This document shows positions 1 to 31,908 of a stretch of DNA of 31,908 bases, piece by piece. A program made the translations under genes and the position numbers. Source of the stretch: a virus; IMG/VR virus record IMGVR_UViG_3300048023_000208, positions 1 to 31,908 of that record; one strand, given 5' to 3'. Under the pieces are notes generated by a model. That model searched no databases. It was not told the DNA's origin and saw only the letters and a list, made by a program, of their open reading frames with translations. How positions within the stretch are numbered: the stretch's first letter is position 1; each line of letters opens with the position of its first letter.

Positions 1-1465
1 TCTCAGGTCTCCCGTTTCTTACAAGGTACATAAAAGCATTTACTCTAGCGTGCGCCCACTGAGATGCAGACTTAACATTTGGGGAGTGTGATGTATTAAA
101 TGCACCTAAACCTCTCTGAAACACAGAAGATAACATTCCAACGGTTATTCCGTATCCTAATTTTTCTTTGTAACGCTCGTTGAAGTCATCAGCTTTCTTT
201 TGTAGGGCTTTTTTATCCTTTGCAGATACTTTAGCACCTGTTTTTCCAGACGCATCGCCTTTAGCGGACCCCTCACCCTTTGGCCTAGGGTTCGGAGTGT
301 CCGATTTGGGAGCTTTAGGGGACTTCTTTACTCCACCTCTTGGTCCTACCTCTGCTAGGTTGTGTTCTTTGCAGGGCATATACCAGGTTTTGCCTTCAAA
401 CTCGTGTTCGTGATACCCTTCACATCCAATATCTTGTGCAGCCTTCTCTGCAAGTTCTTTTGTTGCGTATGCAAGTCGGTCGTCTATAATAGCAGTGTTA
501 TCATCGATAACCATAGAAGCAAAATTACCTTTCCTGAACTGCTTCATCTTGCGGATAGCCCAATCAACACCTTCAGTACCACCCCAACCAAGCCAAGCAA
601 CATATCCTTTATCCTTCCAAGGCGTACCTCTTAGGTTTGGGTCTATTGTAGCATTCTTACGGTGTCTGTTAAATGAAGCCATTCTAGCAATCGTTGAACG
701 GCTGATTTTTTGACCTCTAGCGAGCTGATTGGCTCTTCTCCAGCCCACTCTAGTCATTCCAGCTACTTCATCACGACCATATCTATTTCTCCAATCAAGC
801 ACCTTACGTGCATTTTCTCTTGCAGCCTTAGGGTAATCATCATATGTACGTAATTCAACGTCCATAGCCTCTGTAAGCTCTTCTATGACTGATAAAGCCT
901 CTAGTTCTTCTTCTCCATACTCAGGAAGCTGTTCTTGAGGTCTTTCCATAGCATCTGCGAAGTGTCCTTCAATGCTAAATCCTTTTACCTTACCTGTTTT
1001 GACGTAATCAGACCATACTGAGTCGTCATATACCTTCATAGAGACCATCCAAGTACCATCAGGCAAGTCAAAGCCATATTTACGAGACTTATCTTGGTTT
1101 GTATCGTCTATAATCCAAGACTCTACTACAGATAACCCTTCTAGGTCTCCATCGTGTTCTAAGGTGGCATTATTTTGATTACCTTTAGTCAGGAAAAGCT
1201 CTGAGGCTTTTCTGACGGTCTCTTTAGAGAAATATATAAAGTATTCGTCTTCTCCGTTTTTACGATATATCTTCTTGTTAGGTATTAGTGCTGGACCCAT
1301 TAAGATTTGCTTCTCTTGGTCAACCTCAGCTAGCTTTACCTCTTGCGAACTAAGCATAATAAAGTCTTCTTGGATTGCAGGGTCATCTACGATTGAAATA
1401 GCATCTATTCCGCTAATTTCGTTTTCCTCGTCTATGATAAGCTCGATTACTTTTATCTCTTCCAT
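1..1465 (-). CDS. XkdF-type prohead protease fused to DUF5824-like domain (3' end outside window)
   Basis: The gene starts at the ATG at 1463-1465 and reads open for 488 codons to the window edge, so its C-terminus is missing. Residues 1-170 resemble the putative phage serine protease XkdF family, which matures the prohead; typical stretches are IVDDPAIQEDF and VKGFSIEGHF. Residues 205-310 carry a second region seen in phage head proteins (GMTRVGWRRANQLARG, VAWLGWGGTEG). After a Pro/Lys/Gly-rich linker the end (FNTSHSPNVKSASQWAHARV, then NAFMYLVRNGRPE) matches DUF5824. It follows the tape measure gene by 32 bases, which is unusual for a head protease; it would normally lie just before the capsid gene, found here at the other end of the window. 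No Shine-Dalgarno is visible; the leader is AT-rich. The protease call is family-based, and I did not assign catalytic residues. Confidence 0.75.
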   Translation of the reverse strand, partial: MEEIKVIELIIDEENEISGIDAISIVDDPAIQEDFIMLSSQEVKLAEVDQEKQILMGPALIPNKKIYRKNGEDEYFIYFSKETVRKASELFLTKGNQNNATLEHDGDLEGLSVVESWIIDDTNQDKSRKYGFDLPDGTWMVSMKVYDDSVWSDYVKTGKVKGFSIEGHFADAMERPQEQLPEYGEEELEALSVIEELTEAMDVELRTYDDYPKAARENARKVLDWRNRYGRDEVAGMTRVGWRRANQLARGQKISRSTIARMASFNRHRKNATIDPNLRGTPWKDKGYVAWLGWGGTEGVDWAIRKMKQFRKGNFASMVIDDNTAIIDDRLAYATKELAEKAAQDIGCEGYHEHEFEGKTWYMPCKEHNLAEVGPRGGVKKSPKAPKSDTPNPRPKGEGSAKGDASGKTGAKVSAKDKKALQKKADDFNERYKEKLGYGITVGMLSSVFQRGLGAFNTSHSPNVKSASQWAHARVNAFMYLVRNGRPE

Positions 1466-1497
1466 ATATAAATAACTTATTGAGTTGCTTTTTGTTC

Positions 1498-3549
1498 TTA
1501 TCCGAAGGACGCTGTATTGCTTATGTTTCTATCTAGTTCTTGTTGTGTGCTAATGTCTTTACCTACAACGAATGCCTTTACAGGTCTGGCTTGTTGACCA
1601 GCTACCGTAGTGGCTAGCTGACTTTGTGCAGAAGCCCCTACTACGTTGAAGTCTGGGGCTTGTATTGATGCTCCGCCACCTGCGCCTCCTGCACCTCCAC
1701 CACCTCCGATTGCTGATGGAACAAACTGCTGTCTGCTTATAGCTGCTGCTGTTGCTAATCCTGATGCCAAAACAATACCATATGCAATCTTGGATAATGG
1801 AAGTGCTGCTATTCCAAGAAACTTCTCAGGACCAGCAAGAACAGCTTCTCTAGCCCTACTTGCACTTATGAATGCAGTTATTATAGCTTCCCCCATAGCG
1901 ACAGCTTTTTGTATCTTAAACTGTTTTTCTGCAATCTTATCTCTTTTTCTAGCTAAGTTTTCTTCGTTAGCTGATATTTGATTATTTAAAGCGTCTCTTT
2001 GTTTTACAGTTAATTTTTCATTATCCAACCTTTTTCTTAGTTGATTATTTATAAGAACAGTCTTTCTCTCCTCCCTGCTTATTTCAGCCTCAAATAATAA
2101 GTCGCCTGCTTGTTTAAAAGTTTCATATGCACCTAAAAGGGAGTCTATAGCTCTTTTTAGTGCATCCGCTTGTTCTTTCTGAGTCTTTAAGAAGTCTTTT
2201 TGTTCATTGTTATTTTTCTTAGCTAATTTACGAAGACCCTTAAGGGCGTTAGTCGCATTAGAACCAAGCTCCTCTATTGCTGATTTTTGTAATTTAAGCT
2301 CATCTACACTTAAACCTTTAAACATTGCCTCTATGGTTAACATAAGTTCTTTGTCTGACATCTTATCAAAGAGACTTGAAAGGTCATTTACAAGTGGCTT
2401 TACCTTATCCCTAGCATCACTAGAACCATCCTCGATTGAGCCAAAAAAATCTATTATACCCTTTACTAAATCTGGAGAATTAAGTATAGAACTCATTTTA
2501 TTTATTTCTCCCGAAAGCTCATCGGCTTTCTTTGCAGCTTTAGTAGACTCTTTCATAAAAGGTCCTCTAATCATATCTCCAGCTTTACGAGCTAATTCAC
2601 CTACTTTATTAAAGAAGGTTTGAACAGTGCTGACCTCATCCTTCTGGAAAACGGTTGCTTTTGTTTTTTCTTTGAGCAGTTCTACCTCTTTATCAATTAG
2701 GTCCTGCATTAAAGACTTTATAAGAGCCTTCTTAGCCTCTCCTTTTATAAATGCGTCTAAATCATCAGTAGCCTTCTGAGTTAAGCCACCAAACTTATCT
2801 AGTTCTAAATTTAAGCTTTCAAATGTAGAATTTAACGTATCTACAATTTCTTGATTTTGTTCTGCGGATAAATTTAGTTTAGTTAATGCTCTTTGAGCAA
2901 AGGTTAACGCTGCGGCTTGCTCATTAAGTGTATTAGAGAATGACTTAACAGCTTCGTCTGCTTTAGACATACCGCCAAAAAGCTTCTGTACAGCAGCAAT
3001 AAGCACTTGGAATAATATGATTATTCCCAAAGGACCTTTTAATTGCCTACCTAGCAGCTTAAATGCCTTAGTCGTACCTCCAGTCTTCGCCATTAAGGTA
3101 ACCATAAGAGTAGCTAACTGAGACAAGTTGTTTGTTATCGCAGTAATACCAAACGGTAAATCAGATATAGTACGACCAAATTCAGTAAGCGTAGCACCAG
3201 CAAGACCAGCATTCGATATTTGGTCTTCATTGACTTTATTCTGAGTCATTGTAGTCTCAGTAAGACCACGCATTTTTACTTGAAGCTGCTCAATAGCTGC
3301 GGTTTGCCTTTTGTAATCTGCTGCTGTTTTAGCACTATTATCTCTTATTTCCTTAAGAGCCTTTATCTGTCTCCTGTAGTCTGCGACAGAACCTTTTAAT
3401 ATTGGGTCTTGCCTCTTTATCGCTTCCTGGAAAGCCTCAGCAGCTTTCTGCGCTCGCATAAACCCTCCGCCAAGCTGGTCAATTTGAACCTTAGCTTGTC
3501 CATCATCGACTTTAATTCTTACGATTATATCTTGTGTTTGTTTTGCCAT
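1498..3549 (-). CDS. Tail tape measure protein
   Basis: This 683-residue protein sets tail length in siphoviruses and is probably expelled during DNA injection. Features seen: an alanine- and glutamine-rich coiled-coil N-terminus (about 30-100), hydrophobic stretches near 150-195 (LSQLATLMVTLMAKTGG, LGIIILFQVLIAAVQ), a long charged helical middle, another coiled coil near 485-560, a hydrophobic segment near 560-620 and a glycine-rich linker before the conserved tail (PVKAFVVGKDISTQQELDRN). This organisation is typical of Bacteroidetes phage tape measures. The length is short, predicting a tail of roughly 100 nm by the usual 0.15 nm per residue rule. Its ATG overlaps the stop of the preceding small gene (TAATG), indicating translational coupling. 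Confidence 0.85.
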   Translation of the reverse strand: MAKQTQDIIVRIKVDDGQAKVQIDQLGGGFMRAQKAAEAFQEAIKRQDPILKGSVADYRRQIKALKEIRDNSAKTAADYKRQTAAIEQLQVKMRGLTETTMTQNKVNEDQISNAGLAGATLTEFGRTISDLPFGITAITNNLSQLATLMVTLMAKTGGTTKAFKLLGRQLKGPLGIIILFQVLIAAVQKLFGGMSKADEAVKSFSNTLNEQAAALTFAQRALTKLNLSAEQNQEIVDTLNSTFESLNLELDKFGGLTQKATDDLDAFIKGEAKKALIKSLMQDLIDKEVELLKEKTKATVFQKDEVSTVQTFFNKVGELARKAGDMIRGPFMKESTKAAKKADELSGEINKMSSILNSPDLVKGIIDFFGSIEDGSSDARDKVKPLVNDLSSLFDKMSDKELMLTIEAMFKGLSVDELKLQKSAIEELGSNATNALKGLRKLAKKNNNEQKDFLKTQKEQADALKRAIDSLLGAYETFKQAGDLLFEAEISREERKTVLINNQLRKRLDNEKLTVKQRDALNNQISANEENLARKRDKIAEKQFKIQKAVAMGEAIITAFISASRAREAVLAGPEKFLGIAALPLSKIAYGIVLASGLATAAAISRQQFVPSAIGGGGGAGGAGGGASIQAPDFNVVGASAQSQLATTVAGQQARPVKAFVVGKDISTQQELDRNISNTASFG

Positions 3550-3686
3550 TACTTAAATCTTTTTCGTTTGTTAATTGCCTCTTTTACCGTCTTAGGTGCT
3601 TGATATTTACCTTTGGCGATGTCGATGTAAGGCGACACGCCATAATAGTCATCTAACTTCAATAAGTCTAAAATATGCTTTATCAT
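3549..3686 (-). CDS. Small basic protein between tail protein and tape measure (45 aa)
   Basis: A 45-codon gene filling the gap between the large tail protein and the tape measure gene. Its ATG overlaps the upstream stop (ATGA, 3683-3686) and its TAA overlaps the tape measure ATG (TAATG), so the three are tightly coupled. The protein has an N-terminal amphipathic helix (MIKHILDLLKLDD), the central string GVSPYIDIAKGKYQAPKTV and a strongly basic end (NKRKRFK). I do not recognise a function; the position suggests a minor tail or tail-assembly role. Coupling on both sides makes it very likely to be a real gene. Confidence 0.7.
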   Translation of the reverse strand: MIKHILDLLKLDDYYGVSPYIDIAKGKYQAPKTVKEAINKRKRFK

Positions 3687-5986
3687 AATACGTTTAATAA
3701 TTCTAGTTTAGATTCACCTGTCTTTAGGTTGGTATCTATTGAGTTTATAGTAAATACTTTTTCTCCTATCTGAAATCTATCATTTAGCTTATAATTAAGT
3801 AATATGCTATTAGGTAAATGTGCTGTTAGTTTAAATATCCTTTTCTTAGCATCAAATGCGTCCTCTATATATGTTTGATAAAATTTCCTAAACAATGAGT
3901 TAGTGTTTCCTCCGTAATTTGTTTGATTCCATTCATCAACCTCATCGTCAAAGTTTATCGTAAAATCTGGGGGTACTGAAGATGTGCCGTTTTCAACTGT
4001 ATTAGATGGCTTCCAATAGGAAGTCAATCCTTCGTGTGCTAATCCATTCCAATTTATCCTGTCGTCCCCAGACAAACCCGTTATTCTTATTCCGTAGAAA
4101 AGAAATGGTGCTGTCAACACAGAATCATAGTTTGCTGTTGGCTGGGGTTCAGCATTATCATCTGGCTTAAAGTTATCTCCTGCGGAATAACCCCATTGAA
4201 TATCGGTAAGACCTATTCCTGTTGTATTTTCATCAATAAGTCTCTCAAACTTAAAGTGTTCAAATGGTGTCTCTATCTTATATGGTTTCCCTCTATCTAT
4301 ATCTTGAGGATGGAAAATTGAGTCTCCAAATACTTCGTTGTTAACTTCCTCGTGGTTGAGCATTAAAAGCGTTTTTGGTTCTTTATTCTTAAACTCAATC
4401 TCGCTAAATGGTATTGTAGATTCTATGTCTGTTTCTGAAGAATCAACATATTTGCTTATGTCAAAAATCTTTGGATTGTCATTGTAATAATCATCAAGAG
4501 GTAAAACTCTTATTTTACCATAATCATTATCGGTTAAGTCGTCTACAAGGTAGGATGTTAGGTTGAACATTTTGAATAAACCAGTCAGGAAATCTATTGT
4601 TTTCATCTTTGGTATTCTTTCTGTTGGTCTTATCTCTCCACTTGCCGTTGCTGTTATTGAATCAGGTTCGTGATTTCCATCAAAAATAGTAACATAACTT
4701 GCAATAGAAGTGTCCTTTCTTTGTTGTCTTATCCTTAAGCTAAAATCAGCCTGAAACCCACCTTCTGAATCAATTAAAAACTTTACGCCATAATCCTGAA
4801 GTGAAGCTGGACCTGGAAACCCAGACGGGTTTAACGTGAGAGACAATGTCTGTGGCCCTGATTGATTATCAAAACTTCCTAAGACGTTGTTGTTGTCAAG
4901 AGTGTTTATCATTTTGACGTTATAAGGTCCAGATGAGGTTGTTGTAACCGTTAAATCAAGAACTATATTATATCTGTCGGCAGTCTTAAAAGAGCCAGTA
5001 TCAATCCAGGTCTGAACTCTTAAAACAGAGTTTGTATCTCCTCCAGAACTTATAAACGATGGCGTTATACTTCCTGAATATGTAGGTGTCTCAAAACTAG
5101 ATAGTGTATCTCCAGACGTATAACTAAAGTTCGATAGTGTAGTCTCTACTGTTTCGTCATCTCCGCCTATTCTACCTTTCTCCCTGCTTAACCACATATA
5201 CAAACCTCTGTTTGCTGTTGTGCCATCTCCTGCAAATGCTTCTGAATCAAAGAAGTCTCTTGTAAACTGTATATCGGGGTATTTATCCTCTATCGCTTCT
5301 ATTATATACAGAAGTCGTATAGCTGGTTTTAAATCATCAAACTGTAACGCAACATCTTTATTGTGTGTATTTCCTGTACTGTCAAAATAATGTAAATCTC
5401 CAGAAATTGTGTTTGCCGAATGACTTGTATCAGAATTAAAATAAAGTCTCTTTGTGTGCGTTACAAGCGGTACAATCAATGGGTCGTATTTAACTACGCT
5501 ATCAACCGTTTGATTTAGATTGCTTGTAAGTCTTGTTTTTGTATTTGGACTCGTGTAGTCGTATTTAAAATTATCTAGCCATTCAAGCGTTTCTAGATCA
5601 TCATCTCCTAATACATCCTTCAATGTTACTGTATTGCCAAAGAATGTTACGTTATAAGCGAATGGCTTGTTCTCCTTCATCTTAACGCCATTCAGAAATA
5701 TTTTACCATCCCTAAAAGGAATGTAGTTTATCTCAAGCCTTGCGTCAACCTTTTTTCTTGCATCAAACGCACCTACTGATATAAAATAGTTATAGAAGTG
5801 TTTGAATATCTTGTTATTCTTCTTTGAAGCAGGGAGTGTGAAAGTTTGAGAAAAGTCCGTAAACACTTTAGAAATGTCTCGTATGTCCTGTATTTTAGAT
5901 GTTAATGATATTGTTTCATCCTCAAACAAGTCCACCGCCTGAAACACATTATCGGCATCTTTTATATACAATACTACTTTATTCAT
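3683..5986 (-). CDS. Large tail protein, probable tail-tip or baseplate component
   Basis: A 767-residue protein upstream of the tape measure gene. The N-terminus (VVLYIKDADNVFQAVDLFED, then a segment with FTDFSQTFTLPASKKN) is characteristic of a large structural protein seen in many Bacteroidetes siphoviruses. The remainder is rich in predicted beta strand, with aromatic and acidic residues and no transmembrane segment or recognised catalytic motif. A tail-tip (hub or distal-tail-like) role is inferred from size and position, not from an enzymatic signature. Start and stop overlap both neighbours (shared base at 5986, ATGA at the 3' end), so it belongs to a single tail operon. Confidence 0.6.
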   Translation of the reverse strand: MNKVVLYIKDADNVFQAVDLFEDETISLTSKIQDIRDISKVFTDFSQTFTLPASKKNNKIFKHFYNYFISVGAFDARKKVDARLEINYIPFRDGKIFLNGVKMKENKPFAYNVTFFGNTVTLKDVLGDDDLETLEWLDNFKYDYTSPNTKTRLTSNLNQTVDSVVKYDPLIVPLVTHTKRLYFNSDTSHSANTISGDLHYFDSTGNTHNKDVALQFDDLKPAIRLLYIIEAIEDKYPDIQFTRDFFDSEAFAGDGTTANRGLYMWLSREKGRIGGDDETVETTLSNFSYTSGDTLSSFETPTYSGSITPSFISSGGDTNSVLRVQTWIDTGSFKTADRYNIVLDLTVTTTSSGPYNVKMINTLDNNNVLGSFDNQSGPQTLSLTLNPSGFPGPASLQDYGVKFLIDSEGGFQADFSLRIRQQRKDTSIASYVTIFDGNHEPDSITATASGEIRPTERIPKMKTIDFLTGLFKMFNLTSYLVDDLTDNDYGKIRVLPLDDYYNDNPKIFDISKYVDSSETDIESTIPFSEIEFKNKEPKTLLMLNHEEVNNEVFGDSIFHPQDIDRGKPYKIETPFEHFKFERLIDENTTGIGLTDIQWGYSAGDNFKPDDNAEPQPTANYDSVLTAPFLFYGIRITGLSGDDRINWNGLAHEGLTSYWKPSNTVENGTSSVPPDFTINFDDEVDEWNQTNYGGNTNSLFRKFYQTYIEDAFDAKKRIFKLTAHLPNSILLNYKLNDRFQIGEKVFTINSIDTNLKTGESKLELLNVL

Positions 5987-7383
5987 TATCTAATGTTGTT
6001 TATTATATCTGCTGCTACATCAAACTCCATTGTATACTGGATTAACTTATCGTTGACAGATTTCTTTAACTGCAAGGAATTACTTTTTAGCTTCAATGGT
6101 ACAATCTTTTCTTCGTCAGTAAGTCTTGTCATCCATATCTGCTCCGACAGCATAAGCTGCTTTATGTGTTCGTTACAGGACTCATCAATGTAATCCGTGT
6201 TTAGTGTAATACTTTCATTACCTATTAGGTTCAGCGTTCTCATTTGATGGGAAGATGTATCGTAGCTAAAGTTAGCAAAATCCATTACAGATGCCTTGTA
6301 GTCCTCTGTTTTTCTATTTACAGACTCATTACTTCTTCTTGTAAAATACATATCCTGCAATGCGCCAAACTTATTCACAAACGTAACTCGTATTGGCTCA
6401 TATTTTGAGCAGTCAAATGTTTTTACTTTTAGTACTTTAGTTTTTGTTTCTGTGGCGTTGGTGTAGTTAACGTAAACCTCGTCAATCTCTCCTAAATCTA
6501 CTTCTTCTTCAAACGCCTCTAACAATGTGTTGTTCTCAAACACACCACCTTGTGATTCCAATACTCTTTCTATGTAGCTATCTGCTGTTGAATTACCATC
6601 AGATGCTATGTATTGGATTTTCTGGTCGGTATTATCATTGTCTGATATACTTTTAGTATATATGGTTTCCCCGTTTAATCTAAACGACACGCTATTCGTT
6701 GTTTCAGCACTTACAGGAATGTTTATGCTTCTGTCGTTTACCCTATATATATTCCCTTCAGGAATCATTAATCCTTCATCAAGGTCTGGATTGATACCTT
6801 CCTCAAAGTAGCCATATCCCTCTGTCGCTAAAAAGCTATAATAACCGCTTATGATAAAGTATGCTTCTCCTGTCGTAAATATATTGGTGTCTAAAGTTAG
6901 TTGAGTATCTGAATCTACCGAAACTACATTTGCTGTATTTCCTTGTGAGTCAACAGCTATGTCTCCTACCGCTACGGTAGATGTGAAGGAAGCTGTATTA
7001 TCTCTAAGTTCATCTACAACTGATGCGGTTGCGGTACCAGATGTCTTAATATTTTCTATTTCAGAAGGTGTTGAAGTCCAGCTATATATTGGGCTTCCAT
7101 TTGTGTCTGAAACACTAACGTCAATTATTACCCAAACGCAATAGCTGTCATATTCTCCATCATACTTTGTTTCAATGTAATCTCTTACAAGTTCTGATAT
7201 TTCAAATACAACGTAATTGTTTGCCTCAAGTTCTGACTTGGTTATTGTATATTTTAAATCAGCAGAATCAAGTGATGTTTTTTTTACCCCCTCATAAATA
7301 TATAGCTTTAATTCTGCGCTATCTAAATTTGAGTCTGCTATCTTTACGTAAAACGGACTTCGTGTGTTTATTAGTTTTGCCAT
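5986..7383 (-). CDS. Tail structural protein with an inserted beta-rich domain
   Basis: A 465-residue structural protein starting MAKLINTRSPFYVKI. Residues 1-93 and about 166-465 look like one protein, whereas residues about 94-165 form a distinct Thr/Ser/Val/Asp-rich block (TASVVDELRDNTASFTSTV, SVDSDTQLTLDTNIFTTG). This resembles a small repeat-like beta domain found inserted in unrelated phage virion proteins. No catalytic motif is visible. It is flanked by, and overlaps, genes for a tail completion-like protein and the large tail protein, so a role in tail or tail-tip structure is inferred. The start ATG at 7381-7383 follows directly on the upstream gene's stop. Confidence 0.55.
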   Translation of the reverse strand: MAKLINTRSPFYVKIADSNLDSAELKLYIYEGVKKTSLDSADLKYTITKSELEANNYVVFEISELVRDYIETKYDGEYDSYCVWVIIDVSVSDTNGSPIYSWTSTPSEIENIKTSGTATASVVDELRDNTASFTSTVAVGDIAVDSQGNTANVVSVDSDTQLTLDTNIFTTGEAYFIISGYYSFLATEGYGYFEEGINPDLDEGLMIPEGNIYRVNDRSINIPVSAETTNSVSFRLNGETIYTKSISDNDNTDQKIQYIASDGNSTADSYIERVLESQGGVFENNTLLEAFEEEVDLGEIDEVYVNYTNATETKTKVLKVKTFDCSKYEPIRVTFVNKFGALQDMYFTRRSNESVNRKTEDYKASVMDFANFSYDTSSHQMRTLNLIGNESITLNTDYIDESCNEHIKQLMLSEQIWMTRLTDEEKIVPLKLKSNSLQLKKSVNDKLIQYTMEFDVAADIINNIR

Positions 7384-7895
7384 TATTGTCTGCTTATGTT
7401 TTCGTTTAACATATTTCTAATATCTTCTGCGTAAGCCTCACTAAGAGACTTTGTTATTATGTCTGCTATGTTTATATATGATATTCCAACGTAGTTAGAA
7501 CCTAAATATCCTTTTCTGCCTATACTTCTAGCTATATTAAAAGCTGCTCTGTTTATATAACCATCTGTTTTTGGTAAAAACCTTCCGTTTTTATTCCTTA
7601 ATGTAAAACTTGACTTCTTCTTTATCCACAAAGCTATACTCTGGTACGGAGGTCTAGGACCGTTGTAACCTAAATCTACAGAGCCTGAATAAGCAGAGGT
7701 TGAAAATACATCAACCCCATCCCCACTCAAGTTATAATCGAATGTATCAACAAGTGATGGTGGTTCACTACCCACCACCTTATCCTGACTTCTTAGAGTC
7801 TCCTGTAACTCAGGAATAATAACATCCCTAGCGAGTTGTTCAAGGACTTCTTCTACCCTAGCGAATCTACCTGTAAGTGGACTTCTAGCTGCCAT
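7383..7895 (-). CDS. Putative tail completion protein (HK97 gp10-like position and size)
   Basis: About 170 residues, starting MAARSPLTGRFARVEEVLEQ. I place the start at the ATG at 7893-7895, which overlaps the upstream stop as TAATG; a TTG two codons upstream is possible but less likely. The protein has a basic N-terminus, a Pro/Tyr-rich centre (GYNGPRPPYQSIALWI) and a helical C-terminus. Size, charge and position between the chaperone cistrons and large tail proteins resemble HK97 gp10-like tail completion proteins, but similarity is weak by eye. Function is inferred from context. Confidence 0.5.
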   Translation of the reverse strand: MAARSPLTGRFARVEEVLEQLARDVIIPELQETLRSQDKVVGSEPPSLVDTFDYNLSGDGVDVFSTSAYSGSVDLGYNGPRPPYQSIALWIKKKSSFTLRNKNGRFLPKTDGYINRAAFNIARSIGRKGYLGSNYVGISYINIADIITKSLSEAYAEDIRNMLNENISRQ

Positions 7896-8356
7896 TAGCA
7901 AATAGTTACTTCGTTATTAGGGAATGATATAACAATGTCTATACCCCATCCAGCAAGCTGATTCTCAAATCTATCTAAGAATGGCTGTGCTGTAAGGTCT
8001 GATTCTATTTGGAACAAGTCCTCATAGCCCTGTCCCCTTCTCAGGTCTGCCACTAAAATGTTGGCTTCCGCCAACAGAGTGTTTAGGATATCCTGTAGGT
8101 TGTCATTACCGTAAAAGTCATCTGTCATTTCTGAGTCCCTGTTGTCGTCTACAATATCCAATAATAGCAGATTAATCGTCACCTCCAGCTTATATTCCTG
8201 AAACGACACATTTCCCATATTGATGTGTGCAATAGGAAATATATCTGTTTTATTCAGGTCAACACTGAACAGGTCTCCAAACGATACTGTTTGTATGTTA
8301 GGGGACTGTCTGAGCTTGTCCTTTATCTTATCTAATACTTCGTATACTGCTCTCAT
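7895..8356 (-). CDS. Minor tail or tail-completion protein, unknown
   Basis: A 153-residue protein starting MRAVYEVLDKIKDKLRQS. Strand-rich segments (FPIAHINMGNVSFQEYKLEV, then TINLLLLDIVDD) and a C-terminal strand (GIDIVISFPNNEV) suggest a small alpha/beta structural protein like the head-to-tail or tail-terminator proteins in this position in other siphoviruses. Its ATG (8354-8356) overlaps the TGA that ends the -1 frame extension of the tail chaperone (8353-8355), forming ATGA. That overlap is independent support that the -1 frame extension is real. The exact role cannot be assigned. Confidence 0.5.
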   Translation of the reverse strand: MRAVYEVLDKIKDKLRQSPNIQTVSFGDLFSVDLNKTDIFPIAHINMGNVSFQEYKLEVTINLLLLDIVDDNRDSEMTDDFYGNDNLQDILNTLLAEANILVADLRRGQGYEDLFQIESDLTAQPFLDRFENQLAGWGIDIVISFPNNEVTIC

Positions 8357-8613
8357 CGCTTACTCATTCTTTCTATTCGCATTCTTTCTAATTCGTTCTT
8401 TTCCTTTTCAAACTCCATCCACATTAAGCACTTACCTAGATTGGTTTTTGTAACCTCTCCAAACTTAAGGACATCTCCTCCAGCGAGTGCATATATTGAT
8501 TGATACCATCCCCATTTGCTTCCGAAGGATGCTTCTGCTGACGTAGGTCCTTCTGAACCTCCTCCTGTAAAGAGTGAAGGGTAGTTCTCAATAATTCTTT
8601 CCCTAAACTGTAA
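8353..8613 (-). CDS. -1 frame extension of the tail chaperone (T-like part of a G-T fusion)
   Basis: Reading in the -1 frame from the nine-T run gives 86 codons ending at TGA 8353-8355, overlapping the next gene's ATG. The translated segment contains KWGWYQSIYALAGGDVLKF and EVTKTNLGKCLMWMEFEKEK, which resembles the C-terminal chaperone segment of Bacteroidetes phages much better than the zero frame does. It has no start of its own in a sensible place, so it should be expressed by frameshifting, giving a fusion of about 258 residues. The alternative is a one-base homopolymer error: ten T's would make a single uninterrupted gene. Confidence 0.7.
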   Translation of the reverse strand, partial: LQFRERIIENYPSLFTGGGSEGPTSAEASFGSKWGWYQSIYALAGGDVLKFGEVTKTNLGKCLMWMEFEKEKNELERMRIERMSKR

Positions 8614-9128
8614 AAAAAAACCATAGCACCTGTAGCAACCGTCATTGGAGCGTCCTTCATTATATCTGCATACTTAGAAGAACCCTTATATTCCTCTATC
8701 TCGTAGAAATCTTTGTTTCCTCCGATTATAGGTCTGTACATAACTGCAAGTGCTTTGTGCATTTGCTCCCAGTCCGATATATAGCTTTCTAGGTCTACAT
8801 ACTCACCTAAAGTCATTTCGCTGAGGTTAGGCATAAAACCAAACTCAACCGTTTTACCGCTTGGGTCTGTCATAGTAAATCTACGTTGGAGCTTATCTTC
8901 CCTAGACATCATACTTATTATATGCTCTACTATAAAGTCTAGTTCTGTAATAGGCATTTTATTTGCCTCACTAAGTTCAAGCCCACAGAATATTTGTAAC
9001 ACCTTCAATCGATGAAAATCGACATCTATGTCTTCGTTGTCTTGTAACAACTTAACATACCTCTGATACTTGTGTAGCTGAATGTTTTCTTTTACTGAGG
9101 GGACTTTAATCTGAAATTCTTTAGTCAT
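8436..9128 (-). CDS. Tail assembly chaperone, zero-frame product (G-like)
   Basis: The zero-frame protein starting MTKEFQIKVPSVKEN is about 230 residues. A GTG 21 bases upstream is in frame, but the ATG at 9126-9128 sits behind the leader AGTTATATATAT, also found before the gene at 30386, so I prefer it. Content is mostly helical and acidic, as expected for a G-type chaperone that binds the tape measure protein. After the nine-T run at 8612-8620 the zero frame gives 59 more residues that look less protein-like than the -1 frame. Known biology: siphoviruses commonly make G and G-T chaperones by a -1 frameshift upstream of the tape measure gene. A promoter-like sequence lies about 50 bases upstream. 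Confidence 0.65.
   Translation of the reverse strand: MTKEFQIKVPSVKENIQLHKYQRYVKLLQDNEDIDVDFHRLKVLQIFCGLELSEANKMPITELDFIVEHIISMMSREDKLQRRFTMTDPSGKTVEFGFMPNLSEMTLGEYVDLESYISDWEQMHKALAVMYRPIIGGNKDFYEIEEYKGSSKYADIMKDAPMTVATGAMVFFYSLGKELLRTTLHSLQEEVQKDLRQQKHPSEANGDGINQYMHSLEEMSLSLERLQKPI
8613..8619 (-). other. Slippery heptamer T TTT TTT for -1 frameshifting
   Basis: Within a nine-T run (8612-8620 on the minus strand), the zero-frame codons are GTT TTT TTT TAC, giving a heptamer T TTT TTT in exactly the X XXY YYZ phase. Both tRNAs can re-pair perfectly after slipping back one base. Only a weak downstream stem (AGGG with CCCT) was noticed. Confidence 0.65.
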
Positions 9129-9176
9129 ATATATATAACTTAGAATCACTTAATGTGTACCACAATACATTTGTTA

Positions 9177-9211
9177 CAAATATAACAAAATAAATGTGTC
9201 TGAATATACAA
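9177..9211 (-). promoter_or_regulatory. Possible promoter for the tail operon
   Basis: TATATTTG on the minus strand (9177-9184) matches the Bacteroidetes -7 box. The nearest TTG (9209-9211) is 24 bases upstream, longer than usual. The predicted start would give a leader of about 40 bases before the chaperone ATG at 9128. The -7 box overlaps an 11-base palindrome, TTTGTTACAAA (9171-9181), which could be an operator. Confidence 0.4.
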
Positions 9212-9246
9212 CAAAAACCATATGAAAACAGTTACTTATATGTCGA

Positions 9247-9290
9247 GTGTCGTGGATGCCTTATAAAAAGGCAGACACGTAAACATCCAC
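9247..9290. other. Three interlocking inverted repeats (pseudoknot-capable element)
   Basis: Three perfect helices are packed into 44 bases: GTGTC (9247-9251) with GACAC (9274-9278), GTGGAT (9252-9257) with ATCCAC (9285-9290), and GCCTT (9258-9262) with AAGGC (9268-9272). On the plus strand the 5' halves are contiguous without linkers, and the first two helices cross, as in a pseudoknot. It lies just upstream of the possible tail-operon promoter. It could fold in either strand or act as a DNA recognition site. Confidence 0.5.
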
Positions 9291-9309
9291 TAGCAAGATA
9301 TTATAAACC

Positions 9310-9501
9310 TTACAATATCTTTCTATTATAAAACATATATAATATAAGTACCATATAAGCGGGGAAACGGGGGAGGTATGTTCTTTTGTCAAGTATTATA
9401 TATAATATATATTCGGGAGTGCCTGTCGCACCCCCTTCATTTCCGCAGATTCCGCAGGTTTCCCTAAACATCCAATCTTCTACAGAGACTTGCATATCCA
9501 T
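9310..9501 (-). CDS. Doubtful small ORF with a CxxC pair
   Basis: A 63-codon frame starting MDMQVSVEDWMFRETCGICG. The CGICG pair could be half of a zinc site, but the rest (repeated Tyr/Ile/Leu) reflects AT-rich palindromic DNA rather than a recognisable protein. A GTG at 9546 would extend it. It lacks coupling to either neighbour and overlaps the hairpin at 9415-9435. I keep it only as a possible gene; the region may instead be non-coding. Confidence 0.25.
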   Translation of the reverse strand: MDMQVSVEDWMFRETCGICGNEGGATGTPEYILYIILDKRTYLPRFPAYMVLILYMFYNRKIL

Positions 9502-9580
9502 TTCGATTTCGGTTGATTTGATTAAACGTGGGGTCTTAATATACACTCACTCCGTTTTACGTTACTTTTTCTAAATTAGC

Positions 9581-9739
9581 TTATAGGGCTTCAGGTTTAT
9601 TCGTTGAAAGCATATATTCAACGTTCTTCAGGTTGTGACCCAAAGTTAGCACTTCGGTCTCCAGGTCTTCAGGTGGTACTCTGTAGATATATGCTGTGTT
9701 AGTGCCTGTGCTGTAGTCTAGAATGTGTAAATAGTGCAT
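9581..9739 (-). CDS. Small protein, unknown (52 aa)
   Basis: A 52-codon frame from the ATG at 9737-9739 to TAA at 9581-9583. The protein (MHYLHILDYSTGTNTAYIYR, then a segment with VPPEDLETEVLTLGHNLKNV) has a strand-strand-helix pattern and normal amino acid composition, ending near EYMLSTNKPEAL. It resembles short soluble proteins frequent in the accessory regions of Bacteroidetes phages, but I cannot name a function. It sits just downstream of the hairpin that follows the 9802-10035 gene. Confidence 0.55.
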   Translation of the reverse strand: MHYLHILDYSTGTNTAYIYRVPPEDLETEVLTLGHNLKNVEYMLSTNKPEAL

Positions 9740-9755
9740 AATTGAAAGGAAAGAA

Positions 9756-9789
9756 GAGGCGGCCTAATCTAAAACACCAGGACCGCCTC
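9756..9789 (-). terminator. GC-rich hairpin, probable terminator
   Basis: GAGGCGG and CCGCCTC form a perfect 7-bp stem (9756-9762 with 9783-9789), possibly continued inward by CC/GG with a bulge. The tail is pyrimidine-rich (TTCTTTCC) rather than a clean U run. It sits 13 bases after the stop of the 9802-10035 gene, so partial termination is plausible. Confidence 0.5.
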
Positions 9790-9801
9790 AGAATTAATGT
9801 G

Positions 9802-10035
9802 TTAACGTTTTTCTAGTATTAATGTATTTGTGTACGTATCCGAGCCTAAAAGCTTGTAAGAGCGGCTTAAATACGTTTTTATATAGCTTGCGGCGTTTTC
9901 CATATGGCTGTTAAAACGATAGTCATAAGGCAAGTAACGATATTTGATTTCATCGCTAATACTTAGCCGCGTTTGCAGGCCGCCCGTGTTCGTCACGGGC
10001 TTGGCGTCTACTTTACAGGTAACGTATATTTTCAT
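9802..10035 (-). CDS. Unknown small protein (77 aa)
   Basis: Starts MKIYVTCKVDAKPVTNTGGL. The sequence is strand-rich with many Tyr and Arg residues (YRYLPYDYRFNSHMENA) and ends LILEKR; no motif is recognised. Its ATG overlaps the stop of the upstream gene (ATGA, 10032-10035), so it is the promoter-distal member of a short operon beginning at 10547. Codons such as GCG, GGC and CGC are more frequent here than in the structural genes, hinting at a different origin for this small group. A hairpin follows its stop. Confidence 0.6.
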   Translation of the reverse strand: MKIYVTCKVDAKPVTNTGGLQTRLSISDEIKYRYLPYDYRFNSHMENAASYIKTYLSRSYKLLGSDTYTNTLILEKR

Positions 10036-10226
10036 CGTTTTTTTGTTAAGTCTCTTACTTTGTCTAAAATATCCGATTTGATACCCTTCGGATAGTCCTG
10101 ATGGAATAAAGCAACGCGGCCGGAGCTCTCTACTTGTTCAATCTCTTGAATAAAAGTATCACACCAAAGGTTCAAGGCGTCCTCAATTATACCGGCTTCA
10201 AATTTGTTTAGTTTATTGTATTTCAT
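10032..10226 (-). CDS. Unknown small protein (64 aa)
   Basis: Starts MKYNKLNKFEAGIIEDALNL. Predicted to be mostly helical with mixed charge, ending DKVRDLTKKR. No conserved motif is recognised. It lies 2 bases after the stop of a tiny membrane-protein gene and overlaps the following start by four bases (ATGA), so four genes from 10547 to 9802 form one compact transcription unit. Function is unknown. Confidence 0.6.
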   Translation of the reverse strand: MKYNKLNKFEAGIIEDALNLWCDTFIQEIEQVESSGRVALFHQDYPKGIKSDILDKVRDLTKKR

Positions 10227-10228
10227 CG

Positions 10229-10330
10229 TTATAAGTTTAAAAGTATTACAACAGCACCGCCAGTTGCAGCGGCGCCGTAAATTATTGCTATTGATAGGGC
10301 TACTTTTTCTACTGTTGTTTCTGGTTTCAT
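10229..10330 (-). CDS. Tiny membrane protein (33 aa)
   Basis: A 33-codon gene between two accessory genes. The peptide has a short charged start (MKPETTVEKV) followed by a continuous hydrophobic stretch of about 22 residues (ALSIAIIYGAAATGGAVVIL), so it should be a single-pass inner-membrane peptide. Its ATG (10328-10330) is one base after the upstream stop, and the next ATG (10226) is two bases after its own stop. That packing supports a real gene. A role in superinfection exclusion or another membrane function is possible but not shown. Confidence 0.55.
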   Translation of the reverse strand: MKPETTVEKVALSIAIIYGAAATGGAVVILLNL

Positions 10331-10331
10331 A

Positions 10332-10547
10332 TTATTTGAATATAGCGTTATACACGTCACTTATTGAAGTATCTTTAAGGCTAGCACCGCCCCAGAACAT
10401 AACGTCCCTCACATCGTCAAAGCTTAGGCCGTAACGGCCGTTAGCACCTCTTAATCTATATACTAGACTTTTGACGCTGCTGTATTTTTTAGCGTTGTCT
10501 CTGAGGTTTTTCTGTATCTCAGGTTTTAAATTATTGAAAGCATTCAT
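10332..10547 (-). CDS. Unknown small protein (71 aa), first gene of an accessory operon
   Basis: Starts MNAFNNLKPEIQKNLRDNAK, is helical and basic, and contains RLRGANGRYGLSFDDVRDVM. No family is recognised. It is preceded by a well-formed Bacteroidetes promoter (-7 box 10573-10580, -33 TTG 10598-10600), with a leader of about 20 bases rich in A and no Shine-Dalgarno. Upstream of the promoter lie phased 11-bp repeats, two hairpins and three copies of the 14-bp motif, so this operon looks tightly controlled. Confidence 0.6.
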   Translation of the reverse strand: MNAFNNLKPEIQKNLRDNAKKYSSVKSLVYRLRGANGRYGLSFDDVRDVMFWGGASLKDTSISDVYNAIFK

Positions 10548-10572
10548 ATTATTTGTGTTTTTAATTATACCC

Positions 10573-10600
10573 CAAATATAGGGCAGGCAATGTTACCCAA
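10573..10600 (-). promoter_or_regulatory. Promoter of the 10547-9802 operon
   Basis: Minus strand reads TTG (10598-10600), 17 bases, then TATATTTG (10573-10580), matching the Bacteroidetes consensus. The bases just before the -7 box include GCCTGC, also present at the promoters at 11919 and 12950. The -33 TTG is part of an AACATTG repeat unit. Confidence 0.7.
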
Positions 10601-10640
10601 TGTTAACTAAATGTTAAATTAAGGTTAAATTAATGTTAAC
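10589..10640. repeat. Phased 11-bp repeats (AATGTT units) over the promoter
   Basis: Plus-strand AATGTT units begin at 10589, 10599, 10610, 10621 (as AAGGTT) and 10632, a spacing of 10-11 bases, one DNA turn. The first two overlap the -33 element. The arrangement suits cooperative protein binding on one face of the helix. Confidence 0.7.
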
Positions 10641-10646
10641 AGCTCT

Positions 10647-10685
10647 TGTAGGATTTCCCCTACAGGAGGGTAGGAATTTCCCTAC
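10647..10685. repeat. Two tandem inverted repeats (TGTAGG...CCTACA)
   Basis: TGTAGG/CCTACA (10647-10664) and GTAGG/CCTAC (10670-10685) are near-identical hairpins, each with a six-base spacer, about 22 bases apart centre to centre. They lie between the phased repeats and the 14-bp motif array. They look like paired operator sites; no U tract follows, so termination is unlikely. Confidence 0.55.
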
Positions 10686-10707
10686 AGAGGGCAAACCTGG
10701 AAGGCAG

Positions 10708-10757
10708 CCCACTGCGTTTAATGGAGCCCACTGCGTTTAAGAGCCTACTGCGTTTAA
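10708..10757 (-). repeat. Array of three TTAAACGCARTRGG motifs
   Basis: Plus-strand ACTGCGTTTAA cores start at 10711, 10730 and 10747, all in the same orientation and 17-19 bases apart. Read on the minus strand, each gives TTAAACGCAGTRGG. The TAA in the last copy is the stop codon of the 55-residue gene at 10754-10921. Confidence 0.8.
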
Positions 10758-10921
10758 TGTTTCTTTTTTTGTTCTAGCATATATTCCCGCTGTATGTCGT
10801 AAGTTTTCCCCACGACTTCCAATTTTTGTTCAAATGTCAGGTGCCTATATTTCAAATGTCCGTACATTTGTTCGACTACTTTATTCCTGGCTTCTAAATA
10901 ACTTAAGGGTTTTATATACAT
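10754..10921 (-). CDS. Small helical protein (55 aa) ending in the 14-bp repeat
   Basis: A 55-codon gene just after the GP88-family gene: ATG at 10919-10921, three bases after the upstream stop, and TAA at 10754-10756. The peptide is helical and charged (YLEARNKVVEQMYGHLKYRH, EQKLEVVGKTYDIQREYMLE) and ends QKKKH. Its stop codon is provided by the 14-bp motif (CATTAAACGCAG). Function is unknown; it might be a DNA- or protein-binding accessory factor. Composition and packing support it as a true gene. Confidence 0.6.
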   Translation of the reverse strand: MYIKPLSYLEARNKVVEQMYGHLKYRHLTFEQKLEVVGKTYDIQREYMLEQKKKH

Positions 10922-10924
10922 AAT

Positions 10925-11683
10925 TTATATATTTTTAATAGTGAAGCCGGTTTCATCTTTGCGCGCCGCGCCTTTAGCCTTGAGGCCTAATATAACGCCG
11001 TTGTATTTTAGCATCTGTAGATCTGATTTATCACCGTCCACAACTTCGACACCGCGCCACCTGGACGGCAGCTCATTAAACACCGCCGCAACATTTATAT
11101 TATGCTTTATTGCAATATCGCAACTCAAGCTATTAGACTCTGAGCGGCTAAATGTTAAAACATAGTTTGGGTGCGTTTTATATCGTATTGCTTTTTTTAT
11201 GTTTTTTGTGTAGTCGTAAAAAACCGCGTGCGGCTGTAGTGTCTCGATATCCAAAAAACCGTACTTTTTTAACATATATATAAAATCAACGTCTGAGGTG
11301 CCGTTTAAACGAAACGCAACACGATAACCGCCTCTTTTTGCTTTTGCCGTCTCTTGCGTTATTTCATCAGTTAGTTTATTTAGAAACGATAATTTATTTT
11401 TAATGAATAGCTCCGTTTTATTTACTCGTGCTTTTATTACATTACTAAAAGCACCACGACCAGCAGAAACTAAGCAAGCAGCAGCGCACCCTTTCGATGC
11501 GTGCGGACACAATTGTTTGCCCTCGCTGTTTTGGTTGTATGGCATCAAATAAAGTATAAAAGTCTTAATTTCGTTTTTTGCCGTCTTGGCATTCGTTGCA
11601 CCTGGTGAAAGTAATTTTTTTGGCATATTGGGCGCGCTGGTTGCAACCGCGTCCCATACATTAGACTCAAATTTAGTATACAT
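10925..11683 (-). CDS. GP88-family protein (unknown function, cysteine-rich site)
   Basis: This 252-residue protein resembles the gene product 88 family first described in mycobacteriophages. Visible landmarks are a Cys cluster with C59, C66 and C70 (LCPHASKGCAAACLVSAG), followed by a conserved-looking block (ARVNKTELF), then FRLNGTSDVDF near 124-134, YDYTK at 156-160 and TFSRSESNS near 178. The Cys spacing could bind zinc or an Fe-S cluster; nothing proves an enzymatic activity. It is the largest accessory gene and shows more GCG/CGC codons than the structural genes, suggesting recent acquisition. It starts at the ATG at 11681-11683 and lies 5 bases after the small gene at 11689-11895. Confidence 0.7.
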   Translation of the reverse strand: MYTKFESNVWDAVATSAPNMPKKLLSPGATNAKTAKNEIKTFILYLMPYNQNSEGKQLCPHASKGCAAACLVSAGRGAFSNVIKARVNKTELFIKNKLSFLNKLTDEITQETAKAKRGGYRVAFRLNGTSDVDFIYMLKKYGFLDIETLQPHAVFYDYTKNIKKAIRYKTHPNYVLTFSRSESNSLSCDIAIKHNINVAAVFNELPSRWRGVEVVDGDKSDLQMLKYNGVILGLKAKGAARKDETGFTIKNI

Positions 11684-11688
11684 ATTTT

Positions 11689-11895
11689 TTATTTTAGATT
11701 AGTTTTATTTAAAAAGTATCTATATACGTCTGGTATATATTTTTTGTAATAAGGCTGGTTGTCTTTAACAAAAGTTTTTAACTCTTGTTTTGTCTTTATA
11801 TTGGTTTTTACTATATTAAATATAGGCTCAATTTCCTGGATAAAGTGTCCAACGGTCCAACCTTCCCAAACGTGCTTATTTCTATTAATATTCAT
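11689..11895 (-). CDS. Unknown small protein (68 aa), promoter-proximal
   Basis: I place the start at the ATG at 11893-11895 (MNINRNKHVWEGWTVGHFIQ). A further in-frame ATG at 11916 is only two bases after the -7 box of the promoter and would not be in the transcript. The protein is helical with several aromatic residues (YYKKYIPDVYRYFLNK). No family is recognised. It is the first gene of an operon with the GP88-family gene and the 55-residue gene. Confidence 0.6.
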   Translation of the reverse strand: MNINRNKHVWEGWTVGHFIQEIEPIFNIVKTNIKTKQELKTFVKDNQPYYKKYIPDVYRYFLNKTNLK

Positions 11896-11918
11896 AATTT
11901 TTATTTTTAGATTCATTG

Positions 11919-11946
11919 CAAATATATGCAGGCCTATCCGGTCAAA
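11919..11946 (-). promoter_or_regulatory. Promoter of the 11895-10754 operon
   Basis: Minus strand has TTTG (11943-11946), 16 bases, then TATATTTG (11919-11926). The spacer contains GCCTGC immediately before the -7 box, shared with two other promoters here. The gap is one base shorter than usual. It decides the start of the following gene. Confidence 0.65.
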
Positions 11947-11984
11947 TGTAAACTTAATGTTAACAAATTGTAAAGAAATTGTAA
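11945..11984. repeat. Phased 11-bp repeats upstream of the 11919 promoter
   Basis: AATGTA (11945), AATGTT (11956) and two AATTGT units (11966 and 11977) are spaced 10-11 bases apart. It is the same type of array as at 10589-10640 and overlaps the -33 region. Confidence 0.6.
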
Positions 11985-12036
11985 ACCCCCCTATCTAGAA
12001 TCAGTCTAAATAAGAGGGCTGTTGTCTCTCAGAAAC

Positions 12037-12101
12037 CCTACTGCGTTTAAGAGCCTACTGCGTTTAAGAACCTACTGCGTTTAAGAGGGTACTGCGTTTA
12101 A
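12037..12101 (-). repeat. Array of four TTAAACGCAGTAGG motifs, 17-bp period
   Basis: Plus-strand ACTGCGTTTAA cores start at 12040, 12057, 12074 and 12091: exactly 17 bases apart and all in one orientation. The TAA in the last copy is the stop codon of the gene at 12098-12223. The array lies about 110 bases upstream of the promoter at 11919-11946. Confidence 0.85.
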
Positions 12102-12223
12102 GAATCCAATAGCGCGCTAATGTCATCAATGTCAATGAAGTCTGCGTGTTCTTTGCACTTCGAACAAAGGTCGGTGTTCCAAATCGGTGGAGCATCGCAA
12201 CAGTTACTTACTATCTCACACAT
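12098..12223 (-). CDS. Small zinc-ribbon-like protein (41 aa)
   Basis: I place the start at the ATG at 12221-12223, overlapping the stop of the upstream gene, giving MCEIVSNCCDAPPIWNTDLC and then SKCKEHADF. Four cysteines (8, 9, 20, 23) with a following histidine resemble the small CC...CxxC zinc proteins common in phages. The acidic tail DIDDISALLDS ends at a TAA lying within a 14-bp repeat. A longer upstream extension is open but reads through another gene and looks like a shadow. Function is unknown. Confidence 0.6.
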   Translation of the reverse strand: MCEIVSNCCDAPPIWNTDLCSKCKEHADFIDIDDISALLDS

Positions 12224-12500
12224 ACATCGCATCGTAATCGTGAATAGAATCCCAATACTTAGAGGCGTTCTGATAGCTCCCTGTAGTGCCTGGCTTAACA
12301 CTATCCCTTGAGGGAATGATATTGCCGTAGAAGTCTTTATATTGCTTTTTAGGGAGCATACATTGTCCTGTCTTTAGTAGCTCCATAGCATTTCTACCCA
12401 TACTGCCTTCCATATGCCATACGGAGCCGTCATCGATTAGGCGTTGCATATTAGCAACGCCATACTCTTCCTGTAGTTTTTTAATCCTCTTGTAGTTCAT
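12216..12500 (-). CDS. Unknown protein (94 aa)
   Basis: Starts MNYKRIKKLQEEYGVANMQR, with a basic helical N-terminus and a Gly/Tyr-rich C-terminus (KPGTTGSYQNASKYWDSIHD). No motif is recognised. Its start overlaps the end of a 51-residue gene (12481-12636) and its stop overlaps the start of the zinc-ribbon-like gene, so it belongs to a tightly packed operon driven from the promoter at 12950-12978. Function is unknown. Confidence 0.6.
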   Translation of the reverse strand: MNYKRIKKLQEEYGVANMQRLIDDGSVWHMEGSMGRNAMELLKTGQCMLPKKQYKDFYGNIIPSRDSVKPGTTGSYQNASKYWDSIHDYDAMYV

Positions 12501-12636
12501 TATCTATCAATTTATTTAGTTCGTATATCTGTTTTTCTATTAGCTTCTTAGAGCTATCTCTAGAGTCCGTGCAGGAATTTATATCTCTCAATAAATCCCT
12601 GCAGTCCTCTACTAATTTAAGTGTCTCGTTATCCAT
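12481..12636 (-). CDS. Small acidic helical protein (51 aa)
   Basis: A 51-codon gene: ATG 12634-12636 overlaps the upstream TAA as TAATG, and the stop TAA is at 12481-12483. The peptide starts MDNETLKLVEDCRDLLRDIN and continues with KKLIEKQIYELNKLIDNEL, a pattern of leucines and isoleucines fitting a short coiled coil. No family is recognised. Coupling at both ends supports a real gene. Confidence 0.6.
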   Translation of the reverse strand: MDNETLKLVEDCRDLLRDINSCTDSRDSSKKLIEKQIYELNKLIDNELQED

Positions 12637-12923
12637 TACAGAAACTTAATTGTTTTACCGTTTACTTTAGCCTCGATAAGTTTATCTAGGTTAATCATTC
12701 TAAACCCTTTACGGTGCATATCGTACACTACAAGGAGTCCTTTGCTCATAGGGTCGAAAGACATACCTACGCCTTTAACGCCCTTCTTAACGTCTCTACG
12801 ACAGTTAATAGTTCTGATAGAGCCATCCTTCTTCTCAAAGGTGGCACTAAATATCTTACCGCCTTCTGTAGCGTCTAAGAATGTTTCTACTCGTGTCTTC
12901 TTTTTTGTTAGTATCCAAGTCAT
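12636..12923 (-). CDS. Putative small SH3-fold-like phage protein (95 aa)
   Basis: Starts MTWILTKKKTRVETFLDATE. The middle (FEKKDGSIRTINCRRDVKKG) and the end (LLVVYDMHRKGFRMINLDKL) match the pattern of small beta-barrel phage proteins annotated as SH3-fold-containing, in which a charged loop after a KKDG turn is common. The role of this family is not established; nucleic-acid binding has been suggested from the fold. It is the first gene after the promoter at 12950-12978, with a leader of about 20 AT-rich bases and no Shine-Dalgarno. Confidence 0.5.
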   Translation of the reverse strand: MTWILTKKKTRVETFLDATEGGKIFSATFEKKDGSIRTINCRRDVKKGVKGVGMSFDPMSKGLLVVYDMHRKGFRMINLDKLIEAKVNGKTIKFL

Positions 12924-12949
12924 AATTATATATATTTAAAATTACACCA

Positions 12950-12978
12950 CAAATATAAGCAGGCTAATGTTAAGGCAA
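12950..12978 (-). promoter_or_regulatory. Promoter of the 12923-12098 operon
   Basis: Minus strand has TTG (12976-12978), 18 bases, then TATATTTG (12950-12957), with GCCTGC just before the -7 box. Two AATGTT units at 12966 and 12977, 11 bases apart, overlap the promoter. It lies partly inside the end of the upstream gene. Confidence 0.65.
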
Positions 12979-13305
12979 TGTTAAATCTTTCAGCTCAGGC
13001 TCTTCAATCAATTTAACTCCGTTCTCTGTGAGGATATATTCGTACTCAGCCCAGCAGGTACTATTGAAGGGAATAACACCCCAGCCTGTATATCTACTGT
13101 TATCTAATCCAAACTCTTTCGCCTTCCTTTGAGCGAACCTCAGAAGTTGAGCGAATTTATATTCAGGGTCGTGACCTCTATTCTTATTGAAACTATCGTT
13201 AAACTCATTGAGCCAATCTAACATACCGTCAGGATATCCGTCCCAATGTTTATATATCTTAGCGTAGTTTATACCGTCTATTTTAATTGTGCATCTTGTT
13301 GCCAT
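12970..13305 (-). CDS. Conserved phage protein of unknown function (111 aa)
   Basis: Starts MATRCTIKIDGINYAKIYKH, followed by WDGYPDGMLDWLNEF. The combination of an N-terminal TRC strand and a KHWDGYPDG turn is a signature I associate with a widespread small phage and plasmid protein family of unknown role. The C-terminal half has a helix (QLLRFAQRKAKEFGL), an aromatic segment (TCWAEYEYIL) and an acidic end. The leader AACAAAAAGAT immediately before the ATG also precedes the genes at 13545 and 21749, suggesting a shared translation signal. Confidence 0.6.
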   Translation of the reverse strand: MATRCTIKIDGINYAKIYKHWDGYPDGMLDWLNEFNDSFNKNRGHDPEYKFAQLLRFAQRKAKEFGLDNSRYTGWGVIPFNSTCWAEYEYILTENGVKLIEEPELKDLTLP

Positions 13306-13329
13306 ATCTTTTTGTTTTTATTATTATAA

Positions 13330-13545
13330 TTATTCATCCCAACTTGTCCAATAGTAAACCTCATTGAAGTATGCCTCCTCCAGCAACCATTGGTCTGTAC
13401 AAGCGTTATACTCATCGTCCCTTATAGAACGAAGTAGTTTTATTAAGTTTTCTTCGTCTTTTGCGTAGTACTCTCCGTCCAGCAGAACGTAGCCCTCCGA
13501 CATTCGTTCCTTAGTGATACTGCATTTGCGATATTCCATAAACAT
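13330..13545 (-). CDS. Unknown small acidic protein (71 aa)
   Basis: I place the start at the ATG at 13543-13545 (MFMEYRKCSITKERMSEGYV), directly after the leader AACAAAAGAT. A TTG further upstream would lie inside the promoter -7 box. The protein is acidic and Tyr/Trp-rich (LLEEAYFNEVYYWTSWDE), with a strand-turn-strand centre (YVLLDGEYYAKDEENL). The EYRKCSITKERMSEGY segment might be the remnant of a zinc-binding site with only one Cys left. It is promoter-proximal in the operon that continues with 12970-13305. Function is unknown. Confidence 0.55.
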   Translation of the reverse strand: MFMEYRKCSITKERMSEGYVLLDGEYYAKDEENLIKLLRSIRDDEYNACTDQWLLEEAYFNEVYYWTSWDE

Positions 13546-13569
13546 ATCTTTTGTTTTAAAATTATACAG

Positions 13570-13597
13570 CAAACATACAATGTCTATGTTAAAACAA
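13570..13597 (-). promoter_or_regulatory. Promoter of the 13545-12970 operon
   Basis: Minus strand has TTG (13595-13597), 17 bases, then TATGTTTG (13570-13577), matching TAnnTTTG. It lies in the 183-base gap behind the terminase gene. Confidence 0.65.
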
Positions 13598-13625
13598 TGT
13601 TACGCTAATGTTAAGAAATGGTTAA
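13579..13625. repeat. Phased 11-bp repeats at the 13570 promoter
   Basis: AATGTC (13579), TATGTT (13585), AATGTT (13596), AATGTT (13607) and AATGGTT (13617) are mostly 10-11 bases apart. The third unit overlaps the -33 element. Confidence 0.6.
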
Positions 13626-13655
13626 GGATTGCCAGGTGTCAAGTTTGTCAAAAAC

Positions 13656-13734
13656 CCTATTGCGTTTAAGAAAGCCTACTGCGTTTAACGACCAGCAACC
13701 CTATTGCGTTTAAGAAACCCTACTGCGTTTAACG
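13656..13734 (-). repeat. Four TTAAACGCARTRGG motifs downstream of terminase
   Basis: Plus-strand cores start at 13659 (ATTGCG form), 13678, 13703 (ATTGCG form) and 13722, all in one orientation and spaced 19, 25 and 19 bases. The TAA in the right-most copy is the stop codon of the terminase gene. The array lies about 80 bases upstream of the promoter at 13570-13597. Confidence 0.8.
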
Positions 13735-14940
13735 AATAGTATACGCACCTTTTGTGCGATTTACTAGAACGTACTGAGCAGCGTAGCGAATGGCATCGAT
13801 ACAGTGATTCCATTTGTCTACAGGTTTTGTCTGTCCTTTAGTAGCCCATACATAGTTATTAAGCTCCTTAATGAGTTCTGTAGAGTCAGGATCAACAATA
13901 AGGTCATAGTCCTGGAGTAGTGCTATTCCTGATAATATAGACCCACTGCGTTTAACGGTCGGAGTAATATTACACCCCTTAAGTTTAATCTCCTTGATCA
14001 GTCGTGGTTCTGCAGAGTCCGACACTATAAGGTGCGGACCTGCATACCTTATATTGTAATCAGCGATTTGAGTTGTGGACATTCCTGTTTTAGCATACAT
14101 TACCTTGAGGAATATCCGCTTGTTACCTTTATCGATAGCCAGCTTCACAAGTGTAGTAGGGTCAACAGAGAAACCGAAATCCTGTCCGAATATGGTTTCA
14201 TAGTTATCATTAAACTCTCCTACTCTCCAATTAGTAAAGATTACACCTTCTTGCTTTTCCATCCACCCACCAAGTATTTGGTGTGTGTACTTCTCAGGTC
14301 TACGTCTTCTAATCTCTGCTATCTGATTTAGAAACGATTGCGATAGGTTATCAGTATTATCAAGATAGGTAGTGTGTATATAGGTAATTCCATTTTGTAT
14401 ACCATTGAATCCTTCGGGGATATCTCTATTCGCATAGAAACGTCCCCATATCCAATGCTCCTTAGTGGTTGGGTTAAGTATTAAGATTACCCTATTAGGT
14501 TTAGTTTTCACCCTAACTGATTGGTCAATCTTATCGAAGGTATCTTCGTCTGTCAGCTCTTCAGCTTCATCCAGGACAAAGGTGGTTATTGCGTTTAACG
14601 ATTTCAGTGATGCCGTTTGGTTTCCTGAGGCGGTTCTAATCCCTTTAAATAATATGGAAGACCCTGTCTTAATATTTGTTATCTCGTCTTTCGTTATGCG
14701 AAAGTCCTCGACAACACCCATAAGCTCTAACTTCTCTAAGAACTCAGGAATAATAGACGATGATGCAGAGGTCATAGTATATCGTGTAAACAGTATCTTA
14801 TGCCCCTTCTCGTATGTTAGTAGCAATAAGAACACATTGACGGCAAAAGACTTACCAGAACCTCGCCCTCCTGTTGTAATGAAGTAACGTGACTCGTTAC
14901 CAAATGCTTTGTACTTAGGATTCAGATTCGGTACTTTCAT
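13729..14940 (-). CDS. terL: Terminase large subunit
   Basis: This is the motor ATPase and nuclease that packages DNA into the prohead. Over 403 residues: Walker A GGRGSGKS at 24-31, Walker B with catalytic glutamate in FVLDEAEE at 121-128, and a C-terminal RNase H-like nuclease with likely metal ligands D254 (FGQDFGF), D308 (IVSDSAE) and D382 (NHCIDAIRYA). It belongs to the Terminase_3 (PBSX-like) type. The start overlaps the end of the preceding small-subunit gene by 26 bases. Two copies of the 14-bp repeat core lie inside the gene (13945-13958 and near 14588), and its stop codon sits in a third. Confidence 0.93.
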   Translation of the reverse strand: MKVPNLNPKYKAFGNESRYFITTGGRGSGKSFAVNVFLLLLTYEKGHKILFTRYTMTSASSSIIPEFLEKLELMGVVEDFRITKDEITNIKTGSSILFKGIRTASGNQTASLKSLNAITTFVLDEAEELTDEDTFDKIDQSVRVKTKPNRVILILNPTTKEHWIWGRFYANRDIPEGFNGIQNGITYIHTTYLDNTDNLSQSFLNQIAEIRRRRPEKYTHQILGGWMEKQEGVIFTNWRVGEFNDNYETIFGQDFGFSVDPTTLVKLAIDKGNKRIFLKVMYAKTGMSTTQIADYNIRYAGPHLIVSDSAEPRLIKEIKLKGCNITPTVKRSGSILSGIALLQDYDLIVDPDSTELIKELNNYVWATKGQTKPVDKWNHCIDAIRYAAQYVLVNRTKGAYTIR

Positions 14941-15334
14941 CTTCTTCAGGTGTTATATCGATTACGTCTTCTATTTTTTTTGGTGGTTCAGAGCCTGGGA
15001 ATATATTTACAATAGAGAAGTCTATGTTCTTAGCTTGGCTAAGTGCATCAGGATTATCCATTGCTTTACCGTATATATACTCAATAACCATCTTGCGGTC
15101 ATATTGCGAGTTCTCTGCCTTCTCCGCAACCATCTTCCAGAAGTTAGCCTCAGACCCATAAACCTCCTCTATCGCATTGGTGGCAAGCAGTTTTGACCTG
15201 TTCTTCTTAGCCTTGTTTAGATTAGCAGGAGTAGCCATAGTCTTACGGACAAGTGCATCGCCACGCTTTGCACCGTTGCCCTTCCGACCATCGGTCTTCT
15301 TCATATATTTACGTTCACCTTTCTGCCTTGGCAT
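14915..15334 (-). CDS. terS: Putative terminase small subunit
   Basis: A 139-residue protein whose end overlaps the large-subunit start. I choose the ATG at 15332-15334 (MPRQKGERKYMKKTDGRKGN); an upstream ATG at 15364 is in frame but deeper in the preceding gene. The N-terminus is strongly basic and fit for DNA binding, the middle is helical (SEANFWKMVAEKAENSQYDR), and the C-terminus is acidic (DVIDITPEEDESTESES), as in small terminases that contact the large subunit. The call relies on position and general features, not on a clear domain match. Confidence 0.6.
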   Translation of the reverse strand: MPRQKGERKYMKKTDGRKGNGAKRGDALVRKTMATPANLNKAKKNRSKLLATNAIEEVYGSEANFWKMVAEKAENSQYDRKMVIEYIYGKAMDNPDALSQAKNIDFSIVNIFPGSEPPKKIEDVIDITPEEDESTESES

Positions 15335-15569
15335 ATATCTTATCGTATAATTCCCATATAGCATTGTACCATTCGCTTTTGCTATACAGCTTCTCTCCTA
15401 ATTTCTTCTGCCCTTTGTAATCTATCTCCAATCTATATTCCGTTCCTTCTGGAATAGGATATATCTTGTAGCCATTATTCAGGCAGTAACTCTGCGCTTC
15501 TAGATTTCTAGAAGGCGGTAACAGTTTCGTAAGAGCCAATAATCTGCGCTCCCTGGTTTTTTGGCTCAA
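15315..15569 (-). CDS. Unknown small phage protein (up to 84 aa)
   Basis: The conserved-looking part is NNGYKIYPIPEGTEYRLEID followed by SKSEWYNAIWELYDKIY, a pattern I associate with a frequent small Bacteroidetes phage family of unknown function. No in-frame ATG exists; the longest form uses a TTG at 15569 and overlaps the upstream gene by 62 bases, so the true start may be a later non-ATG codon. It ends within the start region of the terminase small subunit. Treat the 5' end as uncertain. Confidence 0.5.
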   Translation of the reverse strand: MSQKTRERRLLALTKLLPPSRNLEAQSYCLNNGYKIYPIPEGTEYRLEIDYKGQKKLGEKLYSKSEWYNAIWELYDKIYAKAER

Positions 15570-16083
15570 TCTTAAATCCTTTTAGCATTGTTATTATTCT
15601 GAACTCAGCAGTCTCTATTTTGTCTGTTGGTACTTGGTTTACCAAATCTACAAGTAGCTCAACCTCTTGACGATACGGTTTAGCTTCCTTTAATTGTAAC
15701 TGAAGTTCTGTTATTTTGTTTTTCAGATTATCAATGGTAAGGTCTCTTTCATCCATAGATGTGTACACATCGCCTAAACTATTGAACACCTCAACGCACT
15801 TATCGTACATCTTTTTATTTAGTGGAGATTTAAGTATATCTGCTTTAAAGTTTCTAAGCGAATAAAGTACAGTGGCGTGGTTCTTTTTAAGAACAACACC
15901 TATGTAGGACTTAGCACCCCTACTCATTCCGTTCTTCTTTAGGTAGTCGTAAACTATCTTACAGAATATGGAACGAGCCATAACGTTCTTATGGTCTCTT
16001 ACAGGACTCATTATATCTCTACCTGTTACTGTCGATACTATCTGATTTATTCTTTGCACTTCTTGTGCTATCTCGTTATTCAT
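15508..16083 (-). CDS. DnaA domain IV-like DNA-binding protein
   Basis: A 191-residue protein. Residues about 16-80 match the DNA-binding domain IV of the DnaA initiator: an entry helix (NQIVSTVTGRDIMS), the helix with MARSIFCKIVYDYL, the SYIG helix-turn-helix entrance at 59-62 and HATVLYSL at 69-76, where DnaA has DHTTVLHA. The AAA+ ATPase domain of DnaA is absent. The rest is a probable coiled coil (DNLKNKITELQLQLKEAKPY) and a C-terminal region of unknown fold. This suggests a protein that recognises DnaA-box-like sites without ATP-driven remodelling. Candidate targets in this genome are the TTAAACGCARTRGG repeats (inference). Confidence 0.65.
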   Translation of the reverse strand: MNNEIAQEVQRINQIVSTVTGRDIMSPVRDHKNVMARSIFCKIVYDYLKKNGMSRGAKSYIGVVLKKNHATVLYSLRNFKADILKSPLNKKMYDKCVEVFNSLGDVYTSMDERDLTIDNLKNKITELQLQLKEAKPYRQEVELLVDLVNQVPTDKIETAEFRIITMLKGFKIEPKNQGAQIIGSYETVTAF

Positions 16084-16361
16084 ATGTTGTCTTCGTTTAA
16101 ATATATTTGAACTGTTAATGTTGTAGCTAACTCACAGGCTAAAAGTATTCCCTCGCATTCTTCATACCCCTCTAGCTCTTCAAACAGGTCTAGGCTGTTA
16201 TATATCTCATATAAAGGTATTCCAGCTATTATATCGTTGCAAGTAAGGATAAAGAACTCTTTTACTACAGGAGTCCTAAAATCCCACTCCCTCAATATAG
16301 TTCCCAATTGCCTCGCTAACCTTCTCGTAACCTTGCTGTATATCATCGGGGGTTGCATCAT
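16080..16361 (-). CDS. Unknown small protein (up to 93 aa)
   Basis: Starts MMQPPMIYSKVTRRLARQLG if the first ATG is used, overlapping the upstream nuclease gene by 86 bases; a TTG inside (near ILREW) would shorten the overlap. The C-terminal part is acidic and hydrophobic (FEELEGYEECEGILLACELA). No motif is recognised. The stop overlaps the ATG of the DnaA-like gene (16080-16083, ATGA), supporting it as a real cistron. The start is uncertain. Confidence 0.5.
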   Translation of the reverse strand: MMQPPMIYSKVTRRLARQLGTILREWDFRTPVVKEFFILTCNDIIAGIPLYEIYNSLDLFEELEGYEECEGILLACELATTLTVQIYLNEDNI

Positions 16362-17019
16362 AAGTTTTAACCTTTAGTGTTCGTTTGTCTACAATAACAA
16401 AGGTAAAGCTTTTTTTCTTAAATATCGTCATATAAATGTATGCTTGTGCATCATAATTATATAAGTCCATATTATATTGCCAAGAATCGATGTCAGATGT
16501 GGTCTTAAGGTCCACAATCCTATCATCTCTTAAACAGTCTGCCTTGGCTCTGAAGGGGATTCCTTGAACGTATCCGATTCCTGGTGTTTCATATTCTCCT
16601 CCTGTAAATAAGTCATTTGCTGTTGGGTTGTCCAGAACAGCATCAACAATGCCTTCTGCCCATACTTTCTCCTTAGATAACATAATCTCTTTACCTTCCA
16701 ACGAAGGGTCTTTAACAGCTTCTTTGTAGCCTTTATTACGCCTAGTAGCCACATCAACAAAATGGTAGTAATCATCTATCTTGTCTTTTTCTAATAGTGA
16801 AACGTGAATTAGCCTACCCTCTCTGAGTGGCTTCATATTACTGTCTAGGGGTTCAGTGCTACCTAAGTAACTGTCTATACCTTCTAGCAGCTTCTTACAC
16901 GATGAAGAGGACAGGCAAGCCTTATTAAGGTAGCCATAATAGAACTCGTTATCGTACATCTTTTCGACTAGGTCATCTACAGCCCAATCAGTTCCGTCAA
17001 GTAGTTTTATCGTCTCCAT
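16276..17019 (-). CDS. RecE/exonuclease VIII-like PD-(D/E)XK nuclease
   Basis: A 247-residue nuclease probably resecting double-stranded DNA for recombination. Motifs seen: EGRLIHVSLLE with H72, a glutamate near 142 (GEYETPG), then FRAKADCL with D161 and RIVDLKTTSD with D170 and K172, the core of the PD-(D/E)XK fold, and the helix YDAQAYIY with Q192 and Y196. This order matches RecE C-terminal and DUF3799-type phage exonucleases. Its likely partner is the Erf-type annealing protein at 20912-21481, which lies several genes upstream rather than next to it. Confidence 0.75.
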   Translation of the reverse strand: METIKLLDGTDWAVDDLVEKMYDNEFYYGYLNKACLSSSSCKKLLEGIDSYLGSTEPLDSNMKPLREGRLIHVSLLEKDKIDDYYHFVDVATRRNKGYKEAVKDPSLEGKEIMLSKEKVWAEGIVDAVLDNPTANDLFTGGEYETPGIGYVQGIPFRAKADCLRDDRIVDLKTTSDIDSWQYNMDLYNYDAQAYIYMTIFKKKSFTFVIVDKRTLKVKTYDATPDDIQQGYEKVSEAIGNYIEGVGF

Positions 17020-17134
17020 CTTTTTCTTCTTTAGTGATTATTTGATGTAGGTACATACACATCTCTTGGAGCTGCGCAACGTTCTTTTCTAGTTGCTTTA
17101 TCTGTTGAGCTTGACTCAGTCTTTTCTTATTCAT
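16997..17134 (-). CDS. Small coiled-coil protein (45 aa)
   Basis: A 45-codon gene from the ATG at 17132-17134 to TGA at 16997-16999. The peptide (RLSQAQQIKQLEKNVAQLQE and onward to MCMYLHQIITKEEKDGDD) shows heptad-like spacing of hydrophobic residues and a charged C-terminus, typical of a short coiled coil. Its stop overlaps the start of the nuclease gene (17019) by 23 bases. No specific function can be given. It could be a regulatory partner of a neighbouring protein. Confidence 0.55.
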   Translation of the reverse strand: MNKKRLSQAQQIKQLEKNVAQLQEMCMYLHQIITKEEKDGDDKTT

Positions 17135-17197
17135 ATCTTATACTTTATGCCCTACTAACAAGGTTGCAATAAACATCCCCATATTTATAACTTGCTT

Positions 17198-17347
17198 TCA
17201 GGCATTTTTATAATCTCTTATTACTAATTCTACATAAAAAACAATAAAGTCAATTACAATCGAATTATACTGCTCATTGAAAGATGTGAAGTATATTCCA
17301 AATCCCCAATGACTTTGACACTTATATCTTCCTGCTTTTATTTTCAT
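17198..17347 (-). CDS. Small protein, unknown (49 aa)
   Basis: A 49-codon gene whose ATG (17345-17347) overlaps the upstream stop as ATGA. The sequence (MKIKAGRYKCQSHWGFGIYF, then a segment with EQYNSIVIDFIVFYVELV) has aromatic strands and a hydrophobic, strand-like second half; it is too polar for a clear membrane helix. No motif is recognised. Coupling to the preceding gene is the main support. The 60 bases after it contain only a 14-codon frame, which I do not call. Confidence 0.5.
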   Translation of the reverse strand: MKIKAGRYKCQSHWGFGIYFTSFNEQYNSIVIDFIVFYVELVIRDYKNA

Positions 17348-17697
17348 TTTACTCTTGCGTTTTCTATTTCCTTTTGTAAGTTAGCTAATGCCCTCCAAGC
17401 TACTTTAGCTGAATGGCGTACACCATCTGTATCTATTGTCCCTGCATCGATGAGGTGACGCATTAAAGCGTCTAACTCATCTCCAGATTTGCTTCTATCC
17501 CAATGCAATGGTGTACCAGGGTTATGTTGCTCATTACCTGCATAACTGCACCTAGCAACCTCTTTGATTGCGTCAGGGAAGTATTTTATCACACCTGAAT
17601 AAACAGGTATTTGTTTTCTGTTTTCTTTCGGAGGGTTTACATATTCGCTATAAGAGCTTGTGTATCCGCCTCCGTAAAATGGTTTATCCTTACTCAT
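17344..17697 (-). CDS. dATP/dGTP diphosphohydrolase-type protein (DUF5664-like)
   Basis: A 117-residue protein. The block VARCSYAGNEQHNPGTPLHW, then DRSKSGDELDALMRHLIDAG and VRHSAKVAWRALANLQKE, is the signature of the family annotated as dATP/dGTP diphosphohydrolase N-terminal domain. The acidic residues in DELDALMRHL and the His-rich stretches are typical nucleotide- and metal-binding positions of all-alpha NTP pyrophosphohydrolases. It probably shapes dNTP pools during replication. In some phages with 2-aminoadenine DNA a related enzyme works with PurZ; no PurZ-like gene is seen here, so that role should not be assumed. Starts at the ATG at 17695-17697, overlapping the upstream gene's stop. 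Confidence 0.7.
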   Translation of the reverse strand: MSKDKPFYGGGYTSSYSEYVNPPKENRKQIPVYSGVIKYFPDAIKEVARCSYAGNEQHNPGTPLHWDRSKSGDELDALMRHLIDAGTIDTDGVRHSAKVAWRALANLQKEIENARVK

Positions 17698-18089
17698 AAC
17701 TTAATTGCTAAATCTGTATGTAAATATGCCACTTCCTTTTCTACTCTAGCCCCATTAGCGAACTGAGTAGTAGCTGGATTTCTTCTGTTGACTTCCCACT
17801 CAGGCGAAATGCATAATAGATTATATGCGAATACACCCATAGGAGTACTACAAATATAAATAGGAATGTCAAGATGAGCCTCGCAGGTGTCCATAAGGGC
17901 TTGATATTTTTTTCTTTCGATAAGTAACGTCTCATAGTGTGTCTTTCTACATTTTAGTTCTACTCGGTGTCTTGTTAATGGTGAATAGCAATCCCACCTA
18001 CTCATTTGCTTTCTAGCCTTCACTAGGTCAGGATACGTACTATGTTTAAGAAAGTCGAATAAATCGTCCTCTTTATTTATAGGTTTCAT
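17694..18089 (-). CDS. Putative PD-(D/E)XK-fold nuclease (131 aa)
   Basis: The core RWDCYSPLTRHRVELKCR gives a D (residue 33) followed by an ELK motif (44-46), the spacing expected of a small PD-(D/E)XK nuclease. It is followed by a helix with LLIERKKYQALMD and a strand (IPIYICSTPMGVFAYNL), as in phage-encoded VRR-NUC or restriction-like proteins. Similar small proteins occur in Bacteroidetes phage replication regions. The catalytic call is from the motif only. The start overlaps the upstream gene by 17 bases, and the stop overlaps the diphosphohydrolase-type gene. Confidence 0.6.
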   Translation of the reverse strand: MKPINKEDDLFDFLKHSTYPDLVKARKQMSRWDCYSPLTRHRVELKCRKTHYETLLIERKKYQALMDTCEAHLDIPIYICSTPMGVFAYNLLCISPEWEVNRRNPATTQFANGARVEKEVAYLHTDLAIKL

Positions 18090-18492
18090 ATAGTGACTTT
18101 AAGGGTTTGTACACATTATCTATAAAGCAAGAAGAACATCCTGTAGACCTTCTTTTTTCTTTAAACACTCTATTATATATCTTTACCATTGTTCTGTTTT
18201 CGTTAACAGATATCTTACTAGAGCCTCTTTCTATTATACGCTTAACGAAGTTATATTCAGTTTCGGTAAAACACTCAGGCTTCTTATACCTAAATTTTTT
18301 ATTCAGAACCTCCCTACGCTCATCACACCCACAATCTTCTCCAGCTAAAAACTTAACAGCTTTCTTTATTCCTGTGGCTGTAGTAATCTTTTCTATCGTA
18401 TCTCCCAAGCCCTTTGGAGCAGAGTCATATTTAGCCTTCCACTCTTTGTATGCTTTGGTTCGTTTATCTTTTGGTGCTTCTGGTGTATTCAT
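18073..18492 (-). CDS. Conserved Bacteroidetes phage protein with CGC and CxxC motifs
   Basis: A 139-residue protein. The segment GLGDTIEKITTATGIKKAVK, followed by AGEDCGCDERREVLNKKF, is a recurrent signature in flavobacterial phages; function unknown. Cysteines at CGC in the first half and STGCSSCF near the C-terminus could together bind zinc. The protein is basic and helical. It lies directly downstream of the sigma factor in the same operon, coupled through a 46-residue gene by ATGA overlaps, so a role in transcription or replication control is possible but unproven. Confidence 0.6.
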   Translation of the reverse strand: MNTPEAPKDKRTKAYKEWKAKYDSAPKGLGDTIEKITTATGIKKAVKFLAGEDCGCDERREVLNKKFRYKKPECFTETEYNFVKRIIERGSSKISVNENRTMVKIYNRVFKEKRRSTGCSSCFIDNVYKPLKSLYETYK

Positions 18493-18629
18493 TTTGCTTT
18501 AATTAAAGACCTATCAATGTAAGATGATTTTCTGTTAGTCCTACTATAATAGTATGTACTCTGGAAATCTGTCGTAGGGATAAATTTTAACCCCTTATTT
18601 ATTTCTGCTTTTGTCTTTCTTCGTTTCAT
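18489..18629 (-). CDS. Small basic protein (46 aa) coupled to the sigma factor
   Basis: A 46-codon gene overlapping the sigma factor stop (ATGA at 18626-18629) and the next gene's ATG (18489-18492, again ATGA). The peptide MKRRKTKAEINKGLKFIPTT, then FQSTYYYSRTNRKSSYIDRS, is basic with many Ser, Tyr and Arg residues, suggesting nucleic-acid contact or a disordered binding peptide. Being locked between two larger genes by four-base overlaps is good evidence of translation. No known family was recognised. Confidence 0.6.
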   Translation of the reverse strand: MKRRKTKAEINKGLKFIPTTDFQSTYYYSRTNRKSSYIDRSLIKAK

Positions 18630-19204
18630 ATCTTATCGTAATCTTCGTTAAAAAAGTCTTCTATATCCTCTCCGAACTTTTCTTCAATAATCTTTTTGTA
18701 GTTCTTGCAAGAGTTATATATACTCGTAAGTGATATTTTTGTATCCTTAGCAATATCCCTAAGAGAGTTATCAGTAAGGAAGTATAATTTAAATAGCTTC
18801 TCGTCGTACCAATGCCAGGTTGAAACTTCTTTATATATGGCTTCAGATATTTTATGGTATGCCTCCTCCATAAGGTCATCTGTCTCTGTGTCTTCTGGAA
18901 GTGTAGCGAACTTAGCAACAACAGTTTCATCTGAGTCTTTAGTGTAATAGCTTTTATATTCTTCAAAGCTACTGTTGTTATTGTTTTTATCCTTTTTATA
19001 ATCATAAAACAAATTCCTTAATGTTATGTACACAAAGAACGAATTAACTTCATCGTTCTTCATTATCCTTTCTGGATTATCAATATACCTGTTTAGCCTA
19101 AGATACATATCTTGCACTAAATCTTTAGCGAGATTTTTATCTCTGCATATTGACATCGCCATAGACATCCACTCGCTATGCTTCTTCGTCAGTATCTCTA
19201 ACAT
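18626..19204 (-). CDS. Phage-encoded ECF-like RNA polymerase sigma factor
   Basis: A 192-residue protein with a sigma-70 region 2 at about 8-70 (KNLAKDLVQDMYLRLNRYID, then FFVYITLRNLFYDYKK) and a region 4 helix-turn-helix at about 145-175 (NSLRDIAKDTKISLTSIYNS). The low-complexity acidic linker between them replaces region 3, as in extracytoplasmic-function sigma factors. It should redirect host RNA polymerase to phage promoters, likely for later genes. Its targets are not obvious; the promoters recognised here match the host consensus. The start ATG at 19202-19204 lies inside the end of a small membrane-protein gene. Confidence 0.75.
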   Translation of the reverse strand: MLEILTKKHSEWMSMAMSICRDKNLAKDLVQDMYLRLNRYIDNPERIMKNDEVNSFFVYITLRNLFYDYKKDKNNNNSSFEEYKSYYTKDSDETVVAKFATLPEDTETDDLMEEAYHKISEAIYKEVSTWHWYDEKLFKLYFLTDNSLRDIAKDTKISLTSIYNSCKNYKKIIEEKFGEDIEDFFNEDYDKI

Positions 19205-19340
19205 AAATAAGGCTTATTCCAAAAACAAAAAAGAGGAACTGAAACATAATATAGTCTCCTTCCTCGCCATCCAAGTTTGAGTCTTTTACATTTAACCCAA
19301 TCGCTATCCCGTATATGGGAAAAAATGATACTCCAAACAT
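19176..19340 (-). CDS. Small membrane protein (54 aa)
   Basis: A 54-codon gene between the resolvase and the sigma factor, ATG 19338-19340, overlapping the sigma start by 29 bases. Two hydrophobic stretches (MFGVSFFPIYGIAIGL and MFQFLFFVFGISLIYV) flank an acidic loop (KDSNLDGEEGDY), predicting a two-helix membrane hairpin. Similar short membrane proteins are frequent in Bacteroidetes phage replication operons; function unknown. It lies 4 bases after the resolvase stop. Confidence 0.6.
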   Translation of the reverse strand: MFGVSFFPIYGIAIGLNVKDSNLDGEEGDYIMFQFLFFVFGISLIYVRDTDEEA

Positions 19341-19344
19341 ATTG

Positions 19345-19761
19345 CTAATATAGTAATTTAATTTTAATATAATTGTCTTTACCGTAGAATTTTCTTAAGT
19401 CTTTTACCTCTACGATATTTTGGTCCTGCTCAAACACAATACCCTCCAAAGCATCTATAAATGCTTTGTTCAGGTTATCTAATAAGTCAGGCTTAGTAGT
19501 CTTTATAAGCCCTTCCTGTCTGCGTTTAAGAGCTGTAGACTTAGGGAACTGGAAACAATAATGCAGATACTCTACTATAATGGGTGTACCTGCTCTTATT
19601 ATCTCAAAGTCTTTTGGTAGTTGGCCTGAAAGTTCCCAAGCTACGTCCTTCTTGAAGTCTAGTATCTTCTTGGGTGTAAAAGCAACTCCACTCCTGCTCA
19701 TTCTAAATGATTGGTGCGGTGTTGGTTTTAGGTTAAAATGGAGTATCAATTCTGAGTACAT
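19345..19761 (-). CDS. rusA: RusA-type Holliday junction resolvase
   Basis: A 138-residue protein matching RusA, a metal-dependent endonuclease that cuts Holliday junctions during phage recombination or before packaging. The diagnostic part is TTKPDLLDNLNKAFIDALEG, containing D92, D95 and D103, followed by EQDQNIVEVKDLRKFYG with D113; these are the acidic positions of the RusA active site. Length is normal for the family. The start overlaps the end of the RecA-fold ATPase gene by 29 bases, consistent with a shared operon of recombination genes. A weak copy of the 14-bp repeat core lies inside the gene near 19519. Confidence 0.8.
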   Translation of the reverse strand: MYSELILHFNLKPTPHQSFRMSRSGVAFTPKKILDFKKDVAWELSGQLPKDFEIIRAGTPIIVEYLHYCFQFPKSTALKRRQEGLIKTTKPDLLDNLNKAFIDALEGIVFEQDQNIVEVKDLRKFYGKDNYIKIKLLY

Positions 19762-20551
19762 CGTCTATCTTATCAATTATTTTAGGTATCCCCTCTCTAT
19801 CTACTTCAAAGCTAAAGTCCTCAAAGGGGTAGGACCTACTTCGTTTACATTTTACGTCAACGATATTGTCATCGTCTTCCCTTACCTTTAATTGAATCTG
19901 TGTCTCTGTCTTTTTCTCCAGGAATGAACCTAAATGTCCTGTTGGCTTGTCACTATTGAAGTTGCTGTGAATAACTACTATAATATGTACGTTATGCTTC
20001 TCGGTCCACCTCATTATCTTTTGTACGATTTCGTTGGACTCTCTTATGTCGTTTACGTCTATCACTAAATCAGCAATACCGTCTATGATCATTACACCAA
20101 CATCTTCTCCGCATAAGTCTAAATACAAGTCTATAAACTCAAGCCTATTTTTAGTGGAGAAGGTTCTAAGGCCGTAAGTATCGTACTCTAAGCCATTGTA
20201 TCCTGACATATCAAGAACTCTCTTAAACACTCTCTGAGCGTGTGGCGCACCTTGTTCAGTGTCAAAGTGTACCAATCTTTTACCGTCTCTGTGTCCTCTT
20301 ATGTTGCCTGTGTACTTAGTGGTGTCTGTTAAATATGCTCCTGCAAGCATAGATATGAAGAATGTCTTTTTACTCTTTGGAGGTGCTTGTACGAAACTAA
20401 AGTTGCCGTAAGTGCCTATTGGCGTGTGGTATGTTTTATCCTTGGTTCTATATTCACCATAGCTAATTGCTATAGGTGGATACTCGACCTCTTTATATGG
20501 GTCTATGTATGCTAATTTTCTAAGTTGTTCGAATCTCTGTTGTGGTGTCAT
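19733..20551 (-). CDS. RecA-fold (AAA_25/RepA-like) ATPase
   Basis: A 272-residue ATPase of the RecA/DnaB superfamily, probably acting in phage DNA replication as a helicase or helicase-loader-like motor. Walker A is the unusual APPKSKKTFF (56-65), where the usual glycines are replaced; this variant is known in AAA_25 proteins. HFDTEQ (95-100) and the Walker B GVMIIDGIAD with D157 follow, then IIVVIHSNFN and the GSFLEKKTETQI stretch. It follows a strong terminator (20570-20598) by about 20 bases, with no promoter seen between, so read-through or translation of partial transcripts is likely. Its downstream neighbour is RusA. Confidence 0.7.
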   Translation of the reverse strand: MTPQQRFEQLRKLAYIDPYKEVEYPPIAISYGEYRTKDKTYHTPIGTYGNFSFVQAPPKSKKTFFISMLAGAYLTDTTKYTGNIRGHRDGKRLVHFDTEQGAPHAQRVFKRVLDMSGYNGLEYDTYGLRTFSTKNRLEFIDLYLDLCGEDVGVMIIDGIADLVIDVNDIRESNEIVQKIMRWTEKHNVHIIVVIHSNFNSDKPTGHLGSFLEKKTETQIQLKVREDDDNIVDVKCKRSRSYPFEDFSFEVDREGIPKIIDKIDDVLRIDTPF

Positions 20552-20569
20552 CTCTTGGTATTAATGGTT

Positions 20570-20598
20570 AAAAAAGGGTGGCTATTACACCACCCTTT
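20570..20598 (-). terminator. Rho-independent terminator after the SSB-like gene
   Basis: Minus strand: AAAGGGTGG (20590-20598) pairs with CCACCCTTT (20573-20581) around an 8-base loop, followed by a run of T's. It is a perfect 9-bp stem. It separates the Erf/SSB-like pair from the ATPase operon. Confidence 0.85.
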
Positions 20599-20620
20599 CG
20601 GACAAACAAAAGAGACAACA

Positions 20621-20905
20621 CTAGAACTCTAAACTAGAGTCAAGGGTTTCGGTTTCAGCAGGGGCTAACTCCTTTGCTGATTTAATAATACCATCAGTCC
20701 AGACAACTTTGCCGTTACCGATATAGGCTTTTTTAGTTTTAGCATCACGCTCCTCTTTTGATTGAGCGTAGAATACAGAGGCATTTTGCCCGTATTGAGA
20801 CAACTCATCACGAGTTGCAACTACTAAGTTAAGGTATTGACCTTTATATAATTTACTTTTATCGATTTTCTTTACATCGATTGAGATTTCAGTTAATGCT
20901 GCCAT
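20621..20905 (-). CDS. Putative single-strand DNA-binding protein (94 aa)
   Basis: The segment YKGQYLNLVVATRDELSQYG followed by QSKEERDAKTKKAYIGNGKV resembles small Bacteroidetes proteins found beside Erf and RecT genes. The short acidic C-terminus ETETLDSSLEF ends in Phe, reminiscent of the SSB tip that recruits partner proteins. It is about half the size of bacterial SSB. Placement 6 bases after Erf and before a terminator gives a two-gene annealing cassette. The SSB assignment is an inference from these features. Confidence 0.5.
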   Translation of the reverse strand: MAALTEISIDVKKIDKSKLYKGQYLNLVVATRDELSQYGQNASVFYAQSKEERDAKTKKAYIGNGKVVWTDGIIKSAKELAPAETETLDSSLEF

Positions 20906-20911
20906 ATCTAT

Positions 20912-21481
20912 TTATTTACTTGTTAATTTAATCATTGCTGCGTCAGATATTGTGTACTTGATCTGAACTTTATCTATACTGCCTCCGTTATCCATATAGG
21001 CTTTAACCTTATCGTATTCAGCAGTTCCTGGCTTTAGGATTGGCTTTGCTTTTTTAGCAGGCGCACCTTTGCCGTGTGTATTAGTCGCATCAGCGTCCTT
21101 GGTGTCATCAATTAAGAATAAACCATTGAGCGCATACTTGCGAGCGTATGAAGAGGACGAACCAAACGACTGGGCAATATCCATTCCCTTTCTGTTTGGG
21201 TCAACTCCTGCTTGTGCAGATACAGATACGGTGTCTTTACCGTCAGTCACAGAAGCAGTTGCATTTACATATGTAATGCCTGATTGTTCGCTAAAACCTC
21301 CTGAACTTAGTATCTCGTCTGTAATCGTCAGGGCAAGTCCTTGCTCCGACAGAAGCGGTTTGACAGCCTCTAGGATGTCTTCACAGCTTCGGTAGTTATA
21401 CTTACCAAAGTTATTCCTTTGGTTCTTTGGTGCTTTCAGTCTCCCCTGAATAGCAACCAACTTATTTACTAGCGTAGTCAT
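20912..21481 (-). CDS. erf: Erf-family single-strand annealing protein
   Basis: A 189-residue recombinase of the ERF superfamily, which anneals complementary single strands during recombination or genome circularisation. Diagnostic segments are KYNYRSCEDILEAVKPLLSE near 27-46 and DIAQSFGSSSSYARKYALNG followed by LFLIDDTKDAD near 101-131. A Lys/Pro/Gly-rich linker and a small C-terminal domain follow. Its ATG at 21479-21481 is only four bases after a perfect TTTG-19-TATATTTG promoter, so the mRNA should be leaderless. The likely exonuclease partner is the RecE-like nuclease at 16276-17019. Confidence 0.8.
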   Translation of the reverse strand: MTTLVNKLVAIQGRLKAPKNQRNNFGKYNYRSCEDILEAVKPLLSEQGLALTITDEILSSGGFSEQSGITYVNATASVTDGKDTVSVSAQAGVDPNRKGMDIAQSFGSSSSYARKYALNGLFLIDDTKDADATNTHGKGAPAKKAKPILKPGTAEYDKVKAYMDNGGSIDKVQIKYTISDAAMIKLTSK

Positions 21482-21485
21482 AGTG

Positions 21486-21516
21486 CAAATATATAAAAAA
21501 TTATTCTTTTACCAAA
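21486..21516 (-). promoter_or_regulatory. Consensus promoter directly at the erf start codon
   Basis: Minus strand TTTG (21513-21516), 19 bases, TATATTTG (21486-21493), then CACT and the ATG. This is the best match to the Bacteroidetes consensus in the window. It lies in the end of the upstream gene. Confidence 0.75.
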
Positions 21517-21749
21517 AACTCATTAGGGTCACTCATAAAAGACAATACATCTATCATATTATCCTTTTCGCAGCACTCCTGTTTGAGGCTATTTATGAAT
21601 GTTAGATTATCTCTGTTTTCAATATGCAAGCCTGCCACGTAAATGGCTATCTCATTCAATGCTCTCACGACCTGGTGGTCGTGGTCTTTTAGGGTTTGGC
21701 TAAGTAAGTCAAAATTATTATAGAAGTTTATTTCTTGTATTGCAGTCAT
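21501..21749 (-). CDS. Unknown small protein (82 aa)
   Basis: Starts MTAIQEINFYNNFDLLSQTL. Helical, acidic, with two adjacent cysteines (QECCEKDNMID), ending DPNEFLVKE. No family is recognised. It is the first gene after the AT-rich region and has a probable promoter (21768-21797). The leader AACAAAAGAT immediately before the ATG is shared with genes at 13545 and 13305. Its last 16 bases contain the -33 element of the erf promoter. Position next to an origin-like region and the annealing protein suggests an early replication role, but this is inference. Confidence 0.55.
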   Translation of the reverse strand: MTAIQEINFYNNFDLLSQTLKDHDHQVVRALNEIAIYVAGLHIENRDNLTFINSLKQECCEKDNMIDVLSFMSDPNEFLVKE

Positions 21750-21767
21750 ATCTTTTGTTTTATGGTG

Positions 21768-21797
21768 CTAATATATAAAAAGTTTTTCAATCACAAA
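21768..21797 (-). promoter_or_regulatory. Probable promoter of the 21749 gene
   Basis: Minus strand TTTG (21794-21797), 18 bases, then TATATTAG (21768-21775), one mismatch from TAnnTTTG. The leader would be about 12-15 bases. Confidence 0.5.
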
Positions 21798-21798
21798 G

Positions 21799-21908
21799 TA
21801 TATATAATATTATTACATACAATTTATTTGTATGTAATAGTATATATAATATATAATATTATAATAACATATATAATATAATATAAATATAATATATAAT
21901 ATAATATA
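21799..21908. other. Extremely AT-rich tract with a 12-bp inverted repeat (origin candidate)
   Basis: A perfect 12-bp inverted repeat, TATTACATACAA / TTGTATGTAATA (21811-21822 and 21828-21839, spacer TTTAT), is followed by about 70 bases that are almost purely A and T with repeated ATATAAT units. Such easily melted DNA beside replication genes is typical of origins. It could instead be only a promoter-terminator spacer. Confidence 0.45.
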
Positions 21909-21938
21909 GGGCATAGCCCCTTTAAAAGGGCTATACCC
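21909..21938 (-). terminator. Strong terminator after the M15-like gene
   Basis: Minus strand GGGTATAGCCC (21928-21938) pairs with GGGCTATGCCC (21909-21919): 11 base pairs with one G-T pair and an 8-base loop. An AT-rich stretch follows, though not a pure T run. It is placed immediately after the stop of the M15-like gene. Confidence 0.7.
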
Positions 21939-21940
21939 AA

Positions 21941-22342
21941 CTATTTTATAGTTCTTTCGTGTATTATATCGAATGGGAATATAGAGTCAGCCTTCATATC
22001 GTCATTGTCGACATACAGGTAGTTATTATTTATTCCTATCCGTGTAAAACCAGCTTCTAGAAGGGCTGTTATAATCCGATATCTCTTGTATGTGTGCTTA
22101 CATTGAATTACTGCTGCTCTACCAATTAAGTGTGAAGAATGCTCAAGCTCATTAATCATACCTCTACAACCGTAACAGACGAATCCCTTCAGTATCTTAA
22201 ACTTCAGCTCGGCTAAATCCCTCGCTTCGTCAAGCATCTGTAAGAAATGCCTATCCATATTTTTAAAGCCTGTAGAGTGCTTATCGCACCACTGACAGTC
22301 AAATTCTTCGTACTCGAAGTGTTTAAGCTCGTGTATACCCAC
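21941..22342 (-). CDS. Catalytically degenerate M15-family protein
   Basis: A 133-residue relative of the M15 peptidase at 22883-23236. Fold landmarks align: YEEFDC near the start, HSSHLIGRAAVIQC (equivalent to SSHLKGLAVDIAC), and LLEAGFTRIGINNNYLYVDN. Of the usual zinc ligands only H71 remains; the Asp is V78 and the second His is Y110, so peptidase activity is not expected. Two CxxC pairs (C16/C19, C56/C59) may hold a structural zinc. The only credible start is a GTG at 22340-22342, inside a copy of the 14-bp repeat. It may be a cell-wall-binding, lysis-regulating or host-interaction protein (inference). Confidence 0.65.
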   Translation of the reverse strand: MGIHELKHFEYEEFDCQWCDKHSTGFKNMDRHFLQMLDEARDLAELKFKILKGFVCYGCRGMINELEHSSHLIGRAAVIQCKHTYKRYRIITALLEAGFTRIGINNNYLYVDNDDMKADSIFPFDIIHERTIK

Positions 22343-22373
22343 TGCGTTTAAGAATTAGCCTATTGCGTTTAAG
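22337..22373 (-). repeat. Two TTAAACGCARTRGG motifs overlapping a start codon
   Basis: Plus-strand cores start at 22341 (ACTGCG form) and 22362 (ATTGCG form), 21 bases apart in the usual orientation. The GTG start of the degenerate M15 gene lies in the first copy, and the TAA of the small basic gene is 3 bases from the second. Confidence 0.8.
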
Positions 22374-22375
22374 AA

Positions 22376-22501
22376 TTAACGCCCTTGTCCTCTGTAAGCT
22401 TTCTTGTGTCCTCTTTTGCCTGGTGAAGCATTTTTAGAATGTACACCTGGTCTTTTTGTCTTTGTTTTTACTCTATAGGTGCTATCTATCTTCTTTGCCA
22501 C
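22376..22501 (-). CDS. Small very basic protein (41 aa)
   Basis: A 41-codon gene from GTG 22499-22501, overlapping the holin stop region by 20 bases, to TAA 22376-22378. The peptide starts MAKKIDSTYRVKTKTKRPGV and continues HSKNASPGKRGHKKAYRGQG, rich in Lys, Arg and Gly. This pattern recurs as a short gene next to lysis genes in Bacteroidetes phages; function unknown. Its charge suggests binding to nucleic acid or the cell envelope. The next element downstream is the repeat pair at 22337-22373. Confidence 0.6.
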   Translation of the reverse strand: MAKKIDSTYRVKTKTKRPGVHSKNASPGKRGHKKAYRGQGR

Positions 22502-22883
22502 TTCTCTTGCTCTTTTCCCAAGTTCTACCTACAAAGTAAGCACCGTATACTGTAATTAATAAACTTTGGAATATCGGAATGTATTCCTTTTGTACCTCAA
22601 AACCTCCGATGTTGCCATCCGTAAAAGCAAACAGAGTAAACATCACTGTAAGGAATACTAATACCAAAGGACGAATGTTCTTTGACAAGAACGAGTCCGA
22701 CTGCATATCTAGCTTCCAACGCTCTGTAACTTGGTCCTGCGCTTCCTTATCAGCCTGTTCTAACAGCTCCTGAAGCTTTTGCTTGGCTTCTAAGCGTTCT
22801 TCATCACTTGTATGGAGGTTATCTATTACTTTGCCAATATCCTTCAGCAAACCGCCTGTAATCGCTTGTATTATCTTTTTCAT
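22482..22883 (-). CDS. Holin of the 3-TM / GTA type
   Basis: A 133-residue membrane protein that should open the inner membrane at lysis. I choose the ATG at 22881-22883, which forms TAATG with the M15 peptidase stop; a GTG four codons upstream is also open. The N-terminal half is a charged amphipathic and coiled-coil region (EERLEAKQKLQELLEQADKE). Membrane segments lie at about 71-88 (RPLVLVFLTVMFTLFAF, after the SKNIRP motif typical of this family) and 101-120 (IPIFQSLLITVYGAYFVG), with a basic C-terminus (EKSKRSGKEDR). It directly follows the endolysin gene. Confidence 0.75.
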   Translation of the reverse strand: MKKIIQAITGGLLKDIGKVIDNLHTSDEERLEAKQKLQELLEQADKEAQDQVTERWKLDMQSDSFLSKNIRPLVLVFLTVMFTLFAFTDGNIGGFEVQKEYIPIFQSLLITVYGAYFVGRTWEKSKRSGKEDR

Positions 22884-23236
22884 TAGTAAGTCCACATTAC
22901 ACCATTAGACTTGTCAAAGTCAATATCAGCGTGTATAAAAGTTTTTGCTACTCCTATCCTACTGAACCCTACGTCTAAAAGGCAATTAATTAAATCAAAT
23001 CTATCTATACTGTTATCACAAGCTATATCTACTGCAAGTCCTTTAAGGTGGCTACTATTTTCTGTACCACCAACAGCTTCATTGTGTGCAGGTGTTCTGA
23101 AACCGCTATTTATGTGTATAGGTTTGTCAAATTTATCACGTACATCATCTAACATATCAAGTAATTCTTTGTCCATTAGTTGACCGCTACCTTGTACGTC
23201 AGGGCTATCAAACTCGCTGTAATTAAAGTACCTCAC
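22883..23236 (-). CDS. M15-family peptidoglycan peptidase (endolysin)
   Basis: A 117-residue zinc peptidase expected to cut peptide cross-links in the host wall. The protein starts (GTG 23234-23236) MRYFNYSEFDSPDVQGSG; this start gives a GTGA overlap with the preceding membrane-protein gene. A longer frame from a GTG at 23260 is possible. Zinc ligands expected from the family are H63 and D70 in SSHLKGLAVD and H102 in FIHADID, all present. There is no signal peptide, so export would rely on the holin encoded next (TAATG coupling). Confidence 0.8.
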   Translation of the reverse strand: MRYFNYSEFDSPDVQGSGQLMDKELLDMLDDVRDKFDKPIHINSGFRTPAHNEAVGGTENSSHLKGLAVDIACDNSIDRFDLINCLLDVGFSRIGVAKTFIHADIDFDKSNGVMWTY

Positions 23237-23388
23237 TTTTTCTTTTTCATTTCCCACCACTTCTGAATAGTATATCCTATCGACACCACAAGCAGTAAGA
23301 TTTTAAGACTATCTTCCAAAATATTAAAAGTGCTTATGGTCATTGCCGATATGTTAAGCAAATATACTCTCAAAGTAGTTAAGTCCAT
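23233..23388 (-). CDS. Small membrane protein of the lysis cassette (51 aa)
   Basis: A 51-codon gene, ATG 23386-23388, stop TGA 23233-23235 overlapping the endolysin's GTG. The peptide (TLRVYLLNISAMTISTFNIL, then LKILLLVVSIGYTIQKWW) has one clear membrane segment at about 28-41 and a basic end EMKKKK. It lies immediately before the endolysin and resembles short membrane proteins in lysis cassettes of related phages, so a holin, antiholin or spanin-like accessory role is possible. No signal or lipobox is seen. Confidence 0.6.
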   Translation of the reverse strand: MDLTTLRVYLLNISAMTISTFNILEDSLKILLLVVSIGYTIQKWWEMKKKK

Positions 23389-23390
23389 AA

Positions 23391-23792
23391 TTAGTTACTA
23401 TAAGACCACCCTGCAAAAGTGTGGACACCGTTACCTTCTTCTATCTCTATCTCTTTAGAAACCCATCCGTATGGATAATCAATTTCCGTTACAGCAGGAG
23501 TTACTACGTTACCATCTTCGTCAAGTACAGCAGCTTCTGTTTCTTCTGTAATCTCTGATGCTCTCCATAGAACGTCAACAGAATACATATCACTACTAAC
23601 TCCTTCCGTTAGTAATTCGCCATCTTCATCGTATGTAGGTTCTGTAATCCACAAATAGCCTAACTTAACAACCGTATGGCTGTGTGATGGGTGTTCGTTC
23701 CCTTCCTCGTCTTCTTGGTGTGGTAGAGCAGCTATTCTTGTTTCTGCTAACTCTTGAGTTTCAAATTCATATTTGCGGAACAAATATTTCAT
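23391..23792 (-). CDS. Unknown acidic protein near fibre genes (133 aa)
   Basis: Starts MKYLFRKYEFETQELAETRI. The protein is acidic (HQEDEEGNEHPSHSHTVVKL) and strand-rich, with repeated Glu/Asp/Gly turns (DEDGELLTEGVS) and Trp residues near its end (GVHTFAGWSYSN). No enzymatic motif is visible. Similar proteins occur after tail-fibre genes in Bacteroidetes phages, so it may be a tail-fibre accessory or assembly protein. It lies just after the homing endonuclease gene and two bases before the small membrane-protein gene. Confidence 0.5.
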   Translation of the reverse strand: MKYLFRKYEFETQELAETRIAALPHQEDEEGNEHPSHSHTVVKLGYLWITEPTYDEDGELLTEGVSSDMYSVDVLWRASEITEETEAAVLDEDGNVVTPAVTEIDYPYGWVSKEIEIEEGNGVHTFAGWSYSN

Positions 23793-23803
23793 AATTATTA
23801 TGT

Positions 23804-24343
23804 TTAATTGTTATTAATGTATTTAAATTTATATCCTTTTGCAAGTTCATCTATTCCAAGACAAACTCTATATACTCCTTTTATACCTGTTTTTTTAACG
23901 GCTTCTGATGCGCTATTATATTCAGCTACAAATTTATCATCGCAGGTAAACTGATGTACTTTTTTACTATTTCCCTCTCCTATTCCTTTTTTGTGATTTT
24001 CTGATAACCGTTTGCCTTTCGACCAAGACGAACCACCACTATTGGCTAAACCTATTTTACGCTTTGTTTCTGCTTTATGTGTAAATCCTGAAGTTCCATC
24101 TCCACCAACAGTTAAGTTTGTAAGGTTTTCTAATCCAATAGCTTCTATTAGTTCCATTTCTAAATTAAACGCTTCTTGCTCTGTCATATTATCCTTAAAG
24201 ATAGTAACGTTATAACCATACTTATCTACTACTCTTTGCCAATAGGCATTTCTATTGTTTTTTTTAGTCGCTCTATATCCTTTGCCTTTGCCGACATAGA
24301 ATATCTGACCATTTGGTTTTTTATGTAGATAAACGTAAAACAT
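23804..24343 (-). CDS. GIY-YIG homing endonuclease with NUMOD DNA-binding modules
   Basis: A 179-residue free-standing homing endonuclease. The GIY-YIG core is at the start (MFYVYLHKKPNGQIFYVGKG) with R24 and the acidic helix TEQEAFNLEMELIEAIG, whose E62 is the likely metal ligand. Residues 80-105 (GFTHKAETKRKIGLANSGG) match a NUMOD3-like motif and 130-165 (FVAEYNSASEAVKKTGIKG) a NUMOD1-like motif, both recognising DNA. It sits between the last fibre gene and an unknown gene without overlaps, unlike neighbouring genes, consistent with insertion as a mobile gene. Confidence 0.8.
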   Translation of the reverse strand: MFYVYLHKKPNGQIFYVGKGKGYRATKKNNRNAYWQRVVDKYGYNVTIFKDNMTEQEAFNLEMELIEAIGLENLTNLTVGGDGTSGFTHKAETKRKIGLANSGGSSWSKGKRLSENHKKGIGEGNSKKVHQFTCDDKFVAEYNSASEAVKKTGIKGVYRVCLGIDELAKGYKFKYINNN

Positions 24344-24377
24344 ACTACTTCTTAAATATATATTTCATTTTATTAAA

Positions 24378-25631
24378 TTAACTTGTTAATGCTGTTAGTT
24401 CTGCTGGTGTTAATGCGGTGTTGTAAATTTTATAATCCTTTATCTTTCCGTGAAAAATGTTACTTACTAATGCGTGATTACCAAAGCTAATTTTACTTAA
24501 ATCATCTCCTATGACATTACTAATTGTATCAACATCTATTTGTGTTCCGTTTATATATAAATAACCATTTGACGCATTAAAAGAAGCTGCAACTTTATTA
24601 GTTTGAGTAGTATCTGTATTTGGTGCTGCAATACTAAAACCTGTTGAGCCGAGAGAGGAAATTGTAAACGTAGATATTTGATTACCAGTTAACTGTAATA
24701 CAAACCTATCTGTACCACTCCCATCGTTTATAGTAATTGACTTGGTTGCACTATCATTCGCAAGTGATTCTACTTCTAAATAAAAAGCCATTCCTTGTCT
24801 ATTAAACAAACTTGTAAGCATATTATCTTGCACTAAAGTTTCCCCACTCCTTGTTACAGCACTTCCTTGTGTTGGTATATACGAAGTAGCGTATTCTGCA
24901 TCGCCACCGCTTCCTGAATCTTCAACTTGCATACCGAAAACGTACATTGCACCATTACCTGTACCTGCGTATGTTGAACCTGAATCGGCATCCATTAAAT
25001 TAACACCAAATACACCTACTCCATCAGCATTAGCAGTTGCAGTTGCAGATACTCTATACCAACCGTTACCGTAATTTTCAATAGTACCATCAGAACCAGT
25101 TGCAGTACCGTTTGATAAATTAAAACGAACCCTTGTTGTTGTAAATTTCGATGTAAAAAGTAAATACATAAAATCTACGTCAGAATTTTCAACTTGTTTT
25201 ACAAAAGCAGAGAAAGCATATTGCGTTCCATTAACGACAGTTGGGCGAACATCCACCCTGTGTTGTCCGTTTGTTGTATTGTCTGTTACTTTATATGCAC
25301 CTGCAATTCCATCAGGTTTGTTAATAGAGCTGTCTAAAGAAACAGTAACGTTAGTTGCATTCCATTCAGTACCATCTTCGCTGTAATCTGCTATATTTCT
25401 TCTAAAAGGTTCAAGTAGCAAATGCCCTTTAGTGTTGTTTAGAAAGTCAATTCTTGGCTTGTCTGTGCCTACCGTTTCGATTAAACCTTGCTTGTTTACC
25501 CTTGTTGCGCTTGATGCTCTGTCAAAGTCAAAAGGTAAGGGTTTGTAGTTGTCGTTTTCGGAATTAAACGCAAGTAGTTTCTCTGTCTTTTGCGCCCAAC
25601 TTCCGTTTCCTAAATTAAATGTATTTGCCAT
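24378..25631 (-). CDS. Lectin-like fibre protein 3, shortened C-terminus
   Basis: A 417-residue paralogue of the two genes upstream. The shared N-terminal signature is DFDRASSATRVNKQGLIETV with PRIDF and HLLLEPFRRNI. The middle and C-terminal parts are beta-rich, with a concanavalin A-like/LamG pattern near 290-410 (NGYLYINGTQIDVDTI, ISFGNHALVSNIFHGKIKDY). It ends ALTPAELTALTS, lacking the roughly 15 residues present at the end of both paralogues (SF-EMA-type tail). It likely binds carbohydrate on the host surface (inference). A homing endonuclease gene starts 34 bases downstream. Confidence 0.65.
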   Translation of the reverse strand: MANTFNLGNGSWAQKTEKLLAFNSENDNYKPLPFDFDRASSATRVNKQGLIETVGTDKPRIDFLNNTKGHLLLEPFRRNIADYSEDGTEWNATNVTVSLDSSINKPDGIAGAYKVTDNTTNGQHRVDVRPTVVNGTQYAFSAFVKQVENSDVDFMYLLFTSKFTTTRVRFNLSNGTATGSDGTIENYGNGWYRVSATATANADGVGVFGVNLMDADSGSTYAGTGNGAMYVFGMQVEDSGSGGDAEYATSYIPTQGSAVTRSGETLVQDNMLTSLFNRQGMAFYLEVESLANDSATKSITINDGSGTDRFVLQLTGNQISTFTISSLGSTGFSIAAPNTDTTQTNKVAASFNASNGYLYINGTQIDVDTISNVIGDDLSKISFGNHALVSNIFHGKIKDYKIYNTALTPAELTALTS

Positions 25632-26953
25632 TATTCTATAATATATAATTGTTGTGTAGCCATTTCGTTAAAACTCTTATAACTCGTTAGTGTTTCTAAT
25701 TCGTCTTGCGTTAATGCTTCTTTGAAAAACATTGTTTGGTATACTTTAGCTTGAAACTTTAAACCGTTTCCTTGGTCAGCATACCTTATACTTTCCATTT
25801 GTGTAGTAAAATTAACTGTTCCACCTGTATCAATATCATCTGCAAGTAACCCATCTTTAAACAATACAAAGTTGTCAGTTTCGTAGCTTCCTGCAATTTT
25901 TAACCTTATGTTTTTTGGTGTAGGTGTGTTGCAAAAACCAACACCTGAACCTCCCGAAAACACTTGAAATTGTGCTTCACCACTTATAAAGTTTATGAAT
26001 ACTCTATTATCAAGTATTTCTTCTGCATCTGGGTCAGATATTGAAAACTGAAAATAATCAGAAGAAGTAGTATCGTATGGTATTTCTAAATCTATAAACA
26101 ACGTACCTTCGTTTTGACTGCCTATTATGTCTTCTGCACCACTTGCTATTTGAGCATTATCTACTGCTCGTGTTGTAATAGCACCTACTGTTGTGGTAGG
26201 TATAAAACTGCTTACATAATTGCCAATTTCTATTTGAAAACCCCATATAAGCGCACTTTCCCCGTTTACCCCTGTATTAATAGCATCTTTTGTACACAAG
26301 TGAAACTTAAAAATATTAAAAGTTGCTGTATTCAAAATAGTAGCACCTTTGGATATTCTGTACCACCCGTTACCATAGTATTCTATTTTAGCAGGTACGT
26401 CTGTTCCTGTTTCATCTTCTATTGAACCTGTATCTAAATCAAAAATTACATTTTGTGTAGTGTCAGAAAAATGCGATAATCCTACATAACGTGCAGTATC
26501 TTTTTTGACAAATACACTCCAAACATAAGTAGTTGTAGTTGAAGGTATCGATATTTGCGCCCATTCAATTCTTGGTTGATTGGTGCTTGTTGCTGTAAGT
26601 TTTTTTATTCCCGATATACCTCCGTCAGGTGCTATAACATTTGTAACGTCAGTTTTTGTTGCTTCAGGGTCGGCAAAATTACTCCACCCCTCTGTATCTG
26701 TTATTCTGTTAGTCCTTGTCGGCTCTAAAAGTAAATGTGGGTCAGGTTGTACTACTCCGTTTATAAAGTTATAGTTAAGTCTTGGTACGTTAGCAGGTAT
26801 GGTTTCTATAAGACCATCTTTGTTTACTCGTGTACCATTAGTAGCACCTGTATAGGCAAAGTCCCCTGTGCTTGTATTAGGCACAACAGAAAATAGTGTA
26901 TTTACTCCTACTCCACTTGGTATTTGCGCTAAAGATGCTTTGTCGTATATCAT
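25631..26953 (-). CDS. Lectin-like fibre protein 2 (440 aa)
   Basis: Middle member of three paralogous fibre genes. The N-terminal module contains TRVNKDGLIETIPANVPRLN and HLLLEPTRTNRITD, followed by a carbohydrate-binding-like beta domain and a C-terminal concanavalin A-like region (NFVLFKDGLLADDIDTGG). It ends ALTQDELETLTSYKSFNEMA plus a short Tyr/Ile tail shared with fibre 1. No catalytic residues typical of a depolymerase are apparent. Start and stop overlap both neighbouring fibre genes by one to four bases, so the three are co-translated. Confidence 0.65.
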   Translation of the reverse strand: MIYDKASLAQIPSGVGVNTLFSVVPNTSTGDFAYTGATNGTRVNKDGLIETIPANVPRLNYNFINGVVQPDPHLLLEPTRTNRITDTEGWSNFADPEATKTDVTNVIAPDGGISGIKKLTATSTNQPRIEWAQISIPSTTTTYVWSVFVKKDTARYVGLSHFSDTTQNVIFDLDTGSIEDETGTDVPAKIEYYGNGWYRISKGATILNTATFNIFKFHLCTKDAINTGVNGESALIWGFQIEIGNYVSSFIPTTTVGAITTRAVDNAQIASGAEDIIGSQNEGTLFIDLEIPYDTTSSDYFQFSISDPDAEEILDNRVFINFISGEAQFQVFSGGSGVGFCNTPTPKNIRLKIAGSYETDNFVLFKDGLLADDIDTGGTVNFTTQMESIRYADQGNGLKFQAKVYQTMFFKEALTQDELETLTSYKSFNEMATQQLYIIE

Positions 26954-28119
26954 TCTAAAGTGTATTCTAAATCAGTAGCCATTTGTGTAAAGCTGACCCA
27001 ACTTGTTAAACTTTCTAACTCTGCATCTGTTAATGCTTCTTTAAATACTGCAAGTTCTTTTGTTTTACCGTAAAAGTCGTCTGCAGTTGATGCGCTTTCA
27101 AAACGAAGTTGGTTTAACGTATTACTAAATGTAAAGGTTTGACCCATTGTAATAACTTCAGTTCCATTTACAAAAACAGAACTTTCGCCTGATTTGTATT
27201 TAAAAGCAACTTTGGTAAATTCAGTAATGTCTCTTACTGTAATATTCCTAAATATTTCAGCTACATCATTTGCCCTTACCTGAAAATTTAATTGGTTTGT
27301 ATTGTTTTTAAAACGAAGCGTAACTGCATTATCATTTGAGCTATCACTTATTGAAATAACTCTGTTCGTTAAGTCATCAGCAAGTGCAGCAATTTCGGCA
27401 TACAAAACCCCTTCACTATTATTAAACAAGTCAGCATTACCGCTATTGTTTGCTACATCAGCCGAGCGTGTTACGGTTGAACCCTCTGTTGGTATGTACG
27501 AAGTGCTATAAGATAAATTTTCAATTTGAGCATTTGTAACAGAACCGCTAACAGTACAGGTTAAAGTTCCGCTTGTTGGTGTAAAAGTTACGCTTACTCT
27601 CTCATTAACACCCGCACCAGTTAGTGTGCCTGTATGTGTGCCACTAAATGTAATTGTTCCTGTTCCGTAAAAAGAAACACTAAAACTTGTTGCAGTTGTA
27701 GTAACGTCTTGTGTAGATAAATTAGCTGAATTTAAAAATAAATTAGTACTCTGTGGCTCTAATAACCAACTTCCAAAACCACTTGTGTAATCTATTCTTG
27801 GAATACCACTTGCAACTTCTTCTATAAGTCCTTTCTCGTTTACTCTTGTAGCAATAGACGCTCTCGTAAAGTCAAAGTCGCCATCGCCATCAGTAGGTAC
27901 AGGAGAATTTATAGAACCATTATCGTAAGCAGTAGGAGTTAAGACAATACTTGCCTTGTTAGATATATCCCTTAATATCTCGTCTGTGCCATCAGAGTTT
28001 TCGTAATTATCAGAACGCTTATACAGTTCGTTTGTTGCATCAGCATCAAAATAAATGTTACCCCAACCTAAAGGTTTAGGGTTTCCCCACTCGCTTCTGT
28101 GATATATTTCGTTTGGCAT
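26950..28119 (-). CDS. Lectin-like fibre protein 1 (389 aa)
   Basis: First of the three fibre paralogues. The N-terminus (MPNEIYHRSEWGNPKPLGWG, then NIYFDADATNELYKRS) differs from the other two and may be the virion-attachment part. It is followed by the shared block FDFTRASIATRVNEKGLIEE and SWLLEPQSTNLF, then a concanavalin A-like C-terminus (VAFKYKSGESSVFVNGTEV) ending ALTDAELESLTSWVSFTQMA. The unique start suggests this protein anchors the fibre while all three carry receptor-binding domains (inference). Confidence 0.65.
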   Translation of the reverse strand: MPNEIYHRSEWGNPKPLGWGNIYFDADATNELYKRSDNYENSDGTDEILRDISNKASIVLTPTAYDNGSINSPVPTDGDGDFDFTRASIATRVNEKGLIEEVASGIPRIDYTSGFGSWLLEPQSTNLFLNSANLSTQDVTTTATSFSVSFYGTGTITFSGTHTGTLTGAGVNERVSVTFTPTSGTLTCTVSGSVTNAQIENLSYSTSYIPTEGSTVTRSADVANNSGNADLFNNSEGVLYAEIAALADDLTNRVISISDSSNDNAVTLRFKNNTNQLNFQVRANDVAEIFRNITVRDITEFTKVAFKYKSGESSVFVNGTEVITMGQTFTFSNTLNQLRFESASTADDFYGKTKELAVFKEALTDAELESLTSWVSFTQMATDLEYTLE

Positions 28120-28121
28120 CT

Positions 28122-28256
28122 CTATTTGTTTTCTCTATATTCTTTATAACAGATTGCTAATGCTTGTTCTGTTTTGTATTCTTTGCCAATTTGGACAACA
28201 CATCTCTCGATGAAGTCTTTTTGTTTCTCTCCTGGTGTTGGTCTTGGTATTGGCAT
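28122..28256 (-). CDS. Small protein with MPIPRPTPGE start (44 aa)
   Basis: A 44-codon gene, ATG 28254-28256 to TAG 28122-28124. The peptide MPIPRPTPGEKQKDFIERCV, then EYKTEQALAICYKEYRENK, matches a small protein often seen in phages near head and tail genes, with a Pro-rich start and two Cys residues in the helical part. It might be a virion or assembly peptide. A different reading frame of 51 codons (28157-28312), ATGA-coupled to the upstream gene, overlaps it; I prefer this frame because of its family resemblance. Confidence 0.6.
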   Translation of the reverse strand: MPIPRPTPGEKQKDFIERCVVQIGKEYKTEQALAICYKEYRENK

Positions 28257-28308
28257 CTACTTAAAAACTGTTTTAGTTTGTTTATGTTTTCCTTCTTTGG
28301 TTGATATC

Positions 28309-28818
28309 TCATAAAACCCAACTGTTGAAATTATCTGACTTGTCTGGATACATACCCTCATTGTTTGCAGCATTGTATTCAGGATACAAATCGTTATTAA
28401 ACGTCATATAATCTAAAAACCTTCTTGTGTAGAACTCTGCCTTATTGCGTGAGTTCTCTACTAGATATTGCACCTCTTGCATCGAGAGAGTCTCTGAGGA
28501 CTCGCTACGATGCTTATATACACCTCCATTGCTAACTTGGTAGGAAGCAAACATATAATAGTCTGACTGAGCAAACCAAATAAGCATAGGTGTTAAATAG
28601 TCGTTCAGGAGTGTTTTGTAGGCTGCATTCGCAGGGAGGTCTATCTCGTTATCTACAATTAACTGTTGCACCTTGTCGTAAAGTACAGTACCCAGATAAT
28701 TCTGTATATGGATATCTTGGCTGACCTCGATAAACTGAATAAATTTATCAGCATCTACAACCCCACCTACAATCGACTTACGTCTTAAGTCATCAGTCGT
28801 TATGAACAGTGCCTTCAT
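28309..28818 (-). CDS. Putative head-tail connector (DUF6712-like)
   Basis: A 169-residue, mostly helical protein immediately downstream of the portal gene and overlapping it by 26 bases. The N-terminus (MKALFITTDDLRRKSIVGGV) and the middle (NYLGTVLYDKVQQLI, DYLTPMLIWFAQSDYYMFAS) match a Bacteroidetes phage family placed in the head-tail connector region. The C-terminus is Asn/Tyr-rich (NNDLYPEYNAANNEGMYPDK). Its function as an adaptor that completes the neck is inferred from position and fold type. Confidence 0.6.
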   Translation of the reverse strand: MKALFITTDDLRRKSIVGGVVDADKFIQFIEVSQDIHIQNYLGTVLYDKVQQLIVDNEIDLPANAAYKTLLNDYLTPMLIWFAQSDYYMFASYQVSNGGVYKHRSESSETLSMQEVQYLVENSRNKAEFYTRRFLDYMTFNNDLYPEYNAANNEGMYPDKSDNFNSWVL

Positions 28819-30025
28819 CTTCTTTCTTTTTAAATAGTGACTTTACTCTATCTATAGCAGATAGTTTCTCTCCTGTTTCTTCTTCACGCTTAATCTTAGT
28901 CTCGATATTGTCTAGCTGAGTAAACTCAATAGGCTGTAGTGTAACGAAGTATAGGTTAAGGTCAATCTCATTAAATGCCAAAATCGTTTTAAGGCACTCT
29001 ATTATCTTTTCTTGGAACGGTCTAATAACAATGTTATCCATAAGTACAGAAGCCGTTCTAAGCTCTTCTGCGTTGTTCCCAAAGCCTGTATTATCTTTTA
29101 TTCCAAGCAGTATCGGAGAAACGACTCTGTGTCCAAGCATAATCTTCTCACGAGCCTCATCAGACAGGAATTGGTATTGTGCGTGAGCATCTGGTAAATG
29201 GATTGGCTCTATGTCTGCTGCACGTTCAGGGTCTTCGTTAAACGCTAGTATAAACTTACCTGAGTTAGACGTTCCTCCGAACTTGTCTTGTATCTTGTTT
29301 TCTATAAGCTGTTGTGCCTCTTCGTCAGGAACTCCGTTATTGAAGTTGATTAGAAGTGATGGCTGAAGCCCATTAAGAATATTGTTTATATGGTAGTTAG
29401 ATACCTCCTCTTCAAGAGAGCAGTACTGTAAACATCCGTGATAATCCACAGGCGCATAGTAATAAAACCCTGGTCTGTAAGGACGAATAATATAAATCTC
29501 TCTAAGTTCACTAGGCTTACCATTACCAAATGTTGGTATACGCTTAGGACTATCTGTAGGCTTATAATCAGACCACTTAGGATGGTAGTAATATGCTTTA
29601 ATCTTACCTTCGTCTGCTTTTTCTGCTCTTAGCGTTTCCATAGGGAAATGCGTAAGAGAAGTAATTCTAGTTTTACTTTTATTGTATACAACCTGAACAG
29701 CAGCTTGACCAAGTAACTTGTAATCATTAACTAACTTTTTTACCTCTTCGTCCTTTAATATCATTTTGAATCTAGCAAACATCTCAGGCTTCTCTTCGCT
29801 GTCTGTTGCGCTTAAGCCTCTACCGTAAATCATATCTACGATACCGTTGATACAACAGGAGTTAGTTGGACTGCTAAGATAGTTGTCTATTAGGTCTCCG
29901 AAGTAGTTATTATCTTCTCCGTATGTTACCCAATCATTGCGGTAATCTTCCTTTATTTCAGGAATGGTGTAACCCTGTAGATTTACTACCCTGATTGCTC
30001 CTTCTGATTTTTTCTTTCTAGCCAT
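28793..30025 (-). CDS. Portal protein
   Basis: A 410-residue portal that forms the ring through which DNA enters and leaves the head. Seen: a basic start (MARKKKSEGAIRVVNLQGYT), the helical wing and stem regions (YRNDWVTYGEDNNYFGDLID, NSCCINGIVDMIYGRGLS), the DYKLLGQAAVQVVY segment, and the DEAREKIMLGHRVVSPILLG motif typical of Bacteroidetes phage portals, followed by a C-terminal helical crown with a Lys/Glu-rich tail (SLFKKKEDEGTVHND). It is downstream of capsid and tube genes, an atypical position. Confidence 0.8.
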   Translation of the reverse strand: MARKKKSEGAIRVVNLQGYTIPEIKEDYRNDWVTYGEDNNYFGDLIDNYLSSPTNSCCINGIVDMIYGRGLSATDSEEKPEMFARFKMILKDEEVKKLVNDYKLLGQAAVQVVYNKSKTRITSLTHFPMETLRAEKADEGKIKAYYYHPKWSDYKPTDSPKRIPTFGNGKPSELREIYIIRPYRPGFYYYAPVDYHGCLQYCSLEEEVSNYHINNILNGLQPSLLINFNNGVPDEEAQQLIENKIQDKFGGTSNSGKFILAFNEDPERAADIEPIHLPDAHAQYQFLSDEAREKIMLGHRVVSPILLGIKDNTGFGNNAEELRTASVLMDNIVIRPFQEKIIECLKTILAFNEIDLNLYFVTLQPIEFTQLDNIETKIKREEETGEKLSAIDRVKSLFKKKEDEGTVHND

Positions 30026-30026
30026 A

Positions 30027-30386
30027 TTAAACTGTTATATATTTCTGTCCTGTTGGAGCAGCAGTGTGTTCTGTGTATTTGTTTTCATTAAGAGACACTT
30101 TTTTATTTTTAGTAGACCTGTCTGTACAGTATATCTTACCTCTGAACTTCACTTTATTATCTCTCTCTACTTCCATATAGTAAACAGAGTTGTTTGTAAG
30201 TATGGTAAATGTTACAGTAAACACCATATAATTACCGTCTTGTACTGCACTTACATTTGTAAGTGTTTCTGTTTTACCTGTGCCATCTTCAGTAAGCGTA
30301 ACCTTATAATCTGTCCCTGAAGGTCTGTAACCTCTAGGTACTATCTTTAATTGTTGGCTTGTCTGAACAGGAGCTAATACATTCAT
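30027..30386 (-). CDS. Beta-rich structural protein (119 aa)
   Basis: I place the start at the ATG at 30384-30386 (MNVLAPVQTSQQLKIVPRGY), preceded by AGTTATATATAT as in the chaperone gene; a TTG 15 bases upstream is in frame. Alternating strands (TGKTETLTNVSAVQDGNYMV, FTVTFTILTNNSVYYMEVER) suggest an Ig-like or beta-sandwich fold, common in minor virion proteins. It lies between the tail tube gene, after a terminator, and the portal gene, so a minor head or tail role is inferred. Confidence 0.5.
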   Translation of the reverse strand: MNVLAPVQTSQQLKIVPRGYRPSGTDYKVTLTEDGTGKTETLTNVSAVQDGNYMVFTVTFTILTNNSVYYMEVERDNKVKFRGKIYCTDRSTKNKKVSLNENKYTEHTAAPTGQKYITV

Positions 30387-30420
30387 ATATATATAACTCA
30401 AAGGTGTGTTATTTGTTTAC

Positions 30421-30448
30421 AAAAAAGCCCCACTGTTAAGTGAGGCTT
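30421..30448 (-). terminator. Rho-independent terminator after the tube gene
   Basis: Minus strand AAGCCTCACT (30439-30448) pairs with AGTGGGGCTT (30425-30434) around a four-base loop, followed by six T's (one G-T pair in the stem). It separates the abundant capsid/tube genes from the portal genes. Confidence 0.85.
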
Positions 30449-30460
30449 ATTGCGTTTAAG
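30446..30460 (-). repeat. Single weaker copy of the 14-bp motif
   Basis: Minus strand CTTAAACGCAATAAG, beginning 11 bases after the tube stop codon and running into the terminator stem. It has the usual orientation but lacks the final GG. Confidence 0.5.
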
Positions 30461-30471
30461 AAGGTACTCTA

Positions 30472-31077
30472 CTAGTTATTACCTACTGGTATTCCTTGTT
30501 GGTCGTCATCAACGTCTACGTCAGCAACAGTTCCAGGTATTACTGTAACTGTAGTTGTGTCACCTAAAGTTAGCTGACTATCTGTTTCTGCAGTAACATC
30601 AATGAAGTTAGCAGGAGCTCTCTCAGTTCCCGTTAACGTCAAGTTGTATCCACTTAAGTCTCCCATAGCAGCTCCAGAACTAATAGTTCCGCCTGTTACG
30701 TCAGCACCGTGCTCAAGACCAACCATAAAATAATTATCGTTATTGTCTTTTACAATGATGTGTGGTCTACCAAATGTCAACAATTTAATTTCCTTGTGGT
30801 CCTTAATTGTTAGTTTTGGTAAAACCAATGTAAGTGCTTGCTCAAAAAATGTTCCTCCTGTATCTGTAGAGGAAGTAATTGTTTGCTCAAGGTTAGAGTT
30901 TCCTTTTAGGTCATATCGGTATGCAGAAACTCCACTACCTAAACCATCAATCATATCAGTATCAGTGCTGTCAAAAGAAGCATCAATAACGCCATAATTG
31001 ATAAAGTAAACTGCCTTCAGTCCTCCTACGGAGTCCTTACAAGGTCTTTCTCTTCCAAGTGATAAATCACAGCTCAT
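30472..31077 (-). CDS. Putative major tail tube protein
   Basis: A 201-residue protein. The segment HGADVTGGTISSGAAMGDLS followed by GYNLTLTGTERAPANF is the pattern I associate with tail tube proteins of Bacteroidetes siphoviruses, preceded by strands (VLPKLTIKDHKEIKLLTFGR, DNNDNYFMVGLEHG). The C-terminus carries an acidic, valine-rich tail (VADVDVDDDQQGIPVGNN) that may be exposed. It follows the capsid gene after a terminator and is itself followed by one, as expected for a highly expressed single-gene unit. The tube role is inferred from motif and context. Confidence 0.6.
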   Translation of the reverse strand: MSCDLSLGRERPCKDSVGGLKAVYFINYGVIDASFDSTDTDMIDGLGSGVSAYRYDLKGNSNLEQTITSSTDTGGTFFEQALTLVLPKLTIKDHKEIKLLTFGRPHIIVKDNNDNYFMVGLEHGADVTGGTISSGAAMGDLSGYNLTLTGTERAPANFIDVTAETDSQLTLGDTTTVTVIPGTVADVDVDDDQQGIPVGNN

Positions 31078-31090
31078 ATTATTTGGTATT

Positions 31091-31128
31091 AAAAAAGGGC
31101 AGGTAGGCTGTCAGGCTTACCTACCCTT
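31091..31128 (-). terminator. Rho-independent terminator after the capsid gene
   Basis: Minus strand AAGGGTAGGTA (31118-31128) pairs with TACCTGCCCTT (31095-31105), 11 base pairs with one G-T pair, then six T's. The next gene starts 14 bases further on, with no promoter visible between, so partial read-through is likely. Confidence 0.85.
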
Positions 31129-31150
31129 CTATGTTTAACAATTTATTTTA

Positions 31151-31908
31151 CTACGCTAGAGTTTGTAATACAAGGTCACTACCGATGCCGTATTGTACAC
31201 CTGCAGTAAATCGCATAATAACTCTTACATTTTGAGAACCGTCTAAGTCACCCATATCTAACAACTTAACTTCGTTGTGGTCAGCTAATAGACCTGTACC
31301 GAAGTAGATGTTAGAAGCCTCACCAGCAACGATGTGGTCAGATGGCATACCTGGTGTTTGCTGAACTTTGATACCTTCAAAGGAAAGTGCATTCCCCATA
31401 TTGTACCACTGAGTTCCTTGGCTACCTGTACCAGCAGCACCTAATCCTGAAGCACCAAATCCACCTAATGCACGAACATACGCCTGAACAGCAGCAGTTG
31501 GAGCATAGATAGTTAAGTCTTCTTTACCGTAAACAGCAGAAGGAATAGCGTCAACTACGTTTCCTAACAAAGAAATAATGTTAGAAGAAGTATAGCTAGT
31601 CTCAGAACCGTTAGCAGCGTCATTTACGTCAGAGTCAGCAGCCATAAGTACTGTAAGACCGTCAAACTCACCTGCAGTAGCGTTTACTCCACCCCAAATG
31701 TTTTGCTCAGTTTTTTGTGCTACTTTAGCAGCTACGTGACCGATTAAGAAATCAGCAAAAGAAGGAGGCAAGTTGTCAAATGTAGAATATCCCATTTGTA
31801 CTGCTTCCCAATCAGAACGGAAGTCCTTCTTACAAAGCTCAAGGTTTACTTGGAACTCTTCAGGTTGAAGGATACGCTCAGTTAGTGTAAGTGTAGACGT
31901 AGGGTCGA
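31151..31908 (-). CDS. Major capsid protein (5' end outside window)
   Basis: The frame is open from the window edge to TAG at 31151-31153, giving the last 252 residues. An internal Met at 31795 is not the start, because the segment before it (RILQPEEFQVNLELCKKDFR, then SDWEAVQMGYS) clearly belongs to the protein. Other landmarks are AAKVAQKTEQNIWGGV, EDLTIYAPTAAVQAYVRALG and VRVIMRFTAGVQYGIGSDLV, typical of Bacteroidetes phage capsids. Roughly 80-110 N-terminal residues are probably missing. The prohead protease is at the opposite window end, as expected if the map is circular. Confidence 0.8.
   Translation of the reverse strand, partial: DPTSTLTLTERILQPEEFQVNLELCKKDFRSDWEAVQMGYSTFDNLPPSFADFLIGHVAAKVAQKTEQNIWGGVNATAGEFDGLTVLMAADSDVNDAANGSETSYTSSNIISLLGNVVDAIPSAVYGKEDLTIYAPTAAVQAYVRALGGFGASGLGAAGTGSQGTQWYNMGNALSFEGIKVQQTPGMPSDHIVAGEASNIYFGTGLLADHNEVKLLDMGDLDGSQNVRVIMRFTAGVQYGIGSDLVLQTLA

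Follow-up and report, generated by a model that had tools for sequence, protein, structure and literature searches.

How can one phage gene specify two proteins that share a beginning and differ in their ends, and which machine would carry expression from one reading frame into the other? Both questions are raised by a run of nine T's in a 31,908-base virus record (IMG/VR IMGVR_UViG_3300048023_000208), which was analyzed over its whole length and is called the window below. The main genes of the window lie on the minus strand. A preliminary description had placed a programmed −1 frameshift at this run, within a tail chaperone gene upstream of the tape measure gene.

Two reading frames at the T9 run

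The plus strand carries nine A's at positions 8612–8620, hence nine T's on the coding minus strand, and the zero frame reads ...ATG GTT TTT TTT TAC AGT... and stays open to a TAG at 8438–8436 (Table 1). Translation of the 230-aa product probably begins at ATG 9128, with GTG 9149, farther upstream, as an alternative. Past the T9, the −1 frame reads ...FFLQFRERIIENYPSLFTGGG...KWGWYQSIYALAGGD... and closes at TGA 8355–8353; a product fusing the zero-frame and −1-frame parts would have 258 aa. The elements first reported at the junction, namely T TTT TTT in phase, an open −1 frame and an ATGA overlap, are all seen in a direct reading of the sequence, and an ATGA-type overlap lies at the corresponding place in 57 of the 109 clusters of relatives introduced below. 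A zero-frame tail is also present as reported, although at 58 codons, with 176 nt of dual coding, it is longer than had been implied. In the entire window, this T9 is the only A or T run of at least nine.

On the 5′ side of the chaperone-like gene, about 650 bases at 9150–9800 are AT-rich and without a convincing long gene. This region is possibly the promoter region for the structural operon.

Table 1. Features of the chaperone-like locus and the tape measure candidate, in window coordinates.
Feature	Position	Strand	Description
T9 slip site	8612..8620	−	zero-frame codons GTT TTT TTT TAC, which hold an in-phase T TTT TTT (direct sequence reading)
Zero-frame ORF, putative G-like product	8436..9128	−	230 aa; ATG 9128, TAG 8438–8436
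−1-frame segment, putative T-like domain	8353..8611	−	about 85 codons past the run, TGA 8355–8353; conserved KWGWYQSIYALA motif
Dual-coded stretch	8436..8611	−	zero-frame tail (58 codons) over the −1-frame domain; 176 nt
ATGA overlap	8353..8356	−	−1-frame stop with the ATG (8356) of the next gene
Next gene	7895..8356	−	153 aa; matches phrog_30964, a family of unknown function (E 1e-6)
Tape measure protein candidate	1498..3549	−	683 aa; four genes from the chaperone-like gene

Relatives of the locus and coding in both frames

Relatives were gathered by querying with the zero-frame protein and with aligned fused proteins. The matches include viral contigs in their hundreds, a single bacterial record (a Bacteroidetes assembly, L151) and the cultured Nonlabens phages P12024L and P12024S. 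A starting set of 269 loci came from HMMs that modelled the N-terminal part and the T-like domain and were blind to the junction, and in each of these loci the longest homopolymer at the junction is T9 or T10. The full set comprises 429 related loci with 355 distinct sequences, which fall into 109 clusters at 80% amino acid identity. The family is one of small marine phages that probably infect Bacteroidota.

The C-terminal T-like domain is encoded in the −1 frame at 427 of the 429 loci, including those of P12024L and P12024S. Relatives lacking the −1-frame segment, which the preliminary description named as evidence against a frameshift, are thus not what these loci show. The conserved −1 frame starts directly at the T run, and the KWGWYQSIYALA segment recurs with the run across relatives. 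This joint recurrence of run, −1 frame and KWGWYQSIYALA is far beyond chance, and we consider it highly probable that expression passes into the −1 frame at this run. A simple continuous gene with ten T's, named at the outset as another observation that would speak against a frameshift, fails across hundreds of loci; the single exception among the 429 is L078, where a T10 leaves the two parts in frame. Its continuous fused ORF (478–1239) is either a naturally fused variant or the product of faulty assembly. A second locus, L118, looks in-frame only on account of an indel farther upstream that disrupts its first part.

A cultured counterpart in the set is the pair gp40/gp41 of Nonlabens phage P12024L (Inhavirus; phrog_32199 and phrog_38404), which is homologous and shares both the T9 and the −1 offset. 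It differs in being annotated as two hypothetical proteins and in having a much shorter zero-frame tail past the run. In P12024L, the chaperone-like gene comes directly after the terminase.

Substitutions were compared in 123 disjoint sister pairs. Before the run they fall mostly at zero-frame third positions (4044/6617), and past the zero-frame stop the third positions of the −1 frame dominate (762/1177). Within the overlap the third positions of both frames are equally affected, with 1011 and 1017 of 2632 substitutions, and changes that are synonymous in both frames occur 3.1 times over expectation. Furthermore, the zero frame past the run is open for a median of 56 codons, compared with an expectation of roughly 11 (10.8) under constraint on the −1 frame alone, and this open tail is individually significant in 96% of clusters. 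Both the −1 segment and the overlapping zero-frame tail are under purifying selection. Constraint on both frames, together with openness beyond expectation, indicates that the zero-frame tail is real coding sequence, and the earlier suggestion that it might be an accidental product can be set aside. Judged by its codons, the gene reads as a G/G-T-like pair with an unusually long dual-coded overlap. Across the family, the coding zero-frame tail has about 50–90 codons and the overlap a median length of 179 nt; the average overlap in the SEA-PHAGES set used with PRFect is 26 nt (PMC10885494).

Length of the run and the probable agent of slippage

Over the 429 loci, the run is T9 in 318, T10 in 99 and T12 in 12, and it is never shorter than nine. 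In its common phase, NTT TTT TTT TNN, one T at each end of the run falls outside the heptamer. FF is nearly always preceded by V, L or I and followed by a codon that starts with T, for Y, W, C, L or F, and the protein sequence in this way accounts for part of the nine T's. In some lineages, however, the run has moved while its length stayed constant, as in CGC TTT TTT TTT CGG, GTC TTT TTT TTT CTG and CGG TTT TTT TTT GTT. These shifted-phase lineages encode R-FFF-R (L063), V-FFF-L (L227, L231) and R-FFF-V (L420, L432, L487 and others); all of them keep nine T's, and in none is the final Phe codon followed by a T. Lineages that lack the 3′ T have one more T on the 5′ side (Fisher p = 5e-4 for the 109 clusters at 80%, p = 0.028 with clustering at 70%), an association with few independent lineages behind it, and the opposite combination, T8, is absent from all 429 loci. 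Mapped on the tree, the family has undergone six phase changes and 20 run-state changes with the length always at least nine. The run thus has a feature expected of programmed transcriptional slippage sites, an A or T homopolymer of about nine or more whose length holds whatever the codon phase: it occurs as T9, T10 or T12 only, in two codon phases and with compensation.

Shorter T TTT TTC sites were sought by scanning for this site before TAY, where the change is synonymous in both frames, and were rejected: all 73 family members returned by the scan carry T10. An upper limit of ten T's was also rejected, as a scan for longer runs gave 12 family members with T12. There is accordingly no strict ceiling of ten, and the lower bound of nine stands.

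Long runs are depleted elsewhere in these genomes. Across 652 further ORFs of the contigs that carry the run, compared with synonymous shuffles, T runs of at least nine number 2 against 7.8 expected and A runs 9 against 52.8, and runs of at least ten are absent where about 20 would be expected. Baranov et al. used the same kind of depletion test as a sign of slippage-prone lengths (PMC1088944).

Stimulators of ribosomal frameshifting were searched for around the run. Folding windows gave no indication of RNA structure above background, with a mean z of −0.35 downstream and 0.14 upstream against −0.38 and −0.04 in far controls, and an Rfam search found no known RNA element. Strong SD-like matches upstream of the run are without excess (14% versus 35% in the background), and SD-like pairing about nine bases upstream rises mildly, to a mean of −2.4 versus −0.3 kcal/mol, within one standard deviation. 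An SD stimulator would be weak in any case, because the anti-SD of Bacteroidia ribosomes is occluded (PMC8710568). As stimulators are common but not obligatory, their absence lowers the standing of a −1 ribosomal event without eliminating it. Transcription termination at the T run was considered as well and rejected, since a terminator-like hairpin is absent nearby.

On balance, we lean towards transcriptional slippage by RNA polymerase. It fits better than ribosomal slippage because at least nine T's are invariant despite the moved position of the run, because structure and SD stimulators are lacking, and because long runs are depleted elsewhere. The RNA:DNA hybrid of RNA polymerase is 9–10 bp long. 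In the mechanism we propose, the host polymerase would slip at the T9, a run as long as this hybrid, and add one U in a fraction of transcripts. Transcripts with the additional U would lead into the −1 frame by ordinary translation, and those lacking one U would meet a stop within about five codons. One gene would in this way give two proteins with the first ~172 residues in common, namely a short zero-frame form of 230 aa and a minor long form of 258 aa in which a helical −1-frame domain replaces the zero-frame tail. We infer that both proteins are made.

Bacterial RNA polymerase is known to slip efficiently at nine A's or T's (PMC1088944; PMC5009743), with poly(T) preferred by the E. coli enzyme (PMC6260861), and cDNA clones from an A9 site in an insertion sequence carried A10 in 8 of 52 cases and A8 in 9 of 52 (PMC6211511). 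The run resembles transcriptional slippage sites such as those of Thermus dnaX (A9), Shigella mxiE and IS1447 (A9) in placing a homopolymer of nine or ten at the junction, in its conserved length and in dispensing with RNA structure; it differs in being a predicted site and in lying in a phage assembly gene. Counting against polymerase slippage, the G/G-T switches described in the literature consulted are ribosomal (PMC5009743). A tail chaperone expressed by transcriptional slippage was not found in the literature searched.

A classical −1 ribosomal frameshift is the main competitor, and we consider it substantially less probable than polymerase slippage. Here, tandem Phe-tRNAs would slip on U UUU UUU, much as in lambda G/G-T, with no special stimulator needed, and the T9 would represent the heptamer plus the amino acid constraint. 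Such slippage is fully possible because T TTT TTT stands in the right phase at every locus; seven T's would suffice for it, yet the run never drops below nine, even with flanking residues that do not force the length (R, V, L), and T TTT TTC, synonymous in both frames, never occurs alone. Ribosomal shifting is the route of known chaperones, but U_UUU_UUU shifts less than A_AAA_AAG in E. coli (PMC5009743). Low-level shifting of 6–7% has been measured in other phage tail chaperones (PMC3711429), and the weakly related chaperone of a Firmicutes phage, LfeSau, has a canonical A AAA AAC. The T run has neither a downstream structure nor an SD-like stimulator. Of the programmed frameshift first described, entry into the −1 frame is strongly supported by 427 of 429 loci, while the ribosome as its agent is put in question by a run of at least nine without a stimulator.

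Two further explanations fare worse. The −1-frame domain could be made alone by re-initiation, giving two separate proteins as in the P12024L gp40/gp41 annotation, where a −1-frame ATG overlaps the zero-frame stop (TAATG); this is very unlikely, as the −1-frame stretch leading from the run to the conserved domain core is free of ATG, GTG and TTG in 100 of the 109 clusters and −1-frame conservation begins right at the run. A sequencing or assembly error hiding one continuous ten-T ORF, as the T10 and continuous ORF of L078 might suggest, has a negligible chance and is, on comparative grounds, already refuted at the family level by the identical offset that many metagenomes and cultured phages share, at 427 of 429 loci, by T10 and T12 loci that keep the −1 arrangement, and by selection on the zero-frame tail.

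The putative tail chaperone and chaperone-like pairs in Flavobacteriia phages

The product is probably a tail assembly chaperone, a role suggested by the G/G-T architecture and accompanied by weak hints from the fold. Similar to lambda gpG/gpGT, the locus would encode two products with a common N-terminus, the longer one reached through the −1 frame and bearing a C-terminal T domain, and it lies upstream of the tape measure candidate on the same strand. At the coding level, it thus specifies the two products and the −1 entry that characterize the G/G-T class. It departs from lambda in its slip site, which is a T9–T12 homopolymer instead of GGGAAAG, and in not being adjacent to the tape measure candidate. 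A lambda-type chaperone pair typically sits between the major tail gene and the tape measure gene, immediately before the latter; the binding partner of G is the tape measure protein and that of T the tail tube protein. Xu, Hendrix and Duda are said to have described in 2004 a conserved G-T frameshift of dsDNA phages.

The tape measure candidate resembles gp087 of Cellulophaga phi10:1 (E 3e-6) and, weakly, PHG11b_40 of Flavobacterium 11b (E 2e-3), each of which comes directly after a chaperone-like pair in its own genome. With this candidate downstream, gene order lends some support to a tail role, although four genes lie in between. The candidate is thus downstream, as in the preliminary description, but it is not the adjacent gene. 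Elsewhere on the minus strand, three successive genes at 24378–28119 all match phrog_5939, a tail-protein family, and are apparently tandem paralogues. A large minus-strand ORF at 2–1465 is cut by the window edge and has head maturation protease and DNA methyltransferase family matches over the same N-terminal 200 residues.

Searches by sequence gave no match in Pfam, none in the PDB with a profile, and no similarity to annotated chaperones. All 37 of 37 diverse homologues match phrog_32199, a PHROG family of unknown function, and apart from families without an assigned function the PHROG search gave a few weak matches labelled 'tail protein'. The AlphaFold model of the zero-frame protein is confident (pLDDT 86.9) and has an alpha/beta domain followed by a long helix, residues 162–198, that spans the slip site, and the model of the −1 domain (pLDDT 79) is all-helical with three main helices. 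Viral Foldseek matches of the zero-frame model are mostly unnamed phage proteins. HK97 gp13 (PDB 2ob9) stands at rank 10 with the highest probability among the matches listed (0.20), a non-significant match (E 0.88, TM by target 0.34); together with two annotated chaperones it falls in a weak range of E 0.46–0.88. Further structural searches produced middling helical matches only. The chaperone identity given initially is thus consistent with the G/G-T architecture but finds no counterpart in an annotated family.

In several other Flavobacteriia phages, unrelated chaperone-like pairs with a different T-domain family join at A runs: an A9 in Flavobacterium 11b (L279, ~8610), an A8 in Cellulophaga phi10:1 (L278, ~8663), an A10 in phi17:1 (L498, ~1182) and an A9 in phi12:1 (L500, ~783). 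The close relatives phi12:1 and phi17:1 are one A apart, and the second frame is +1 in the former and −1 in the latter. In phi10:1, the first half of the pair is an ORF at L278 8303–8660 (record 36528–36885) that is absent from the annotation. A Lactobacillus phage chaperone weakly related to that of 11b has a plain A AAA AAC. Because it comes from a handful of genomes, the A-run pattern is a lead and not a result. That Bacteroidota phages generally make their tail chaperone pair by polymerase slippage at about nine A's or T's, in place of a ribosomal frameshift, is a speculative proposal that we put forward with considerable doubt.

If the polymerase, not the ribosome, sets the ratio of the two chaperones, one of the most widely conserved recoding events of phages would have passed to another machine in a large group of them. 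Annotation that models solely ribosomal heptamers would miss such genes. The family would also offer a natural system for understanding why nine is the threshold, with hundreds of sequences that keep the length and shift the position, and its long dual-frame coding stretch is a second unusual constraint.
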